Assembly (NCBI GenBank): GCA_029432795.1 | Contig: JARNMJ010000007.1 | Span: forward strand, 1 to 64,000 | Direction of reading: 5' to 3' | DNA length: 64,000 bases | Origin: Pontiellaceae bacterium B12219 | GTDB lineage: Bacteria; Verrucomicrobiota; Kiritimatiellia; Kiritimatiellales; Pontiellaceae | Part shown: piece after piece, positions 1 through 64,000 of the stretch | Layout: the number at the start of each line of letters is the position of its first letter | Position numbering within the stretch: position 1 is the stretch's first letter | Translations under genes and position numbers: made by a program | The notes under the pieces: generated by a model | The model's input: the letters and a program-made list of their open reading frames with translations, nothing else | The model's database searches: none | What the model was told of the DNA's origin: nothing

Positions 1-71
1 GTTTTTCCGCCTCTTCTTGTTCGGTCTGTATACGTTTTTGTACACAGTTCGCATTTTTAACCCCGGTTTTA

Positions 72-674
72 TTGGGTTCGGATGTGGCTTCGAATGCCGC
101 CATCAAATTAGAGAAATTGGGTGCCCGGTTGGTTGCGGTGAATGATCACACAGCAACGCTGCTCAATCCGGATGGAATCCCGGCCGAAGCGCTTGCAGAC
201 CACGTGATGCAGCATCGCGGCATTAAAGGGTTTCTGCCGGAGCATGAAGTCGACGACGTGAATCTGTTCTGGGGACATGAAGCCGATTTTATGGTGCTGG
301 CTGCCATGGAAAACACCGTAACCGAATCCAATGCGGGGTTAATCCGTACACGGGTGATTCTTGAAGGGGCCAATGGACCGGTTACGACCGAAGCGGAAGA
401 ACTGTTGCTGAAGAACGGTATTCAGATTATTCCTGATGTGCTCGCCAATGCGGGCGGCGTGATTGTCTCCTATTTTGAATGGGTTCAGAACCGTAACAGC
501 GAGTATTGGAATGCGGATACGGTTGATGGGAAATTGCGCGAAAAAATCATTTCGGCCTATCACCAAATGGTGAAGATTTCGGAAGAACAGGGGATTACAA
601 TGCGGGAAGCGGCCTACGTTGAATCGCTCAAGCATCTCGAAGAGGTTTATCTGAAACGCGGCGTCTGGCCATAA
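72..674 (+). CDS. Glutamate dehydrogenase, C-terminal part, 5' end broken or missing
   Basis: The 200 residues match the NAD(P)-binding half of hexameric glutamate/leucine-type dehydrogenases: the Rossmann helix after the Gly motif (VASNAAIKLEKLGA), the ANGPVTTEAEELL segment and the conserved IPDVLANAGGVIVSYFEW block near residues 120-140. The enzyme interconverts glutamate with 2-oxoglutarate and ammonia. Family members have about 415-450 residues, so the substrate domain is absent. The expected G-F-G-N-V-A-S-N-A-A would need the codons ggg ttc gga aat gtg; the window has gggttcgga-t-gtg, as if two bases were lost near position 84. Bases 1-71 do not encode GDH-like sequence in any forward frame. 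The TTG at 72 is only the first possible start of the open frame, not a supported start. A contig-end artefact or a real truncation are both possible. Confidence 0.75.
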   Translation: MGSDVASNAAIKLEKLGARLVAVNDHTATLLNPDGIPAEALADHVMQHRGIKGFLPEHEVDDVNLFWGHEADFMVLAAMENTVTESNAGLIRTRVILEGANGPVTTEAEELLLKNGIQIIPDVLANAGGVIVSYFEWVQNRNSEYWNADTVDGKLREKIISAYHQMVKISEEQGITMREAAYVESLKHLEEVYLKRGVWP

Positions 675-684
675 AGATTCAGGT

Positions 685-1995
685 TTACGGGAGGAGCATT
701 CCGAGGTGGTTCTGTTTTTCCTTAACGGCTTCGCAGATCAGCTCGGCGGCGTGTTCGATCCCGAAGCAGGAACTATCAATCACCAAATGATAATTCGATG
801 CATGTCCCCATATCCGATGGGTATAGTGCCGGCTGTAGTTTTCGCGCTCGTGATCCGTTGCTTCGATTTTCTTTTCTGCGTCATGGGCGGAATATCCGAA
901 CTGTTGGCCAATACGCCGGATGCGAAATGTTTTGTCGGCGTGCACAAATACGGACAGCGTGTCGGGATATGACTTGAGCACAAAATCAGCTGCGCGCCCG
1001 ACAATGACACAGGGTTTTTCCTGAGCAATGGTTCGGATGACTTTGCTTTGCACCATAAAAAGCACATTCAGCGGCGGCAGCTTGTCGTTGACGTAGGCAT
1101 AGTTCTGCTCGTAGAGCTCATAGAGCAGGCGATGCGCGAGCTTCTGTTCATTTTCTTTTACGTATTCCGGCGTGAAACCGCTTTCGGCTGCCGTTAGTTC
1201 GATCAGGCGGGAATCGTAAAATGCGATGCCCAGTTTTTCGGCGACCCGCTGTCCGATTTCATGGCCGCCACTGCCGAACTCTCTGGCGATAGTGATGACG
1301 ATGTGGTGGTCCGGGGGAGCAATGTCGGTTTCCTGAGCCGGCGAAGTGTCATTTCCAAGCCAGCTGTCCAGCCCGGTCAATTTGCTGCTGAAAAACCGGG
1401 CAATTAATCCAACCAGTAATGCGGCCAGAATGGTCCCTTCCCGAATACCTTCCAAGCGTTGGAAAAAGAGCAGGGAACTGATGATGCCGAGAATGACCAG
1501 TGAGCTGTCGATGGTAACTTTTGCTTTGCCGAATTCCATGCTGCATACCTGAGTGACCGCCAGTGCGAGACCTTCGCCGGCCAGATAGGTTACCCGGGCT
1601 TTCACTTCAAGAAAAACGCCGAATGCCAGCACCACACAACTTAACAGGCAGCAAGCCGCTTTCATGCTGTAGGATGAAGGCTCCAATCCCTGCATCAGCG
1701 GCATACATAGATCGATGAAAACGCCGAACAGCAGGGCGACTGGAATCTGAATCAGTTGAACCCACTGATACCGCTTCCGCAAAAGCAGGATCTGTAAAAA
1801 GATCAGCAGAAGGTTGAGGATAATTGAGAATAGGCCGATTGAAACAGGGAATTGCAGGCTGTAGACATACGGCATGCAGGAAATCGGTGAGGTTCCCAAG
1901 TCGGCCTTGATCGACAGGTCGACTCCGATGGCCATGATCAGGAGACCCACGGTTAACAGGCTGATCCGTTTCAGTAGATTTAAATCGGCTTTCAT
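685..1995 (-). CDS. YczE/YitT-type membrane protein fused to cytidylate-kinase-like domain
   Basis: The N-terminal 200 residues hold five or six hydrophobic segments and the pattern GVDLSIKADLGTSPISCMPY, typical of YczE/YyaS-type integral membrane proteins (DUF6198). After an acidic linker comes a soluble domain with a P-loop-like AREFGSGGHEIG (about residues 237-248) and a later VIVGRAADFVL motif, as in the cytidylate kinase-like family (Cytidylate_kin2). The soluble part presumably binds a nucleoside phosphate; the role of the fusion is unknown. I prefer the ATG at 1995, which has GGAAG upstream, over the ATG at 2022, which has none. Transcribed toward the GDH remnant. A 15-bp dispersed palindrome lies inside the coding sequence and reads as FQRLE. 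Confidence 0.75.
   Translation of the reverse strand: MKADLNLLKRISLLTVGLLIMAIGVDLSIKADLGTSPISCMPYVYSLQFPVSIGLFSIILNLLLIFLQILLLRKRYQWVQLIQIPVALLFGVFIDLCMPLMQGLEPSSYSMKAACCLLSCVVLAFGVFLEVKARVTYLAGEGLALAVTQVCSMEFGKAKVTIDSSLVILGIISSLLFFQRLEGIREGTILAALLVGLIARFFSSKLTGLDSWLGNDTSPAQETDIAPPDHHIVITIAREFGSGGHEIGQRVAEKLGIAFYDSRLIELTAAESGFTPEYVKENEQKLAHRLLYELYEQNYAYVNDKLPPLNVLFMVQSKVIRTIAQEKPCVIVGRAADFVLKSYPDTLSVFVHADKTFRIRRIGQQFGYSAHDAEKKIEATDHERENYSRHYTHRIWGHASNYHLVIDSSCFGIEHAAELICEAVKEKQNHLGMLLP
1450..1464. repeat. Dispersed palindrome TTCCAAGCGTTGGAA
   Basis: Perfect 6+3+6 palindrome inside the YczE/kinase fusion gene; on the coding strand it reads FQRLE. Confidence 0.85.
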
Positions 1996-2247
1996 GCTTC
2001 GGCTTCCGGAAATGAGACGCATTTTTCCGATGCCGGGACATCAATATTTAAACGGGCCAATCAGGCGAGATCTATTGTTCGGAAACGGAAATGAAAAGCG
2101 GAAAATATCGCCCGTATTTTTTATTGTCAAGTTTGGCGGGTTTTCACTGTGCCAATTACCTGATTGTGAAAGGTGCGGAAATTCAGGATGAAAATCTCCG
2201 GGAGGTTCTTTTTGGCAGGGCCGTTATCCGGTCAGGTTTTGAGCGGA

Positions 2248-2820
2248 TCAGTGTTTGCGTGCCAGCATGGATACACTGTTTGAAAGACTGCGCCGGGGCA
2301 ACAGATCGGGACCTTCATAAATACTTTTTACATCAGAAACCGAATACATCGCGGTTTTATCAAGCGATTTGATCAGCTGAATAAGCGATGGAACGTTGCG
2401 CCTTTTTTCAATAATGAACAGTAATTCAACCGGATGAGGTTTCCCCATATCTCCATCGAAAGAAACCACCTGAAACCCTGCCTCGCGTAATTCACCCGCC
2501 AGAATATCGCGATTAAATGAGATGCAGCGAATAAGCTCATTTCCAATCGCAAAACGGTTTTCAATGGAGATGCCCACATAATTGCCCACCGCGAAACCGG
2601 TGGCATAGGCCAATGCAAGATACCACTGATCCAGGTTGGTCAGCACATGAGACGCCGCGACCAGCCAGATCATGATTTCAAAAAAACCGATAATCGAGGC
2701 CAGCAATTTACGACTGCGAAAGATGAGGATGGTCCGAAATGTTCCAAGCGAAACATCGGCAACTCGAGCGATAAAAATTAAAGGCACTAACAGATAGGGG
2801 TGATGGATAAACAGTTCCAT
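2248..2820 (-). CDS. DUF5698/DUF2179 membrane protein (UPF0316 family)
   Basis: Protein of 190 residues with three membrane segments (about residues 10-90, including VADVSLGTFRTILIFR and EIMIWLVAASHVL), followed by a soluble domain of about 90 residues that matches DUF2179 (FNRDILAGELREAGFQVVSFDGDMGK). This arrangement is the UPF0316/YebE family, of unknown function; the DUF2179 domain is thought to bind a small ligand or nucleotide. It is the last gene of the minus-strand run dgcN-like, racemase, ycaO, with only 15 nt after the ycaO stop, so it is probably co-transcribed. The 225 bp between it and the next gene downstream hold no convincing gene or terminator. Confidence 0.75.
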   Translation of the reverse strand: MELFIHHPYLLVPLIFIARVADVSLGTFRTILIFRSRKLLASIIGFFEIMIWLVAASHVLTNLDQWYLALAYATGFAVGNYVGISIENRFAIGNELIRCISFNRDILAGELREAGFQVVSFDGDMGKPHPVELLFIIEKRRNVPSLIQLIKSLDKTAMYSVSDVKSIYEGPDLLPRRSLSNSVSMLARKH

Positions 2821-2835
2821 GAAAAATGCTCCTCG

Positions 2836-4605
2836 TTAATCGCAGGCCTGTTGTTCTGCTTTGAGCGGATGAAGGCGCTGATAGATATCGATAAACGTTT
2901 GATGAGCCGGCGATATATTTTCCCAGCAATCGGAAAACGTCAGTCCATGAAAGGTCGTTGTTCCGGCAACAATTGCCCGCGCGTCGGACAGGAGCAGTTC
3001 ATCAAAAAACAGGCCGAGTGCTGTGCCGTAGCGAGCAGGGGCTGCTCCGGACAATTCGAGGTTAAGCAATGTGTGAATTACGCGGTATAGTTTTTCCCTG
3101 GCGGGCGGTAAGCAGTCAAAATTCAAACACCAGCTGCACCAGATCTCGGCTTCTTCGAGGTTGCCGGTTGCGAGGGCGAGCATCCCTTTAAGTTCGCCGA
3201 TACGCAAGGTATGCCAAACAGAGCCTTCTTCAAAGAGTACGCCGATGGCATCGGAAACGGGTTGCAGATCGTTCAGCCCGAGCTCTGCCAGGTTATCGGC
3301 GAATTTTTTTAATTCGTCGATGGACATGTGCTTCAGAGTGAGCAGTTGCGGGCGCAGGGAAGCTCCGGTGTTTTTATTACTCCAGATCAGATCGTCGGGA
3401 AGATAGATGTCTGACATTCCGGGAATGATGATGCGGCAGGTGTAGATGCCGCAATGGCGATATTCAGCACAATAGGCTTCGTGTCCGGATTGGGTGATGA
3501 TGGTCTTAAGATGGTCATATTCTTCGGCGGTGCTGCCTTCGAAATTCCAATCGTTAAATTCAAAATCGGATTGATCGCCGAACATCTTCCACGAAAGCAG
3601 TCCGTCGGAATCGATAAAGTGGCTTTCCAGATTGAGTTCGTCAGCAACGGTGTCGAGATCGTGCGACGGCCGTTTGAACACATCGAGCTGGTCGAGGCCG
3701 CGCCCCTGCAGGAGTTCGGTCACCGTGCGTTCGAGTGCCACCTCAAAGCGGCAGCTTGCTCCGAAAGAAGCATAACAGCCGCCGTTTTCAGGGTTGATCA
3801 GCAGGACGCAGATCACGGGGAACTGGCCGCCCATGGATGCGTCTTTAACCAGAATGGGGAATCCGTTTGCGCGAAGCTCTTCGATGTCATTTTGTATGCG
3901 GGGATAACGTGCGAGTATTTCAGGGGGCACCGTGGGCAGGCAAAGTCCCATGGCGATTACATTGTTTTTAACATATCGTTCCAGAATTTCCGCCATGGCC
4001 TGCGCACGGCATTCAGTCCGCGTGTTGCCGGCAGCCATGCCGTTGCTCACATACAGGTTTGTGAGAATGCTGACGGGAAAATAGACGATCTTCTTGCTGC
4101 TGATCTGCTCAAAGGGCAGGGCGGCAATTCCGCGGTCGGGGTGGTCGGTATTATTGTCAAGCAGTTGCGCCGGGATCAGTTCACGGTCCGAATTATAGAA
4201 TGAATGCAGAGCGGCTGTGAGCAGCTGCGTTCCATCGGGGTGATGCGTTGGAACCGTCGATGGTGCTTCAATCGGAAACCACTTTTCATTGGGAAAAAAG
4301 ACAAAGTCCTTTTTCGCAATATTGCTACCCAAATAATAGTCGTAAAAAAACAGGTTGGTGGAGAGCCGCTCGAAAAATTCGAGCACGGCACTGGCTTCAC
4401 TGGCCAATTCCGAGCGGCCTTTACCGTTGGTATAAATCTGCGGACATTCCGTTGAACGCAGATGCACGGACCAGCAGTTTTGTACGGGGTGTTTGCTGGA
4501 AACCAGTTCGATGGGAAACCCCTGTTCACGGAGCAGTTTACGTGCGTTTGCGATGGTGTCTTCCAGTGCGGAATCTTTACCGGGGATATGTGTTTTTGTG
4601 GTCAT
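2836..4605 (-). CDS. ycaO: YcaO-type cyclodehydratase-like protein (RimO accessory type)
   Basis: At 589 residues it matches E. coli YcaO (586) in length and opening pattern (FIPGKDAALEDSI-type; here HIPGKDSALEDTI). The glutamate-rich ATP-binding segments of the YcaO fold are visible: SEASAVLEFFERLS (about 70-83), AQAMAEILERYV, and RFEVALERTVTELLQGRG. A C-terminal helical repeat domain follows. YcaO proteins use ATP to activate peptide amide bonds; the E. coli protein is genetically linked to RimO methylthiolation of ribosomal protein S12. The start overlaps the stop of the racemase gene by 4 nt, so translation is probably coupled. Its place beside amino-acid racemase and DUF1611 genes is unusual for a ribosome-modification factor. 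It lacks the PxPxP-like tail seen in azoline-forming YcaOs. Confidence 0.9.
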   Translation of the reverse strand: MTTKTHIPGKDSALEDTIANARKLLREQGFPIELVSSKHPVQNCWSVHLRSTECPQIYTNGKGRSELASEASAVLEFFERLSTNLFFYDYYLGSNIAKKDFVFFPNEKWFPIEAPSTVPTHHPDGTQLLTAALHSFYNSDRELIPAQLLDNNTDHPDRGIAALPFEQISSKKIVYFPVSILTNLYVSNGMAAGNTRTECRAQAMAEILERYVKNNVIAMGLCLPTVPPEILARYPRIQNDIEELRANGFPILVKDASMGGQFPVICVLLINPENGGCYASFGASCRFEVALERTVTELLQGRGLDQLDVFKRPSHDLDTVADELNLESHFIDSDGLLSWKMFGDQSDFEFNDWNFEGSTAEEYDHLKTIITQSGHEAYCAEYRHCGIYTCRIIIPGMSDIYLPDDLIWSNKNTGASLRPQLLTLKHMSIDELKKFADNLAELGLNDLQPVSDAIGVLFEEGSVWHTLRIGELKGMLALATGNLEEAEIWCSWCLNFDCLPPAREKLYRVIHTLLNLELSGAAPARYGTALGLFFDELLLSDARAIVAGTTTFHGLTFSDCWENISPAHQTFIDIYQRLHPLKAEQQACD

Positions 4606-5741
4606 AGGCTTTCCTTATAAGCGGGAATGAGCTGGCGGGCCTTTTCTGCGGGCGAACGCGAGGGCAGAATGGTGGCGGTCCGCTTTTTCCAAAGCTTGGA
4701 AATAAAGGGCGAAGTCATTGCCCGGAGCAAGGCGCTGTAGTTGAGCTGAAATGCAATTTCGGTGCCGACGGGATGGCTGAGGCCGTTGGTTTTAACCACT
4801 AAATGGTCGCTGCTGGCTTCCAGGATTTCAATATCATGGGGGGCTTCCAGTCCGGAGGGATCAATATCCTGACGACCCAGAGCGAGGATGGCCTGTTGAA
4901 TGGGACCGTTCGTCTTCGGGGGCGCAGGAATGCCGAACGCATTTTGTGCGATGGTTCCCCACGGTTGCGATGGTTTTATCTTTGATTCAATCACCTCGGC
5001 CACGAGGGTGATGGCATCGGTGTGCAGTCCAATGATCGGTTTACGGTGGAGCGGATCGCAGCCGAGCAGAATGGATTCGCCCAAACGCAGATTATTTACG
5101 CGCCCGGTATCGGCTCCGCTGAGGGCCCAGTGCAGATTGGCCGAGTTTCCACCCGACACCACCTCCAGCTGAAATCCGAAGAAGGACTCGATTGCATTTG
5201 CAAGGGCAGAGAGCCTCGCCATGTTTTCGGCATCCGGCACGACTCCGCTGCGGCAGGCCAGATTGGTTCCGATACCTTTAATGGCGATATTCGGCAGATG
5301 CAGGATGGCTTGAACCGTTTGCATCACGTCGTTGGGCAGAATCCCTTCGCGCAGATCGCCCAGTTCAACCATCAGTACGATTCCATGAATCCGCTTTGCT
5401 TTTTTCGCTGCGTCAGAAAGCAGACGGATGACATCGATTTCGGTATTAAAACTGAGCTCCGTGTATTTCACGACGCGTGCCGCCTGACTGCTCATCGGCG
5501 AGCGAATGAGCGCCATGGGGGCTCTGATTCCTCCCTGGCGCATTCGGGTTATGTTTTCAATGCGGGCATCTCCCAGCGTTTTAATGCCCGCTGAAAGGAG
5601 AGTATTTGCAACTTCAGAGGAACCCAGAGTGGCTTTCATGACGGCAGTAACCGAAATGCCTTTCGGAGCCAAACGGCTGACGAGGGTGCGTGCGTTGAAT
5701 TGTATTTTTTCCAGATCGATCTCTAATCGCGGCGCAATCAT
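4602..5741 (-). CDS. PLP-dependent amino-acid racemase (alanine/ornithine racemase family)
   Basis: A fold-type III PLP enzyme of 379 residues. The N-terminal block ISVTAVMKATLG carries the lysine that binds PLP in alanine racemase-like proteins, and VVSGGNSANLHWAL around residue 195-208 fits the phosphate-binding part of the barrel. It resembles the 'alanine/ornithine racemase family' more than canonical Alr and lacks Alr's usual motifs. It should racemise an amino acid in the cytoplasm; the substrate cannot be read from sequence. It overlaps both neighbours by 4 nt (DUF1611 upstream, ycaO downstream), a tightly coupled operon. A copy of the dispersed palindrome lies near the 3' end and encodes SKLWKK. 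Confidence 0.8.
   Translation of the reverse strand: MIAPRLEIDLEKIQFNARTLVSRLAPKGISVTAVMKATLGSSEVANTLLSAGIKTLGDARIENITRMRQGGIRAPMALIRSPMSSQAARVVKYTELSFNTEIDVIRLLSDAAKKAKRIHGIVLMVELGDLREGILPNDVMQTVQAILHLPNIAIKGIGTNLACRSGVVPDAENMARLSALANAIESFFGFQLEVVSGGNSANLHWALSGADTGRVNNLRLGESILLGCDPLHRKPIIGLHTDAITLVAEVIESKIKPSQPWGTIAQNAFGIPAPPKTNGPIQQAILALGRQDIDPSGLEAPHDIEILEASSDHLVVKTNGLSHPVGTEIAFQLNYSALLRAMTSPFISKLWKKRTATILPSRSPAEKARQLIPAYKESL
4687..4701. repeat. Dispersed palindrome TTCCAAAGCTTGGAA
   Basis: Perfect 6+3+6 palindrome inside the racemase gene; the centre is AGC. On the coding strand it lies in the codons for SKLWKK. Confidence 0.85.
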
Positions 5742-6844
5742 ATAATCTGGGTAAGCAGTCTTTTCCTAAGCACAGGAAAAGCTTCTACAACCATATCAAC
5801 GAGCCGGTCCGTAGAGCGGGTGAGTGCATCGGTGGCCGGAATGCCGAGTTCCGCCTCATAGGTTTTGATTGCGGCGCTGACCGCTTCGTCGGTCATGTTT
5901 TCGTGATTGATGGTCAGGCCGATCACTTTCGTCGGGGCAAAGGTTTCGATGAGATTGATTTCGGAGGCTGCAGAGGGCATCGGAATTTCCGGGAAGTCGC
6001 CCAGATGCGTGCGTGCAGGCGCATGCTGCAGCACTACGCCATTGGCCATGCTGCCGCGGAGAATATATGCGGAAGTCAGATAGGCCGGATGGCTTAGGGC
6101 GCCTTGCCCTTCAACAATAATAACGTCGGGGTGTTCTCCTTTAAAGGCTTCAATCATTGTGGACTCTAATTCGCCGGAGCAGAATTGGCAGGGAATCGCA
6201 TCGATAGCAAGCCCGTACCGGGCACCCTGGATCAAACCGGTCTGGCCGGTGCCGATCAGAACCGCTTTGATGCCGCGTTCGTTCAACGCACGCGTGAGGA
6301 TGGTGGCTGTGGTGCGTTTGCCAATCGCACCGTCGGTGCCGAGGACCGCAATCCGGGGACAGGTGACTTTGGCGATCCGGCCGCTGAACATCCGCAGATC
6401 TTTTTTGGGGCGGGGCCGCCGGATATCAATAATCTTAACGTTTCCGGCTTTGCCCGCTGCAGCGAACTCAGGATCATCGTTTAAGAATTCATGCAGGCCG
6501 TTCACGATATTCATACCCTGTCCCATTGCGTCGAGCACGAGGCTGCGTTCGACGGGAGAGAGCATGCCGCTGGCTGGCGCCATTCCGTAAATGAAATAGT
6601 CGGGTACTGCACTGGTGTCGTCCAATGCCGCCGAAAGATCGGTGAAAATCGGGATTCCATTCGGGCTTTCATCGAGTACTTCCCCGGCATCCTTACCTGC
6701 TTTTGTGCTGTCGATGACTGAGAGGATTTTATATTTCTCGGAATATCGAACGAGTCCGTTGGCGGTTTTTCCGTCCATCGCACCGAAGTTTGCTTCGCAA
6801 TAAACGATTGCGGTTGGGTGACAGGGGCTATTAGAGATGGACAT
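5738..6844 (-). CDS. DUF1611 P-loop protein, DgcN-like (possible D-glutamate N-acetyltransferase)
   Basis: Protein of 368 residues with an N-terminal DUF1611_N-like domain and a C-terminal P-loop domain whose Walker A is GTDGAIGKRTT (about residue 169-179), followed by VIIVEGQGALSHPAY. This is the DUF1611 family. One member, DgcN of marine bacteria, has been described as an N-acetyltransferase in D-glutamate catabolism, where it works with the enolase-superfamily enzyme DgcA. Here no DgcA is adjacent; a PLP racemase is, overlapping by 4 nt. First gene of the operon. AGGAGG sits 5 nt before the ATG and can pair with CCTCCT upstream in the leader, suggesting translational control. The D-glutamate role is an inference from the family. 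Confidence 0.75.
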   Translation of the reverse strand: MSISNSPCHPTAIVYCEANFGAMDGKTANGLVRYSEKYKILSVIDSTKAGKDAGEVLDESPNGIPIFTDLSAALDDTSAVPDYFIYGMAPASGMLSPVERSLVLDAMGQGMNIVNGLHEFLNDDPEFAAAGKAGNVKIIDIRRPRPKKDLRMFSGRIAKVTCPRIAVLGTDGAIGKRTTATILTRALNERGIKAVLIGTGQTGLIQGARYGLAIDAIPCQFCSGELESTMIEAFKGEHPDVIIVEGQGALSHPAYLTSAYILRGSMANGVVLQHAPARTHLGDFPEIPMPSAASEINLIETFAPTKVIGLTINHENMTDEAVSAAIKTYEAELGIPATDALTRSTDRLVDMVVEAFPVLRKRLLTQII

Positions 6845-6955
6845 AAGTCCTCCTTGAGTATGTTCAGAGGAGGCGACGGGATCGTGCCTGCCGGAATTGG
6901 CAGAAGGTCAACGAGAGGACCCCACTAAAAGTGGTTGAATGGTCACAACGTACTC
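6845..6955 (-). promoter_or_regulatory. Structured leader RNA with sequestered ribosome-binding site (candidate riboswitch)
   Basis: Read on the minus strand, the leader of the DUF1611 operon can form hairpins CCACT/AGTGG (6934-6922), GGTC/GACC (6921-6906) and CTGCC/GGCAG with a 6-nt loop (6903-6888). Then CCTCCT (6873-6868) faces the Shine-Dalgarno AGGAGG (6854-6849) across a 13-nt loop, just before the ATG at 6844. That last pair is the usual form of a translation-blocking expression platform. I do not recognise the upstream part as a known riboswitch class. No promoter was assigned. Confidence 0.5.
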
Positions 6956-7074
6956 CGTTTTTCGGATAATAGATAGGGTAATCGCTTATTCCTTTAAAAT
7001 CATTGGGATACGTAAAATGGAAGGCTATGGGGAGTATGTTTTTTTATTCAATGTCCGGTTGCTCCGTGACGGAC

Positions 7075-7131
7075 TTTTTTTCGTGTATATTCGGGCGGAT
7101 ACCTATAGATTCCGTGCCTTATTCAGGAGAG
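7075..7131 (+). promoter_or_regulatory. Putative promoter and leader shared in form with proS
   Basis: A T-run followed by CGTGTAT (7082-7088), a 17-nt spacer and TAGATTCCG (7106-7114), then AGGAGA (7125-7130). The same boxes with the same 17-nt spacer occur before proS at 7850-7882. The geometry fits a -35/-10 promoter, though the boxes are far from TTGACA/TATAAT. Confidence 0.4.
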
Positions 7132-7147
7132 TTGGAGAAGCTTGACG

Positions 7148-7735
7148 ATGGGATCTGAAAATAATCTGAAACAGGCTTCGTTGCAGGACCGTATGACGAA
7201 ACTGACCCAAACCCGGTTCAACTACTGGGCGGAGTTTGTGATCGATATTCCGTTGGGGGGGCTGCTGATCGTTGCCGGCGTGCGAAACCATGAACTCGGC
7301 CCCGTCGTGATAGTACTTACCGTTCTGCTGGGTCTTCTGCTCTACAGTTTTATAGAATATTTCTTTCATCGCTGGCTGTTTCACGGTCCGGTGGAGATCA
7401 TGGCGGAGGGACACCGGGCGCATCATGACGATCCGATGGGCTACGATGCGCTGCCGTTTTTTCTGCCGGCGATCATCATGTTGGTGCTCACCGGAGTGTT
7501 TGTGCTGTTTATGCCGCTGAAAGTTGCCTTGCTGCTGATGGGAACCATCACGCTGAGTTACACGACGTATGGTCTGAGTCATTTCATTATTCACCACCAC
7601 CGGTTTCGGAAGGTTTTTGCCCGTGACTGGGCGGCGAATCATCATATCCATCATCACCATGAAGATAAAAACTTCGGTGTAACAACGCCATTGTGGGATA
7701 TTGTGCTCGGAACGCTTTATAAAAGAAAGCGGTAG
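7148..7735 (+). CDS. Membrane fatty acid hydroxylase / sterol desaturase superfamily protein
   Basis: Protein of 195 residues with four hydrophobic segments and the histidine clusters of the di-iron fatty acid hydroxylase superfamily: HRWLFH (about 74-79), HRAHH (89-93), HFIIHHHRF and NHHIHHHH near the C-terminus. Such enzymes hydroxylate or desaturate lipids at the membrane using O2 and a di-iron centre. The substrate is unknown. An O2-dependent enzyme would be notable if the organism is an anaerobe. ATG at 7148 is chosen over the in-frame TTG at 7142; GGAG and AGGAGA lie upstream. A shared promoter-like leader with proS suggests similar regulation. Confidence 0.8.
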   Translation: MGSENNLKQASLQDRMTKLTQTRFNYWAEFVIDIPLGGLLIVAGVRNHELGPVVIVLTVLLGLLLYSFIEYFFHRWLFHGPVEIMAEGHRAHHDDPMGYDALPFFLPAIIMLVLTGVFVLFMPLKVALLLMGTITLSYTTYGLSHFIIHHHRFRKVFARDWAANHHIHHHHEDKNFGVTTPLWDIVLGTLYKRKR

Positions 7736-7847
7736 ATCTTTTGCCGCGAAGGGTTGCATGGCTGTAACCGTCTGTTGTCCCGGTTTTGGAGGATCGCTTC
7801 GGGGGAGCCGCCTGAAGGGGGAACAACCTGCCTTGATCTCATTTTTT

Positions 7848-7900
7848 TGCGTGTATTCCGATGCGTGTGCCTGTAGATTCCGCGCTTCATTTTTAGGAGA
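7848..7900 (+). promoter_or_regulatory. Putative proS promoter and leader
   Basis: T-run, CGTGTAT (7850-7856), 17-nt spacer, TAGATTCCG (7874-7882), and AGGAGA (7895-7900) 7 nt before the proS ATG. Same layout as the leader at 7075-7131. Confidence 0.4.
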
Positions 7901-7906
7901 ATTTGT

Positions 7907-9427
7907 ATGGCAAAGCAGAAAAAAACGGCGATTACCCCTACGCGGGATGAAAATTATCCGGAGTGGTACCAGCAAGTGGTGCGTGCAGCGGAACTGGCGG
8001 AAAACAGCGATGTGCGCGGCTGTATGGTGATTCGCCCGTGGGGCTATGCTCTTTGGGAAAATATTCAGCGCGGGCTGGATAAAATGTTTAAGGATACGGG
8101 GCATGTGAACGCCTATTTCCCGATCTTTATTCCGAAGAGCTATCTGGAAAAAGAAGCGGAGCACGTGGAGGGCTTCGCCAAAGAATGCGCCGTAGTAACG
8201 CATCATCGTTTGGAGCAGGGCGAGGATGGCAAGCTGCATCCGGCGGGCGAGCTGGAAGAGCCGCTGATTGTTCGGCCGACTTCGGAAACCATCATTGGCG
8301 CAACCTATGCGAAGTGGGTGGAGAGCTACCGCGATCTGCCGATTCTGATTAACCAGTGGGCAAACGTGGTGCGCTGGGAAATGCGGACCCGCCTGTTCCT
8401 GCGTACGGCGGAGTTTCTCTGGCAGGAAGGGCATACGGCGCATGAAACCGAAGCGGAAGCGTGGGAAGAAACCCGCAAGATGCTCGAAGTGTATAAAACC
8501 TTTGCGGAAGAATATATGGCCATGCCGGTGCTGACCGGTGAAAAAACCGCCGGGGAGCGCTTCCCGGGAGCGGTAAGCACTCTGTGTATTGAAGCGATGA
8601 TGCAGGACCGCAAGGCGCTGCAGGCGGGAACAAGCCATTTTCTGGGACAGAATTTTGCGAAAGCGTCGGGCATTCAATACAGCAGCCGCGAAGGTGGTAA
8701 AGAATATGCGTGGACCACGTCGTGGGGCGTTTCAACCCGGTTGATCGGCGGCATGATTATGACGCATGGTGATGACGACGGCATGATTATGCCGCCGCGT
8801 CTGGCGCCGAGCCATGTGGTGCTTCTGCCGATTATCCGCAACGAAGAAGATCGTGAATCGATTCTGGCCTATTGCAACGAAATTGCTTCCAGACTTCGGA
8901 AACAGCGTTTCCATGAGCGCGATGTTGAAGTCGTGGTGGATGATCGCGATATCAATGCCGGCGAAAAGGGCTGGGGCTGGGTGAAAAAGGGCATTCCGGT
9001 CCGTGCAGAAGTGGGACCGCGTGATATGGCGAACAATTCCGTGTTCATGGCGCGTCGCGATACCGGTAAGAAAGAAGGGGTCGATAAGGACGCTTTTGTG
9101 GACGGCATTGTCCAGACGCTGGAAGATATTCAGCAGAATCTGTTGCAGAAGGCGCTGGATCATCGGGCGGAAAATACGAAGGAACTCGATTCATACGATG
9201 AGTTTACAGCGTTTTTCACAGCGGAAAACAAAGAGCGTCCGGAAGTGCATGGCGGGTTTGCCATGAGCCATTGGTGCGAAGGGGGGGCGTGCGAGGATAA
9301 GATTAACGACGAACTCTCGGTTACGATCCGCTGCATCCCGTTCAACCGCGCAGAGAGCGGAGAAGGCAGCTGCATCTGTTGCGGCAAGCCGAGCCCGGGT
9401 CGCGTTGTTTTTGCAAAGAGTTACTAA
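7907..9427 (+). CDS. proS: Proline--tRNA ligase, short archaeal/eukaryotic-like type
   Basis: At 506 residues it has the class II motifs RPTSE (motif 2 region, about residue 124), RTAEFLWQEGHTAH, and a C-terminal zinc-type segment with paired cysteines (WCEGGACED, SCICCGKPS) ending in Tyr (AKSY), as in the type 3 ProRS found in archaea, eukaryotes and some bacteria. It charges tRNA-Pro in the cytoplasm. It lacks the INS editing domain of the long bacterial form. The start is supported by AGGAGA 7 nt upstream. A 524-residue open frame on the opposite strand is a codon-bias shadow. Confidence 0.97.
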   Translation: MAKQKKTAITPTRDENYPEWYQQVVRAAELAENSDVRGCMVIRPWGYALWENIQRGLDKMFKDTGHVNAYFPIFIPKSYLEKEAEHVEGFAKECAVVTHHRLEQGEDGKLHPAGELEEPLIVRPTSETIIGATYAKWVESYRDLPILINQWANVVRWEMRTRLFLRTAEFLWQEGHTAHETEAEAWEETRKMLEVYKTFAEEYMAMPVLTGEKTAGERFPGAVSTLCIEAMMQDRKALQAGTSHFLGQNFAKASGIQYSSREGGKEYAWTTSWGVSTRLIGGMIMTHGDDDGMIMPPRLAPSHVVLLPIIRNEEDRESILAYCNEIASRLRKQRFHERDVEVVVDDRDINAGEKGWGWVKKGIPVRAEVGPRDMANNSVFMARRDTGKKEGVDKDAFVDGIVQTLEDIQQNLLQKALDHRAENTKELDSYDEFTAFFTAENKERPEVHGGFAMSHWCEGGACEDKINDELSVTIRCIPFNRAESGEGSCICCGKPSPGRVVFAKSY

Positions 9428-9440
9428 TTTGTGCATAGTT

Positions 9441-9474
9441 CGTAATGCGTGACGCTTGAAGATTACGCATTACG
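9441..9474. repeat. Heptamer-type inverted repeat (TAATGCG family), hairpin after proS
   Basis: CGTAATGCGT (9441-9450) and ACGCATTACG (9465-9474) form a perfect 10-bp stem with a 14-nt loop, 14 nt after the proS stop. It belongs to the same family as elements at 14.2-14.3 kb and 58.2 kb. It could act as a transcript-end hairpin, but no T-run follows directly. Confidence 0.7.
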
Positions 9475-9496
9475 GGCTGCGTATTGTCTTACATTT

Positions 9497-9511
9497 TTCC
9501 AAGGGTTGGAA
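9497..9511. repeat. Dispersed palindrome TTCCAAGGGTTGGAA
   Basis: Perfect copy between proS and the BamD-like gene, 38 bp before the start codon. Confidence 0.85.
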
Positions 9512-9549
9512 TTGCTCCGGAAGCCCCGGTAAACTAGATTGCTTGCACT

Positions 9550-10698
9550 ATGTATTTTTCACAGAAAACAATCCTCTTGCTCATCGTCGGTTTTGTGGTT
9601 TCGACGGCTACGGTTTTCGGCCAGTCCCCTTCAAACCTGAAGGCGTCCACGGTGGAGGGCGAAGAGGTTGGTGCGGATTCCCAGGTTTCGGTAAAGCAGA
9701 TTACGGAAGAGTCGAAGGACGAAAAAGTATATTGGGTGGAGGATAAAGGCCGCACCACCTTGCGTTCGACCTTTGCCACGAAGAAAGACACTCCTGCTGA
9801 ACAGTGGGCTTTTGCGAACGAAACGCGTAAAAACGGGAAGCTTAAAAAGGCAGAGAGCCGGATGGCCTATCTGTTTAACCGCTGGCCGAACAGCAAAGAA
9901 GCGCCCTGGGCGGCACGCGCACGGGCGGATATGCTCTTTGAACGCAAAGAGTGGAAGGATGCATTTTCGGCGTATCAGTATCTGATTGATAATTATTCGG
10001 GCCGCATGCTCGACTATGACAGCGCATTGGCGAGGCAGTATGAGATCGCGGTGAAGCTGATGAATAAAAAACGGATGCGGTGGTTGTTCGGGGGCTATCG
10101 CGCACCGGAATATGCTGTTGAATATTTTGAACAGGTGAATCGTAACGGGCCGCAATGGGCACGGGCTCCGGAAGCACAGTTCATGGTTGGGAAATGCAAT
10201 CAGGAAGCGAAGGAATATGAGCTGGCCATCAGTGCGTATGCTGTGCTGGGTTATCGCTATCCGGACAGTGAATTTGCCGAAGAGGGAGGCTGGCAGCAGA
10301 TCCAGTGCCTGATTAAACTGCGCAAGGAATATCCGAACAGCCCGGAAATTCTGGACCGCACGTTGACTTCGACGACCGTCTTCCTGAGTACTTTCCCCGG
10401 TTCAGAGCATAAGACTGAAATTATTCAGCTGCGAAATTCGCTGTATGAAGTGAAGGCGGGCCGGGTGTTCGACGAGGCCGCTTTTTATGCCAAAGTGCCG
10501 AAGGAGCCGGAAGCCGCGATTATTTATTACGAAAAAATGATCGAGGAATATCCGAAAAGCGAGTTGGTGCCGGAGGCCGAAAAACGGATTGCCAAGCTGA
10601 AAGAGATTATGGCGATGCCGGTGCAGGCCCGTACAGCAAAGGCGCCGCATGCGCGCCCGCTTCCGTTCACAAAGGGGCCTGAGCATGCTGAGAATTAA
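9550..10698 (+). CDS. BamD-like tetratricopeptide envelope protein
   Basis: Protein of 382 residues with a signal peptide (about 1-25, ending VFGQS) and several TPR-like helical pairs: AESRMAYLFNRWPNSKEAPWAARARADMLF-type spacing, then YEQVIDNY-like and EYPKSELVPEAEKRI repeats. The F-P-x-S or Y-P-x-S turns between repeats are typical of BamD/YbgF-type TPR proteins. It lacks a lipobox cysteine, so it is not a standard lipoprotein BamD. It overlaps the start of lptD by 14 nt, which supports a role in outer-membrane assembly, by inference. The closest alternative is a generic secreted TPR protein. Confidence 0.65.
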   Translation: MYFSQKTILLLIVGFVVSTATVFGQSPSNLKASTVEGEEVGADSQVSVKQITEESKDEKVYWVEDKGRTTLRSTFATKKDTPAEQWAFANETRKNGKLKKAESRMAYLFNRWPNSKEAPWAARARADMLFERKEWKDAFSAYQYLIDNYSGRMLDYDSALARQYEIAVKLMNKKRMRWLFGGYRAPEYAVEYFEQVNRNGPQWARAPEAQFMVGKCNQEAKEYELAISAYAVLGYRYPDSEFAEEGGWQQIQCLIKLRKEYPNSPEILDRTLTSTTVFLSTFPGSEHKTEIIQLRNSLYEVKAGRVFDEAAFYAKVPKEPEAAIIYYEKMIEEYPKSELVPEAEKRIAKLKEIMAMPVQARTAKAPHARPLPFTKGPEHAEN

Positions 10699-12736
10699 AC
10701 AGGCCGTTGGATTGCTGCTTTTCGGCGTCGGTTTGCTGAATGCCGGTGCTGTTGATTTTGATGTTCCCAAAGAGATTCCTGATGAACCGTTTGATCTTCA
10801 GGCTGCGCGACTGGAATATACCAATGATACGCTGATTGCCAGCGGCGGCGTTACGGGTAAATTCGAAAATGTCACGATGCGGGCCGATCAGGTTTCCGGC
10901 AATACGGAAACCGGTGATCTGCACATGGAAGGCGATATCCACTTTGAGCGTGGAGATATCATTTGGAAGGGCTCGGAGCTGGATTACAACTACATGACGC
11001 AGACCGGGAACTTCGGTCCGTCTACTTTCAATTTTGATCCGGTTCTCATGAGTGTTGATCAGGTGGAACGGGTGTCCACCAACGAATACGCCCTGCGGGG
11101 AGCCAGTTTTACCACCTGTCCGGAAGATCACCCGCATTTTCATATTCAGGCAAAAGAAGCTCTGCTGGTGGATGAAGAATACATCACGGCCAAAGGGGTC
11201 ACTGTTTATGTCGGTAAAGTGCCGGTTATGTATTTGCCGTACTGGCGGCAGCGGCTCACCAAAAGTGTATTTTCCTTCAAAGTCGGCTACGGCAGTCAGT
11301 GGGGGGCTTATTTGCTGTTGAATGCAACGGTGCCCTGGAATGAATATTTCGAGTCCAGCACGGATGTGAATCTTTACAGTAAGCGCGGGGTAGGCTTTCG
11401 GCAGGGTTTTACGTGGAACTATCCGAATGCGGTCGGTGAATTTGCCGCCTTTTATCTGAACGATCAGGATCCGTATGCCCGCTACGATTCGCCGTCTGCC
11501 AAGGAGCTGATCGGCAATGACCGGTACTGGTTTAAGTTCGGGCATCTCCAGCATTTTTCAGATACGCATTATTTGAATACCAAGCTGAACTATCTCAGCG
11601 ACCCGGCCGTGATTGAAGAATTCTTCATTGACGATTATGAAACGTATGCACAACCGGAGAGTTATCTTTCCTGGGTTCAGGGCAACAGCTATGTCGGCAG
11701 TGAGGTCTTTCTCAATCAGCGCTTGAATGATTTTTATGAAAATACGGATCGCTACCAATACAGCCTGGATCTGTACCGGACCAAAATTCCGGGTACTCCG
11801 TTTTTTATCGAGAGTGAAAATGCCATTGCCGATTTGGAGCACGTCTTTGCGGAGACCAACAGCCTGGCCCCGCCATCTTTCGGCGCGGTTCGTACCGATT
11901 CCATGAACACGCTGACGCTCCCGCAGCAGTGGGGGGCTGTGAGTCTGGTACCGCGCGCCAGTTATCGTGCAACCTATTACAGCGATACCAAGCTGAACGA
12001 AGCTGAGCTTCGCCAGATTCCCGGTGCCGGTATGCAGGTTTCGGTGCAGGCAACCAAGGTGCTGTCCGACAAAACGCGCTGGTACGGAAAAGGGCTGCGT
12101 CACAAAATTGAACCGTACGCCGACTACATTTATGAGAACAGTTCGCTGTCACCGGACGATATCTATACTTTCGATGATATTGATCTGCTGCACGATGAAA
12201 ATAAGGTCCAGCTCGGTTTGCGCAATATTCTGCAAACCAAGCGGGATAACCGGGTGTCGCAATTTATTGATCTGGATCTTTATACGTATTATCTGATTGA
12301 TGACTATGGAACGGGAAATGATTTCGACTCCCTGTTTGTGAATGCCCGTATGCCGCTGACTAAGCGCACCATGGTTGATATGTATGGCGAGATTGATTGG
12401 AACAATGGCGAAGTTCCCTTCTTTGATACGCGCTTGTCGCACGACCGGGGCGAAGTCATATTTTCGGTCGAACACCTGTATCGCCCGGACCGTGACCAGT
12501 CGTTGTGGACGCCACGTGTGGATTTGTATCCGGATGCCAAAGTCTCGTTGGAGGCCTATCTCCGGTATAATGACAAGGACAACGATGTTCAGGAAGTTTC
12601 GTCGGTGATCTACATGAACTGGTGCTGCATGCGCTATGGACTGGGGGCACACTTTTACGACGAAAATGAGGTTCGGGTCATGTTCTCGATTGGTCTGTCC
12701 GCCTTCCCGGAAGCCCGCATGGGCACCAGTTTCTAG
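10685..12736 (+). CDS. lptD: LPS-assembly protein LptD (OstA)
   Basis: Protein of 683 residues with a signal peptide (about 1-22), an OstA/LptA-like N-terminal domain (ARLEYTNDTLIASGGVTGKFENVTMRADQVSGNTETG) and a long C-terminal beta-barrel with alternating aromatic strands. A segment around residues 150-190 (GASFTTCPEDHPHFHIQAKEA, VPVMYLPYWRQ) matches the LptD hallmark of Cys-Pro and the Y-x-P-Y-x-R motif. It inserts LPS into the outer leaflet of the outer membrane, with LptE. The ATG at 10685 lies inside the end of the BamD-like gene; an earlier in-frame GTG-type start at 10649 would add a non-signal extension and was rejected. It shows that the cell has a true LPS outer membrane. Confidence 0.9.
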   Translation: MLRIKQAVGLLLFGVGLLNAGAVDFDVPKEIPDEPFDLQAARLEYTNDTLIASGGVTGKFENVTMRADQVSGNTETGDLHMEGDIHFERGDIIWKGSELDYNYMTQTGNFGPSTFNFDPVLMSVDQVERVSTNEYALRGASFTTCPEDHPHFHIQAKEALLVDEEYITAKGVTVYVGKVPVMYLPYWRQRLTKSVFSFKVGYGSQWGAYLLLNATVPWNEYFESSTDVNLYSKRGVGFRQGFTWNYPNAVGEFAAFYLNDQDPYARYDSPSAKELIGNDRYWFKFGHLQHFSDTHYLNTKLNYLSDPAVIEEFFIDDYETYAQPESYLSWVQGNSYVGSEVFLNQRLNDFYENTDRYQYSLDLYRTKIPGTPFFIESENAIADLEHVFAETNSLAPPSFGAVRTDSMNTLTLPQQWGAVSLVPRASYRATYYSDTKLNEAELRQIPGAGMQVSVQATKVLSDKTRWYGKGLRHKIEPYADYIYENSSLSPDDIYTFDDIDLLHDENKVQLGLRNILQTKRDNRVSQFIDLDLYTYYLIDDYGTGNDFDSLFVNARMPLTKRTMVDMYGEIDWNNGEVPFFDTRLSHDRGEVIFSVEHLYRPDRDQSLWTPRVDLYPDAKVSLEAYLRYNDKDNDVQEVSSVIYMNWCCMRYGLGAHFYDENEVRVMFSIGLSAFPEARMGTSF

Positions 12737-12874
12737 CGTCTTCCGCCTTTTCCAGCCGTTGGGAAAATCAGGGTTAACGGTCGAACAAAATTCATTCTGT
12801 TTTCTAATGTCTGGAAGTTGGCAACAGTCTTGCTTTTAGATGGGTTCAATTTGAATGCAAAGGAATAGGGTTTA

Positions 12875-13651
12875 ATGAATAAAATTTGGTTGAAAGTAGT
12901 GGTTCCGGGAATGATCTGTTGGTCAGCCGTTGCACAGGTCGAAACCCAGAAATTTAATTTCAACGATTATTCAGTCGGGCCGATTGAAGGCCAGTATGAT
13001 TGGAATATCTACGAAAAGGTCAAAGATTCGTCGGCCATTTCCATTATGGATGTGCTTGGAACCAGCGAGGAGGACGGCGATAAGGCTTTGGTTGTGCGGG
13101 CGTCGAAAACTCCGATTCGCTGTGTGACCGGGGATCCGGTGCGCTGGCTGCCGGGGCGTACATTGACCATGGATTTTGATTTTAAAATTGCTGTCAAACC
13201 GGAGCTGTTCACGATGCCGAAGTCGGTTCTGACCGTAATGTTCGGTAATTCACTGCTCAGCGAAAGTTCCCGGTGGGAAGTTCGGCTGGAAGCGTCGCCA
13301 AGCGGCGACTGGGTTTTGATCGGGGCGATGCCGGATGGATCTTCCAAGCGTATCTACGGTGAAAACTTTCTGATTCGTTCCGATAACGATGTATCCATTT
13401 CGCAGTGGTATAAATTCCGTCTTGTTTCAAGAAAACTCACCGACCCGGATTCGTTCGAAACCAGCGTGGAAATCAGCGGTGCCGAAACCGGTGAGCTGGT
13501 GGCTGAGATTACGTTTAGTGATGAAAATAAGGACCGGGTGGCTAAAAGCATGTGGAATACCTCCCGTGCGCATGTGGGCTTTTATGCTCCGCTGGATCAG
13601 CTCGGTCTGGTCTGTATCGATAATCTGGCCGTATCGTCTTCCAAGGAATAA
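12875..13651 (+). CDS. Secreted protein of unknown function, predicted beta-sandwich
   Basis: Protein of 258 residues with a signal peptide (about 1-20, ending AVAQV). The rest is rich in beta strands with alternating pattern (TMDFDFKIAVKPELF, WYKFRLVSRKL, HVGFYAPLDQLGLVCIDNLAVS) and the closing strand typical of LamG/concanavalin-like carbohydrate-binding folds. No catalytic motif is seen. Probably exported or outer-membrane associated. It is flanked by lptD and a convergent tadA and appears monocistronic. The function is not assigned. Confidence 0.7.
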   Translation: MNKIWLKVVVPGMICWSAVAQVETQKFNFNDYSVGPIEGQYDWNIYEKVKDSSAISIMDVLGTSEEDGDKALVVRASKTPIRCVTGDPVRWLPGRTLTMDFDFKIAVKPELFTMPKSVLTVMFGNSLLSESSRWEVRLEASPSGDWVLIGAMPDGSSKRIYGENFLIRSDNDVSISQWYKFRLVSRKLTDPDSFETSVEISGAETGELVAEITFSDENKDRVAKSMWNTSRAHVGFYAPLDQLGLVCIDNLAVSSSKE

Positions 13652-13680
13652 CCGGTTCCAGGGATTGGAAGCGGGGCGCA

Positions 13681-14190
13681 TTAGTCCATATCTGAGTTTT
13701 GCCGCGTCTGTTTTTTCCGATCTTTGGAAGCCTGACGCAGGTTCTGAAAAAAGGCCTGCATCACAAACCGGCATTCATCTTCCATTAACCCCGCCTCGGT
13801 TTCCACGGCGTGGTTCAGGTCGGCTTCGTTGAGAATATTGAATTTGGAAACGGCGCCGCCGCGGATGGGGTCGGTCATGCCCCAGACCACTTTTTTCATG
13901 CGGGAAAGGACGAGGGCGCCGGCGCACATCGGGCAGGGCTCTTTGGTCACATACATGACCGCATCGTTCAGCCGCCAGTTTCCGACGGCCTGAGTGGCCT
14001 GCGTGATGGCGAGCACTTCGGCGTGGGCAGTGGGGTCCTTCAGGGTTTCTGTCTGGTTGTGCGCCTTTCCGATTACGGTTCCGTTCAGTACGATAACCGC
14101 GCCGCATGGCACCTCGCCTTCTGCAGCGGCCTGTTCGGCTTCGCGCAGGGCCATGCGCATGTATAGGGTGTCTTCTGAAAAATTGTCCAT
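13681..14190 (-). CDS. tadA: tRNA-specific adenosine deaminase
   Basis: Protein of 169 residues of the cytidine deaminase superfamily with the zinc ligands HAEVLAI (His plus catalytic Glu, about residue 57-63) and PCPMCAGAL (about 87-95), and the TadA-typical stretch HNQTETLKDPTAHAE. It converts A34 to inosine in tRNA-Arg(ACG). The length fits TadA (150-170). The 3' end overlaps a near copy of the dispersed palindrome at 13715-13729. The 5' side is followed by a TAATGCG-type repeat element. Confidence 0.9.
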   Translation of the reverse strand: MDNFSEDTLYMRMALREAEQAAAEGEVPCGAVIVLNGTVIGKAHNQTETLKDPTAHAEVLAITQATQAVGNWRLNDAVMYVTKEPCPMCAGALVLSRMKKVVWGMTDPIRGGAVSKFNILNEADLNHAVETEAGLMEDECRFVMQAFFQNLRQASKDRKKQTRQNSDMD

Positions 14191-14194
14191 AGAA

Positions 14195-14340
14195 TGTAAT
14201 GCGTAATACGTAATCCGTACGGGTTCAAGAGGAATCGTGAAGTGCTGAAATTCGTTTGCTGAATATACGTTTGTAAATAAGAATTAATCGATAAAAATCA
14301 CGCAATACGCATTATGCATTACGCATTATGCATTACATTT
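14195..14340. repeat. Pair of inverted heptamer repeats (TAATGCG/CGCATTA)
   Basis: Left arm TGTAATGCGTAATACG-type units (about 14195-14217), right arm of CATTATG/CATTACG units (about 14301-14338), separated by 83 bp of AT-rich sequence. The arms are built of 7-nt units. The right arm runs into the 3' end of the lipid kinase gene and supplies its stop codon and last residues. I see no gene or promoter that I can support in the enclosed stretch. Confidence 0.65.
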
Positions 14341-15213
14341 GGGAATAATCACGTTGAGGGCGCTGGGAATGACCTCGATGGTAACGTCATTGGTGGTGTT
14401 ATAGATTTCGCCGTCGATCTGAAGAGGGGAATTATTCTCGCGGTGGACGGTCATCTTTTTAAAGTGGTGATTGCAGACCAGAGGATGTTGGTGAAACGTT
14501 TTTTCGATGAAGCGGTGCACCTGGGTCAGTACCATCGGCATGTCCTTGGTTTCGATGGCGACGAGCTCGAGGTTTCCGTCATCGGCTTTGGCGTCGGGCG
14601 CCACCAGAAAATCGCTGCCGAACTGGGAGAGGTTGGCAATGGTGAAGATGAGCGGGTGTTTCATTTTAAATTCTTCGCCGTCCATTTCGATGTGGAAGGG
14701 CTGCGCTCGGTATTCGAGCAGTTGCTGTGCTCCGGCGAGAACATAGGGAACCAATCCGCGGAACGGATATTTTTCGAAGGTTTCCACCAGGGCACCGTCC
14801 CACGCCAGACTGCAGGTGACAAAAAACATGCGGTCGTTCACTTTGCCGACATCGATCCGCGCGGTTTGTCCGCTGAACAGGGCTTCGGCTGCCGGGCCGG
14901 GCTGCATGGGAATTTTAAAATGGCGGGCAAACCCGTTGCCGCTTCCGGCGGGCATAACGCCCAGCCGGACATCGCTGCCGACGAGTTCGCATCCGATGGT
15001 GTTCACCATGCCGTCGCCGCCCACGACCAGAACCGTGGTGACTCCCTGATCGATTGCGCGGCGGACTTTTTCAATGCCGTCTTCGGCAGATCGACTGAAC
15101 TGGTAAAAAATGTCGTACTCACCGTTGTCCCATACATTCTGAATTGCCATGATGTATCGAAATGGTCCGCTGACGCCGGATTTCGGGTTGATGAGTACGA
15201 GAACCTTTTTCAT
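14326..15213 (-). CDS. Diacylglycerol kinase / YegS-type lipid kinase family protein
   Basis: Protein of 295 residues of the DAGK catalytic family: LINPKSGVSG at the N-terminus, VVGGDGMVNTIGCEL (about 62-76, the ATP-binding GGDGT-like loop) and VMPAGSGNGFARHFKIP (about 84-100). It phosphorylates a diacylglycerol or related lipid in the cytoplasmic membrane face; the substrate is not fixed by sequence. The last residues (KCNA) and stop codon lie within a heptamer repeat, so the element reached the coding end. Divergent from the efflux operon that starts at 15368. Confidence 0.85.
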   Translation of the reverse strand: MKKVLVLINPKSGVSGPFRYIMAIQNVWDNGEYDIFYQFSRSAEDGIEKVRRAIDQGVTTVLVVGGDGMVNTIGCELVGSDVRLGVMPAGSGNGFARHFKIPMQPGPAAEALFSGQTARIDVGKVNDRMFFVTCSLAWDGALVETFEKYPFRGLVPYVLAGAQQLLEYRAQPFHIEMDGEEFKMKHPLIFTIANLSQFGSDFLVAPDAKADDGNLELVAIETKDMPMVLTQVHRFIEKTFHQHPLVCNHHFKKMTVHRENNSPLQIDGEIYNTTNDVTIEVIPSALNVIIPKCNA

Positions 15214-15367
15214 AGTTTTAAATCACTTCCAGTCTTCGGTTGATTTTGTATCACATCGGGTGAGGGTTGTGAATCGTCGTATGCGTTGAAAAATCGGCGG
15301 CACTTTTTTTATTTTTCGGTGTCCTGTTTTTATTGGAGCGAACGTCTATAGGACTTTTAAGGGAGAT

Positions 15368-17008
15368 ATGGTTCAGAAACAGTTAAATTTGATATTGGGA
15401 TCGGTGCTTGTACTGATTTTGACGTCCTGCACAAAAGTGGCGAATTATGCCGAGGAACGGGCCGACCTTGCGGCGTACGGGAACATTCGTGGCGCACAGC
15501 TCGCCGGAATGGGCACTGCGGATCCGTTCACGATTAATGATGCTGAGCACGAACGCATCCGCGAACTGCTTGCCGCTGATCAGGACCGGTCTGATGTCGA
15601 GCAGCTTTCGCTGTCGGAAACCCTGGCCATTGCGATGGCCAACAGCCGTACCTATCAATATCGCAAAGAGACCCTCTTTCTGCTGGCGTTGAATCTGTCC
15701 GAAACGCAGAAGGATTTTAACTGGAACTATACGGCTTCAGCAAGTGCGTCGACGGGCTACGACACCTTTAAAGACGGAACCGCCGAGACGTTCGGAGATC
15801 AAGGCGTCGACTCGTCGCTTGCTGCCGGTGTCGGCCGTACCCTGGCCAGCGGGGCCAGGGTTTCGCTGGGCTTCACACAGAACTATCTCAACCTGCTTTC
15901 CAGTCCGGACACCTCGGGGTCCAATAACGGCCTTTCATTCAATATCGTTCAGCCTTTGCTGAATGGGTTCGGGCCGCTGGTCACTATGGAACCGTTGAAA
16001 CAGGCCGAACGGGACTTGGTTTATGCCGTGCGCGATTTTAAACGCTATCAGCAGGATTTTGTGATCGATATTTCCTCGCAGTATTATTCCACACTGCGAG
16101 CCCGGGATCAGCTCTACAACGAGCGGAGAAACTATGAATCGTCGATTGTGAACCGGGAACAGACCGAATCCTATGCCAAGGCCGGGCGTATTGCCGATTT
16201 CCAGGCCGCGCAGGCGAGGCAGAGCGAACTGAACGCAGCCGACCGATGGTCGCTTGCGTTGTCGAGCTATGAACAGGCGCTGGATGATTTTCGTTTTACA
16301 CTCGGCCTGCCGATTGATTTAAAAGTGGAACCGGATCCGGCGGAACTCGAACAGCTTTCGAAAAAAGGGTTGGTGGAACTGGACATCACATTGGATGAAG
16401 CCATGACGAGTGCGTTGTCCAACCGTCTGGATTTAATCAACCGCCGTCAGCAGGTCGAGGACCGTGAACGCAAGTTGGAAATTGCGAAGCGGAACTTTCT
16501 CCCGAAAATGGATGTGGATTATAACGTCTCGAAGAGTTTCGACAGTGCTTCCGGTGAAGATGTGGATCAGGACCTGTCGGTTCGTCTTAACCTGCCGTTT
16601 GACTGGACTGAAAAACGAAATAATTATCGCCGGTCGCAAATTACCCTCGAACGGGAGATTCGTACGCTGGAGCAGGAAACGGATGAAGTTCAGCTGGAGG
16701 TTCGCGATCTTTGGCGCAAACTGGAGCGGAACCGTTCTGTCTATAATAACCGCCTGTTGAGTGTGCAGCTATCGGAACGGCAGGTGGAAAATACGAAGCT
16801 GCTGCTGCAGCAGGGCAAGGCCCTTACGCGAGACGTGCTGGATGCAGAGGAAGATCTGCTCAATGCGCGCAACCAGACAACCGTGGCGTTGGTGGACTAC
16901 ACCATTAACCGCCTGCGGTTCTGGAATGCAATTGAACGTTTTCAAATTGATCCTAAAGGAATGTGGTATGAGCAAGTTGAATCTGAAGAAGCTGTGGCAA
17001 CGCCGTAG
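15368..17008 (+). CDS. TolC-family outer-membrane efflux lipoprotein
   Basis: Protein of 546 residues with a lipoprotein signal (LVLILTSC, Cys about 19) and two outer-membrane efflux repeats: LSETLAIAMANSRTYQYRKE and LDEAMTSALSNRLDLINRRQQ, each the start of a coiled-coil hairpin. It forms the outer-membrane channel of a tripartite exporter. The next gene starts within its last 41 nt. With HlyD-like, ATPase and FtsX-type permease genes it makes a complete MacAB-TolC-like system. GGGAG 4 nt before the ATG supports the start. Confidence 0.9.
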   Translation: MVQKQLNLILGSVLVLILTSCTKVANYAEERADLAAYGNIRGAQLAGMGTADPFTINDAEHERIRELLAADQDRSDVEQLSLSETLAIAMANSRTYQYRKETLFLLALNLSETQKDFNWNYTASASASTGYDTFKDGTAETFGDQGVDSSLAAGVGRTLASGARVSLGFTQNYLNLLSSPDTSGSNNGLSFNIVQPLLNGFGPLVTMEPLKQAERDLVYAVRDFKRYQQDFVIDISSQYYSTLRARDQLYNERRNYESSIVNREQTESYAKAGRIADFQAAQARQSELNAADRWSLALSSYEQALDDFRFTLGLPIDLKVEPDPAELEQLSKKGLVELDITLDEAMTSALSNRLDLINRRQQVEDRERKLEIAKRNFLPKMDVDYNVSKSFDSASGEDVDQDLSVRLNLPFDWTEKRNNYRRSQITLEREIRTLEQETDEVQLEVRDLWRKLERNRSVYNNRLLSVQLSERQVENTKLLLQQGKALTRDVLDAEEDLLNARNQTTVALVDYTINRLRFWNAIERFQIDPKGMWYEQVESEEAVATP

Positions 17009-18512
17009 CGGTAAGATCATCGTTATCAGTATTGCGGTCATCAGCCTCGCGCTGATATTGAAGCCGGCGAAAGACAACTCGAAGGTTGATCTGGATACCG
17101 CTCATCTATGCCGTGCGCAGCGCGGTGATTTGGTGGTGAGTATTCTGCAATCGGGCGAGCTGATGGCAAAAAGCAGTCGGGATATTCTGAACGAAGCCTA
17201 TCCGAATGCAAAAATTACAATGATTGTTGAAGACGGAGCATCGGTGACCAATGGCCAGCTTCTTTTTGAACTGGAGTCGAGTCAGCTGATGGAGCGGTTT
17301 CTGGATCAGCAGTCCGATGTGGCTGAAGCCGAAGCCGGGCTGAAGCTTGCGCTCGAAACGCTTGAAATTGCAAAGCTGAAAGGGGCCGCGGATATCGAAT
17401 CGGCCGAGTTAAAGGTGGAACTGGCGCGGCTGGACCTTAAAAAATATGAGGAAGTCGAATATCGGCAGATGGTCGATAAGGCACAGTCGGAGATTTATCT
17501 GGCTGAGCAGGAACTTAAAAAGGCGCGCAGTGAACTGGAGGGAACCCAGGAGTTATTTGATAAGGGCTATTCGAACCGGCAGGAGCTGGAAGCGGACGAG
17601 TTGGGGGTAGAGCGTAAAGAGATTGAGGTGAAAAATAAAAAGACCGACCTCGAAATCCTGAAACAGTACACCCATACCAAGCGAACGATGGAGCTGAATA
17701 ATGCGCTGTCGAATGCCGTTTCGGCATTGGAACGGTTGAAAAAAACCATATCAGCCGATTTGCAGAGTAAAGAAGCCAACATTGAGTCGAAGAAAACCCG
17801 CCTTGAAATTGAAAAAAATCAGCTGGTGACCAAGGAAGAGGAATTTGCGAATACCAAAGTTTATGCCGACTTTGATGGGCAGGTGTTTTATCCGCAGGAT
17901 CGCCGGCAGGTGAAAATTGAGAAGGGGGCGACAGTGAATATGCGCCAGCGCATTCTCTCGTTCCCGGACCTGAGTGCATGGGATCTGAAAGTCGGTATTC
18001 CTGAAGCGATGATTGATAAGGTTTCATTGGGGCAGGAAGCGGTTGCCACGCTGGATGCCGTTCCGGGATTGGTGCTGAAGGGGCGCGTTGAAAAAGTCAG
18101 TGCGGTTCCGGATTCACAGAACTGGTTCAGTTCCGGGGTGAAGACCTATACCATTATGGTGAGTGTGGACAGTGCTCCGGCCGGTCAATTGAAGCCCGGT
18201 ATGTCGGCCACTGTTGAAATTGTGACGGACCAGCTGCGTGATGTTCTGTACATACCGATTCAGGCGGTCGTTTCGAGCGGTGGTAAACATTATGTCTATA
18301 TTGTGAACCGGGGCAGGAAAGAATTGCGCGAAGTGGAGATCGGCAAGTTCAATACACACTCCATCGAAATTGTCTCCGGACTGGAAGAACATGAAGAGTT
18401 GCTTCTTTATGCGGAAGTTGAATTGGAAGCCGACGCGAAGCTGAAGAAAAGCCCGCTTGCGGAAGAATCAAAGGCACCGGATGAGGAGAAGGAAAAGAAG
18501 GCCGGCGAATGA
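16968..18512 (+). CDS. HlyD/MacA-type periplasmic adaptor protein
   Basis: Protein of 514 residues: an N-terminal membrane anchor (about 16-33, IIVISIAVISLALIL), a lipoyl/barrel-sandwich half (GDLVVSILQSGELMAKSS), a long charged coiled coil (about residues 110-290) and the C-terminal beta-barrel with KPGMSATVEI. It bridges the inner-membrane transporter and the TolC-like channel. The ATG at 16968 is supported by AAAGGA 7 nt upstream and by the anchor; a longer open frame upstream is a shadow of the tolC gene. The stop overlaps the ABC ATPase start by 4 nt. Substrate unknown. Confidence 0.88.
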   Translation: MSKLNLKKLWQRRSGKIIVISIAVISLALILKPAKDNSKVDLDTAHLCRAQRGDLVVSILQSGELMAKSSRDILNEAYPNAKITMIVEDGASVTNGQLLFELESSQLMERFLDQQSDVAEAEAGLKLALETLEIAKLKGAADIESAELKVELARLDLKKYEEVEYRQMVDKAQSEIYLAEQELKKARSELEGTQELFDKGYSNRQELEADELGVERKEIEVKNKKTDLEILKQYTHTKRTMELNNALSNAVSALERLKKTISADLQSKEANIESKKTRLEIEKNQLVTKEEEFANTKVYADFDGQVFYPQDRRQVKIEKGATVNMRQRILSFPDLSAWDLKVGIPEAMIDKVSLGQEAVATLDAVPGLVLKGRVEKVSAVPDSQNWFSSGVKTYTIMVSVDSAPAGQLKPGMSATVEIVTDQLRDVLYIPIQAVVSSGGKHYVYIVNRGRKELREVEIGKFNTHSIEIVSGLEEHEELLLYAEVELEADAKLKKSPLAEESKAPDEEKEKKAGE

Positions 18513-19210
18513 GCGAAGCAATCGTTGAATTGAAAAGTGCCGTTAAGGAATACGTTAACGGTTCGCTGCGTGTTACGGCGATGCGCAGCATTGATTTGCG
18601 GATTGATCCGGGCGAGTATGCGGTGATTATGGGTTCCTCCGGCTCCGGGAAATCGACTTGTCTGAATGTGCTGGGCTGTCTGGATCGCCTGACGCGGGGG
18701 ACCTATCTGCTCGGGGGTGAAAACGTTTCGGACCTGACCGACGATCAGCTCTCGGAAATCCGTTCCAAACGACTTGGTTTCATTTTTCAGTCCTACAATC
18801 TGATTCCGCAGCTTAACGTGCTGGAAAATATTGAAGTACCGCTTTTTTATCAGGGGGTTTCCGAAGCCAATGCGCGTGTAACGGCTGAAAAACTTGCGGC
18901 CCGGATGGGCCTGTCGTCGCGGCTGAAGCATAAACCGATGGAACTTTCGGGCGGTCAGCAGCAGCGCGTGGCAATTGCACGTTCGTTGGTTTGCGATCCA
19001 ATCCTGATGCTGGCCGATGAGCCGACCGGAAACCTGGATTCCAAAACCGGGAACGAAATTCTCGAACTGATTGATGAACTGCACGCAGAAGGTAAAACCA
19101 TTGTGATGGTGACGCACGATGATGAAATTGCACATCGGGCCCAGCGCGTGGTGACCTTCCGCGATGGGAATATTATTTCCAATGAGTGGAAAGGACCGCC
19201 GAAATCATGA
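18509..19210 (+). CDS. ABC transporter ATP-binding protein, MacB/LolD type
   Basis: Protein of 233 residues with Walker A GSSGSGKST (about 42-50), Q-loop FQSYNLIPQLNV, signature LSGGQQQR (about 147-154) and Walker B ILMLADEPTGNLD. The sequence type is that of the LolD/MacB/FtsE group that works with FtsX-type permeases. ATGA overlaps join it to both neighbours. Confidence 0.95.
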   Translation: MSEAIVELKSAVKEYVNGSLRVTAMRSIDLRIDPGEYAVIMGSSGSGKSTCLNVLGCLDRLTRGTYLLGGENVSDLTDDQLSEIRSKRLGFIFQSYNLIPQLNVLENIEVPLFYQGVSEANARVTAEKLAARMGLSSRLKHKPMELSGGQQQRVAIARSLVCDPILMLADEPTGNLDSKTGNEILELIDELHAEGKTIVMVTHDDEIAHRAQRVVTFRDGNIISNEWKGPPKS

Positions 19211-20487
19211 GTTCGATGCATCCAGAACGAATGGTGAAACTGGCGTTTAAAAATCTGGGCCAGTATAAGCTGCGTGCCGGTCTGACAATGCTGGGAATCA
19301 TTTTCGGAGTTTGTTCCGTGGTGGCCATGCTGAGTGTCGGCGAGGGGGCCAATCAGGAAATTCAGGAAAAAATCCAGCGGATGGGCAGTCAGAATATTCT
19401 GATTAAAAGTGTGAAGGTGCCCAAAGATGAGGACTCCGGCAACAGTCGGAATATGATCGCATCCTACGGGCTGACCTATGATGACGCTGCGGATATGGCC
19501 CGTTATGTGCCGAACCTGGAATCGAGCACCCCCATTAAACGGTTGCGTTACGATGTTCAGTTTAAGGCGCGCCGGCTTCAGACGGATGTCGTGGCGACGG
19601 TTCCCTGGTTTTTACGGGTGCAGAATTACCGCATGGTGCGCGGCCGTTTTCTCACCAGTGCCGATATGGAATTCGGCACACCGGTCTGTGTAATCGGCAC
19701 CCGTTTGGCTCGTACGTTGTTTGCGGGGTTCGATCCGATCGGCCAGACGTTAACGATTGATCGCGATGCCTATACCGTGGTGGGAATTATCGGGGATATT
19801 GCCCAGAGTGAGCTGGCTCCTCAGAATGAGCTTTGGTTGGAAGGTGAAAATCAGGCGGTATATATTCCGCTTCGAACCTACATTCAAAAGCGGGGCGACT
19901 TCTTTACCCAATGGTCGGAAGGCGGTGGCGTCTTTGAGAAAATCGAATTGTACGAACTGATTCTAAGCATCAATACCCAGGAGAATGTGGTGCGTGCGGT
20001 GGATGCGGTTCGGCGCGTGCTGAAGAAGAATCACAAGAAGGAAGACTATAGCATTGTCGTTCCGCTTGAACTGATTCGTCAGGCCCGTGAAACGCGGCGC
20101 CTGTTTAATATTGTCCTGGGCTCCATTGCCGCGATTTCATTGATTGTCGGCGGTATCGGCATCATGAACATCATGCTGGCGACTGTGAGTGAGCGAACGC
20201 GTGAGATTGGTATTCGGCGTGCGCTCGGTGCCCGCCGAACCGATATTGTTTTACAGTTTCTGATGGAGACGCTGATTCTTTCAATTTCAGGCGGAATAAT
20301 CGGGCTGGTTTTCGGTGCGTTGATCCCGTTGGTGATTACGGCGACCACGGATGTTAAAACCGTGCTGACCTTTCCCGCCTTTGCGGTGGCCTTTTCCGTG
20401 TCGGTTGCGGTGTCGGTTGTTTTCGGAATCTATCCGGCCCGTCGTGCGGCCATGATGGACCCGATCGATGCGTTGCGCCATGAGTAA
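19207..20487 (+). CDS. ABC transporter permease, MacB/FtsX type
   Basis: Protein of 426 residues: an N-terminal membrane helix (LRAGLTMLGIIFGVCSVVAMLSVGEGA, about 20-45), a MacB-type periplasmic domain, and three C-terminal helices around VGGIGIMNIMLATVSERTREIGIRRALGARR, the FtsX domain hallmark. It uses ATPase-driven conformational change to push a periplasmic substrate through the TolC-like channel. The ATG at 19207 overlaps the ATPase stop. Its stop codon directly abuts the stop of the convergent patatin gene, leaving no space for a terminator. Confidence 0.92.
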   Translation: MSSMHPERMVKLAFKNLGQYKLRAGLTMLGIIFGVCSVVAMLSVGEGANQEIQEKIQRMGSQNILIKSVKVPKDEDSGNSRNMIASYGLTYDDAADMARYVPNLESSTPIKRLRYDVQFKARRLQTDVVATVPWFLRVQNYRMVRGRFLTSADMEFGTPVCVIGTRLARTLFAGFDPIGQTLTIDRDAYTVVGIIGDIAQSELAPQNELWLEGENQAVYIPLRTYIQKRGDFFTQWSEGGGVFEKIELYELILSINTQENVVRAVDAVRRVLKKNHKKEDYSIVVPLELIRQARETRRLFNIVLGSIAAISLIVGGIGIMNIMLATVSERTREIGIRRALGARRTDIVLQFLMETLILSISGGIIGLVFGALIPLVITATTDVKTVLTFPAFAVAFSVSVAVSVVFGIYPARRAAMMDPIDALRHE

Positions 20488-22680
20488 TCAGAAGGTGTTG
20501 CCGACCGAGAGGTAAAAGTGGGGGGAGCTGACATCCTCTGCCTGGCCGAGTCCAACGATAAAGCGTCCGATGGCGGTGTCGGCACCCACTCCTGCCAGAC
20601 CGCCGATATTTGTGCTTTTCACGCTGATATCATCCGAATTCATCCAGGTATTTCCGGCATCCAGCCGCAATATGGCAAAAACACCGTCGCCTAATGTTGG
20701 AGGCAATCGGGTCAGACGGTAGCGGTAGCCCAGACTGGCGAGTCCGAAATAATTGCCAAAGCGCTGATAGGGTGCATACCCGGCAAAATTATCCATGCCG
20801 CCAAGTTGAAACGCGGCGTAGAACGGAAGATCCGTGCCTAAGCTGCTCCCGGCGGAAAACGCAGGGGTCAAGGTGTGTCGACCAAAGGTGACGGGGGCTG
20901 TAACGCCGAGTTCAACCCGACTGAAGGTTTGATCCGACCCCAGTTCCTTGTTTGCAAAAAAACCGTTAAAGGCGAGTTCATAACCTTTGGTCGGGAAATA
21001 GGGATCATCCAGTTGATTCAATCGCAGCTGAGTGGTCAGACCAATCACGGTTTCATCGACTTCGGGAAGCGGAATGATGCCGGAATTTCCGGAATCCCAG
21101 ATATGGCCGCCCTGCAGACCGATGCGGAATTCTCCATATTCAAAACCGCTGATACCGGCATCGAGCCGACCGAGAATGCTGTCCTGATCCACTTCGGCAA
21201 TAATGGAGCTGTTGTCGTAGATATTGATCAGCTGATCGGTGAGCTCAATGGCGGGAGCAATGAAGAACCTTCCTCCCCGGGACAGTGGCTGATACCATTC
21301 TGCCACAACGCCCCGAACCAATCCGCCCCCGGCAAGTTCCAGCCGGACTTCGCCGCCGTTTTCGTTCAATTGGGTGCAGGTGTAATCCAGCAGCATCGCC
21401 CAGAGCAGGGAGGTTTCGCTGGAAGCTTCCAGCTTCATTCCGAAGTGTATATAAGCCGGACCCCAGAATTTATCGACGGCATTGTAGTTCAGATCATATC
21501 CGTCTCCATTGGGTTTCAACTCGTAATTCACCGTTTGAAACAATTCCATGCCATAGATTCTGCTGACATCATCATAGACGGTATTTAAATCAATGGGGCC
21601 TTCTTCACTGCGAATCCGGTAACGGATGCGACCGTCCGGCACGGTTTTATTGCCGGAAATCTGAATGGATTTAATGACAATTTCCGGTCTCCGGATGCGC
21701 CGTTGTTTTTTCAGGTAAGCCTGGAACTCGGCATTACTGACAGAAAGGGTATCAAGCTGTTCGACCTGTTGTTCCGCGGCGGCATATCCTTTGGGAATAA
21801 TCTGATCAACCAGATGGAACTTGGTGGGTGAAAATGAAGCCAAATCCGGATCGATCACCAGATCTGCCGACTTCAACTGCCGTTCCTGTTCGGGACGTTT
21901 CATAATGGTGTAGGTTCGCCCGAGCACGCTGCCTAATGACTGAAAATCGCTTTGCTGACTCAGTTCAGCTGCTGAGGCTCCCAGATCGACGGCAATAATG
22001 TAGTCAGCTCCCATATTTCTGACCACATTAACGGGGATATTGTCGAGAATCCCGCCGTCTACAAGCACACACCCATCCATCCGGACAGGCGTAAAAGCTC
22101 CGGGCACAGCCATGCTGGCCCGCATGGCCCGCGCCAGACTGCCGCTTTTCAGCACCACGGATTCACCTTTCAGCAGGTCGGTCGCCACGGCGCGGTATGG
22201 AATGTTCAGGTTATCAAAATCGGTAATTCCGGCGCTGTTAAGGGAAAAGTTTTCGAGCACATTATTCAGTTTCTGGCCATAAGACATGCCGGGTGGAAAC
22301 TGGAATTTTCCATCGTTGAATCCCACTTCGAGGCCCATATAGCGCTTGTAATCCTGTTTTCTCCGGTAAACCATGTACTGCATTTGAGAGCCGTCTTTGA
22401 GCACATCCCACCAATTGAGCGCAAGAAACTGCTTTTCAATTTCATCCGGCGACATGCCGGAAGCATACATGCCGGCAATGATTGCGCCCATGCTCGTGCC
22501 GCCGATATAGTCGATCGGAACCTGCTGTTCTTCGAGTACTTTCAGCACGCCGATATGGGCAAAGCCCAGTGCACCGCCGCCTCCGAGAACCAGACCGATT
22601 TTCGGCTGTTCTTCTTCGGCAAGGGTGAGTTGGATGAAGGGAATGCAGCAAACCAGAATGAGAACATTACGTAAAATCAT
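20488..22680 (-). CDS. Patatin-like phospholipase with C-terminal barrel (type Vd autotransporter-like)
   Basis: Protein of 730 residues: signal peptide (about 1-20), patatin domain with oxyanion loop LGGGGALGFAHIG, nucleophile motif GGTSMGA (Ser about 63) and catalytic DGG in VDGGILDN. It continues into a POTRA-like segment (EIVIKSIQISGNKTVPDGRIRYRI) and a C-terminal D15/Omp85-type barrel that ends in Phe (SVGNTF). This order is that of PlpD, the model type Vd secretion protein, so it is probably a surface or released lipase. The start at 22680 gives a clean signal peptide; a longer frame to 22830 adds 50 charged residues and was rejected. No good ribosome-binding site is visible. Confidence 0.88.
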   Translation of the reverse strand: MILRNVLILVCCIPFIQLTLAEEEQPKIGLVLGGGGALGFAHIGVLKVLEEQQVPIDYIGGTSMGAIIAGMYASGMSPDEIEKQFLALNWWDVLKDGSQMQYMVYRRKQDYKRYMGLEVGFNDGKFQFPPGMSYGQKLNNVLENFSLNSAGITDFDNLNIPYRAVATDLLKGESVVLKSGSLARAMRASMAVPGAFTPVRMDGCVLVDGGILDNIPVNVVRNMGADYIIAVDLGASAAELSQQSDFQSLGSVLGRTYTIMKRPEQERQLKSADLVIDPDLASFSPTKFHLVDQIIPKGYAAAEQQVEQLDTLSVSNAEFQAYLKKQRRIRRPEIVIKSIQISGNKTVPDGRIRYRIRSEEGPIDLNTVYDDVSRIYGMELFQTVNYELKPNGDGYDLNYNAVDKFWGPAYIHFGMKLEASSETSLLWAMLLDYTCTQLNENGGEVRLELAGGGLVRGVVAEWYQPLSRGGRFFIAPAIELTDQLINIYDNSSIIAEVDQDSILGRLDAGISGFEYGEFRIGLQGGHIWDSGNSGIIPLPEVDETVIGLTTQLRLNQLDDPYFPTKGYELAFNGFFANKELGSDQTFSRVELGVTAPVTFGRHTLTPAFSAGSSLGTDLPFYAAFQLGGMDNFAGYAPYQRFGNYFGLASLGYRYRLTRLPPTLGDGVFAILRLDAGNTWMNSDDISVKSTNIGGLAGVGADTAIGRFIVGLGQAEDVSSPHFYLSVGNTF

Positions 22681-22761
22681 GCGGGGTTCATAGCAATGAG
22701 CGCGGCAAGTATCGAGTTTTTTAAGATGATAAAGAAAACGGAGGAGGGTACTCTTTTGTGC

Positions 22762-23667
22762 ATGTCGAAACTTGGAGAAATTGGAGAGCACGAAACCATC
22801 CGCCGCATTCTTCCAATGCTTGGAAAACACGAAGCATTGGTGGTCGGAGCCGGGGATGATTGTGCCGTTTGCCGTTTAAAAGGAACCTCGCTGGATCAGG
22901 TGTTTACCACGGATCCGGTCATTGAAAATGTTCATTTCCAATCGTTGGAAAAACCGGAACGCATTGGCCGTAAAGCCGTCGGACGGGTGCTGAGCGATAT
23001 TGCCGCCATGGGCGCTGTACCGCAATGGATTCTGGTGAATGTGGTGGCTCCGGCCTCGCTGGAATTCCAGACTCTGGAAAAAATCTACGAGGGAATGGGC
23101 GCAATCTGCGAGCGTTTCGGTGCCACCATCATCGGGGGCGATGTGGCAAAAGGCGGGAAGCTGGAGCTGCACGTTTTCGGAACGGGATTGGTTCCGGCCG
23201 ATACCGCTTTGCTGCGTTCTGGGGCATCTGTGGGCGATGCGGTTCTGGTGACGGGGCCGCTGGGCTGCAGCTTTGCTTCGGGCCATCATCTCGATTTTAT
23301 TCCCCGCGTGGATGAAGGGCTGTTTCTGCGGGAAACCGGACTGGTCGGGGCGATGATGGATGTCAGCGACGGACTGGCTACGGATCTGCGGCATATTCTC
23401 AAACAAAGCAAGGTGGGCGCTGCGCTGGAAGGCGGGGCGATTCCGAAAAACGGCACATTGGCTCAGGCTCTTTTCGATGGCGAAGATTTTGAACTGGTGC
23501 TGACTTCTCCGAAACCGGCCGAACTTCAGGCGCGCTGGGCGGAGCAGTTTAAAACGGAACTTCCAATCATTGGAAACATTACCGCAGAGGCCGGTATCCT
23601 GACGCTCGACGGAGAGTTGGTTGAGTCCAAAGCATTTGAACATTTTGCGTCGGAATACGCATCATAG
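22762..23667 (+). CDS. thiL: Thiamine-monophosphate kinase
   Basis: Protein of 301 residues with ThiL hallmarks: GAGDDCAV near residue 32, DPVIENVHF (metal and substrate binding), AVGRVLSDIAAMGAVPQWI, and MDVSDGLATDL (about 195-205). It phosphorylates thiamine phosphate to thiamine diphosphate. The start is set at the ATG (22762); a TTG at 22756 fits better with the GGAGGAGGG upstream. Four perfect dispersed palindromes fall inside the gene and one lies 11 bp after it, encoding LPMLGK, FQSLEK, FQTLEK and LPIIGN. No thiamine-biosynthesis genes are adjacent. Confidence 0.93.
   Translation: MSKLGEIGEHETIRRILPMLGKHEALVVGAGDDCAVCRLKGTSLDQVFTTDPVIENVHFQSLEKPERIGRKAVGRVLSDIAAMGAVPQWILVNVVAPASLEFQTLEKIYEGMGAICERFGATIIGGDVAKGGKLELHVFGTGLVPADTALLRSGASVGDAVLVTGPLGCSFASGHHLDFIPRVDEGLFLRETGLVGAMMDVSDGLATDLRHILKQSKVGAALEGGAIPKNGTLAQALFDGEDFELVLTSPKPAELQARWAEQFKTELPIIGNITAEAGILTLDGELVESKAFEHFASEYAS
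22811..22825. repeat. Dispersed palindrome TTCCAATGCTTGGAA
   Basis: Perfect copy inside thiL, encoding part of LPMLGK. Confidence 0.85.
22936..22950. repeat. Dispersed palindrome TTCCAATCGTTGGAA
   Basis: Perfect copy inside thiL, encoding FQSLE. Confidence 0.85.
23065..23079. repeat. Dispersed palindrome, CAG/CTG variant TTCCAGACTCTGGAA
   Basis: Perfect palindromic variant inside thiL, encoding FQTLE. The paired change A to G and T to C keeps the symmetry. Confidence 0.8.
23561..23575. repeat. Dispersed palindrome TTCCAATCATTGGAA
   Basis: Perfect copy near the 3' end of thiL, encoding part of LPIIGN. Confidence 0.85.
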
Positions 23668-23678
23668 GGGTGGCCTTT

Positions 23679-23693
23679 TTCCAATGGTTGGAA
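23679..23693. repeat. Dispersed palindrome TTCCAATGGTTGGAA
   Basis: Perfect copy 11 bp after the thiL stop, between thiL and the GT39-like gene. Confidence 0.85.
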
Positions 23694-23770
23694 ACTTGTA
23701 TTCCGATTGGTTTCATGGATACTTAGCGACTCATTTTGCATAAAGCTAATTTAGAAGCACGGGAGCAGTA

Positions 23771-25537
23771 ATGGCGGATAACAGGTCGTTTGAATCGACA
23801 CTACACGATATTGTATACAGCATTGATACAGGCACCGGTCTTAAAATCATCCGGGTAGCGTTGTATATCCTGCTTCTTCTAATCATCATCATGGTTTATA
23901 CGGCCACGCAGTTTCGCGGGCTGAAAACCGAGGAATCGATGGACCTGAGCCAGCTGGGCCGGAATATGTCGATTCAGCAGGGCATGGTCACCAAAAGCAT
24001 TCGGCCGTTGTCGATGTGGAAAATGCAGACCCGGACCCCGAATGAAGATCCAATGCTTGGAAACCATCCGGATCTGTATAATGCACCGGCTTATCCCGCA
24101 TTGCTTTCGGTTGGTTTTGCACTTTTTGATCTGATCGGGGTAGACCCGTTTGCCATGCCGGAAGGCGGAGTCGGGATTGCCATGCCGGCAGAACAGTGGA
24201 TTGTTCTTCCGCTTAACCACTTCTTTGCAATTCTGACCGGCTGGGTGCTTTTCTCGATGGGAAAACGAATGTTCTCCCGCGAAATCGGATTTTTGAGCAT
24301 GACCATTTATTACCTGAGCAACCTGGTCTGGCAGGATTCGATATCGGGGTTGAACCTTTCGATGGCGATCTTTTTCTCGGTGGCGTCCTTCCATGCCATG
24401 ATTATTGCAATGCTGAATAAGCGGGATGGCGAAAGCAAGGCGCTCTGGATTACGCCGTTTATCATTTCGATCCTGCTGGCTGTGCTGGCATTTTACACAC
24501 GCTATATTACAGCAACGCTGGTGCCGGGCTTATGCCTTTTTGCATGGCTGATGGCCGGTCGTTTCCGTGGGGGCACACGGTTTGTTGTCATTTTTGTGCT
24601 GCTCTATTCCATGCTGATTGCGCCGTGGATGGTTCGGAACTATAAAATCAGCGGAAATCCGATCGGTATGGTGGGGTATGCTGCGCTGGAAGGATCGCCC
24701 CGTTTCCCGGACAATTCACTGGACCGTGAGTATCATCCGGAACTGACGGGCGGGCAGATCGTTGCTGCTCTGAAGCAGAAATGGGTGCTGAACTATTCCG
24801 GCGAACACAGCATGGTGATTCCGTCTATGGGAGGCGGTTTGCTGATGTCGCTTTTCCTGGTGACCTTCTTCTATCACTTTGTCCGGCCTCAGGTGAATTA
24901 TCTGCGATGGGGGCTGGGAGTTTCTCTGTTGTTGATGACCGTGGTGGCCGGCTTCTTCTCGGAATCCTCCATCCGGATGCTTCACGTTTTCTGGCCGTTT
25001 GCCATTCTGTACGGACTCTCCTTTTTCTATATTCTGATCGATCGGCTGGATCTTGGTGTGCGTCTCTACAACCTGGGTTTGAAATGTCTGATTGTTCTGC
25101 TGGCCTTTATTCCGTTTTTCCTGACGCTGTTGCCGCCTCATGAAAATCATCCCTATCCGCCGTATCACGCGCCGATCATTAATCGTGTGACCGAAATGCT
25201 CAATGAGCGCGAAGTGATGTGCACGGATATGCCGTGGGCAACTGCTTGGTATGGCGACCGTGTTTCGATTCTGCTGCCGAAGGATCTGGATCAGTTCTAC
25301 GAAATCAACGACTACAAACAATATATTTCGGGGATGTATTTCACGACGATTACGAAAAACAAGCCGTTTGTTAAAGAGCTGCTGGACGGCCCCGAGCAGA
25401 GCTGGCTTCCGATCATGAGCGGTCGTACACCGCCGGACTTCCCGCTGAAGCAGGGGGTTTCGCTTAACCGTCAGGATCAGATTTTCCTCTCCGACCGCGA
25501 TCGCTGGTCCGGTCAGGGTGCCGGGGCGGGCGAGTAA
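23771..25537 (+). CDS. GT39/ArnT-like polytopic membrane glycosyltransferase family protein
   Basis: Protein of 588 residues with about ten to twelve hydrophobic segments. The first follows a charged N-terminus (LYILLLLIIIMVYTATQF), then a periplasmic loop with EESMDLSQLGRNM and YNAPAYPALLSVGFALFDLIG, the pattern of lipid-linked sugar transferases of the PMT/ArnT (GT39/GT83) superfamily. A soluble C-terminal part of about 120 residues follows. It probably moves a sugar from an undecaprenyl or dolichyl-type carrier at the outer face of the inner membrane. Donor and acceptor are unknown. The stop is 12 nt before fmt, so the two may be co-transcribed. A near-palindrome copy at 24048 encodes DPMLGN. 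Confidence 0.65.
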   Translation: MADNRSFESTLHDIVYSIDTGTGLKIIRVALYILLLLIIIMVYTATQFRGLKTEESMDLSQLGRNMSIQQGMVTKSIRPLSMWKMQTRTPNEDPMLGNHPDLYNAPAYPALLSVGFALFDLIGVDPFAMPEGGVGIAMPAEQWIVLPLNHFFAILTGWVLFSMGKRMFSREIGFLSMTIYYLSNLVWQDSISGLNLSMAIFFSVASFHAMIIAMLNKRDGESKALWITPFIISILLAVLAFYTRYITATLVPGLCLFAWLMAGRFRGGTRFVVIFVLLYSMLIAPWMVRNYKISGNPIGMVGYAALEGSPRFPDNSLDREYHPELTGGQIVAALKQKWVLNYSGEHSMVIPSMGGGLLMSLFLVTFFYHFVRPQVNYLRWGLGVSLLLMTVVAGFFSESSIRMLHVFWPFAILYGLSFFYILIDRLDLGVRLYNLGLKCLIVLLAFIPFFLTLLPPHENHPYPPYHAPIINRVTEMLNEREVMCTDMPWATAWYGDRVSILLPKDLDQFYEINDYKQYISGMYFTTITKNKPFVKELLDGPEQSWLPIMSGRTPPDFPLKQGVSLNRQDQIFLSDRDRWSGQGAGAGE

Positions 25538-25549
25538 ACGGAGGTTTAA

Positions 25550-26470
25550 ATGCGAATCATTTTCATGGGCTCGGCGGCACTTGCTGTTCCGAGCTTACGT
25601 TCCATTCTTGAAAACGTGCGCGATGAAGTGGTCGGTGTGGTTTCTCAACCCGATCGTCCGGCCGGACGAAAGCGCCTGCTGACGCCGTGCCCGCTCAAAG
25701 CCTTCGCCGATGAACAACAGCTGAATGTGCTGACTCCCGAAAAAATCGGTGAGCCTGAATCAGTTGCCGCGTTGGCAGCCTTGAAACCCGATCTGTTGGT
25801 TGTGGTGGCGTACGGTCAGTATATTCCGCAACGGGTGATTCAGCTGGCCCGCCATGAGGCCATCAATGTGCACCCATCCCTCCTGCCGAAATACCGCGGC
25901 TCCGCTCCGATTCAATGGGCCATTCTGAATGGCGATCAGGAAACCGGAGTGAGTATTATCTATCTGGCAAAAAAGATGGATGCGGGCGATATCCTGAAAC
26001 AAAAACGCTATCCGCTGGGAGCCGATGAAACCTCAGAAACGCTGCACGATAAACTGGCGGAAGTCGGGGCCGGACTGTTGCTTGAAGCTATAGATGATAT
26101 TGCGAACGGTACCGTAGAGCGAACGGTTCAGGATGAGTCGGCAGTGGTCGAGATTCGGAAGTTCACCAAAGAAGACGGGGCCATCGACTGGTCTTTGCCG
26201 GCGGAAGTGCTGCGGAACCGCATTCGGGCATTTGACCCGTGGCCCGGAAGTTTCTGTAAACTTCCCAATGGTGATTTGCTCAAAATCTGGAAGGCGGAAC
26301 ATTCGGCGGAAAACGGAGCGCCCGGTGAGCTGCTGGATGATCAGTTGCTGGTCGCCACGGGCGAAGGCGCATTGCGTCTGACCGAAGTGCAGCCTGTCGG
26401 AAAAAAACGCATGCCATCCGCATCGTTCCTGAATGGCTTTCCCGTTGCGAAGGGCCTTTTTCTCAGTTAG
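25550..26470 (+). CDS. fmt: Methionyl-tRNA formyltransferase
   Basis: Protein of 306 residues with the N-terminal Rossmann-type start MRIIFMGSAALAVPSL, the formyl-THF binding/catalytic block NVHPSLLPKYRGSAPIQWAI (about 106-125) and MDAGDIL, then a C-terminal OB-like domain. It formylates Met-tRNAi for translation start. The usual partner def (peptide deformylase) is not adjacent. GGAGG 6 nt before the ATG supports the start. The 125-bp gap that follows it carries imperfect direct repeats (GGGAAACTGCG-like on the minus strand) and an ACTACGTAGT palindrome, but no gene. Confidence 0.96.
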   Translation: MRIIFMGSAALAVPSLRSILENVRDEVVGVVSQPDRPAGRKRLLTPCPLKAFADEQQLNVLTPEKIGEPESVAALAALKPDLLVVVAYGQYIPQRVIQLARHEAINVHPSLLPKYRGSAPIQWAILNGDQETGVSIIYLAKKMDAGDILKQKRYPLGADETSETLHDKLAEVGAGLLLEAIDDIANGTVERTVQDESAVVEIRKFTKEDGAIDWSLPAEVLRNRIRAFDPWPGSFCKLPNGDLLKIWKAEHSAENGAPGELLDDQLLVATGEGALRLTEVQPVGKKRMPSASFLNGFPVAKGLFLS

Positions 26471-26595
26471 TCGGTTCCCTCAAGGTGCCGATCTGGCTGA
26501 AGTTCCGCAGTTTCCCATCACGCTTCGCCCCGATGGAACTACGTAGTGAGATGGAAAACCCTTCGCAGTTTCCCCGGAGCGAAGCGGAGAGGAAC

Positions 26596-27525
26596 TTATT
26601 TCTGTGAGGCGTCGGCAATTACGGATTGGATTTCAGAATCGATCGCCTTGGATTTTTCTTCGGCCTCGGGAAGCGGGAGTGTTTTCTTTTTCAGTACATT
26701 GGGATTGCCGTGTCCGATATTGTTGAGCAGAGCGCGGTCGTAAGTGAGGCGCTGCTGTTCGACAAGTTTGAAGAGTGCGTTCCATTGTTCATCGCCGGTG
26801 TGCGGACTGACGCCGGTTTGCAGCAGATCGGAGCCGGTTTGTTTTCCCATGGCCTGGAGGAAGGCCTCCGCCATCAGCTCGTGGCCGTAGTTCTTGGGAT
26901 GGATCGGGTCGGAGCCGTAGCTCTTTCGACTGAACTTTTCGAGGGCCGGTCGAACGGTGAAGGCACGGATGCCGTTTTTTCCATCGAGCGAAAGAATCCA
27001 ATCGGCATACGCTGCCAGCACGTCATTGTAGCCGACCGTCGGATGTTTATAGCTGAAGTTTTCCGTTCTTCCCGGAGATCCTTCCCCGTTATAGGGCGGC
27101 GGGGTGAGCAGAATCACTTCTGCGCCGATGGCCTGGGCGTCGGAGATCAGTTTATTAATTCCGGCCTGATAGGCGGCAAAGCGTTCTTCAGAAAAGGGAT
27201 GGTAGATGCCGCAGTTCATGCCGTAGCAGGCAATAACCACGTCAGGTTTAGTGCATTCGAGTACGCGGTCGAGCCGGGTGTGCAGGCAGGGACGGGGAAA
27301 GGGATGCTCCGGTTCCGAGAGTCCTGAAACGGTTTCGCTGCTCAAGCCGAGGTTGATGATTTCCGGGCAGTCGGCCTCGTTCAGCAGCATCCACGTTTCA
27401 ATATAGTCGGTGTAATGCCCGGCCTGCGTAATACTGTCGCCGAGGAATAGCCAGCGTTCCTGTGCTTGGGATGGAATGTGCATAAAAAGGACGGCGGTAA
27501 AGATGCTTGTAAGTATGTTTTTCAT
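26596..27525 (-). CDS. Secreted SGNH/GDSL-family hydrolase
   Basis: Protein of 309 residues with a signal peptide (about 1-21, ending PSQAQE) and block I FLGDSITQAG (catalytic Ser about 29), block II-like NLGLSSETVSGL, block III-like YGMNCGIYHPF and a C-terminal DPIHP segment with the catalytic Asp-His pair. These are the SGNH hydrolase features. It probably removes acetyl or other ester groups from sugars. Divergent from the GH95 gene, at the border of the fucan-degradation locus, which suggests glycan deacetylation by context. Confidence 0.85.
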   Translation of the reverse strand: MKNILTSIFTAVLFMHIPSQAQERWLFLGDSITQAGHYTDYIETWMLLNEADCPEIINLGLSSETVSGLSEPEHPFPRPCLHTRLDRVLECTKPDVVIACYGMNCGIYHPFSEERFAAYQAGINKLISDAQAIGAEVILLTPPPYNGEGSPGRTENFSYKHPTVGYNDVLAAYADWILSLDGKNGIRAFTVRPALEKFSRKSYGSDPIHPKNYGHELMAEAFLQAMGKQTGSDLLQTGVSPHTGDEQWNALFKLVEQQRLTYDRALLNNIGHGNPNVLKKKTLPLPEAEEKSKAIDSEIQSVIADASQK

Positions 27526-27637
27526 GATTGGATTGTAAGTTTCCCATTATTTCATTTCATCCCTCAAATACACGATGGGCGGCGCTTTGGGTTCTGATAG
27601 TTTATTTGTTGATAGATTGCAGAATGAATGAGGCTCT

Positions 27638-29914
27638 ATGAAGAACAAACTGGTTTTAAAGACCCCCGCATCCTGGTGGGGCGCAAAATGGCGCGAGGCG
27701 CTTCCGAGCGGGAACGGAACCATCGGTGCGGCGGTGTATGGCGCGGTACACGATGAAACCGTATTGCTGACGCATGAAGATTTGTGGTGCTGTGTGGATA
27801 CGCAGGAATTGCCGGATGTGAGTAACGAACTTTCCTCCGTCCGCAGCCTCTTGGCCGATGGCCAGGCCGAGCTGGCGGATAAGGTCATTTCCTCTGCGTT
27901 GATGGAGAAGGGCTACGCACCGAATATCGGCGCGCCGCTTCCGCTGGGCGATCTGAAAATCAAGATGCCGGTAAGTCAGGGATTCAGGAAATACCGCCGT
28001 ATACTGGATATGGAAACCGGTGAAGTGGCTGTCGGTTGGATGGATGACGGCGTTGCCTATGAACGGAAGCTCTTCGTTTCTCGCACGGATCATCTGGTGG
28101 CAATGAAGATTCGCAGCGGCGGTCCGCTTACGGCGGATATTTCGCTCGATCTGCACGAACGCTCCGATGCCCGCTGGTGCGCCAACGGGGAAGTGGCGCT
28201 GCCGGTAAACTTCCAGACGCTGGAAAAAGACGGATTCATTTTCTATGCAGCCACCAATGACGACGGAACCGACTTCGGGGCCGTGGCCCGGGTTGAGAAA
28301 AACGAGCAGTCTGCGATTATTGTCGTTAAGCTTTTTGTGGGTGAAGAGCGCCAGTCGGCATGGAGCCGATTAAAAAGTGAGCTGGCTGAAACCACGATGG
28401 ATTATGACGCACTTCTGGCCCCGCATGCCGCCGAACACGGCGAGCTGTTTCGCCGGGCCGCGTTCAGTCTTGGAACCAGCGAAGCGGAACATGCGCGTTC
28501 CAACGAAGAGCTGTTGCTGGAAGCGTATGACGGCGAAGCGCCGTCTGCGTTGGTTGAAAAAATGTGGTCATACGGGCGTTATCTGCTGATTTCTGCGTCG
28601 CGCAGTGGCGGCGAACCCTGTCATCTGCTGGGGCTGTGGTGCGGAGAATATGTCGGTTTCTGGGCCTTTAATATGGCCAACGAAAATCTGCAGATGATTT
28701 ATTGGCAGGCGCTTTCGGGGGGGATGCCGGAAACCCTGCTGCCGGTGTTTGATTATTACGACCGTATGATGGATGACTTCCGCGAAAATGCGCGGAAGCT
28801 TTATGGGTGCCGAGGTATCTACATTCCGGCGGTCAGCACACCGCCATCCGGGCTGCTGAAGACAGTTTATCCACACATTATTCACTGGACGGGTGCGGCC
28901 GCCTGGCTCGGTCAGCACTACTTCGACTATTATCTATATACCGGCGACAAGACCTTCCTGAAAGAACGCGCTCTGCTGTTTCTGCGTGAGACTGCGCTGT
29001 TTTATGAAGATTTTTTCACAATCGGCGAAGATGGATTCTTTGTCAGTTCACCTTCCAACTCGCCGGAAAACAATCCGGCGGAATACTGGAACGGCGAGGG
29101 CATGGGGCAGTCGATGGAAACCACCATCAATGCAACGATGGACTTTGCTCTGGCGAAGGAAGTGCTCACGCATTTGATCCAGGGTTCGGACGTGCTCGGC
29201 GAAACCGATGGTGTTGAAAAATGGAAAGGCATGCTGGAAAAGATTCCGCCGTACCAGATCAATGAAGACGGCGCGGTGCGGGAATGGATGCATCCGTTTT
29301 TCTCGGACAACTATCATCATCGTCATCAGTCGCATATCTATCCGGTTTTCCCGGGCATTGAAGTGACGCGAGAATCGGACCCCGAACTGTTTAAGGCGTT
29401 CGAGACGGCCCTGCACAAACGACTCGCCGTCGGCATCGGTGAACAGACGGGCTGGTCGCTGGCGCATATGTCGAACATTTATGCGCGGATGAGCGATGGC
29501 GACCGGGCGCTGGAATGTCTGGACCTGCTGGCGCGCTCCTGTGTGAAGAATAATTTTTATACAGTGCATAACGACTGGCGCGGTATGGGCATCGGCCTCG
29601 AAATGGAATGGGCTCCATTCCAGATTGATGCGAACATGGGCTGGACGGCCGCAGTGCAGGAAATGCTGCTGTTCTCGGAGCCGGGAAAAATTGCGGCACT
29701 GCCTGCGCTTCCCGAAGTTTGGAAACAGGGTTCGGTAAAAGGACTGGTTGCACGGGGGGGCATAAAAGTCTCGATGGAATGGAATGAAGGTTCCGTTGTT
29801 GTTGAACTGGTTTCGATGACGGATCAGACGATCGGGCTCAGCATTTTGGGCGGATTCAAACAGACGGTTGAGTTGCGTACTAATGCAACTTACGAAGTAC
29901 GCATCACGAAATAG
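27638..29914 (+). CDS. GH95-family alpha-L-fucosidase-like glycoside hydrolase, no signal peptide
   Basis: Protein of 758 residues of the GH95 type: N-terminal beta-sandwich start ([26 protein letters not shown]), then the (alpha/alpha)6 barrel with [13 protein letters not shown] (about 469-481) and [13 protein letters not shown] (about 563-575), the segments that hold the catalytic acid and Asn/Asp residues in the family. It cleaves alpha-1,2-fucosyl (or galactosyl) bonds. No signal peptide is visible, so it is likely cytoplasmic. The next gene is a sugar symporter 8 nt downstream, which suggests uptake of oligosaccharides followed by internal cleavage. Confidence 0.9.
28211..28225. repeat. 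Dispersed palindrome, CAG/CTG variant TTCCAGACGCTGGAA
   Basis: Perfect palindromic variant inside the GH95 gene, encoding FQTLE, the same peptide as in thiL. Confidence 0.8.
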
Positions 29915-29922
29915 GGGATATT

Positions 29923-31788
29923 ATGCATTGGGTAGATTGGTTGATTGTGGCGTCTTTTCTGGGCCTGAATATCGGGATCGGGGTTTTCTTCAGTCGTAAG
30001 GGCGGCAAGGATATGGACTCCTTCTTTGTTTCGGGAAGAAACATGAAGTGGTACATCGCGGGGGCATCGATGATTGCGACGAGTTTTGCCTCGGATACCC
30101 CGCTGTGGGTGGGATCGCTGGTGCGGCAATACGGAATTCATGCGGCCTGGCAATATTGGTCGCCGCTGATCGGCTGTGCGCTCGGGGTTGCGTTGTTCAG
30201 TCGTGTTTGGCGCCGAACCAAAGTGGTGACCGATGTTGAAATGCTGGAGCTCCGGTACTCAGGAAAGGGCGCACAAACCTTGCGCGGGCTCACAGCGGCT
30301 GTGGGGGCGCTGTTGATTTGTCCGATGATTATCGGCTGGGTCTGCAAGGCCATGGTCACAATTGCGCAGGAGGCGCTGGGCGTCAGCGGACAGACCTTCT
30401 CGGTTTTCGGATCCGAAATTCCGGCTGAAGTGGCGGTTACGATTGTCGTCATGACCTGTGCGGTGATTGTATCCACAACCGGCGGCCTGATGGGGGCGGC
30501 CTTTTCAGATTTCATTCAGTTCATCATCGCAACGCTCGGCGCGTTCATGCTCTCGTGGCTGGCGATCAAAGAAGTCGGCGGACTGGGTGCCATGGTGGAG
30601 CAGCTCTCGAATCATTCGGAGTGGTTGGGGCGCGATATGAATATTGCGCCGCAAATTTCCATGAAAGTAACCGCCGAGGGGCAGCCGGGGGCCATGTCGA
30701 TCTGGAATGCCATCGGTTTCTTCGGAATTCTGTGGTGGGGAAATGCGCTTTGCGGGGGGTATCAGGCTCAGCGTATTCTTGCCTGTAAAGACACTAAGCA
30801 TGCATCGAACGCCTTGCTGATGTTTACGCTGATTTATTTTGCCGTCATCAGCTGGCCCTGGATTTCCGTGGCTTTGGCTTCGATTATTGTTTTCCCGGAT
30901 ATGGGCGAGGCCGGGCATGATGCGGCGTATCCGCGTATGTTGCTGCATGTGCTGCCGATCGGATTGCGCGGAATCATGATGGGTACGATGATTGCGGCCT
31001 TTACCTCCACCGTTCAGACGATGTTTAACTGGGGATCGAGTTATGTTGTGAACGATCTGTGGCGTCGATTCATTGTCCGTGAAGCGTCGGATAAGCATTA
31101 CGTCCGTGTGTCGCGTATTCTGACGGTGTGCATTGCTGTCTCCGGCGGTATCATTGCGTTCACGGCTGATTCCATTCAGGATTTGCTGGGCATTTTCTAT
31201 GTGGTCGGTGTGGCCGGTGCGGTGGTGGGGGTACTGCGCTGGTTGTGGTGGCGCCTCACGGTTACGGCTGAAATTGCGGCCTTTGTTGTAAACTGGATCG
31301 TTGGTGTTGTGATGCTGTTCGGTCATAAGTTTATCGGGCTGGAAACGCCGTTACTGGACCCGGTGATGGGCACGCTGCTGCAGCTGCCGGACGGGGTGAG
31401 TTTCACGACCGGGCATGACCTGCTGGGTGCGCGCATGCTGTTTGTGATGGTGGTTGGTGCTCTGACTGCCGTGATCGTTTCGCTCTTTACGAAACCTGCC
31501 GATCAGGAACTGCTGAAGAAATTTGTGACGCGTACAAAAATTCACCGCCCCGGCTGGATGCCGGTGATCCGCGATATTGAAGGCTATGTGCCGGCGCAGA
31601 CGGTTCCGCAGATTCTGATGGATTGGGTGTTGGTGATGGCAACGGTTTTAGCGCTGCTGTTCACGTTGGCCAATGTGGTTCGCGATCGCCTGCCGCAGGC
31701 CGGTGGCATGCTGGTGCTGTTTATTGCGCTGCTGTGTTGGGTGCTGAGGCGCACGAGTAAAGAACTCGGTGAAGAAGATATTGATTAA
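29923..31788 (+). CDS. Sodium:solute symporter, SSS (SLC5) family
   Basis: Protein of 621 residues with about 14 membrane helices. It starts WVDWLIVASFLGLNIGIGVFFSRKGGKDMDSFFVSGRNM and has IAGASMIATSFASDTPLWV, both SSS hallmarks. It takes up sugars or other solutes with Na+ across the inner membrane. It follows GH95 by 8 nt and precedes a sulfatase, so it is the likely importer for fucose-containing products. There is no SusC/D pair nearby, consistent with PVC-type utilization loci. A family member with an acidic lumenal loop; substrate by context only. Confidence 0.93.
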   Translation: MHWVDWLIVASFLGLNIGIGVFFSRKGGKDMDSFFVSGRNMKWYIAGASMIATSFASDTPLWVGSLVRQYGIHAAWQYWSPLIGCALGVALFSRVWRRTKVVTDVEMLELRYSGKGAQTLRGLTAAVGALLICPMIIGWVCKAMVTIAQEALGVSGQTFSVFGSEIPAEVAVTIVVMTCAVIVSTTGGLMGAAFSDFIQFIIATLGAFMLSWLAIKEVGGLGAMVEQLSNHSEWLGRDMNIAPQISMKVTAEGQPGAMSIWNAIGFFGILWWGNALCGGYQAQRILACKDTKHASNALLMFTLIYFAVISWPWISVALASIIVFPDMGEAGHDAAYPRMLLHVLPIGLRGIMMGTMIAAFTSTVQTMFNWGSSYVVNDLWRRFIVREASDKHYVRVSRILTVCIAVSGGIIAFTADSIQDLLGIFYVVGVAGAVVGVLRWLWWRLTVTAEIAAFVVNWIVGVVMLFGHKFIGLETPLLDPVMGTLLQLPDGVSFTTGHDLLGARMLFVMVVGALTAVIVSLFTKPADQELLKKFVTRTKIHRPGWMPVIRDIEGYVPAQTVPQILMDWVLVMATVLALLFTLANVVRDRLPQAGGMLVLFIALLCWVLRRTSKELGEEDID

Positions 31789-31804
31789 CGTAATTATGAG
31801 GAAG

Positions 31805-31819
31805 TTCCAATGATTGGAA
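31805..31819. repeat. Dispersed palindrome over the sulfatase start codon
   Basis: Perfect TTCCAATGATTGGAA; the ATG start of the sulfatase (31810) lies within it, 5 nt after GAGGAAG. If a protein binds this DNA or the RNA folds here, start-site access would be affected. Confidence 0.85.
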
Positions 31820-33717
31820 AAGTTAAACGGCTCCGCCGTGCATTAAAGAGGGGTGATTGCCGATTGCCGATGGGGCGGTCCGCGACACATTTAAGCTGCT
31901 GGATTGTATTGGCTTGCGGTATTCAATCGGCAATCGGCAATCAGCAATCGGCCATGGAGAAACCGAATATTATTTTCATTCTGACCGATGATCAGGGCTA
32001 CGGCGATTTAGGACGCCACGGTCATCCCGTGCTGGAGACCCCGAATCTGGATCGGCTGCACGACGAAAGTGTGCGGTTTGATAATTTTTATGTGAGCCCT
32101 TCGTGTTCGCCGACCCGCGCGGCGCTGATGACGGGGATGCATGAGTTTCGCAACGGCGTAACGCATACGCTCGAACCGCGCGAGCATTTGTATAAGGAAG
32201 CCACGATTCTTCCTCAGCTGCTGAAAACCGCCGGATACAAAACCGGGTTTATCGGGAAGTGGCACCTCAGCGACCGGGCCGGCTACGGGCCGGCCGAACG
32301 CGGGTTCGACTGGACGGCCACGAACCAGGGCGGACCGCGGCAGCATTTTGATGTACAGATGATCCGGAATAAAAAACGCTTCCCGACCAAAGGCTTCCGT
32401 GAAGATGCTTATTTTGATGAAGCAATGGCATTTGTGGATGAAGCCGGCGACCAGCCGTTCTTTCTTTATCTCTGCACCTATTCGCCGCACACGCCGCTGG
32501 ATGCACCGGAAGATCTGATTGAAAAATATCGGGCCAAAGGATTGAACGATAAACATGCAACCTATATGGCCATGATTGAAAACATTGATCAGAACGTCGG
32601 TCGTTTGATGACGTTTCTTGCGGAGCGGGATCTGGCTGAAGATACCATTATCATGTTTATTAATGACAATGGGGTAACGGAAGGGCTGGATGTGTATAAC
32701 GCCGGAATGCGTGGGTGTAAAGCCACCTGCTGGGAAGGCGGAACACGTGCGATGTCGTTCTGGAAATGGCCGGGTCACTGGAAGCCGCATACGGCCAACA
32801 ATCTCACGGCGCACATTGATGTGCTTCCGACACTCTGCGAGCTGGCCGGAGTTGAAATCCCGGCGGACCTTCAATCGGAATTGCAGGGCTACAGTTTGAT
32901 TCCGCTGCTAGAGGCGGATCAGGATGTCCACTGGAAACATGACAATCGTTTTCTGTTTCATCACGTCGGCCGGTGGCCGAGCGGAACCGCAGCTGCTCAT
33001 AAACATTCGATGGGTGCGGTACGTCAGGGCAACTATCTGCTCATGCGCAGTGTGCCCTGCAGCGACCCGCTCTGTGAGCAGCATCAAAGTCAATGCACCA
33101 CCTTGCGTGCGGTTCAGCGGGGACTGAAGACGACGACGTATACGCAGGGTAATGCGCAATATCACTGGGGAGTTACACCGTCTGAAGGTTGGGCGTTGTT
33201 TGATGTAAAAAAAGATCCAGGCTGTTTGGATAACGTGGCAGCGGCACATCCGGAACGGGTGGCCTCCATGATTAAAACCTACGACCAGTGGTGGGATGAA
33301 CAGTATCCGATCATGATGGCCCGGGGCGGAGATGAGGGGGATCCGGATGCGAGTAAAAATGCGGCATCACGGTCCCGTCAGCATGCGGCAAAAGTTGCGG
33401 CGGAAAAGAAAATTTCCGCATCAAAAGCAAATGCTGTTCAAAAGACGGGGATGTTTGATCGCCTCGATGCGAATGGCGACCAGCAGGTGACTCAGGCGGA
33501 ATATCTCGCGCTGTTTGTTCCAACCTTTGGAAGTAAGGATGCAGACCACGATGGAATGTTGACGCCGGAAGAGTTCCCTTATGTCGGTTCATTCAATGCG
33601 GGGGATACAGATCAGGATGGCCTGCTGACTCCGGCGGAATTTGAGGACATGTATTCGCACCAGTTTAATTCCCGCGATGCGAACCGGGATGGAGTGATCA
33701 CTGCCGATGAAATGTAA
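31810..33717 (+). CDS. S1-family sulfatase with C-terminal EF-hands
   Basis: Protein of 635 residues with the sulfatase signature CSPTRAALMTG (Cys about 99, to be converted to formylglycine), metal ligands in ILTDDQGYGDLG, and FIGKWHLSD. The last 100 residues carry three or four EF-hand-like loops (DANGDQQVTQAEY, DADHDGMLTPEE, DTDQDGLLTPAE, DANRDGVITADE), likely Ca2+ binding. It should remove sulfate esters from a polysaccharide. GAGGAAG 5 nt upstream supports the ATG at 31810, but that start reads through a heptamer inverted repeat (31855-31942) before a hydrophobic segment HLSCWIVLACGIQSA; the core begins at MEKPNIIF (31954). The stop overlaps the next gene's start by 11 nt. Confidence 0.9.
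   Translation: MIGKVKRLRRALKRGDCRLPMGRSATHLSCWIVLACGIQSAIGNQQSAMEKPNIIFILTDDQGYGDLGRHGHPVLETPNLDRLHDESVRFDNFYVSPSCSPTRAALMTGMHEFRNGVTHTLEPREHLYKEATILPQLLKTAGYKTGFIGKWHLSDRAGYGPAERGFDWTATNQGGPRQHFDVQMIRNKKRFPTKGFREDAYFDEAMAFVDEAGDQPFFLYLCTYSPHTPLDAPEDLIEKYRAKGLNDKHATYMAMIENIDQNVGRLMTFLAERDLAEDTIIMFINDNGVTEGLDVYNAGMRGCKATCWEGGTRAMSFWKWPGHWKPHTANNLTAHIDVLPTLCELAGVEIPADLQSELQGYSLIPLLEADQDVHWKHDNRFLFHHVGRWPSGTAAAHKHSMGAVRQGNYLLMRSVPCSDPLCEQHQSQCTTLRAVQRGLKTTTYTQGNAQYHWGVTPSEGWALFDVKKDPGCLDNVAAAHPERVASMIKTYDQWWDEQYPIMMARGGDEGDPDASKNAASRSRQHAAKVAAEKKISASKANAVQKTGMFDRLDANGDQQVTQAEYLALFVPTFGSKDADHDGMLTPEEFPYVGSFNAGDTDQDGLLTPAEFEDMYSHQFNSRDANRDGVITADEM
31855..31942. repeat. Heptamer inverted repeat (AATCGGC type) at the sulfatase 5' end
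   Basis: GATTGCCGATTGCCGAT (31855-31871) is the exact reverse complement of ATCGGCAATCGGCAATC (31926-31942), 17 bp, with 54 bp between. Both arms repeat a 7-nt unit, the right arm continuing to about 31950. The element is in frame and supplies part of the predicted N-terminus. Confidence 0.8.
33518..33532. repeat. Dispersed palindrome TTCCAACCTTTGGAA
   Basis: Perfect copy inside the sulfatase EF-hand region, encoding VPTFGS between two calcium loops. Confidence 0.85.
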
Positions 33718-35239
33718 ACTAATTATTCTGATCCCGCTTGTGTCAGCGGCAACGATTCAGGCGGCGTCGGTTCTTGATATCTTTCCGGATACGGGGTTAC
33801 CGCAGAAGAAGGGATCCGCATCGTGTTCATTTACCTATCAGCCGAGCGGTTCAACCTGGATTGAGGGCGTATCGGAAGAGCAGGTTTTTCTGGCTGCGAT
33901 CAAAGGCGACGGCTGGCAGATGGGTGTTGGTAAGGGCGGACAGATTTATTCCCTGCGCGGCCCGTTCGGCGAATCGGTGCCTCCACAGCGTGTGGCGTCG
34001 CCCTGGAACGATGAGGTGTGGCAGGCGGTGATTACCAGCGAGCCCCTGATTGCGCCGTTGCAGGATTATCAGAATGCGAATCCGGACCAGCGTGCTATCA
34101 CGACGCCGTTGATGTATTTTGTGCATCAGGCCGGAATTTATACGAAGGGCGCCGGCATGGAAAACGGTTCCGCACCGGCACCGTTTTATTCGCCGTGTCT
34201 GCGGAAGCGCTGGAATCCGGAAACCCGAACCCTGGAAATGGTCAACTGGATGCAGCAGGCGCGGACGCCCTGTGTTTGGAAGTCGGGGGTTCTGATTTAC
34301 ACCGCTTATCGGGATCTGGGAGATGGCATCATTGAGGTCAATCAGGTGCTTCATAATTTCGGGGCTGAAAAGCTGACCTATCTGAATGTTCCGTGGGGCG
34401 GGGTGCGGCAATCGTCGCTTCCGCATACCATTATCAGCAAAGCCGATGGAAGCTGGGCGGAAGAAACCGGCGTTTGGGGGTGGGTGGATTTACCCACACG
34501 GACCTTGAAAGAAGCCGGTGGGTGGGAAGCCTGGACGCAGAACCCCGAAAAAGAAACGAGCCCTTCACTCGCGCTTGTTTTCGGAATGCAGCGTGAAAAT
34601 ATGAGTGCGGAGTGGAGTGAAAAAAGTCAGGTGATTCGCTGGGGCAGTGCCAATTCGAAGGTGCGCGACTATCAGGTTACTGAACGAATCTGCCACATCA
34701 ATGTGGAGGAGGGCGACTCGCTTTCGATCCGCTGGTTTCTGGTGGCGGGCGAGTTTTCCAAGGTTCGGAAGTCTGCCGCGATATTGGCAGAAAAGGCCGG
34801 GGTTCGCCGGGTGCAGTTCGAAAGCGCTGCAAAACAGCCGGTCTGGATAAAGGACGGAAACGTGGTTACGGAAGGCGATGGGGCTCCGGCACTTCAGCTG
34901 TGTGCTTTCCCGGCGAAGGGAACGGTGCCGGTCTTCCTGCTCGAAGATAAACGCACCGGAAATCAAACCGTTACAACCGATCCGTATGCGCTGGCGGATT
35001 CCGAGCCCTATCCGAACCCGCTGCCGAAGGATCTGGAGTTTTACGAAATATATAACAATCGCGAAATCTATAAACAGTATGCGCCGCACATCGGATATCA
35101 GAATCTGTTGGGCTATGCGTTTAAAGAAAAACCGGATGGCACTACCGCTGAAAAGGTCGCATTTCCAATGTCTGGAAAACTTTCAGTGGATACATCTGTT
35201 TCCAATCTTTGGGTTAAATCGGAACGTAAGGAGAAGTAA
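33707..35239 (+). CDS. Secreted protein of unknown family in the sulfated-glycan locus
   Basis: Protein of 510 residues with a signal peptide (about 1-20, ending IQAASV). I do not recognise the family. The body is rich in Trp, Tyr and Gly with beta-strand alternation (GDGWQMGVGKGGQIYSLRGPFGES, LTYLNVPWGGVRQSSLP), as in large beta-sandwich or jelly-roll lyases and hydrolases. A C-terminal YKQYAPHIGYQNLLGYAF block stands out. It overlaps the upstream sulfatase by 11 nt and shares TAATG with the downstream sulfatase, so the three are co-translated. By context it acts on the same sulfated polysaccharide, perhaps as a lyase, hydrolase or binding protein. Confidence 0.75.
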   Translation: MKCKLIILIPLVSAATIQAASVLDIFPDTGLPQKKGSASCSFTYQPSGSTWIEGVSEEQVFLAAIKGDGWQMGVGKGGQIYSLRGPFGESVPPQRVASPWNDEVWQAVITSEPLIAPLQDYQNANPDQRAITTPLMYFVHQAGIYTKGAGMENGSAPAPFYSPCLRKRWNPETRTLEMVNWMQQARTPCVWKSGVLIYTAYRDLGDGIIEVNQVLHNFGAEKLTYLNVPWGGVRQSSLPHTIISKADGSWAEETGVWGWVDLPTRTLKEAGGWEAWTQNPEKETSPSLALVFGMQRENMSAEWSEKSQVIRWGSANSKVRDYQVTERICHINVEEGDSLSIRWFLVAGEFSKVRKSAAILAEKAGVRRVQFESAAKQPVWIKDGNVVTEGDGAPALQLCAFPAKGTVPVFLLEDKRTGNQTVTTDPYALADSEPYPNPLPKDLEFYEIYNNREIYKQYAPHIGYQNLLGYAFKEKPDGTTAEKVAFPMSGKLSVDTSVSNLWVKSERKEK

Positions 35240-36627
35240 TGAACAGTAAAAAATTGATAGCAGCAATGGCCATCGGCCTCACCGCACAGGGGCAGGCGGC
35301 TCCCGAAGTTCGGGCATCTGCCGACGAACGGCCGAATATTATCTTTATCTTCGCGGATGATTGGGGCTATGGGGATCTCGGAATTCACGGCAGCACATTC
35401 TGCAAAACGCCGCGACTCGATCGTATGGCAAGCGAGGGGATTGATTTTCAGAATTTCACGGTTGATCATCCTGTTTGTTCTCCCAGTCGCACAGCTGTGA
35501 TGACCGGGCAGTTTCCGGCGCGGCATTCGGTGCATCAGCACTTTGCTTCGACGGAGCATCATGTGAGGGCGGGCATGCCTGACTGGCTTGATCCAACGGC
35601 TCCGATGCTGCCGCGCATGCTGAAGCAGGCCGGTTATGCCACCGCCCATTTTGGCAAATGGCATCTTTGCAATGATCATATTCCTGATGGCCCGATGCCG
35701 ACGGAATACGGATATGATGAATTCGGTGCGTTTAATCTGCCGAGTCAGGCGGAGGAGCAGATGCCGACCGTGGAAAGCTGTCCGCGGGCCGCGGATTTTA
35801 TCCGGCGGCATAAGGACGAGCCCTTCTTCATTAATCTCTGGATTCATGAAGCGCATACGCCGCATTATCCCCAGGAGGAATATCTGGAGCAGTTCGAAAA
35901 TCTGGATGAGCAGAAGCAGGTGTATGCCGCCGTGATTGCTGAAGGGGATGCCGGAGTTGGTCTTATTCTGGATACGCTGAAGGAATTGGATCTGGATCGA
36001 AAAACGCTGGTTATTTTCTCCTCGGACAATGGTCCTGAATGGACAGGAACGAAGAAGCAAACAGACGATACGTCAACGGGGCCGGGTCTGGGTTCTTATT
36101 ATTCCGTGGGTGAAAAGGGGAATCTGAAAGGGCAGAAACGCTCGCTGTATGCCGGCGGTGTCCGTGTGCCGTTCATTGTGCGTTGGCCCGGTGTTGTTCC
36201 CGAAGGGAAAACTGACCGTGCTTCGGTGCTGTCAGCCGTGGACCTGTTGCCGACGTTTCTTGATTTGGCGGGGGCCGAGCTTCCCGAGGGCTATCAGCCC
36301 GATGGAGAAAATATTGTTACGGCGCTCAAGGGGAACGAATTTGAACGGACAAAGCCTATTTTCTGGGAATGGAAGCCTGCCCGGAATCATCCGGAAGTCT
36401 GGCCGAATCTGGGCATCCGCAAAGGCCAATGGAAACTGTTGCGGAATGATAAACTCGGAAAGTTTGAATTGTATAATATTGACGAGGATTGGGCCGAAAC
36501 CACCAACGTGGCGGCAGAGCATCCTGAAGTTGTGGAACAGTTGACGAAGCAGTTGAATGCGTGGAAGAAGACGTTGCCGACGGAACCGCCTGCCTCCTGC
36601 TTTTCCTCGACGAGGACTTCAAAATGA
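35239..36627 (+). CDS. S1-family sulfatase
   Basis: Protein of 462 residues with a signal peptide (about 1-20, ending GQAAPE), metal ligands IFADDWGYGDLG, the formylglycine signature CSPSRTAVMTG (Cys about 80), HFGKWHL and FSSDNGPEW. It should hydrolyse sulfate esters on a glycan after maturation by a formylglycine-generating enzyme or anaerobic sulfatase-maturating enzyme, neither seen in the window. It differs from the upstream sulfatase (no EF-hands, different middle part), so the two probably remove sulfate from different positions. ATG overlaps the previous TAA; the stop overlaps the next ATG. Confidence 0.93.
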   Translation: MNSKKLIAAMAIGLTAQGQAAPEVRASADERPNIIFIFADDWGYGDLGIHGSTFCKTPRLDRMASEGIDFQNFTVDHPVCSPSRTAVMTGQFPARHSVHQHFASTEHHVRAGMPDWLDPTAPMLPRMLKQAGYATAHFGKWHLCNDHIPDGPMPTEYGYDEFGAFNLPSQAEEQMPTVESCPRAADFIRRHKDEPFFINLWIHEAHTPHYPQEEYLEQFENLDEQKQVYAAVIAEGDAGVGLILDTLKELDLDRKTLVIFSSDNGPEWTGTKKQTDDTSTGPGLGSYYSVGEKGNLKGQKRSLYAGGVRVPFIVRWPGVVPEGKTDRASVLSAVDLLPTFLDLAGAELPEGYQPDGENIVTALKGNEFERTKPIFWEWKPARNHPEVWPNLGIRKGQWKLLRNDKLGKFELYNIDEDWAETTNVAAEHPEVVEQLTKQLNAWKKTLPTEPPASCFSSTRTSK

Positions 36628-37856
36628 TTCGGTATGTTTCGTTTTTTTTATGGGCTGCGGCTGGGTGTGTAATGGCGGAAACGTTCACTGTGGAGCGTCA
36701 GGAAGTGCAGGCTCTTGGTGAACTTACTTCCGCCCCGAACATGATCGAAGCAGCGGGATTTGCTCCGGATGGAAACATCAGGGCGATCTATTATGATGCG
36801 CTGGATTTTAAGGGGAATCCCACGAAGGTATTTGCCTGGTTGGGGCTCCCCGAAAAACAGAAGGGCAAGGTTCCGGGGATTGTGCTGGTGCATGGCGGCG
36901 GCGGAACGGCATTCAAAGAATGGGTCAGAAAATGGAATGACCAGGGCTTTGCGGCGATCTCTATTGCCGTTGAGGGGCAGATCGATGTTAAAGACCCCAC
37001 TTCGGCGGATCGCGCAAAAGCCTGGAAACAGCATGACTGGCCGGGGCCGCGTCGAAACGGAATATACGGAGATTCCGCTGAACCGCTGAAAGACCAATGG
37101 ATGTATCACGCAGTGGCTGATACGGTTCTTGCGAACTCGCTGCTGCGTTCGCTTCCGGAAGTGAATGCGGACCAGGTGGGCGTGATGGGGATTTCATGGG
37201 GCGGAGTGATTACGAGCACTGTGATCGGAATTGATGACCGCTTTGCGTTTGCGATTCCCACCTATGGGTGCGGCAATCTGGCGACCGCTGAAAACCAATA
37301 CGGTCAGGCTCTTGGAAACAATGAGCGCTATAAACAGGTGTGGGATCCGATGGTGTATCTTGAAAAGGCTGTAATGCCGACGCTCTGGTTTTCGTGGCCG
37401 GGCGACCAGCACTTCCCGCTCGATAAGCAGGCCGCCTGTTATGAAGCGATGCCCGGAGCAACGATGGTTTCTCTGATTCCCGGAATGAAACATGGACACG
37501 GCGCCGGGTGGAAGCCTCCGGACAGTTATGCTTTTGCCAAAAGTGTGGTTGAGAGCGGTGCTCCCTGGTGTCGTTGTATTGAACATACCGTTTCTGCAGA
37601 TTCCGTTGCGGTGAAATTTCAATGTTCAAAGCCGCTAAACGATGCGGTGTTGATTTACTCGGTCGATACCGGTGTTACCGGATCGCGGAATTGGGTTGAA
37701 TCGGTTGCAACGCTTACCGAAGGACGTGATGGACAGTGGACGGTGAATGCTGAACTGCCTTCTGGAGCATTGGCCTGGTTTATTAATGTTCATTCCGGCG
37801 CATTGACGGCGAGTTCGGGATATAACGAGGTGCCGGCTGCAGGGCCTGGCGAGTAG
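36624..37856 (+). CDS. Secreted alpha/beta-hydrolase, acetyl-xylan-esterase-like
   Basis: Protein of 410 residues with a signal peptide (about 1-18, ending CVMAET). The alpha/beta-hydrolase core shows IVLVHGGGGTAF (oxyanion region), the nucleophile elbow GISWGG (Ser about 191), a late acid in WPGDQHFP and the His in GMKHGHG. It resembles dienelactone hydrolase/acetyl xylan esterase families. A beta-rich C-terminal tail of about 90 residues follows. It probably removes ester groups from the sulfated glycan or its fragments. ATGA overlap with the upstream sulfatase; a longer frame to 36561 is a shadow and was rejected in favour of the signal peptide. Confidence 0.82.
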   Translation: MIRYVSFFLWAAAGCVMAETFTVERQEVQALGELTSAPNMIEAAGFAPDGNIRAIYYDALDFKGNPTKVFAWLGLPEKQKGKVPGIVLVHGGGGTAFKEWVRKWNDQGFAAISIAVEGQIDVKDPTSADRAKAWKQHDWPGPRRNGIYGDSAEPLKDQWMYHAVADTVLANSLLRSLPEVNADQVGVMGISWGGVITSTVIGIDDRFAFAIPTYGCGNLATAENQYGQALGNNERYKQVWDPMVYLEKAVMPTLWFSWPGDQHFPLDKQAACYEAMPGATMVSLIPGMKHGHGAGWKPPDSYAFAKSVVESGAPWCRCIEHTVSADSVAVKFQCSKPLNDAVLIYSVDTGVTGSRNWVESVATLTEGRDGQWTVNAELPSGALAWFINVHSGALTASSGYNEVPAAGPGE

Positions 37857-38008
37857 GCTGCAGCAGCAAAGCGTCTCTTGAAGTCATCAATCAGGATACT
37901 TTTAATATATCCTGTGAATGGGGGATGGGCGCACCTGAGACAAATGATAGCTTAATTGCAATCACGATGACGTAAGTTCGATAACAGACAGCTGTAATGA
38001 GGTAGATA

Positions 38009-39775
38009 ATGAAGAATATTTTGATTTCGGGGTTGGTAGGCATCTTGGCTATGCAGGGCATCGCCGAAAAGAATGGTATGGATGAAATGTGGGGCGAGAG
38101 TACGATCAAGCTCCGCGCAGAAAACGCAAAACGCGGCCAGCTGTTTGATGAAGGTAACTATGCCATGTTCATTCACTGGGGGCTCTATTCCCAGCTGGGT
38201 AATAAGGTGGATGGTAAAACGTATTACGGGATCGGCGAATGGATCATGAATCCGCGTATGGCCGGGATTCCGATTGATGAATATAAAAAGCTGGCCGGAA
38301 CTTTTAATCCGGAACAGTTCGATGCCAAAGCGATTGCAAAACTGGCGAAGGATGCCGGGATGAAATACATCATCATCACCAGTAAACATCACGACGGCTT
38401 CGCGATGTATGATTCCAAGGCCAACGATTTCAACATCACAAAGACAACCCCCTGGGCAAAAGATCCCATGTTGGATCTGGCCGAGGCGTGCCGGGCCGAA
38501 GGACTGGGATTCGGGTTTTATTATTCCCATAATCAGGACTGGACCTTTCCGGGGGGCGGGAACGGACCTTCCGTGGATGAAAATGGGAATCCGGCCGATT
38601 TTGATGACTACTTTAAGAAGAAGTGCCTGCCTCAGGTAGAGGAAATCACCAGCAACTACGGGCCGATTGAAATGGTCTGGTTTGATACCCCCGGAAAAAT
38701 GCCGAAGAAATATGTTCAGCAGCTGGTGGATGTTGTTCGTAAGAATCAGCCTGACGCGCTCATTTCCGGCCGGGCCGGTCATAATCTGGGCGACTACCAA
38801 TCGCTCGGGGATATGGAGATTCCTCATGAAAATGTTGAGGGCTTGTGGGAAAGTGTGGACACCACCAACGATTCCTGGGCGTATGCCTGGTATGATAATA
38901 ACTGGAAAACTCCGAAAGAAATTCTGAAACGTCTGATTGCCTGTGTTGCCCGGGGAGGCACGTACATGCTGAACATCGGACCGGATGGATCCGGAGCTGT
39001 TCCGGAGCGTGCCGCCCGTGCGTTGGAGGAATCCGGCGCGTGGATTCAGCGCTATCCTCAGGTGGTGTACAATGCAGGGGCTTCGCCCTGGAAGCATGCT
39101 TTGCCGTGGGGCGATGTGACGGTGAATGAGAATAAACTTCTGCTGTCGGTGTTTGACTGGCCGGCTTCCGGAAAACTCTATCTCCCCGGATTGAAAACCA
39201 AAATCAATTCTGCCGCACTGCTCGTGAATGGAAAACCGGAAACCCTCAAATTTGACGTTTCCAATGGCTGGACGATTTTTGAACTGCCGCCGCGGGCACC
39301 GGAAAAGCTGGTTTCTGTTATCGAAGTTGAGCTGGCCGGAACGCCGAAGGCTGATCCGACATTCGGACTTGATCCAAACATTGGAACCGAGATTCTGGTG
39401 GAATTCGCTGACGTTGAGGGGGCCGAGCAATCGCAAAAACGCTGGATGGAAAAATTCGGTGAGTGGAAGCGTATCGTTCAGGTTCACAAGTGGAAGCCCG
39501 ATGGAAAAGCAATCTTTGAGGTTGATGTACTTGAAGCAGGTGACTACTGCGTTGATCTGACCTATGCGGGCGAAGGCCGTTTGGTATGGGGGGTCGATGT
39601 GCTCGGAGGCGAGCATATCCAGAACGAACAGAACTCCTCGCATAACTATCAGGAATTTCCTATCGGCTGGATCAATTTCCCGGCCCCTGGAAAATATGAA
39701 GTGGCGGTTTCCTGTTTGAGCGAAAATCGTGAATCAGCCAGCCTGAAAGGCATTCATTTAAAGCCGGCGCGATAA
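38009..39775 (+). CDS. GH29 alpha-L-fucosidase, secreted
   Basis: Protein of 588 residues with a signal peptide (about 1-18), then the GH29 core: AMFIHWGLYSQLG, FNPEQFDAKAIAKLAKDAGMKYIIITSKHHDGFAMYDS, FGFYYSHNQDW and MVWFDTPGK, where the Asp (about 226) is the expected nucleophile. A C-terminal carbohydrate-binding-like region follows. It releases L-fucose with retention. It is the last gene of the locus and is followed by a strong terminator at 39808-39836. The 152-bp gap before it holds a weak hairpin AGGATA/TATCCT at 37897-37917 and a start preceded by GAGGTAGATA. A near-palindrome copy lies at 39372-39386. Confidence 0.95.
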   Translation: MKNILISGLVGILAMQGIAEKNGMDEMWGESTIKLRAENAKRGQLFDEGNYAMFIHWGLYSQLGNKVDGKTYYGIGEWIMNPRMAGIPIDEYKKLAGTFNPEQFDAKAIAKLAKDAGMKYIIITSKHHDGFAMYDSKANDFNITKTTPWAKDPMLDLAEACRAEGLGFGFYYSHNQDWTFPGGGNGPSVDENGNPADFDDYFKKKCLPQVEEITSNYGPIEMVWFDTPGKMPKKYVQQLVDVVRKNQPDALISGRAGHNLGDYQSLGDMEIPHENVEGLWESVDTTNDSWAYAWYDNNWKTPKEILKRLIACVARGGTYMLNIGPDGSGAVPERAARALEESGAWIQRYPQVVYNAGASPWKHALPWGDVTVNENKLLLSVFDWPASGKLYLPGLKTKINSAALLVNGKPETLKFDVSNGWTIFELPPRAPEKLVSVIEVELAGTPKADPTFGLDPNIGTEILVEFADVEGAEQSQKRWMEKFGEWKRIVQVHKWKPDGKAIFEVDVLEAGDYCVDLTYAGEGRLVWGVDVLGGEHIQNEQNSSHNYQEFPIGWINFPAPGKYEVAVSCLSENRESASLKGIHLKPAR

Positions 39776-39807
39776 AAGGTCTTAACGTCCTGTTTATAAA
39801 TGAAGTT

Positions 39808-39836
39808 AAAAAACCTTCGCCTATGCGGAGGTTTTT
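39808..39836 (+). terminator. Rho-independent terminator after GH29
   Basis: AAAAACCTTCGC (39808-39819) pairs with GCGGAGGTTTTT (39825-39836) around a 5-nt loop, with one mismatch, and the 3' strand runs into a T-rich tract. It closes the glycan-degradation locus. Confidence 0.85.
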
Positions 39837-39948
39837 ATTTTGCACCTTCGGGCGGATGTGTTTTGCGCCGCTTGAATTTCAAGTCCGCAATTCTAATGGA
39901 ATGTTCCTCTCTGATGGTGTAGCTTCTCGGTTTTCTTAAGGGATTTCG

Positions 39949-41091
39949 ATGTATTTTGACTATGCTGCCACCACACCTCCGAAGGATGAGGTCTTGAAAA
40001 CATTTGATGCGGTGAACCGTACTTTCTGGGCAAATCCGCATGCGTTGCACCGTCCGGGGACGCGCGCAGATTCGTTATTGGAACAGTCGCGGAAACAGAT
40101 TCTGGCGTTGCTCGGTGCCGGGAATGACTATACCTGTGTTTTCACCAGCGGAGCCACGGAGGCCAATAATTTGGCCCTCAAGGGAATTGCCGGGCAGTAC
40201 CGGGCGCGGGGAAATCATATTATCACCAGCGAGGTGGAGCATCTTTCCGTATTGAGTGTCTGCAGTTTCCTGAGCATGGGGGATTTCGAGCTGACCGTGC
40301 TTCCGGTAAATGCTGGAGGAACGGTTGATCCGGATAAACTGCAGGAAGCCCTGCGTCCGGATACGATTCTGGTTTCGCTGATGCACGTGAATAATGAGAC
40401 CGGTTCGGTGAATGATATCATGCAGCTCGGTGAGGTGATTAAGTCCGGGAGCAATGCAGTCTTTCATGTGGATGCGGCGCAGTCGGTCGGTAAATTTGAT
40501 CTCTCGCTGGATGAGAGTCCGGTCGATCTGCTGACCTTTTCCGCTCATAAATTTTTCGGTTTGAAAGGAGCGGGCGCGCTGATTCTTAAAAACCGTCTGC
40601 AGCTTACGCCGCTGATTCATGGCGGCGGGCAGGAATCGGGAATGCGTTCCGGAACGGCGGATACCGCCAGAGCCGCCGCCATGGCCAAAGCATTGCGGCT
40701 TTCATTGGAGGAGCGGGAGTCGGCCTTTGTTCGTGTTCAATCCTATAAAAAAAACATTGCGGCCACGTTGAATGAAATTGAAGGAACGGAGTTGAACGGG
40801 CCTGTTGAGCAGACCTCGCCCTTCATCCTCAACTGTTCCGTTTCCGGCGTCCGCCCGGAAACCCTGCTGCAGGGGCTGTCGGAAAAGGGCATATACATTT
40901 CAACGGTATCCGCCTGCTCCTCACAGAAAACGGCTGCAAGCCATGTGGTGCTGGCTCTGACCGGAAGTCGAGAGCGGGCGCAGTCCAGCATTCGGATCAG
41001 TTTGTCGGCCGTCACGACGCAGGAAGAAGTGGATGCCCTCTGCGAAACGCTGCCTCCTTTAATTGAGTCATTACGCTTTAAACGGAAATAA
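39949..41091 (+). CDS. Cysteine desulfurase (NifS/IscS family), ThiI partner
   Basis: Protein of 380 residues with TSGATEANNLAL, the PLP lysine in TFSAHKFFGLKG (about 198-209) and the reactive-Cys loop VSACSSQKT (Cys about 323). It moves sulfur from cysteine to acceptor proteins. Its stop is 10 nt before thiI, the arrangement of the NifZ-ThiI pair of Bacillus. It probably serves tRNA 4-thiouridine formation rather than general Fe-S assembly; no isc or suf gene is adjacent. The start follows AGGGATTTCG; an upstream terminator isolates the gene from GH29. Confidence 0.88.
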   Translation: MYFDYAATTPPKDEVLKTFDAVNRTFWANPHALHRPGTRADSLLEQSRKQILALLGAGNDYTCVFTSGATEANNLALKGIAGQYRARGNHIITSEVEHLSVLSVCSFLSMGDFELTVLPVNAGGTVDPDKLQEALRPDTILVSLMHVNNETGSVNDIMQLGEVIKSGSNAVFHVDAAQSVGKFDLSLDESPVDLLTFSAHKFFGLKGAGALILKNRLQLTPLIHGGGQESGMRSGTADTARAAAMAKALRLSLEERESAFVRVQSYKKNIAATLNEIEGTELNGPVEQTSPFILNCSVSGVRPETLLQGLSEKGIYISTVSACSSQKTAASHVVLALTGSRERAQSSIRISLSAVTTQEEVDALCETLPPLIESLRFKRK

Positions 41092-41101
41092 GGATTTAAC
41101 T

Positions 41102-42337
41102 ATGCAATACGACGCCATCATGGTTCGCCTCGGAGAACTCTTCCTCAAAGGTAAAAACAGACATCGGTTTATCGATCGCTTATTTCAGACGGTGAGAACC
41201 AAACTGGAAATGTTTCCCGATCTGGTGATTGAAACCAAATACGATCATTTCCTCATTTACCTCAACGGAACCGATGATCAGCTGGTTCGCAAACAACTGG
41301 ATCTGGTTTTCGGAATTCATTCCTATGCCTTCGGTAAACTGTGTGAATCCACCATCGAGTCCATCTGCGAAACCGCGCTGCCGGTTGCCGTTGAGGCCTG
41401 CAGCGACGGGAAGAGCATCAAGTTTGAAACGCGGCGCGGTTGGAAAAATTTTCCATTTGGTTCCATTCAAATCTCCCAGCAGGTTGCGGAATACGTGGGG
41501 GGGCATGCGCCGGAGGGTTCGATTCGTTTTAATGTGGCAGAACCGGATCTCGCGGTGCGGATCTTTGTTAAAAAAGATCATACGTTAGTGGTCGCTAAAA
41601 TTGAACTGGCGAGCGGAGGACTTCCGATCGGCCTGAACGGCCGAACGCTGCTGATGCTTTCCGGCGGGCTCGATTCCCCGGTTGCCGCGTATCTCATGAT
41701 GAAGCGCGGTCTGGAAGTGCAGGGCATTCATTTTGAGTCCCCGCCTTACACTACCGCACGGGCCCGGCAGAAGGTGTACGATCTGGCCGAAAAGCTAGCG
41801 CATTATCTTCCTAGAAACCAATTCCGGATCATCATTGTTCCGTTCACAAAACTGCAGAAAGAAATCTTTGCCCACACGCCCGAAAGTTATGGCATGACGA
41901 TTATGCGCCGCATGATGTACCGCGTAACCGCGGGTGTGGCGGAACGGCATAAAATCCGGTTACTTTCCAATGGGGAAAGTCTGGGGCAGGTGGCCTCGCA
42001 AACGCCCGACAGCATGTGGGCGATTAATGCCGTAACCGAAATGCCGATCATTCGTCCTGTCGCCTGTATGGATAAAACCGAAATTATGGAGCTCTCCCGC
42101 CGGATCGATACCTATGATATTTCGATTCGTCCATTCGAGGATTGCTGCACGGTCTTTGTTCCGAAATCTCCGTCCACTGCACCCAACAGGAAAAAGTGCG
42201 AGGAGCATGAACGGAAATTCGACTGGGAACCGCTGGTGCAGGAATGCATTGAAAACACAGAAATCATCGATATCCGGGCCGGTCATCCCATCACGCTCGA
42301 CAGCGATACGACCGATGAAATCTGCGACCTGCTATAG
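41102..42337 (+). CDS. thiI: tRNA 4-thiouridine synthetase ThiI, no rhodanese domain
   Basis: Protein of 411 residues with an N-terminal ferredoxin-like part, a THUMP domain (about 60-165) and a PP-loop adenylation site LMLSGGLDSPVAAYL (about 182-196). It ends without the C-terminal rhodanese domain of E. coli ThiI (482 residues), so it needs an external sulfur relay, presumably the adjacent cysteine desulfurase. It makes s4U8 in tRNA. The ATG at 41102 matches family starts (MQYDAIMVRLGELFLKGKNR) and was chosen over an upstream one in the desulfurase gene. Its 3' end overlaps the end of convergent kdsB by 6 nt. Confidence 0.92.
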   Translation: MQYDAIMVRLGELFLKGKNRHRFIDRLFQTVRTKLEMFPDLVIETKYDHFLIYLNGTDDQLVRKQLDLVFGIHSYAFGKLCESTIESICETALPVAVEACSDGKSIKFETRRGWKNFPFGSIQISQQVAEYVGGHAPEGSIRFNVAEPDLAVRIFVKKDHTLVVAKIELASGGLPIGLNGRTLLMLSGGLDSPVAAYLMMKRGLEVQGIHFESPPYTTARARQKVYDLAEKLAHYLPRNQFRIIIVPFTKLQKEIFAHTPESYGMTIMRRMMYRVTAGVAERHKIRLLSNGESLGQVASQTPDSMWAINAVTEMPIIRPVACMDKTEIMELSRRIDTYDISIRPFEDCCTVFVPKSPSTAPNRKKCEEHERKFDWEPLVQECIENTEIIDIRAGHPITLDSDTTDEICDLL

Positions 42338-43078
42338 CTGAGCAAGCAGCTTTTCCGCTTTCGCCACATCGGCCGGAGTGTCGACGCCGATGCCGAAGTC
42401 TTCCGTTTTGATGACCTTCATGCGGCAGCCCATATCGAGCGCGCGCAGCTGTTCCAGTTTTTCAAGGTTTTCCAGCTGGCAGACCGGTTCCTGAACAAGT
42501 CTGAGCAGATAGTCGCGCCGATAGGCATAGATGCCGATGTGGCGCCAATAGATTCCAGACGTTGGAACGTTTTGAGGTTCTCGGATGTGCGGAATGGTGG
42601 AGCGCGAAAAATAGAGTGCCTGGCCGTGACGGTTGAAGAGGGCTTTTACGACGGACGGATCGTTGATCTGTTCTTCGTCGGTAATCGGGGTTGCGGCGGT
42701 CGCCATATCCCAATCCTTGGAAGAAATCACTTCGGCCAATTCATCGATCAGGTTCGGATCAATCAGCGGTTCATCGCCCTGTACATTGATGACGGCATCG
42801 ACTTCCAATGATTGGACGGCTTCGGCAATGCGATCGGTTCCGGAGGGATGGTCCGCGCGCGTCATGGCCACCTGCACATCCGGAATTTCCAGAGATCGGA
42901 TGCAATCTGCAATGCGCGGATCGTCCGTTGCAACAATGACTGCATCGAGTTTTTCCGCCTGTTTTACACGTTCGACGACCCATTGCACCATGGGTTTTCC
43001 GGAAATCAGGGCGAGGCTTTTTCCCGGAAACCGGGTGGAACCCCAACGGGAGGGAATGACGCCAACAATTCTGCTCAT
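42332..43078 (-). CDS. kdsB: 3-deoxy-manno-octulosonate cytidylyltransferase
   Basis: Protein of 248 residues with the CMP-Kdo synthetase start VIPSRWGSTRFPGKSLA, ATDDPRIAD, and INVQGDEPLIDP (about 95-106). It activates Kdo for LPS inner core. The ATG at 43078 (AAAGGA 7 nt upstream) is chosen over one at 43102. Last gene of the minus-strand operon dCMP deaminase, DUF3108, hldA, rmlD-like, kdsB. Near-palindrome copies at 42553 and 42805 lie inside it. Convergent overlap with thiI. Confidence 0.95.
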   Translation of the reverse strand: MSRIVGVIPSRWGSTRFPGKSLALISGKPMVQWVVERVKQAEKLDAVIVATDDPRIADCIRSLEIPDVQVAMTRADHPSGTDRIAEAVQSLEVDAVINVQGDEPLIDPNLIDELAEVISSKDWDMATAATPITDEEQINDPSVVKALFNRHGQALYFSRSTIPHIREPQNVPTSGIYWRHIGIYAYRRDYLLRLVQEPVCQLENLEKLEQLRALDMGCRMKVIKTEDFGIGVDTPADVAKAEKLLAQL

Positions 43079-43098
43079 CGGTATGTCCTTTATGCGAT

Positions 43099-43974
43099 TC
43101 AAATAAACGGGGTTAGAATGCGTTTGATGTTTGTTCGAAACGGGGTTTGCTGCACGTCGGTTTCCTGCTGAAGCCGACTGATATTGAGCCGGCTGTTTTT
43201 GGGCCGTGGTGCGCCCCCGGGCGGCTGGTTGTTCGGTATGAGGTGGTCATGGGGAAGATTCAATACCTCGCCCATGGCGCAGATCATTTCATATTTGGTC
43301 AGCGCTTCGGCTCCGCTCATGTGGTAAATGCCGCGGCTTTGGACATCGTTTAAAAGGTGTTCAGACCAGTTTCGCAGGGTCTGTGCAACATCGCCGACAT
43401 AGGTGGGAAAGCGCACGGCCCAGTGATCCTCGGCCGAGGGAATCGGGTTGAGCAATTTGTTCAGTAAAATGGTGACGGGGGATTCGTCCAGTGTTTCAAC
43501 TTCGCCGTATAAAATCGGAACCCGCAAAACGATATGATTTTCGGATGTTTCGAGTACGGCCGTTTCTCCGGCGCGTTTGGTCTGGCCGTAAAAGTTGAGT
43601 GGGTTGCAGGGGGCATCAATATCGTAGGGCGGGTTTTGGCCATCGAACACATAGTCGGTGGAAATATAAATGAGTTTGGCGCCGGTCCGGACAGCGGCCT
43701 CGGCCAGCGTGCGGGTGGCGTCCACGTTGAGTGCTTGGGTCTGTTCCTGCTGATTTTCGCATTGGTCGGGTTTTCGTTCGGCGGCGGTATGCAGGATTAA
43801 ATCCGGCTGAACGGATTCGATGGCGGCGTTAACGGCGGCGGCATCGGTCAGGTCCAGTTTCAGGTCGCCCGATGTTGCGCGGCTCCAGGCGCAGGTGGTG
43901 AGCTGTTGATCGGCAAAAACATTGCGGTAGGCGCGTCCCAGCAATCCGCTGGCTCCGGTAATCAGTATATTCAT
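43099..43974 (-). CDS. RmlD-like dTDP-4-dehydrorhamnose reductase family protein
   Basis: Protein of 291 residues of the extended SDR family: TGASGLLGRAY at the N-terminus, ISTDYVFDG and the catalytic YxxxK in FYGQTKRAGE (about 128-137). RmlD reduces dTDP-4-keto-rhamnose; relatives include MAT2B-type regulatory subunits, so the exact function is open. Set 20 nt before kdsB and 9 nt after hldA, in an LPS-core operon, it may supply a deoxyhexose for the outer glycan. No rmlA, B or C genes are nearby. Confidence 0.8.
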   Translation of the reverse strand: MNILITGASGLLGRAYRNVFADQQLTTCAWSRATSGDLKLDLTDAAAVNAAIESVQPDLILHTAAERKPDQCENQQEQTQALNVDATRTLAEAAVRTGAKLIYISTDYVFDGQNPPYDIDAPCNPLNFYGQTKRAGETAVLETSENHIVLRVPILYGEVETLDESPVTILLNKLLNPIPSAEDHWAVRFPTYVGDVAQTLRNWSEHLLNDVQSRGIYHMSGAEALTKYEMICAMGEVLNLPHDHLIPNNQPPGGAPRPKNSRLNISRLQQETDVQQTPFRTNIKRILTPFI

Positions 43975-43983
43975 GGGTGATGC

Positions 43984-45003
43984 CTACAGGTTATTTTCGT
44001 GTGAGGTCATATAGTCGAACAGTTCCTGCTGGGTGCAGGTGGCGGTGCCGAGTTTTCCAACAACAACACCGGCGGCAAAGTTGGAGAGTTCGGCGGCTTC
44101 GAGATAGTTCGCGCCGCAGGCGAGGGCAAGCACATAGGTGGCAATTACGGTATCACCGGCGCCACTGACGTCGAACACTTCGCGGGCCCGGGTGGGAATG
44201 TGCCGTGCCGGTTCATCCTGGGCCAGCAACAGCATGCCGTGCGGACCGAGTGTGATCAAGGTATGGAGCGCTTTCCATTTTTCACTGAGCACCTTACCAA
44301 CTTCGCGGAGCGCTTCGTCTTCCAACGGATTATCGCAGGGTTTTCCTTCGGTGACCCCGGCGGAACCAAATGCTTCTTTACGGTTGGGGGTGACGACGGA
44401 AACCCCTTCCATTTCCAGGATATGGTCATCTTTCGGGTCGTATCCGACGGGAATACCTTTCTGTGCTGCGGCGGCGAGTACCGTATCGACCACTTGCTGC
44501 TGGACGGAGCCTTTGCCGTAGTCTTCGATAATTACCCCATCGGCCAGCTCAATTTCCTGCTCAATGGTTTTGCAGAACTCTGCCATTTCCGAATCCGAGA
44601 TATTCAGATATTCCTCGCGGTCCACACGAACCACCTGCTGCCGTTCTGCAACAATGCGGGTTTTTACACAGCTTGGAAACGTACTGTTTTCCAGAATGGC
44701 GGTCAGTGAAACGCCGGCTTTTCCAAGCTGTTTTTTGAGTTCTTCACCGACGCTGTCCCGGCCAACCACTCCGGCCATAGCGGCTTTTCCGCCGAGAGCC
44801 AGTAGATTGGAGGCGACGTTGCAGGCTCCGCCTGGCATCGATTTTTCGTGCGTCACATGCACCACCGGAACCGGAGCTTCCGGAGAAATACGGGATACCG
44901 AGCCGTAGACAAAGCGGTCCATCATCAGATCGCCCACAACCAGAATGCGCTTAGAGCCCGCTCCTTGCAGAATCTGTTGGACACGTTGTACGGTAATTTT
45001 CAT
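43984..45003 (-). CDS. hldA: D-glycero-beta-D-manno-heptose-7-phosphate kinase (kinase domain only)
   Basis: Protein of 339 residues of the PfkB family with VVGDLMMDRFVYG, GGACNVASNLLALGG and the catalytic SGAGDTVIATYV (Asp about 286). It matches the HldE/RfaE kinase half: heptose-7-phosphate to heptose-1,7-bisphosphate in ADP-heptose synthesis. The nucleotidyltransferase half (HldC) is absent and must lie elsewhere. Overlaps the DUF3108 gene by 4 nt. Alternative: a related sugar kinase, less likely given kdsB downstream. Confidence 0.9.
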   Translation of the reverse strand: MKITVQRVQQILQGAGSKRILVVGDLMMDRFVYGSVSRISPEAPVPVVHVTHEKSMPGGACNVASNLLALGGKAAMAGVVGRDSVGEELKKQLGKAGVSLTAILENSTFPSCVKTRIVAERQQVVRVDREEYLNISDSEMAEFCKTIEQEIELADGVIIEDYGKGSVQQQVVDTVLAAAAQKGIPVGYDPKDDHILEMEGVSVVTPNRKEAFGSAGVTEGKPCDNPLEDEALREVGKVLSEKWKALHTLITLGPHGMLLLAQDEPARHIPTRAREVFDVSGAGDTVIATYVLALACGANYLEAAELSNFAAGVVVGKLGTATCTQQELFDYMTSHENNL

Positions 45004-45785
45004 AGTTTACTTTCTCTCTCTTTAATCCAGAAATCATCCCCCGGACCGGTGACGGATTCCAATTTTACACGGACTTTTCCAATGGAGACCTTGGTTTCTA
45101 CGCATGTAATCATACGACGGGTTTTCTTAGAAACCCAAAACGTGGTTTTAGCATCGCTTAAGTCCGCTCCCTCGCGATCCGCAATCGGGTCCAGTTCAAT
45201 GCTTGCCACCTTGCCGTATTCAGACAAGCGGATGTTACCGGTATCCTTTACCTTCAGTTGAATATTAAAAAGTTCTCCATTCGATAACAGCGAATAGGTT
45301 TCTTTGGGTAATTGTTCGATCGGCACCCGGCGTGATGCATAAATCAAACTGAGCATTTCGCGGGTATGGGGAGTAATTGAAACGGTGTTGGTGGTGTTGT
45401 TCAAGCGATTAATGGATACGGCCTGTCCGGCGGCATGATCAAATGTGGTCAGATAACTTTTATGCGAATCCCCCTGATGCTGAATGCGATCCAGTCGCAA
45501 CGGGAGCGCGGTTTTGGGGTCCAGCACCACAAACATCACATTATCAACTTTGAAGAAGGCCTTATACGTTGCATACGTTTGGGTTTCCATTCTGATCCGG
45601 ATCAGCTCGCGGCCCTCTTCGTATGTTGTTTCTGTTGAACTGCGGGACCAGCCGATAGGCACATGTGCCCAGCTGACGTTGTATTGCGAAACTTCACCGG
45701 GTACAAAGCAGTCGGAATAATCGATTTCCTCCGCTGCGAGAGCAGAAAGACTGCACACCAGAAAGAGGATTAGGAGTTTAATCAT
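45000..45785 (-). CDS. DUF3108 domain protein, exported
   Basis: Protein of 261 residues with a signal peptide (about 1-18, ending SALAAEE). The mature part is beta-rich and matches DUF3108: GEVSQYNVSWAHVPIGWSRS at the start and the strand FKVDNVMFVVLDPKTALPLRLDRIQHQG. DUF3108 proteins are periplasmic or secreted and of unknown function. It is co-translated with hldA (4-nt overlap), and the upstream dCMP deaminase stop is 1 nt away, so it may act in envelope biogenesis. The ATG at 45785 gives the signal peptide; a longer frame upstream is a shadow. Confidence 0.75.
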   Translation of the reverse strand: MIKLLILFLVCSLSALAAEEIDYSDCFVPGEVSQYNVSWAHVPIGWSRSSTETTYEEGRELIRIRMETQTYATYKAFFKVDNVMFVVLDPKTALPLRLDRIQHQGDSHKSYLTTFDHAAGQAVSINRLNNTTNTVSITPHTREMLSLIYASRRVPIEQLPKETYSLLSNGELFNIQLKVKDTGNIRLSEYGKVASIELDPIADREGADLSDAKTTFWVSKKTRRMITCVETKVSIGKVRVKLESVTGPGDDFWIKERESKL

Positions 45786-45786
45786 T

Positions 45787-46254
45787 TCAGTCTCTCCGGA
45801 ACTGCCTGCAACGAATCCCCGCTGCCGCGAAGAGGCCGCGTGCCTGTTCCGAGAAGTGATATTCTGTTTCGTAGACCACTTCCGAGATGCCCGCATTGAT
45901 AATCATTTTGGTGCACATAAGGCAGGGGCTGAGTGTGCAATAGAGCACCCCGTCGCGCACGCTGATGCCGTGATAGGCCGCCTGCACAATGGCATTTTCC
46001 TCGGCATGGGCGCAGATGCATTCGCCAAGGCTTTCGCCGGAGGGCGCATCGGACGCGCAGCGCGGGCAGCCGCCTTCATAGCAATTATCAATGCCGCGCG
46101 GTGTACCGTTGTAGCCTGTTGAAACGATGCGTTTATCCTGCACAATCACGGCCGCTACTTTCCGGCGGCAGCAGTTGCCCCGTCTGGAGACGACGTGTGC
46201 GATATCCATGAAATATTCGTCCCAGTCCGGGCGCTTGGTTGGTTCCTGATTCAT
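45787..46254 (-). CDS. Deoxycytidylate (dCMP) deaminase
   Basis: Protein of 155 residues with zinc ligands CAHAEENAI (about 81-89) and CTLSPCLMC (about 107-115) plus the extra Cys cluster CYEGGCPRC typical of dCMP deaminases. It converts dCMP to dUMP for dTTP synthesis. First gene of the operon that continues into DUF3108, hldA, rmlD-like and kdsB; its link to LPS is only positional. Distinct from tadA at 13.7 kb. Confidence 0.9.
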   Translation of the reverse strand: MNQEPTKRPDWDEYFMDIAHVVSRRGNCCRRKVAAVIVQDKRIVSTGYNGTPRGIDNCYEGGCPRCASDAPSGESLGECICAHAEENAIVQAAYHGISVRDGVLYCTLSPCLMCTKMIINAGISEVVYETEYHFSEQARGLFAAAGIRCRQFRRD

Positions 46255-46407
46255 TGGACGACCTTAACGACTGCGGGAGGCTTCGTAAAGACGAACGACG
46301 CCCGGTCTTCGCCCATAGAATGGACTTGTAAACGTGGGAAGGGGATTCATACACTGCCGCCGTTAATTTGAGTTTGAAGGGATGCATATGAATCTGGAAA
46401 TTCGGGT

Positions 46408-48012
46408 ATGAATGCCGGTATGTTTAAAATTGGCAAGTGGGCGGGCATCGGATTGATTGTTGCTGCTGTGTGTATCTATGCGGCCATTAAAATTGGATTT
46501 GCACCGACCTATTCAACCCATAAGACCGTTTCGACCGCTTTTGATGCTCCCGAAAGCACTGCGCTTGGTCAAACTGCGCTGAAGATTGCGGCTGATCATG
46601 ACGGGCAATCGGGCTTTCTGCTGCTCGACCGGGGGCGCGATGCAATGTCGTGGCGCCTCATTCTGGCCGATGCCGCACAGAAGAGCATTGATATTCAGTA
46701 TTTCCTCTGGAAGAACGATGCCGCCGGCAAGGTGCTGATGCAGCGAATGCTGGCGGCGGCGGACCGGGGCGTTCGTGTTCGCATTCTGATTGACGATTCA
46801 ATGACGGAGTCCGATCCGCAATATCTCGCGTTATTGTCTGCTCCGGAAAATATTGAAGTTCGTCTCTATAAACCCTTCGGTCCGAAAGCAAAATCGATGC
46901 TGCGCTGGGTGGATTATGCCGCCCACATGAAAGTCATTAACCATCGTATGCACAATAAGCTCTTTCTGGTGGACGGCAGCATGGAGATTATCGGGGGGCG
47001 GAATATCGGCGAGGAATATTTTGAATATCCCGGAAGCTATGTTTTTCGAAGTCGCGATCTGCTGGCGCTGGGGCCGGTGGTGAACGAGTCCGGGGCGGCT
47101 TTTGATCTTTATTGGAACAGCGATTGGGCCGTTCCTATTGAACAGGTGGTTTTACATCTGCCAACCCCGGAGGATGCCGCCAGAAACCGGGAAGCCCTGG
47201 ATGCTTTTGCGGCGGATCCATCCAGTTATCCGCGCGGATTCTACGACAACCCCAAACAGATCGATGCTGAAATGGCTCAGCTTTCAACCCAGCTGTATTG
47301 GGGGAAGGGAACCCTGCTTATAGACGATGTTCCCGCCCGCAAGGGCCGGCCTCAGACGCACGATGAGCTCGACCGAACCGGCGTGACGATTGAACGGGTG
47401 GCCATACAGTCGAGCGATGAGCTGTTGGTGCAAAGTGCATACCTCATTCTGGAAAAATCGAGTATGGATGAGCTGCAGGCGCTGACGGGACGTGGTGTGA
47501 AAGTCAAATTGCACACCAATTCCATGGCGGCCAATAATCACCTGTCGGCCTATGTATCCTATAAAAAACAGCGCGATGGCATGCTGGCCGGCGGAGCCGA
47601 GGTGTATGAAATGCGGCCGGATGCTAAATCGGAAATCGCGTTGTTTGAACCGGACGAACTGGAAACCCATAATACATCGTTCGGCCTGCATGCCAAAACC
47701 ATGGTTTTTGATCGAAGAAATGTCTTTGTCGGTTCATTCAATCTGGATCCGCGCTCTGTTGACTTGAACACGGAAATGGGGCTGTTGGTCGAGAGTGAGG
47801 GGCTGGGGGAGGCGGTGGCCGCAAGCATTGAAAATGATATGGCGCCCGGCAACAGCTGGCGCGTTCAGTTCGATTCCTCCGGCAAAACAAAATGGGTAAC
47901 GCTGCAGGACGGTTCTGTGATTGAGGAGTTTGAAATGGAGCCGATGACGACGGCTAAGCAGCGGGCAGAAGCTGAAGCCATGGCGCTGATTCCTGATACC
48001 GGGCAGATGTAG
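46408..48012 (+). CDS. Phospholipase D-like / cardiolipin synthase C-type protein
   Basis: Protein of 534 residues with an N-terminal membrane anchor (about 11-30) and two HKD motifs, HNKLFLVDGS (about 181-190) and HAKTMVFDRR (about 428-437), each followed by the GG/GSFNLD pattern. The spacing resembles ClsC (YmdC), which makes cardiolipin from phosphatidylethanolamine and phosphatidylglycerol. Stand-alone gene. The start at 46408 lacks a clear ribosome-binding site. The 185-bp gap after it has no gene that I can support. Confidence 0.82.
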   Translation: MNAGMFKIGKWAGIGLIVAAVCIYAAIKIGFAPTYSTHKTVSTAFDAPESTALGQTALKIAADHDGQSGFLLLDRGRDAMSWRLILADAAQKSIDIQYFLWKNDAAGKVLMQRMLAAADRGVRVRILIDDSMTESDPQYLALLSAPENIEVRLYKPFGPKAKSMLRWVDYAAHMKVINHRMHNKLFLVDGSMEIIGGRNIGEEYFEYPGSYVFRSRDLLALGPVVNESGAAFDLYWNSDWAVPIEQVVLHLPTPEDAARNREALDAFAADPSSYPRGFYDNPKQIDAEMAQLSTQLYWGKGTLLIDDVPARKGRPQTHDELDRTGVTIERVAIQSSDELLVQSAYLILEKSSMDELQALTGRGVKVKLHTNSMAANNHLSAYVSYKKQRDGMLAGGAEVYEMRPDAKSEIALFEPDELETHNTSFGLHAKTMVFDRRNVFVGSFNLDPRSVDLNTEMGLLVESEGLGEAVAASIENDMAPGNSWRVQFDSSGKTKWVTLQDGSVIEEFEMEPMTTAKQRAEAEAMALIPDTGQM

Positions 48013-48197
48013 AAATCAGACCGGGCGGTATTTGAAGCAAAATGAGGAGCTGGTCTTAAACTAGCAATCCATGAGTGTTCAGCAATGTATTGCGCTGCTC
48101 GCATAGCTCCGATTAAAAAAATCTTAACGCAGTGCCGCCCCCTCCGTGTTCGTTGGGGAAGCCGATATTCTGCATTAAATGATTTTGCTCTAAACCT

Positions 48198-49061
48198 TCA
48201 GAGTGCGCTGAACCGTTCAAGAATCGCCGGGGTGACGTCGGTCAGGTTCTCCAGGGTTTGGAAGGTTGATGCCCCGGCTCCGAGGGCGATGAGCGGAACC
48301 GGGTTTCGGGTATGCGATGTCGTGGTGCTGTCTTCAATATTTCCGTGGTCGCTGCAGAGCAGAAACAGGTGGTTCGGCTGTTCCGCGAATGTTCCAACCT
48401 TTGGAAGAAAGCGTTCCAATGTTTCCAGGCATTGGAAAACCAGTTCCGGATCGCCGGAATGGCCGGCGCGGTCGGTCATGAAATATTCAAACAGCGTGAA
48501 GTCGTTTTCATGGGCCACATTCAATAAATGTTCGGCGGCTTCTTCGGGTTCAATCAGCGGGCCATCGTAGCCGCGCGAGTGCATGGTCCATCGCGTAATA
48601 TCGTGATTCACGGCCCGGCCGGAGAGCAACTCCTTTTTATGCCGAACGCCATGCAGGGCTTTCAGCGTCATCACCGTGGTCACCGACTGCCGTCCCGAAG
48701 GAATATGATGCGGGTCATCAATCCAGTAGGAATTGGCAAAGGTTGGTTGTTTTCCGAGTTTCCGAAGTTTGGAAAACAGATTTTCATCTTCAATCAGCGC
48801 TTTGAGTGCGGGCGGGGGAAATCCTTCGATATGGCGGCCCATGGCTTTGGATGCATTGATCCCGCATAATAACGACGCCTGACCTGTGGCACTTTGCGGG
48901 TTACCGTCCACACCGAGGCAGGCATCGATCGGATATGCGGAATCGAGCAGGTTGGAAAGGTTTGGAAACCGTGGATCGCGCAGGGGATTAACCGCCGGAT
49001 CGGCAGAACCCAATCCGAATCCATCCACGAAAATGAATAGAATTTTTAAACCGCTGGTCAT
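48198..49061 (-). CDS. Metalloenzyme-superfamily (iPGM/alkaline phosphatase-like) protein
   Basis: Protein of 287 residues that begins IFVDGFGLG and carries PQSATGQASLLCG (candidate nucleophile loop), FMTDRAGHSGD and LCSDHGNIED, the two-metal ligand pattern of the phosphoglycerate mutase (iPGM)/alkaline phosphatase superfamily. The reaction is unknown; it is much shorter than iPGM. The ATG at 49061 is chosen over 49100. Several palindrome copies fall inside, including perfect 48392-48406, which reads LPKVGT, and near copies that read FQCLE and FQTLE. Divergent from queG across an inverted repeat. Confidence 0.75.
   Translation of the reverse strand: MTSGLKILFIFVDGFGLGSADPAVNPLRDPRFPNLSNLLDSAYPIDACLGVDGNPQSATGQASLLCGINASKAMGRHIEGFPPPALKALIEDENLFSKLRKLGKQPTFANSYWIDDPHHIPSGRQSVTTVMTLKALHGVRHKKELLSGRAVNHDITRWTMHSRGYDGPLIEPEEAAEHLLNVAHENDFTLFEYFMTDRAGHSGDPELVFQCLETLERFLPKVGTFAEQPNHLFLLCSDHGNIEDSTTTSHTRNPVPLIALGAGASTFQTLENLTDVTPAILERFSAL
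48392..48406. repeat. Dispersed palindrome TTCCAACCTTTGGAA
   Basis: Perfect copy inside the metalloenzyme gene, reading LPKVGT on the coding strand. A near copy, TTCCAGGCATTGGAA, follows at 48423-48437. Confidence 0.85.
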
Positions 49062-49080
49062 CTTGAGGGAAGAGGCTACC

Positions 49081-49152
49081 CCACGGAATACACTGAACAC
49101 ACGGAAAAAATCGCAATTCGAGAATCTACCGTGTATTCAGTGTATTCCGTGG
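49081..49152. repeat. Intergenic inverted repeat (CACGGAATACACTGAA type) between divergent genes
   Basis: CCACGGAATACACTGAA (49081-49097) pairs exactly with TTCAGTGTATTCCGTGG (49136-49152), 17 bp, around a 38-nt centre. It fills most of the 101-bp gap between the metalloenzyme gene (minus) and queG (plus), so both promoters must lie in or beside it. Confidence 0.85.
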
Positions 49153-49162
49153 TGGTGAAAAT

Positions 49163-50206
49163 ATGGCAGGAACGACTCCAGAAAATTTCAGTGAATGGTT
49201 GCAGGAAGCCTCGCAAGCGATCGGAGCGCATTCGGCGGCGTGTATTCGGTTGGATAATCCCGAGCTTCGAAAACGGATTGAGCAGAATAATGCGCTGACG
49301 GCGGAATGGCTGGAGTCGGGCAAACAGGGGGAAATGGATTATCTGGAGCGGCTGTTTCCTGATAAATCCAATCCCTGGAAAACCTTCCCCTTTGCCAAAT
49401 CCGTGATTGTGCTGTGCTTTACCAACGATTGGGGCGATCCGGCGGCGACGCATCCGTTTCCAATGCCAGGAAGCGACGCTTTGCTGGGCTATATTTCGGC
49501 CTACGCCAAAGAGAAAGATTATCACACCAACGGGCAGGCGATGCTCGCGGCGTTGAAAGAAAAGCTGGGTGAGGGGGTTGAAGCGGAGGCGGCGGTGGAC
49601 ACGAAGGCCGTCTACGAACGGCTGTTTGCCACGGTCGGCGGTTTGGGCATTATCGGTGGAAATGATCTGCTGCGGGTGCCTGGGCGAACGAATGTCCGCG
49701 TATTCATTGGTTGTCTGTTTATCGGTGCTGAACTGCCGGAAGTGATTCTTGAGCCGAAAATGCCGTTTGCGTGCGATGACTGTCTGGCTTGTATTAAAAA
49801 CTGTCCGACGGATGCGATTCAATTTGGTCAGCCGATCGATGCGCGCAAGTGCATCAGTTATCTCACGATCGAAAAGCGCAGTGTGCTGAATCAGCAGGAA
49901 GGGGAGATGATCGAAGATTGGTTGTTCGGCTGCGACTGGTGTTCGGTGGTCTGTCCGCCGAAAGATAAAATCGACACGCGCATTCCGATCGATCTCGAAT
50001 GGCTGATGAAAACCTCCGCCGGAGAACTTCGCCGGACCATCAAGGGCAATGCCACGTCGTATGCGGGGGTGACTCAGCTCCGTAAAAATGCAGTCATTCT
50101 GCTGAAAAAGAAATCGGCGAAATCCCGGCAGGCTGCTGGATTGCTTGACTGGGTGGATTCCCATACAGGAAGTGAATTAATTCGTTCCCAGATTCAGGCC
50201 TGGTAA
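49163..50206 (+). CDS. queG: Epoxyqueuosine reductase
   Basis: Protein of 347 residues with the QueG features: cobalamin-type N-terminal domain, GLGIIGGNDLL, and two 4Fe-4S ferredoxin-type clusters, CDDCLACIKNCPTDAI (about 204-219) and CDWCSVVCPP (about 258-267). It reduces epoxyqueuosine to queuosine in tRNA. Stand-alone gene. The start is taken at the ATG at 49163, with no strong ribosome-binding site because the repeat runs up to it. Confidence 0.95.
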   Translation: MAGTTPENFSEWLQEASQAIGAHSAACIRLDNPELRKRIEQNNALTAEWLESGKQGEMDYLERLFPDKSNPWKTFPFAKSVIVLCFTNDWGDPAATHPFPMPGSDALLGYISAYAKEKDYHTNGQAMLAALKEKLGEGVEAEAAVDTKAVYERLFATVGGLGIIGGNDLLRVPGRTNVRVFIGCLFIGAELPEVILEPKMPFACDDCLACIKNCPTDAIQFGQPIDARKCISYLTIEKRSVLNQQEGEMIEDWLFGCDWCSVVCPPKDKIDTRIPIDLEWLMKTSAGELRRTIKGNATSYAGVTQLRKNAVILLKKKSAKSRQAAGLLDWVDSHTGSELIRSQIQAW

Positions 50207-50222
50207 GCGTCACGATGATCCA

Positions 50223-50251
50223 TTCAGGATCAGGCAGAAACTGATCCTGAA
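50223..50251. terminator. Hairpin between convergent queG and the aldolase gene, probable terminator
   Basis: TTCAGGATCAG (50223-50233) and CTGATCCTGAA (50241-50251) form a perfect 11-bp stem with a 7-nt loop; a T-run follows at 50261-50265 on the plus strand, 9 nt after the stem. It lies between stop codons of convergent genes and may serve both strands. Confidence 0.7.
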
Positions 50252-50263
50252 CGGTTCGGGTTT

Positions 50264-50929
50264 TTAAAATTCGATGTCGTAAATGCCCTGGCTGTCGATA
50301 GCGAATCTGTCGACGGCCATATCGGTCATCGGGTGGCTGCGCAGCGCTTCCAGCAGTTCAAAGTTAATGGTGGCGGAATGGCAGCCGCGTTTTACGATGC
50401 GGTGTACCTGGTCCACGGTTTTAAAGCTGGCCGCCAAAACTTTGCAGTCATAGTTGAAATGATCCATTGTTTTGGTGATGTGCTCGACCACTTCGATGCC
50501 GTGCGATGAAATATTGTCCAGGCGGCTGACATAGGGAGCCACAAAATCGGCACCGGCCTGAGCGGCAACAAGTGCCTGCTGATGGGTGAAAATGGCGGTG
50601 GCGGTGACGTGAATTCCGGCGTCTTTGATTAACCGCATGGCTCTGAGGCCTTCTTTGGTGACGGGGATCTTTGAATAGTAGTTTTCGCCTAGGCCGAAGT
50701 ATTCTTTATATTTTAACGCTTCGCGAAGCATCTCATCGGCCGTAGTGCTGGAAACCTGAATATGAATCATACCGTCGCCGACAATTTCAACAATCGACGG
50801 AATGATTTCAGAAATCGGTTTTTTCTCAACCGCCAGAATACTGGGGTTGGTGGTTACTCCGGCCAGCGGAAAATAATAATACAGTTTCTTCAGTTCTTCG
50901 ATGTTCGCAGTATCAGCCATGTAGATCAT
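50264..50929 (-). CDS. Transaldolase-like fructose-6-phosphate aldolase
   Basis: Protein of 221 residues of the small transaldolase/FSA (TalC) class: FADTANIEEL-type start (YMADTANIEELKKLY), GVTTNPSIL, KIPVTKEG (catalytic Lys about 89), and TAIFTHQQALVAAQAGADFVAPYVSRLDN. FSA splits fructose 6-phosphate to dihydroxyacetone and glyceraldehyde 3-phosphate; small transaldolases share the fold. AAGGAG 7 nt before the ATG supports the start. Downstream of a SDR gene, in a sugar-metabolism cluster; FSA activity versus transaldolase is not decided by the sequence. Confidence 0.82.
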   Translation of the reverse strand: MIYMADTANIEELKKLYYYFPLAGVTTNPSILAVEKKPISEIIPSIVEIVGDGMIHIQVSSTTADEMLREALKYKEYFGLGENYYSKIPVTKEGLRAMRLIKDAGIHVTATAIFTHQQALVAAQAGADFVAPYVSRLDNISSHGIEVVEHITKTMDHFNYDCKVLAASFKTVDQVHRIVKRGCHSATINFELLEALRSHPMTDMAVDRFAIDSQGIYDIEF

Positions 50930-51040
50930 GATGAGGCTCCTTGGTTTATTTGTTAAAAGATGAAATATGAAGGGTTAAGGATGAAAATGGGTCTGCGGTG
51001 CTGCTTGAGCTGAGCTGAATGTTTTTCATAGTTCCGATCA

Positions 51041-51748
51041 TTACCAGGACTGGGGGCTGGCGGCGCGGCGCAGATGGATCACATCCACCGTAATATTGGG
51101 CGGAAGGCTGCACAAATATGCAACGGCGTCGGCTACATCCTCCGGTTGAATCATTGCTGAAAAATCGGTGAGGTCGGGGCGTGCGCTTTTCACCATTTCC
51201 GTTGCAACCCCGCCGGGGCAGATGGCGTGAACCCGGATATTGTGGTCGCGTCCTTCCTCGATAGCGGTTTTCGTCAGACCCAGCAGGGCGTGTTTGCTGG
51301 CTCCGTAAGCGGCCTGGTTGGGATAGCCCTTCACGCCGACCACCGATGAAATGTTGATGATGCGTCCGCCGCTGTGCGCCTTCATGTTTTTCAGGGCTTC
51401 GCGAAGACAGAGAAAGGCTCCTTCCACGTTCACTTTCTGAATGGCCTGCCAATCTTCGAGCGAAAATTCGTCAATAGGACCGAAAATACCGAATCCTGCA
51501 TTGTTTACCAGCAGCTCGATCGGCCCTGATTTTTCGAAAAGAGAAATTATTTCGCTTTCGCTGGTGAGATCGGCCGCCAGGATTTCAACGGAAACGCCGT
51601 GCGATACGCAGTTTTCGCTGACGGTTTCAAGCATTGGAAGATCGCGGGCGGTGAGTACCAGATTATAGCCTTTTTCAGCCAATTTAAGGGCGATGGCGCT
51701 TCCGATTCCCCGGCTGGCTCCGGTTATTAAGGCTTTTTTTGTGTCCAT
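51041..51748 (-). CDS. Short-chain dehydrogenase/reductase
   Basis: Protein of 235 residues, classical SDR: ALITGASRGIGSAIALKLA, NNAGFGIFG, and the Ser-Tyr-Lys triad in NISSVVGVKGYPNQAAYGASKHA, then AICPGGVATEM. Substrate unknown. The ATG at 51748 (AAAGGA upstream) is chosen; a longer frame to 52291 lies in the DeoR gene and is a shadow. Divergent from the DeoR-type regulator, so it is a likely target. Confidence 0.9.
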   Translation of the reverse strand: MDTKKALITGASRGIGSAIALKLAEKGYNLVLTARDLPMLETVSENCVSHGVSVEILAADLTSESEIISLFEKSGPIELLVNNAGFGIFGPIDEFSLEDWQAIQKVNVEGAFLCLREALKNMKAHSGGRIINISSVVGVKGYPNQAAYGASKHALLGLTKTAIEEGRDHNIRVHAICPGGVATEMVKSARPDLTDFSAMIQPEDVADAVAYLCSLPPNITVDVIHLRRAASPQSW

Positions 51749-51826
51749 AACAATTCCTTTAATGGGTCTCGATGGGGTCCAAGGTATGGGTAAATTGAAA
51801 AAATAAAAAGCAAAAAACAACTTGAA

Positions 51827-51876
51827 GCAAAGCTGAGGGAAAGATAAAACAAAGTGCATAGATAGAGATTGCAAAG
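51827..51876. promoter_or_regulatory. Three RCAAAG direct repeats spaced 22 bp (candidate operator)
   Basis: GCAAAG at 51827, ACAAAG at 51849 and GCAAAG at 51871 recur at exactly 22 bp in the divergent gap between the SDR and deoR-type gene. Two helical turns place them on one DNA face. Direct-repeat operators are usual for DeoR-family regulators. Confidence 0.4.
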
Positions 51877-51899
51877 TTAAGTAGACGTTAAGGGAATCA

Positions 51900-52655
51900 A
51901 TGAGTAAGACCTTCGCAGAACGAAAATCAGTCATTCTCGACCTTCTGATGGAAGAGGGGAGCGTCAGCGTGTCTGAACTGGCGAAACGACTGAATGTGAC
52001 GGTGGTTACGGCCCGTGCAGACCTTGCAGCTCTTGAAGGGGAAGGCCTTCTGGTACGCACCCACGGCGGTGCCGTTCCTGCGCAGCATCCCAAGATGATG
52101 GCGCGTATGCAGGATGGAAAAGGCGTGAAAGGTTCCATTGCGAAAGCGGCGGCGGCCATGATTGAAGATGGCGATACCGTTATTGTTTCTGCCGGAACCA
52201 CCACCGCGCTGATTGCCAAATATCTGCTGGGCAAGAAAAATATCCACATCGTCACCAACAACACTCTTTTGCTTTCGTATGCCCGTTCCAACCCGCAAAT
52301 TCGCGTTACCTTGATCGGCGGAGAATTCCGGCCGGAAGAAGAGGGGGTGGTGGGGCCGATGGCCTTGCAGTCGATCGATCAGTTTCATGTTTCAAAAGCG
52401 TTCATCGGAATTGATGGAGCCTCAGGAAAACAGGGCTTCACCGCTCACTTTGTTGAAAGTGCCGATCTTGTTCGTAAAATGGCCAAGCAGGCCGATCAGT
52501 CTATTGTGCTTTCCGATTCCGGGAAGTTTGGAAAACCCGGCTTCGCGCGCATTCTTCCTTTTGAAGGGGTGGATACGCTCGTTACCGACAATGAATTAAC
52601 CCAAGAGTTTGAAAATGAATTGGCCTCCGCAGAAGTGCGTGTGGTCAAAGCGTAA
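51900..52655 (+). CDS. DeoR-family transcriptional regulator
   Basis: Protein of 251 residues: N-terminal winged helix-turn-helix (RKSVILDLLMEEGSVSVSELAKRLNVTVVTARADLAALEGEGLLVRTHGGAV), then a sugar-phosphate sensing domain with VSAGTTTALIAKYL and KAFIGIDGAS. DeoR proteins are usually repressors that respond to phosphorylated sugars. It is the first gene of the plus-strand cluster and probably regulates itself, the downstream dehydrogenase complex and the divergent SDR. Candidate operators lie at 51827-51876. Confidence 0.95.
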   Translation: MSKTFAERKSVILDLLMEEGSVSVSELAKRLNVTVVTARADLAALEGEGLLVRTHGGAVPAQHPKMMARMQDGKGVKGSIAKAAAAMIEDGDTVIVSAGTTTALIAKYLLGKKNIHIVTNNTLLLSYARSNPQIRVTLIGGEFRPEEEGVVGPMALQSIDQFHVSKAFIGIDGASGKQGFTAHFVESADLVRKMAKQADQSIVLSDSGKFGKPGFARILPFEGVDTLVTDNELTQEFENELASAEVRVVKA

Positions 52656-52675
52656 TATTCCAAGGAGAATAAACT

Positions 52676-54034
52676 ATGGCTACTGAAGTGTTAATGCCGA
52701 GACAGGGGCAATCCGTTGAATCCTGTATCATTATTGAATGGAAGGTCGCGGAAGGCGACGTTGTCACAGAAGGGCAGACGGTTTGCGAAGTCGAAACCGA
52801 TAAAGCGACCTTTGAAGTGGAAGCGACTGCTTCCGGTACCGTGCTCGGCATCTTTTATCCCGCCGACGCCGATGTTGAGGTTCTGAAAGTAATCGCTGTG
52901 ATCGGTGAGCCCGGCGAAGATATTTCCGCCTTACGTCCTGCAGACGAAGCTCCGGCCGCCGCTCCGGCCGCCGCTCCTGCTGCCGCACCGGCCGTTGTTG
53001 AAGAAAAGGCTGAAGCTGCTCCAGCTGCAGCTCCGGTTGTTGCAACCGTCGCCGCCGGCAAAGCCACCGGCGTTTCTCCCCGTGCAAAAAATCTGGCAGA
53101 AAAGAAGGGAATCGATCCAATGACGCTCGCGGGTTCCGGCCCGAATGGTCGTGTAATTGAGCGCGACGTTGCTGCTGCACAGGCTGTTTCTCCGGCCGCA
53201 CAGGCGAAAGCTGCTGCAGAAGGGCTCGATATTCCAGACACTGGAACCGGTCTCGGCGGACGTGTGGTTATGGCCGATCTGATGTCAGTTGCTCCTGAAG
53301 CAGTCGGCGCTGCCGTTGCTTCAATGGACTTCCCGGGTGCGGTGAAAGAAATTCCGGTTAAGGGCGTTCGCAAAGTGGTTGCCGGCCGTATGCTCGCTTC
53401 CCTGCAGAATACTGCGCAGCTCACCCTCAATACTTCAGCTGATGCCCGCTCTGTTCTGGGGTACCGCTCGAAGTGCAAGAATGCTCCGGAAGAAGCCGGA
53501 GTGGGCGGAATCAGCATCAACGATGTGGTGCTTTTCGCCACGGTTAAAACGCTGCTCGAATTCCCCGAGCTCAACGCACATATGCTCGGAACCAAGATCG
53601 TTGAATTCGATAACGTGCACCTTGGATTTGCTGTTGATACACCGCGCGGCCTGATGGTTCCGGTTATTCGTTACGCCAACCTGATGAGTCTCAAACAGCT
53701 TTCAGCTGAAACCAAACGTTTGGCCGGTGCCTGCATCGATGGAACGATTGATCCGGATGCCCTCAAGGGCGGAACCTTCACGGTTACAAATCTCGGCGCG
53801 ATGGGTATCGAAAGTTTCACCCCGGTGCTGAATGCTCCGGAAGTTGGTATTCTGGGGGTTTGTTCCATTCAGCCGAAACCGGTGATGAATAAAGACGGCG
53901 GCGCCGATTTTGTTCCGCACATGGGCCTCTCGCTGACTTTCGACCACGCCGCGGCCGATGGTGCGCCGGCTGCCCGTTTCCTCGCGAGCATGCGTCAGAA
54001 GCTCGCTGCATTTGAACTCACCCTCGCAGGCTAA
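52676..54034 (+). CDS. Dihydrolipoamide acyltransferase (E2) of a 2-oxoacid dehydrogenase complex
   Basis: Protein of 452 residues: lipoyl domain (1-85, lipoyl Lys 43 in [11 protein letters not shown]), an Ala/Pro linker, a peripheral-subunit-binding domain (VSPRAKNLAEKKGIDPMTLAG, about 140-180) with a second, divergent one after it, and a catalytic domain ending in DHAAADGAPAARF (about 422), the HxxxDG active site. It passes the acyl group to CoA; the acyl group is probably acetyl. Its lipoyl domain is almost identical to that of the next gene. A CAG/CTG palindrome at 53232-53246 reads IPDTGT in the linker. Confidence 0.92.
   Translation: MATEVLMPRQGQSVESCIIIEWKVAEGDVVTEGQTVCEVETDKATFEVEATASGTVLGIFYPADADVEVLKVIAVIGEPGEDISALRPADEAPAAAPAAAPAAAPAVVEEKAEAAPAAAPVVATVAAGKATGVSPRAKNLAEKKGIDPMTLAGSGPNGRVIERDVAAAQAVSPAAQAKAAAEGLDIPDTGTGLGGRVVMADLMSVAPEAVGAAVASMDFPGAVKEIPVKGVRKVVAGRMLASLQNTAQLTLNTSADARSVLGYRSKCKNAPEEAGVGGISINDVVLFATVKTLLEFPELNAHMLGTKIVEFDNVHLGFAVDTPRGLMVPVIRYANLMSLKQLSAETKRLAGACIDGTIDPDALKGGTFTVTNLGAMGIESFTPVLNAPEVGILGVCSIQPKPVMNKDGGADFVPHMGLSLTFDHAAADGAPAARFLASMRQKLAAFELTLAG
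53232..53246. repeat. Dispersed palindrome, CAG/CTG variant TTCCAGACACTGGAA
   Basis: Perfect palindromic variant inside the E2 gene, encoding part of IPDTGT. Confidence 0.8.
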
Positions 54035-54046
54035 AGGAGAAAATTA

Positions 54047-55762
54047 ATGGCTACTGAAGTATTAATGCCGAGGCAGGGACAGTCTGTTGAATCCTGCATC
54101 ATTATCGAGTGGAAGGTCGCGGAAGGCGACGTGGTGAAGGCGGGGCAGGCTCTCTGCGAAGTTGAAACGGATAAAGCGACGTTTGAAGTGGAAGCAACTG
54201 CGGATGGAACGGTGCTCGGCATCTTTTATCCGGCCGATGCCGACGTGGAGGTTCTTAAGGTCATCGCTGCGATTGGCGAACCTGGAGAAGACATTTCGGC
54301 TATGCGTCCGGCTGATGCTGTTGAAGCGGCTCCTGCCCCGAAAGCGGCAGAACCGGCTAAGGCGGCTGCTCCAGCTCCGGCACCGGCACCTGTGGCACCG
54401 GCGGCTCCCTCCACCGGCGCAGCGTACGATATCATTATTATCGGCGCGGGTCCGGGCGGATATGAAATGGCTGAAAAGGCCGGACATCATGGCAAGAAGG
54501 TTTTGCTGATCGAGAAAAAATATCTCGGCGGCGTCTGCCTGAACTGGGGTTGTATCCCGACCAAAACCCTGCTCAATTCCGCGAAGCATTATGTGCACGC
54601 CAAGGAAGCTCCCGAGTTCGGCGTCACAACCGGAGATGTGAAATTTGATCTGTCGGTTGCGATGGGCTGGAAGCAGGACGTGATTGAAACCCTGCGCGGC
54701 GGTATTGCCGGTATGATGAAAAAGAACAAGGTTGAAGTCCTGTTCGGCGAAGCCAAACTGCTTGGTTCGCGTAAAGTGGAAGTGGCCGGAACGGTTTATG
54801 AAGGTGACAACATTGTCATCGCAACGGGCGGTTCGCCGTTTGTTCCGCCGATCCCCGGTGCAGACCAGCCGCATGTGATGACGAGTAAGGAAATTCTGAG
54901 CATTGACACGATGCCGAAATCACTGGCCGTTATCGGCGGAGGTGTAATCGGTGTTGAGTTTGCCAGTTTCTTCAGCAGTCTCGGCGTGAAAGTGGACGTC
55001 ATCGAAATGCTCGACGAAATTATCCCCTTTATGGATAACCAGCAGGCTCAGGCATTCCGTAAAGCGCTCAAGGGCAAGGTTGATTTCAACCTCGGCTGCC
55101 GGGTTACTTCAATCGATGGTCATGATGTGAAGTACACCACGAAGTCGGGCGAGGAAAAATCCATCAACGCCGATATCGTTCTGATGTCCGTTGGCCGAGC
55201 TCCAAACCTTGGAAACATGGGCTTCGAAGAAGCCGGTTTGGATTTTGATCGTCGCGGTATTAAAGCAGATGATCAGATGCGTACGAACCTGCCGAACGTT
55301 TATGCCATTGGCGATGTGACCGGTAAGTCGCAGCTTGCCCACTCCGCCACCCGGATGGGTGAGGTTGCGTTGAATACGATTCTTGGAAAGAAAGACCGGT
55401 TCCGCACGAATGCCATTCCGTGGGCGGTTTATTCCATGCCGGAAATTGCCGGATGCGGTATGACGGAAGACCAGGCTAAAGCGGCCGGTCATAATGTGGA
55501 AAGTGCATCGTTGCCGTTGATTATGAGTGGCCGTTTCCTTGCTGAAAACGGAAAGAAAGGTCCGGGTTCGGTCAAAGTGGTGATCGATTCGGATACCCGG
55601 GCACTGCTCGGGGTTCACATGTTCGGCGGAATTTGTTCGGAAATCATTTGGGGCGCAGCTGCCATGATTGAAGCCGAGCTGAGAGTGGAAGATGTTCAGG
55701 AAATTGTATTCCCGCACCCAACGGTTGGGGAAGTCATGCGCAGTGCAATGTTTCAATTTTAA
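54047..55762 (+). CDS. Dihydrolipoamide dehydrogenase (E3) with N-terminal lipoyl domain
   Basis: Protein of 571 residues: lipoyl domain 1-85 (Lys 43), Ala/Pro linker to about 125, FAD motif [14 protein letters not shown], redox disulfide [16 protein letters not shown] motif [14 protein letters not shown] and C-terminal HPT in [10 protein letters not shown]. It reoxidises the lipoamide of E2 with NAD+. The extra lipoyl domain is as in some Gram-positive and Neisseria E3s. The lipoyl domains of E2 and E3 are nearly identical in protein but differ at many third codon positions. It follows the E2 stop by 12 nt. Confidence 0.94.
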
Positions 55763-55785
55763 CAGAATTAATTCAGGAGAAAAAA

Positions 55786-58239
55786 ATGCCTAAAAATCAA
55801 GTGATACGTCCCGAAGAATCCCGTAAATCCGGTGAGATTACCTTCAAGCCGATTCCGATCAATCAGTACAAATCGGACTACAAGAAGGAAGTTAAGAAAT
55901 ACGGTAAAGAACGCCTTGTTAAAATGTATTACGACATGCTCGTAATCCGCGAATTCGAAACCATGCTGAACCAGATCAAGGTTCAGGGTTCCTACGAAGG
56001 TATGGAATACAATCACCCCGGCCCGGCTCACTTGTCGATCGGTCAGGAAGCTTCCGCAGTCGGTCAGTCGGTTCACCTCGATACCGATGACTACATTTTC
56101 GGTTCCCACCGTTCACACGGTGAGATCATGGCAAAATGTCTTTCCGCTATCAGCAAGCTCGATGACGATAAGCTGACCACCATCATGGAAAACTTCTTCG
56201 ATGGCGCGACACTGAACGTTGTTAAAGACGGTTCACAGGAAAATGTGAAAGACCTGGCAGAAGACTTCATCCTCTACGGAACGCTGGCAGAGATCTTTGC
56301 TCGCGAAACCGGTATTAATAAAGGTCTTGGCGGTTCGATGCATGCCTTCTTTATTCCGTTCGGCTCCATGCCTAACAACGCTCTCGTTGGTGGTTCGGCC
56401 GACATCTCCGTTGGTTCTGCGATGAACAAGCTGATCAACCGCAAACCGGGCATTGTTGTTGCCAACATCGGTGATGCTGCAATGGGTTGCGGACCGGTAT
56501 ATGAAGGCATCTGGATGGCCGCCATGGACCAGTATGCTGAACTCTGGGACAAAGAGTTCGGACATCCGCCGGTGCTCATCAACATCATGAACAACCAGTA
56601 CGGCATGGGCGGACAGACCGTTGGTGAAACCATGAGCTACAAATTTGCTGCCCGTATCGGTGCCGGCATTAATGCGGATCAGATGCATGCAGAACGTGTT
56701 GATGGTTACAACCCGCTGGCTGTTGCGGATGCGACGGAACGTCAGAAGAAAATTCTGCTCGCAGGTAAAGGCCCGGCGTTGCTGGACGTGATTACCTACC
56801 GTATGTCCGGTCACTCCCCGTCTGATGCGTCTTCGTACCGTTCAAAAGAAGAAATGGAACTGTGGGAAAAAGCGGATTGCGTACGCACCTTCGGGGAATA
56901 CCTCATCGAAAACGGAGCCATTACTGAAGCAGATGCCGAAGCAATGAAAGCAAAGGTTGTCGGTAAGATCTCCAAAGCGATGAAACTTGCGATTGATGAA
57001 AAAGTTTCACCGTATTCCGACGTTAACCTGATTGAAAAGGTGATGTACTCCAACAGCAAGGTTGAAAAGTTCGACGATCGTGAGCCGGAACTTCTTCAGA
57101 AGCTGGAAGACAACGATCGCGTCAAAAAGCTGAAACGCAAACAGCGTTATGCGTTTGATGAAAACGGTCAGCCTTACAAAGCCAACCAGCTTTACACCTT
57201 CCGTGACGGGATCTTCGAAGCAATGGCACATCGCTTCACTACAGACCCGACAATGATTGCGTACGGTGAAGAAAACCGTGACTGGGGCGGAGCATTCGCC
57301 TGCTATAACGGTCTGACAGAACTGCTGCCTTACCACCGCCTGTTCAACTCGCCGATTTCTGAAGGCGCGATTGTCGGAACGGCCTGTGGATATGCCATGA
57401 CCGGTGGCCGTGTTGTCGCTGAGTTGATGTATTGCGACTTCATGGGCCGCGCCGGTGACGAAATCTTCAACCAGATTTCCAAGTGGCAGTCCATGTCGGC
57501 CGGCATTCTGAAAATGCCGCTGACGCTGCGTGTATCTGTTGGTAACAAATACGGTGCACAGCACTCGCAGGACTGGACCGCAATGGTCAACCACATCCCG
57601 GGACTGAAAGTATATTATCCGGCGACTACCTATGATGCGAAGGGCATGTTGAACCTGGCATTGGCAGGAACCGACCCGGTTATCTTCTTCGAATCGCAGA
57701 AAACCTACGGTGTGGGCGAGCTGTTCGAAAAGGGCGGCGTTCCGGAAGGCTACTACGAAACTGAAGAGGGCGAACCTGCAGTGCGCACGCAGGGTAAAGA
57801 CCTGACCCTCATCACCCTCGGTCCGGTTCTTTACAGCGGCATGAAGGTGGTTGACGAAATGAAGGAAAAGTACGGAATGGAAGTCGAATTGATCGACCTG
57901 CGTTTTGTCAATCCGCTGAACTACGACAAGCTGGTTGAGTCGGTTAAGAAAACCGGCCGCGTGGTGCTGGCTTCCGACTCGGTTGAGCGTGGATCCTGCC
58001 TGCACAACATTGCCGGAAACCTGACCAACCTGTGCTTCGACTATCTCGATGCGCCGCCGGTGGTAATTGGTGCGAAGAACTGGATCTCGCCTGCTGCGGA
58101 AATGGAAACCGATTACTTCCCGCAAGCCAGCTGGATTATTGATGCGGTACACGAACGTATTGTTCCGTTGCCGGGTCATGTGGTGAAGCATAACTACACT
58201 AACGGAGAGCTCCAGCGTATTACGCGTTTGGGGGTGTAA
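55786..58239 (+). CDS. 2-oxoacid dehydrogenase E1, alpha and beta fused
   Basis: Protein of 817 residues. Residues 1-440 are E1-alpha with the ThDP site [16 protein letters not shown] (about 226) and NNQYGMGGQ (about 269); residues 465-817 are E1-beta ([18 protein letters not shown], about 492; [22 protein letters not shown]). It decarboxylates a 2-oxoacid (pyruvate, branched-chain or acetoin-type substrate not settled) and reduces the lipoyl arm. Normally alpha and beta are separate genes. It follows E3 by 23 nt in the order E2-E3-E1. The operon is C-ending-codon rich, like a highly expressed gene set. Confidence 0.9.
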
Positions 58240-58242
58240 AAG

Positions 58243-58306
58243 GTAACGAGTAATTCGTAATGCGTAACTTGTTTATAGTACGCATTACGAGTTACGTATT
58301 ACGAAA
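58243..58306. repeat. Heptamer inverted repeat (TAATGCG type) between E1 and PHP genes
   Basis: TCGTAATGCGTA (58255-58266) pairs exactly with TACGCATTACGA (58279-58290) around a 12-nt loop; flanking TAACGAG, TAATTCG and AGTTACG, TATTACG units extend both arms. It could attenuate or mark a boundary in the operon. Confidence 0.8.
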
Positions 58307-58320
58307 TCAAAGGTTTTATC

Positions 58321-59622
58321 ATGGGTTATGAAGATCTAAACGCCTCCACGGTTGAAGCCCGCCTCGCTGCAGTTCGCGAGCTGGGTGAAGAGCGTTGCAA
58401 GCATGGTGTGAAACAGACTGAGGAAGTGAATAATCATGTTCACTCCATTTATTCTTTCAGTCCGTATTCGCCGACCATGATTGCGGTTAAGGCGGCGGAA
58501 GCCGGATTGCGTACTGTGGGCATTATGGACCACGATTCGGTGTCGGGTTGTGCTGAGTTTCTTGCAGCTGCAAAAGTGGTGAACATTGCCAGCACGGCGG
58601 GTTGTGAAATCCGGGTGAATATGGATGACACGATTATGCAGGGGCGTAAAACGAATAACCCTGATGAACCGAATATCACGTATATTGCGTTTCACGGAAT
58701 TCCGGCCGATAAGTTCGAGGCCATGGAACGGTTTCTGAAACCGATTCATGAGGCCCGTATTCGCCGCGACCGTAAGGAAGTTGAAAGACTGAATCGGGTG
58801 CTGGCTGAACGCGGTGCTCCGCTGCTGAACTTTGATGAAGATGTCATGCCGATTTCGCAGGCGGCAAACGGCGGTTCAATTACCGAACGTCATATTCTTT
58901 ATGCCCTGTCGCTCAAGTTGATTGAAAAATGCGGTAAAGGACAGCCGCTGGTTGATTTCGTGGAAAACGAAATGAAGATTGCGTTGTCCGGAAGTCTGCG
59001 GGATGTCCTGCTGGAAGTGTATAATCCGCACTATGCCTATGACTTGCTCGGTGCTTTCAAATCTTCGCTGGTTCCGGAATTCTTCCTGCAATCGAGCTAT
59101 GAAGAATGCATGACGGTGTATAAGGCGGTTGATTTCGCAAATGAAATCGGAGCCATTCCGGCGTATGCCTATTTGGGCGATGTCGGTGAGTCTCCGACCG
59201 GCGATAAGAAAGCCGAAAAATTTGAAGATGATTTCCTGGATGATCTGATTCCGGAATTAGCCAAAATCGGATTTCAGGCGATCACCTATATGCCGCCGCG
59301 AAACACCCGGGAGCAGCTGGCGCGTTTGCAGAAGTTGTGTAAGGAAAACGGCCTTATGGAAATCAGCGGGGTAGACATTAACAGTTCGCGGCAGTCGTTT
59401 AATTGCCCGATACTGCTCGAACCCGAATTTTTGCATTTGGCCGATGCGGCCTGGGCATTGATTGCCCACGAAAAGCTGGCGGCGCAGGATCCGAAACTGG
59501 CATTGTTCAGCCCGGAAAATCCGATGGCCTCTTTGAGTCTGGATGAACGGATTGCCAAGTACGCGGATATTGGAAAACGTATGGACCACACTAAACCCGA
59601 AAAGGCGGTTGAATTACTATGA
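58321..59622 (+). CDS. PHP-domain metal-dependent hydrolase
   Basis: Protein of 433 residues. The PHP metal-binding motif HVHSIYSFSPY (His 39 and His 41) and MDHDSVSG (about 66-73) are clear, followed by E-rich ligand regions. PHP proteins are phosphoesterases or polymerase-associated hydrolases; the substrate is unknown. The stop overlaps the next SDR by 4 nt, so it probably acts in the same pathway, perhaps as a sugar phosphatase. No polymerase homology is seen. Confidence 0.82.
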   Translation: MGYEDLNASTVEARLAAVRELGEERCKHGVKQTEEVNNHVHSIYSFSPYSPTMIAVKAAEAGLRTVGIMDHDSVSGCAEFLAAAKVVNIASTAGCEIRVNMDDTIMQGRKTNNPDEPNITYIAFHGIPADKFEAMERFLKPIHEARIRRDRKEVERLNRVLAERGAPLLNFDEDVMPISQAANGGSITERHILYALSLKLIEKCGKGQPLVDFVENEMKIALSGSLRDVLLEVYNPHYAYDLLGAFKSSLVPEFFLQSSYEECMTVYKAVDFANEIGAIPAYAYLGDVGESPTGDKKAEKFEDDFLDDLIPELAKIGFQAITYMPPRNTREQLARLQKLCKENGLMEISGVDINSSRQSFNCPILLEPEFLHLADAAWALIAHEKLAAQDPKLALFSPENPMASLSLDERIAKYADIGKRMDHTKPEKAVELL

Positions 59623-60692
59623 AAACACTTGGAATTGCACCTCAGTTGAGAGGCCTGTCATTTGACGGGGAAAAGGGCGATATTGTTATCTCCCGTAAAA
59701 CGATTGATCAGCCGGAACTTACCTGCACGGTTGATACACTGGCAGAAAAATTTACCAAAGGTACGCGCTCTGTCGTGGTGGAAGGCGTCGGCGGATTTCT
59801 GCTGGGCGAAGATTATGATGATGCATTGAACGGCACTTCCAATGCCCGGAAAGTTACGGGGCGTGCCGGTGTGGTTAATAACAAAGTCTGTGTTGTAACC
59901 GGTGGTGCGCAGGGCTTCGGTGAAGGCATTGTTCGTTCGCTGATTGCGGAAGGCGCACTGGTCTTTATTGCCGATATGAATGTGGACGGTGCAAAACGTC
60001 TTGCCGGCGAATTGAACGAGCAGGCGGGTCGTACCGTTGCATTCGGCGTTGCAGTTAATGTGACCGATGAAGAGTCCGTGCTGAAAATGGTTGGCGAAGT
60101 GGTGGATACCGTAGGTGGAATCGACTTGTTTGTCAGCAATGCCGGCGTGCTTAAAGCGGGTAGCGTGAAGGAAATGTCGCTGAAGGATTTTGAATTCGTC
60201 ACGGATGTAAACTATATCGGCTTTTTCCTTTGCACGAAGCATGTTGCTCCGGTGATGGAAGCCATGAACAAACCGACCGGAAATTATTTCACCGATATTG
60301 TTACCGTGAGTTCCAAGTCGGCCTTGGAAGGATCCAACAAAAACGGCGCCTATGCCGGTTCGAAATTCGGGTCTGTTGGTCTGGTGCAGAGCTTTGCCAA
60401 AGAACTGGTTGCAGATAACACCAAAGTGAACACGGTTTGTCCCGGGAACTTTTTCGATGGACCGCTTTGGAGTGATCCGGATCGGGGCCTGTTCGTGCAG
60501 TATTTAAACACCGGAAAAGTTCCGGGAGCAAAAACTGTTGAAGATGTTAAGCGGTTCTACGAAGCGCAGGTTCCAATGAACCGGGGTTGCGATGGTGCAG
60601 ACGTCACGAAAGCGATTCTCTATTCCGTGGAACAGAAATATGAAACAGGCCAGGCCATCCCCGTTACCGGTGGACAGGTCATGTTGAACTGA
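59619..60692 (+). CDS. SDR-family dehydrogenase with N-terminal extension, sorbitol-6-phosphate dehydrogenase-like
   Basis: Protein of 357 residues. Residues 1-88 form an extension with VVVEGVGGFLLGEDYDDAL, resembling the end of class II aldolase domains in bifunctional rhamnulose-1-phosphate aldolase/dehydrogenases. Then comes an SDR with VTGGAQGFGEGI (about 93), SNAGVLKAGS, SSKSALEG, YAGSKFG and CPGNFFDGPLW, similar to sorbitol-6-phosphate 2-dehydrogenase (SorD/SrlD). It may interconvert glucitol 6-phosphate and fructose 6-phosphate; this is inferred from similarity. Overlaps the PHP gene by 4 nt. Confidence 0.75.
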   Translation: MKTLGIAPQLRGLSFDGEKGDIVISRKTIDQPELTCTVDTLAEKFTKGTRSVVVEGVGGFLLGEDYDDALNGTSNARKVTGRAGVVNNKVCVVTGGAQGFGEGIVRSLIAEGALVFIADMNVDGAKRLAGELNEQAGRTVAFGVAVNVTDEESVLKMVGEVVDTVGGIDLFVSNAGVLKAGSVKEMSLKDFEFVTDVNYIGFFLCTKHVAPVMEAMNKPTGNYFTDIVTVSSKSALEGSNKNGAYAGSKFGSVGLVQSFAKELVADNTKVNTVCPGNFFDGPLWSDPDRGLFVQYLNTGKVPGAKTVEDVKRFYEAQVPMNRGCDGADVTKAILYSVEQKYETGQAIPVTGGQVMLN

Positions 60693-60748
60693 GTTAGATA
60701 AAACGAAAACTGACGATTAACTGAAAACGTTATCTGGAGAATGAAATT

Positions 60749-62020
60749 ATGAAAACAAAAGCAGTTAGACTTTACGGCGAAAAGGATTTGCGGTTGGAGG
60801 AGTTTGAACTTCCGGCCATTAAGGAAAATGAAATCCTGGCCAAAATTATATCCGATTCCATCTGCATGTCGTCCTACAAGGCGTCGTCGCAGGGCACAAA
60901 GCATAAACGCATCCCCAATGACGTTGCTGATAATCCAATTATTATCGGACACGAGTTCTGCGGTGAAATCGTTGAGGTCGGCGGCAGTTGGACGGATCAA
61001 TTTAAAGCAGGCGATAAATTTTCCATTCAGCCTGCAATCAACTATGAAGATGGTCCGGTTGGCATGCTTTCCGCTCCGGGGTATTCCTACAAGTATATCG
61101 GCGGCGATTCGCAGTACGTGATCATTCCGGCCGAAGTCATGGAGCAGGACTGCCTGCTGCCGTTCAATGGCGAAGCCTACTACCACGGTTCACTTGCTGA
61201 GCCGATGTCCTGCATCGTCGGTGGATTCCATGCCAACTATCACACCAAGCCGGGTAGCTATGTTCATGAAATGGGCATTGTTGAAGGTGGCGCCATGGCG
61301 CTGTTGGCCGGTGTTGGTCCGATGGGACTTGGCGCGATTGACTATGCGATTCATTGCGACCGCAAACCCGGTCTGCTTGTGGTCACTGATATCGACAGCG
61401 CTCGTCTTGAACGCGCCGCTTCGATCTACACTGTGGAAGAAGCCAAAGCGAACGGTGTTGAGTTGGTTTATGTGAACACGGCTGAAGAGGGCAAAGGTAT
61501 TGATTACCTCAAGTCGCTCACCCCCAAAGGCGAAGGCTTCAACGATGTCTTTGTTTATGCGCCGGTTCGCCCGGTTATTGAGCAGGCCGATAAGCTGCTG
61601 GCATTCGATGGCTGTTTGAACTTTTTTGCCGGCCCGACCAATCCCGAGTTTGTGGCGGAGTTTAACTTCTACAATGTGCACTATGCGGCCACACACGTAG
61701 TGGGAACCAGCGGCGGTAATACCGACGACATGATTGAATCGCTCAAAATGATGGAAGCGGGCAAGCTGAATCCGTCTACGATGGTTACGCATGTTGGCGG
61801 CCTGGATGCGGTTATCGAAACCACACTGAATCTGCCGAATATTCCCGGCGGAAAGAAATTGGTCTATAACAACGTCAGCATGCCGTTGGTTGCCCTCAAT
61901 GACCTCAAAGGTATGGAAGGTGAGCTGTATCAAGGTCTGGCTGAAATCGTTGAAAAAGCGAACGGCCTTTGGAGTGCGGAAGCCGAACAGTATCTGCTGG
62001 CGAACGCGCCTTCTATTTAG
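60749..62020 (+). CDS. Zinc-type alcohol dehydrogenase family, sorbose-1-phosphate reductase-like
   Basis: Protein of 423 residues with a catalytic-domain start SDSICMSSYKASSQG (metal Cys about 41), GHEFCGEI (about 71-78) and Rossmann LAGVGPMGLGAIDYA (about 186). The SICMSSYKA pattern and length resemble L-sorbose-1-phosphate reductase (SorE), which reduces sorbose 1-phosphate to glucitol 6-phosphate. I assign it by similarity only. GGAGA 10 nt upstream supports the ATG. In the same cluster as the SorD-like SDR. Confidence 0.75.
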   Translation: MKTKAVRLYGEKDLRLEEFELPAIKENEILAKIISDSICMSSYKASSQGTKHKRIPNDVADNPIIIGHEFCGEIVEVGGSWTDQFKAGDKFSIQPAINYEDGPVGMLSAPGYSYKYIGGDSQYVIIPAEVMEQDCLLPFNGEAYYHGSLAEPMSCIVGGFHANYHTKPGSYVHEMGIVEGGAMALLAGVGPMGLGAIDYAIHCDRKPGLLVVTDIDSARLERAASIYTVEEAKANGVELVYVNTAEEGKGIDYLKSLTPKGEGFNDVFVYAPVRPVIEQADKLLAFDGCLNFFAGPTNPEFVAEFNFYNVHYAATHVVGTSGGNTDDMIESLKMMEAGKLNPSTMVTHVGGLDAVIETTLNLPNIPGGKKLVYNNVSMPLVALNDLKGMEGELYQGLAEIVEKANGLWSAEAEQYLLANAPSI

Positions 62021-62029
62021 GACCGCAAT

Positions 62030-62641
62030 ATGGCCTTTCCAAAAACATTCTATCGCTGGCGGCCGCATCCCTGGCATGGCCTTGGTCTTGGCAGTAATGC
62101 GCCTGATGTGGTGAATGCGTATATTGAGATGACGCCGTTCGATGCCGTAAAATACGAGGTCGATAAGTCGACCGGGTATTTGCGGGTCGATCGGCCGCAG
62201 CTCACGTCATCAATGGCTCCGATGCTGTATGGTTTTGTGCCGCGCACCTATTGCGGTGCGCAGGTGCAGGCATTGTCTCCTAAGTCTGAACACGGCGATG
62301 GAGATCCGCTCGATATCTGCGTGATTACCGAGCGGCCGATCAGCCGGGGCGAAGTCATTCTTCGTGCCCGCGTGGTTGGCGGAGTGCAGATGATTGATGG
62401 CGGAAAGGCCGATGATAAGATTATTGCGGTTTTACACGAAGACCGCTTCTGGGCTGATATTAATGATATTTCTCAGGTTCCGGAAGCATTAATCGATAGG
62501 CTTCATCACTACTTTGAAACCTATAAATCCACACCCAGTGGTGACGCTGATGTGCAGATTGTCGAGCGCTACGGAGCAAAGCGCGCCAAGGAAGTGATCA
62601 AGGCCGCCTGCATTGATTATGAAGAGGCGTACGGGGGATAA
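62030..62641 (+). CDS. ppa: Inorganic pyrophosphatase, family I
   Basis: Protein of 203 residues with the family I metal motif [12 protein letters not shown] (about 84-95), a [15 protein letters not shown] substrate block and K-R residues in the C-terminal part. It hydrolyses pyrophosphate to two phosphates. It follows the SorE-like gene by 9 nt, an uncommon placement for a housekeeping ppa. Confidence 0.92.
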
Positions 62642-62723
62642 ATGCTCATGGAAGCTTTGATTCCAGGAGCGATTATTGCAGAGTGAATATTGGAAATTAA
62701 TCGAGAGTATTCGGGGGTTAGAT

Positions 62724-64000
62724 ATGGGAAAGCATTATTTGGCAGTAGACCTGGGGGCATCCAGCGGTCGAACAATTGTGGGCACGCTGGAAGACGGGAA
62801 ACTGACGCTGAAAGAAATGAATCGTTTCTGGAACGGGCCAACGGAAATACGTGGCACGCTGCATTGGGACTTTGTTCATCTCTTCCGCAATATCAAGGAA
62901 GGTATTGCTCTTGCAAAAAAAGAATTCGGAGATGGTCTGGTTTCGATGGGAATCGATACGTGGGGGGTAGACTTCGGGCTGTTTGATTCCGATGGAAAAC
63001 TGCTGCGTAATCCGGTGAACTACCGCGACAGCCGCACGGTCGGTATGTTCGATAAGGTATTCAGCCTCGTTCCGAAGGAAGAGGTATTTGCGCAGACCGG
63101 CATTCAGTTCATGGAACTGAATACACTTTTTCAACTGATGTCGCTTTCGCTGGAAGATTCGTTTCAATATCGCAGTGCCACCAAGCTTCTGTTTTCTCCC
63201 GATCTGCTGGGCTATTGGCTGACCGGCAATATGGTCGCCGAACGCAGTATTGCCAGCACATCCCAATTCTACAATCCGGCCACGAAAGACTGGGCCTACG
63301 ATCTACTGAAAAAACTGAATATCCGCACCGATATTTTACCTGATCTGGTTGATCCGGGAACGGTACTCGGTGAAACCGATGGGCTCCCGGTTATTTCTGT
63401 GGGTGGACATGATACAGCCAGTGCTTTTGCGGCGGTTCCGGTTAAAGAAGGTGAGCATTGTGCATTCCTCAGTTCCGGCACGTGGTCATTGCTGGGAACA
63501 GAATTGCCGGAACCGGTGATTAATGAGGCTTCGCTTGCGGCCAACTTTACCAATGAGGTTGGTGTGTGTGGCACGGTACGTTTCCTGAAAAGCCTTTCCG
63601 GACTCTGGATGATTCAGGAGCTGCGCCGGAATTGGAATGAACAGGATTACGACTATTCCTGGGCTGCGATGGAGCACATGGCTTTGGACGCGAAACCGTT
63701 TGAATTCTTTGTGGATCCGAGCGATGAACTGTTTCTGGCACCGGGCGATATGCCCGGCCGCATTCAGGATTATTGTGAGCGCACGGGGCAGGCCCGGCCG
63801 GAAACCCACGCCCAGATTCTGCGCGCAGCATACGAAGGGCTTGCCTTACTCTACGCGAGCGTTTATGAATCTCTGGAACAAGTTACGGGGCGTACGTTGG
63901 ATACGCTTCGCATCGTAGGCGGTGGATGCCGGGATACCTTATTGGATCAGTTGGCTTCCAATGCAACAGGACGCAAGGTAATCACCGGGCCGACTGAAGC
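62724..64000 (+). CDS. rhaB: Rhamnulokinase-like FGGY carbohydrate kinase (truncated by window end)
   Basis: Starts at the ATG at 62724; the 425 codons seen run to the window end. Features: phosphate-1 motif YLAVDLGASSGRTIVGTL, substrate block GIDTWGVDFGL, adenosine block VGGHDTASAFAAVP, LSSGTWSLLG, and RIVGGGCRDTLLDQL. These match RhaB of the FGGY family, which phosphorylates L-rhamnulose at C1 (and sometimes other ketoses). Full length is about 480 residues. No rhaA or rhaD was seen upstream. In the sugar cluster it would provide the ketose 1-phosphate. Confidence 0.92.
   Translation, partial: MGKHYLAVDLGASSGRTIVGTLEDGKLTLKEMNRFWNGPTEIRGTLHWDFVHLFRNIKEGIALAKKEFGDGLVSMGIDTWGVDFGLFDSDGKLLRNPVNYRDSRTVGMFDKVFSLVPKEEVFAQTGIQFMELNTLFQLMSLSLEDSFQYRSATKLLFSPDLLGYWLTGNMVAERSIASTSQFYNPATKDWAYDLLKKLNIRTDILPDLVDPGTVLGETDGLPVISVGGHDTASAFAAVPVKEGEHCAFLSSGTWSLLGTELPEPVINEASLAANFTNEVGVCGTVRFLKSLSGLWMIQELRRNWNEQDYDYSWAAMEHMALDAKPFEFFVDPSDELFLAPGDMPGRIQDYCERTGQARPETHAQILRAAYEGLALLYASVYESLEQVTGRTLDTLRIVGGGCRDTLLDQLASNATGRKVITGPTE

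Follow-up and report, generated by a model that had tools for sequence, protein, structure and literature searches.

A conserved structured leader RNA upstream of DUF1611-racemase genes is a candidate translational riboswitch

The DUF1611-racemase-YcaO locus and its leader

The window is a stretch of 64,000 nt from Pontiellaceae bacterium B12219, an assembly that groups with Pontiella (Pontiellaceae relatives). The following features were located around the start of an operon on its minus strand.

2836..4605, minus strand: YcaO gene (S12 methylthiotransferase accessory type; NF040716, 715.7 bits, above cut-off)
4602..5741, minus strand: fold-type III PLP racemase gene, ornithine-racemase-like (PF01168)
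5738..6844, minus strand: first operon gene, encoding a DUF1611 (DgcN-like) protein (Pfam PF07755/PF17396)
6849..6854, minus strand: Shine-Dalgarno (SD) sequence AGGAGG, read from the sequence
6849..6939, minus strand: conserved structured leader RNA (model R1/R2, 92 positions; about 60 homologues)
6947..6952, minus strand: TACGTT, a -10-like element (aligns with TAGGTT in other Pontiella; no transcript data)
6969..6977, minus strand: CCTATCTAT, an upstream promoter-like element conserved in Pontiella leaders

The DUF1611 protein scored 161.9 bits with the NCBIfam model of DgcN (NF041892), below the equivalog cut-off of 480, and the racemase scored 353.1 bits with that of ornithine racemase Orr (NF040742), below the curated cut-off of 480. 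A DUF5698 gene follows the operon (2248-2820 of the window), and a close relative of it lies upstream of DUF1611 in the Thiotrichaceae-related genome G1462 (L123:6661-7104). This recurrence may suggest linkage or joint transfer.

The structured element is about 90 nt long. On the minus strand, CCTCCT (6873-6868) and AGGAGG (6854-6849) are separated by a spacer of exactly 13 nt, and the ATG is at 6844. The initial annotation had described a 110-nt leader with three stable-looking hairpins, in which CCTCCT can mask the AGGAGG SD over a 13-nt loop. The positions and spacing of the masking pair held exactly. The extent was narrowed to 6849-6939, with the promoter-like -10 falling in 6955-6940, and the number of hairpins had to be corrected. 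The single-sequence fold (136 nt) contains four main hairpins, namely P0 (6934-6931:6925-6922), GGUC:GACC, P2 and the SD hairpin. Of these, GGUC:GACC needs U6919 and is not conserved, because an A occupies this position in other Pontiella copies. A long-range pairing of the conserved fold, P1, had been missed. The fold of the single sequence exceeds chance expectation only slightly (z -2.1; 7 of 200 shuffles were as good), and it is conservation across relatives, not this fold, that marks the element as more than a chance structure.

In most copies a -10-like element, many of them TGnTAnnnT or GGTAnnnT, is located about 10-25 nt 5' of the RNA, and the transcription start was therefore placed at the RNA's 5' edge. 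Elements of the CCTATCTAT type occur at similar spacing in Verrucomicrobiales and at one planctomycete locus. In the window, transcription is likely to start near 6940, at the edge of the structure and not within it; start and promoter are both inferred from sequence alone, without transcript data.

An RNA family in several phyla and absent from Rfam

The window leader was scored by cmsearch at 95.0 bits with covariance model R1 and 91.4 bits with R2. About 60 copies were found by covariance model in Kiritimatiellota, Verrucomicrobiales, Planctomycetota, Gammaproteobacteria and Acidimicrobiia, usually one per genome. Nearly all stop just a few nt short of a start codon, on the same strand as the downstream gene. 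The first model detected the RNA in 4 of 338 genomes of the window's own phylum and in 3 of 229 from one gammaproteobacterial class; for the planctomycete phylum the count was 8 of 294, and for the acidimicrobial class 11 of 296. The refined model added further copies. Four matches were excluded as unrelated, apparently coding sequence (L116, L117, L118, L120), and one as too weak in score (L129).

Within the genus, leaders matched each other at BLAST E-values of 1e-31 to 1e-42. Leader DNA is 80-85% identical among the operon-bearing genomes, and most sequence further upstream cannot be aligned. In other phyla, covariance-model E-values reached about 1e-23 per genome. The motif shared 5' of DUF1611 homologues reads CUUAGYGGGGACCUCUCGUUGAC..(hairpin)..GGCACGAUCCCGUCGCCUCCUCUGAG..CUCGAGGAG..AUG. 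It stands before DUF1611 in Planctomycetota, Verrucomicrobiales, Sedimenticola, Thiotrichaceae, a Marinobacter bin, a deltaproteobacterial bin and Acidimicrobiia; many of these genomes are metagenome bins, and some taxon labels may be wrong. The conservation and position of the RNA are shown. A coding region was rejected, as most copies contain stops in every frame. Locus L044 has, upstream of DUF1611, what looks like a degenerate form of the leader (TTAGTTGGAACTCTCTGTTGAT...), undetected by the models.

Rfam 15 (4227 families) gave no match at gathering score anywhere in the window, none to 6700-7150 at E<=5, and no credible match in the homologous leaders, the stronger ones included. The open-access literature searched contained no link of DUF1611 to a riboswitch or a racemase; subscription papers were outside the scope of the search. 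The leader belongs to an apparently undescribed family of structured RNAs that is likely to be cis-regulatory.

The next gene is an intact DUF1611 gene in 49 of the 60 copies, normally followed by an ornithine-racemase-like gene. Only the Pontiella copies have YcaO in the operon, and it was not found beside other leaders. The conserved unit is therefore DUF1611-racemase without YcaO, and of the DUF1611-racemase-YcaO operon named in the initial annotation only the first part is general. In G272 the leader is kept while the DUF1611 gene behind it is broken into pieces, and in G945 just a racemase fragment was found near the leader. Many of the RNA-associated proteins carry a poorly conserved N-terminal extension of 20-50 residues, absent from Bacilli orthologues.

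Conserved structure and covariation

The elements of the conserved structure are as follows.

6922..6934, minus strand: P0 hairpin CCAC-UUUUA-GUGG, competing with P1b
6920..6929, minus strand: P1 5' strand (P1a UUUAG 6929-6925, P1b GGGG 6923-6920), pairing with 6871-6863
6904..6919, minus strand: J1/2, a highly conserved unpaired stretch in the alignments, consensus ACCUCUCGUUGAC
6888..6903, minus strand: P2 hairpin CUGCC-AAUUCC-GGCAG (tree-based covariation, swap test)
6873..6887, minus strand: P3 hairpin GCACG-AUCC-CGUCGC (complementary changes in divergent copies, swap test)
6863..6873, minus strand: anti-SD strand CCUCCUCUGAA, doubling as the P1 3' strand; nearly invariant, with the P1 5' strand or the SD as alternative partners

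The consensus of the P1 3' strand is CCUCCUCUGAR, and that of the P1a pairing is CUUAG:CUGAG. Over 59 aligned matches, 90.3% of the cells in the modelled structure were paired, with slid controls far below, and 57 double-change cells were observed against 13.3 in shuffles. One of the 59 was a weak extra and was omitted from later tests. The structure was used in fitting the alignments, which are biased in its favour.

Two further tests were used. In the tree-based test, which is R-scape-like and not R-scape itself, Fitch-mapped substitutions were re-placed at random as the null. When only the 19 modelled pairs were considered, two P2 pairs were significant (E 2e-4 and 1e-3), and the P1 end pair (E 0.056) and one P3 pair (E 0.076) were borderline; over all pairs, just one P2 pair was under 0.05. 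In the partner-swap test, which depends little on the alignment, each strand was paired with its own partner or with that of another sequence. With 38 representatives, swapped partners did as well in 0 of 5000 trials for P2, 6 of 5000 for P1a, 14 of 5000 for P3 and 37 of 5000 for P0. With 28 representatives P1a (19/5000) and P3 (39/5000) held, and P0 faded (523/5000). No signal was obtained with the 38 representatives for P1b, nor for five control pairings, and SD masking was not distinguished (508/5000). Gammaproteobacterial folds had suggested that J1/2 pairs with the SD region; the swap test was negative for this pairing, which was dropped.

P2 thus covaries significantly. P1a and P3 have weaker support than P2, from compensatory changes and swap tests; in Sedimenticola, for example, P3 has become GCAAU/AUUGC. 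Two compensatory changes bear on P1. At the P1 end, C-G is replaced by U-A in Pontiella and the matching SD-hairpin pair is lost, and in three Verrucomicrobiota copies A-U is replaced by G-C at a base that is bulged in the SD hairpin. Both changes are consistent with P1 but not with the SD hairpin. J1/2 may be the ligand pocket, an inference made without binding data.

Mutually exclusive folds and a proposed switch

P1 and the SD-masking hairpin are mutually exclusive, because the P1 3' strand is also the anti-SD. In the free fold of the window the SD is paired with the anti-SD at a probability of 0.60-0.96, and over the copies the SD hairpin is predicted at a median probability of 0.9, high in most. 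In the window, the predicted energy of the masked fold is lower than that of the P1 fold by about 9 kcal/mol (median 13 kcal/mol in favour of masking over 58 copies), and P1 is nearly weightless in predicted ensembles without ligand. The energy models leave out tertiary contacts. In gammaproteobacterial copies the aligned anti-SD/SD pairing was not predicted, and SD masking is weak or goes through other bases. One criterion for a riboswitch, an expression platform with mutually exclusive pairings, is fulfilled, more weakly in the gammaproteobacterial copies: the complementarity of both pairings is shown and the switching is inferred.

Since the masked fold is the more stable, the resting state should be off, and the P1 core would need stabilising to open the SD. 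We propose that, when ligand is absent, CCUCCUCUGA (the anti-SD) would pair with the first gene's SD and keep translation off. On folding of the aptamer, P1a and P1b would close P2, P3 and the conserved J1/2. The P1 3' strand would then capture the anti-SD and free the ribosome site, so that ligand would turn the operon on. With moderate confidence, we favour a metabolite-sensing riboswitch acting on translation, probably an ON switch, as the best description of the leader, in the absence of ligand, binding or expression data. The small-molecule ligand and the ON direction are both inferred. The RNA may be called riboswitch-like in design; its membership among riboswitches remains unproven without binding evidence.

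The opposite direction is also conceivable. In an OFF-logic riboswitch, ligand would bind the core without P1 and stabilise the SD-masked state. Neither P2 nor P3 conflicts with the SD hairpin, and masking is favoured already. However, P1a, which is backed by compensatory changes and the swap test, excludes the SD hairpin, and we consider OFF logic unlikely. An RNA thermometer or plain translational brake would need no specific ligand, as the SD hairpin would simply melt or set a low basal level, and the high predicted probability of this hairpin in most copies (the median of 0.9) speaks for it. Such a device, however, has no need for a 90-nt core with nearly invariant unpaired bases in J1/2 and the P3 loop across phyla, and this explanation seems very unlikely.

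The initial annotation's candidate translational switch was supported and passed those of its proposed checks that were run. The search for a known RNA gave no Rfam match at any useful threshold. Homologous leaders are present across phyla and covary. The predicted transcription start does not fall inside the leader.

A second operon and other exceptions

The RNA is not confined to DUF1611 operons. In G021 and G003, two genomes of the window's genus, it stands before a cytidylyltransferase / Thr-phosphate-decarboxylase-like operon unrelated to DUF1611, and no DUF1611 gene was found in either genome (G003 is 89% complete). Aligned as DNA, the two loci become similar from the RNA onwards. The closest solved relatives of their nucleotidyltransferase are a nucleotidyl transferase/aminotransferase and CTP:phosphocholine cytidylyltransferase, and in G021, the locus that was read further downstream, a CDP-alcohol phosphatidyltransferase comes next. 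By inference, the operon could be one for amino-alcohol phosphate headgroup synthesis, which it resembles. Use of the RNA by two unrelated operons is shown, and G021 and G003 satisfy a second criterion, that the RNA occur before more than one operon independently of a linked protein.

Two copies are present in G1462, at a distance of 5 kb, and one of them precedes DUF1611. The other is nearly identical to the G003 copy and lies at a contig end, with its downstream gene beyond the contig. In single weaker cases the downstream gene encodes a secreted repeat protein (L081), a zinc alcohol dehydrogenase (L082) or a small protein (L113). The protein behind the RNA at L081 (Thiotrichaceae) and one near DUF1611 at L036 (Parvularculaceae) are both secreted proteins with repeated WxCxxGF...C...P.NA units.

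These loci bear on two other explanations. In a protein-responsive leader, a regulatory protein would bind the RNA and set SD access, as in ribosomal-protein autoregulation. Highly conserved unpaired bases and a structured SD region would also suit a protein site, and one gene pair lies downstream of most copies. However, the phyla are scattered and there is mostly one copy per genome, so the regulator would have to travel with the RNA; we regard this as possible but unlikely. Autoregulation by DUF1611 is disfavoured by G021 and G003, where the RNA is present and DUF1611 was not detected. Alternatively, the RNA could be part of a mobile or selfish DNA unit that travels with the operon and has no regulatory role. 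The scattered distribution, the leaders remaining before decayed genes and the near-identical copies in G003 (Pontiella genus) and G1462 (Thiotrichaceae-related) would agree with this. The constant placement with respect to SD and start codon, the covariation and the conserved promoter-like sequence do not, and such a unit is very improbable. Plasmid, phage and viral collections contained no match to the element.

The ligand question

The initial annotation had guessed at a D-amino acid, glutamate or a related metabolite as ligand, which our analysis neither shows nor excludes. The gene of DgcN, a DUF1611 protein, has been reported to be a key one in a pathway of D-amino acid racemisation (PMC12363236). 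Judged by the enzymes, an amino acid or derivative is a possible ligand and a reasonable first guess, no more, as there are no binding data. DUF1611-racemase orthologues in Bacilli lack this RNA and have no Rfam match in the leader, and no ligand clue was gained from them.

The Bacilli leaders have features of their own. The region about 30-140 nt before the DUF1611 start had fold z-scores of -1.8 to -2.8 over the four loci folded (L050-L053), and three of the four (L051-L053) form a terminator-like hairpin with inner stems, such as GAACAUCUUUU...AAAGAUGUUUUUU. These leaders may contain a different attenuator.

A bolder reading of the leader is that it represents a new riboswitch class sensing a metabolite common to D-amino-acid-type (DUF1611-racemase) and amino-alcohol-phosphate/CDP-headgroup pathways. 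We would not bet for or against this reading. If it is true, knowing the ligand would show what the DUF1611-racemase pair does. Orphan riboswitch classes each indicate a metabolite monitored by cells. Here the RNA precedes a gene pair of unsettled function in several phyla together with a chemically interpretable second operon, which makes ligand and pathway testable, and an element this short with a simple SD switch is easily built into a reporter.

Comparison with known systems

Like orphan riboswitch candidates such as the former DUF1646 motif, now the Na+ riboswitch (PMC9337991), the leader is a 5' element found across phyla, with conserved unpaired bases, before a gene of unknown function. 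Unlike these, it is unmatched in Rfam 15 by sequence or structure, and its ligand is not known. Its first gene in the window encodes a DUF1611 protein like DgcN of the DgcN/DgcA D-glutamate pathway, but its score falls far short of the DgcN cut-off (161.9 vs 480), and it is paired with an Orr-type PLP racemase. The leader also resembles translational ON riboswitches with P1/anti-SD exchange in that its closing helix contributes its 3' strand as the anti-SD; in the leader, however, the switching is predicted only, and no Rfam 15 family is matched by the core (P1-P2-P3 with a long J1/2).
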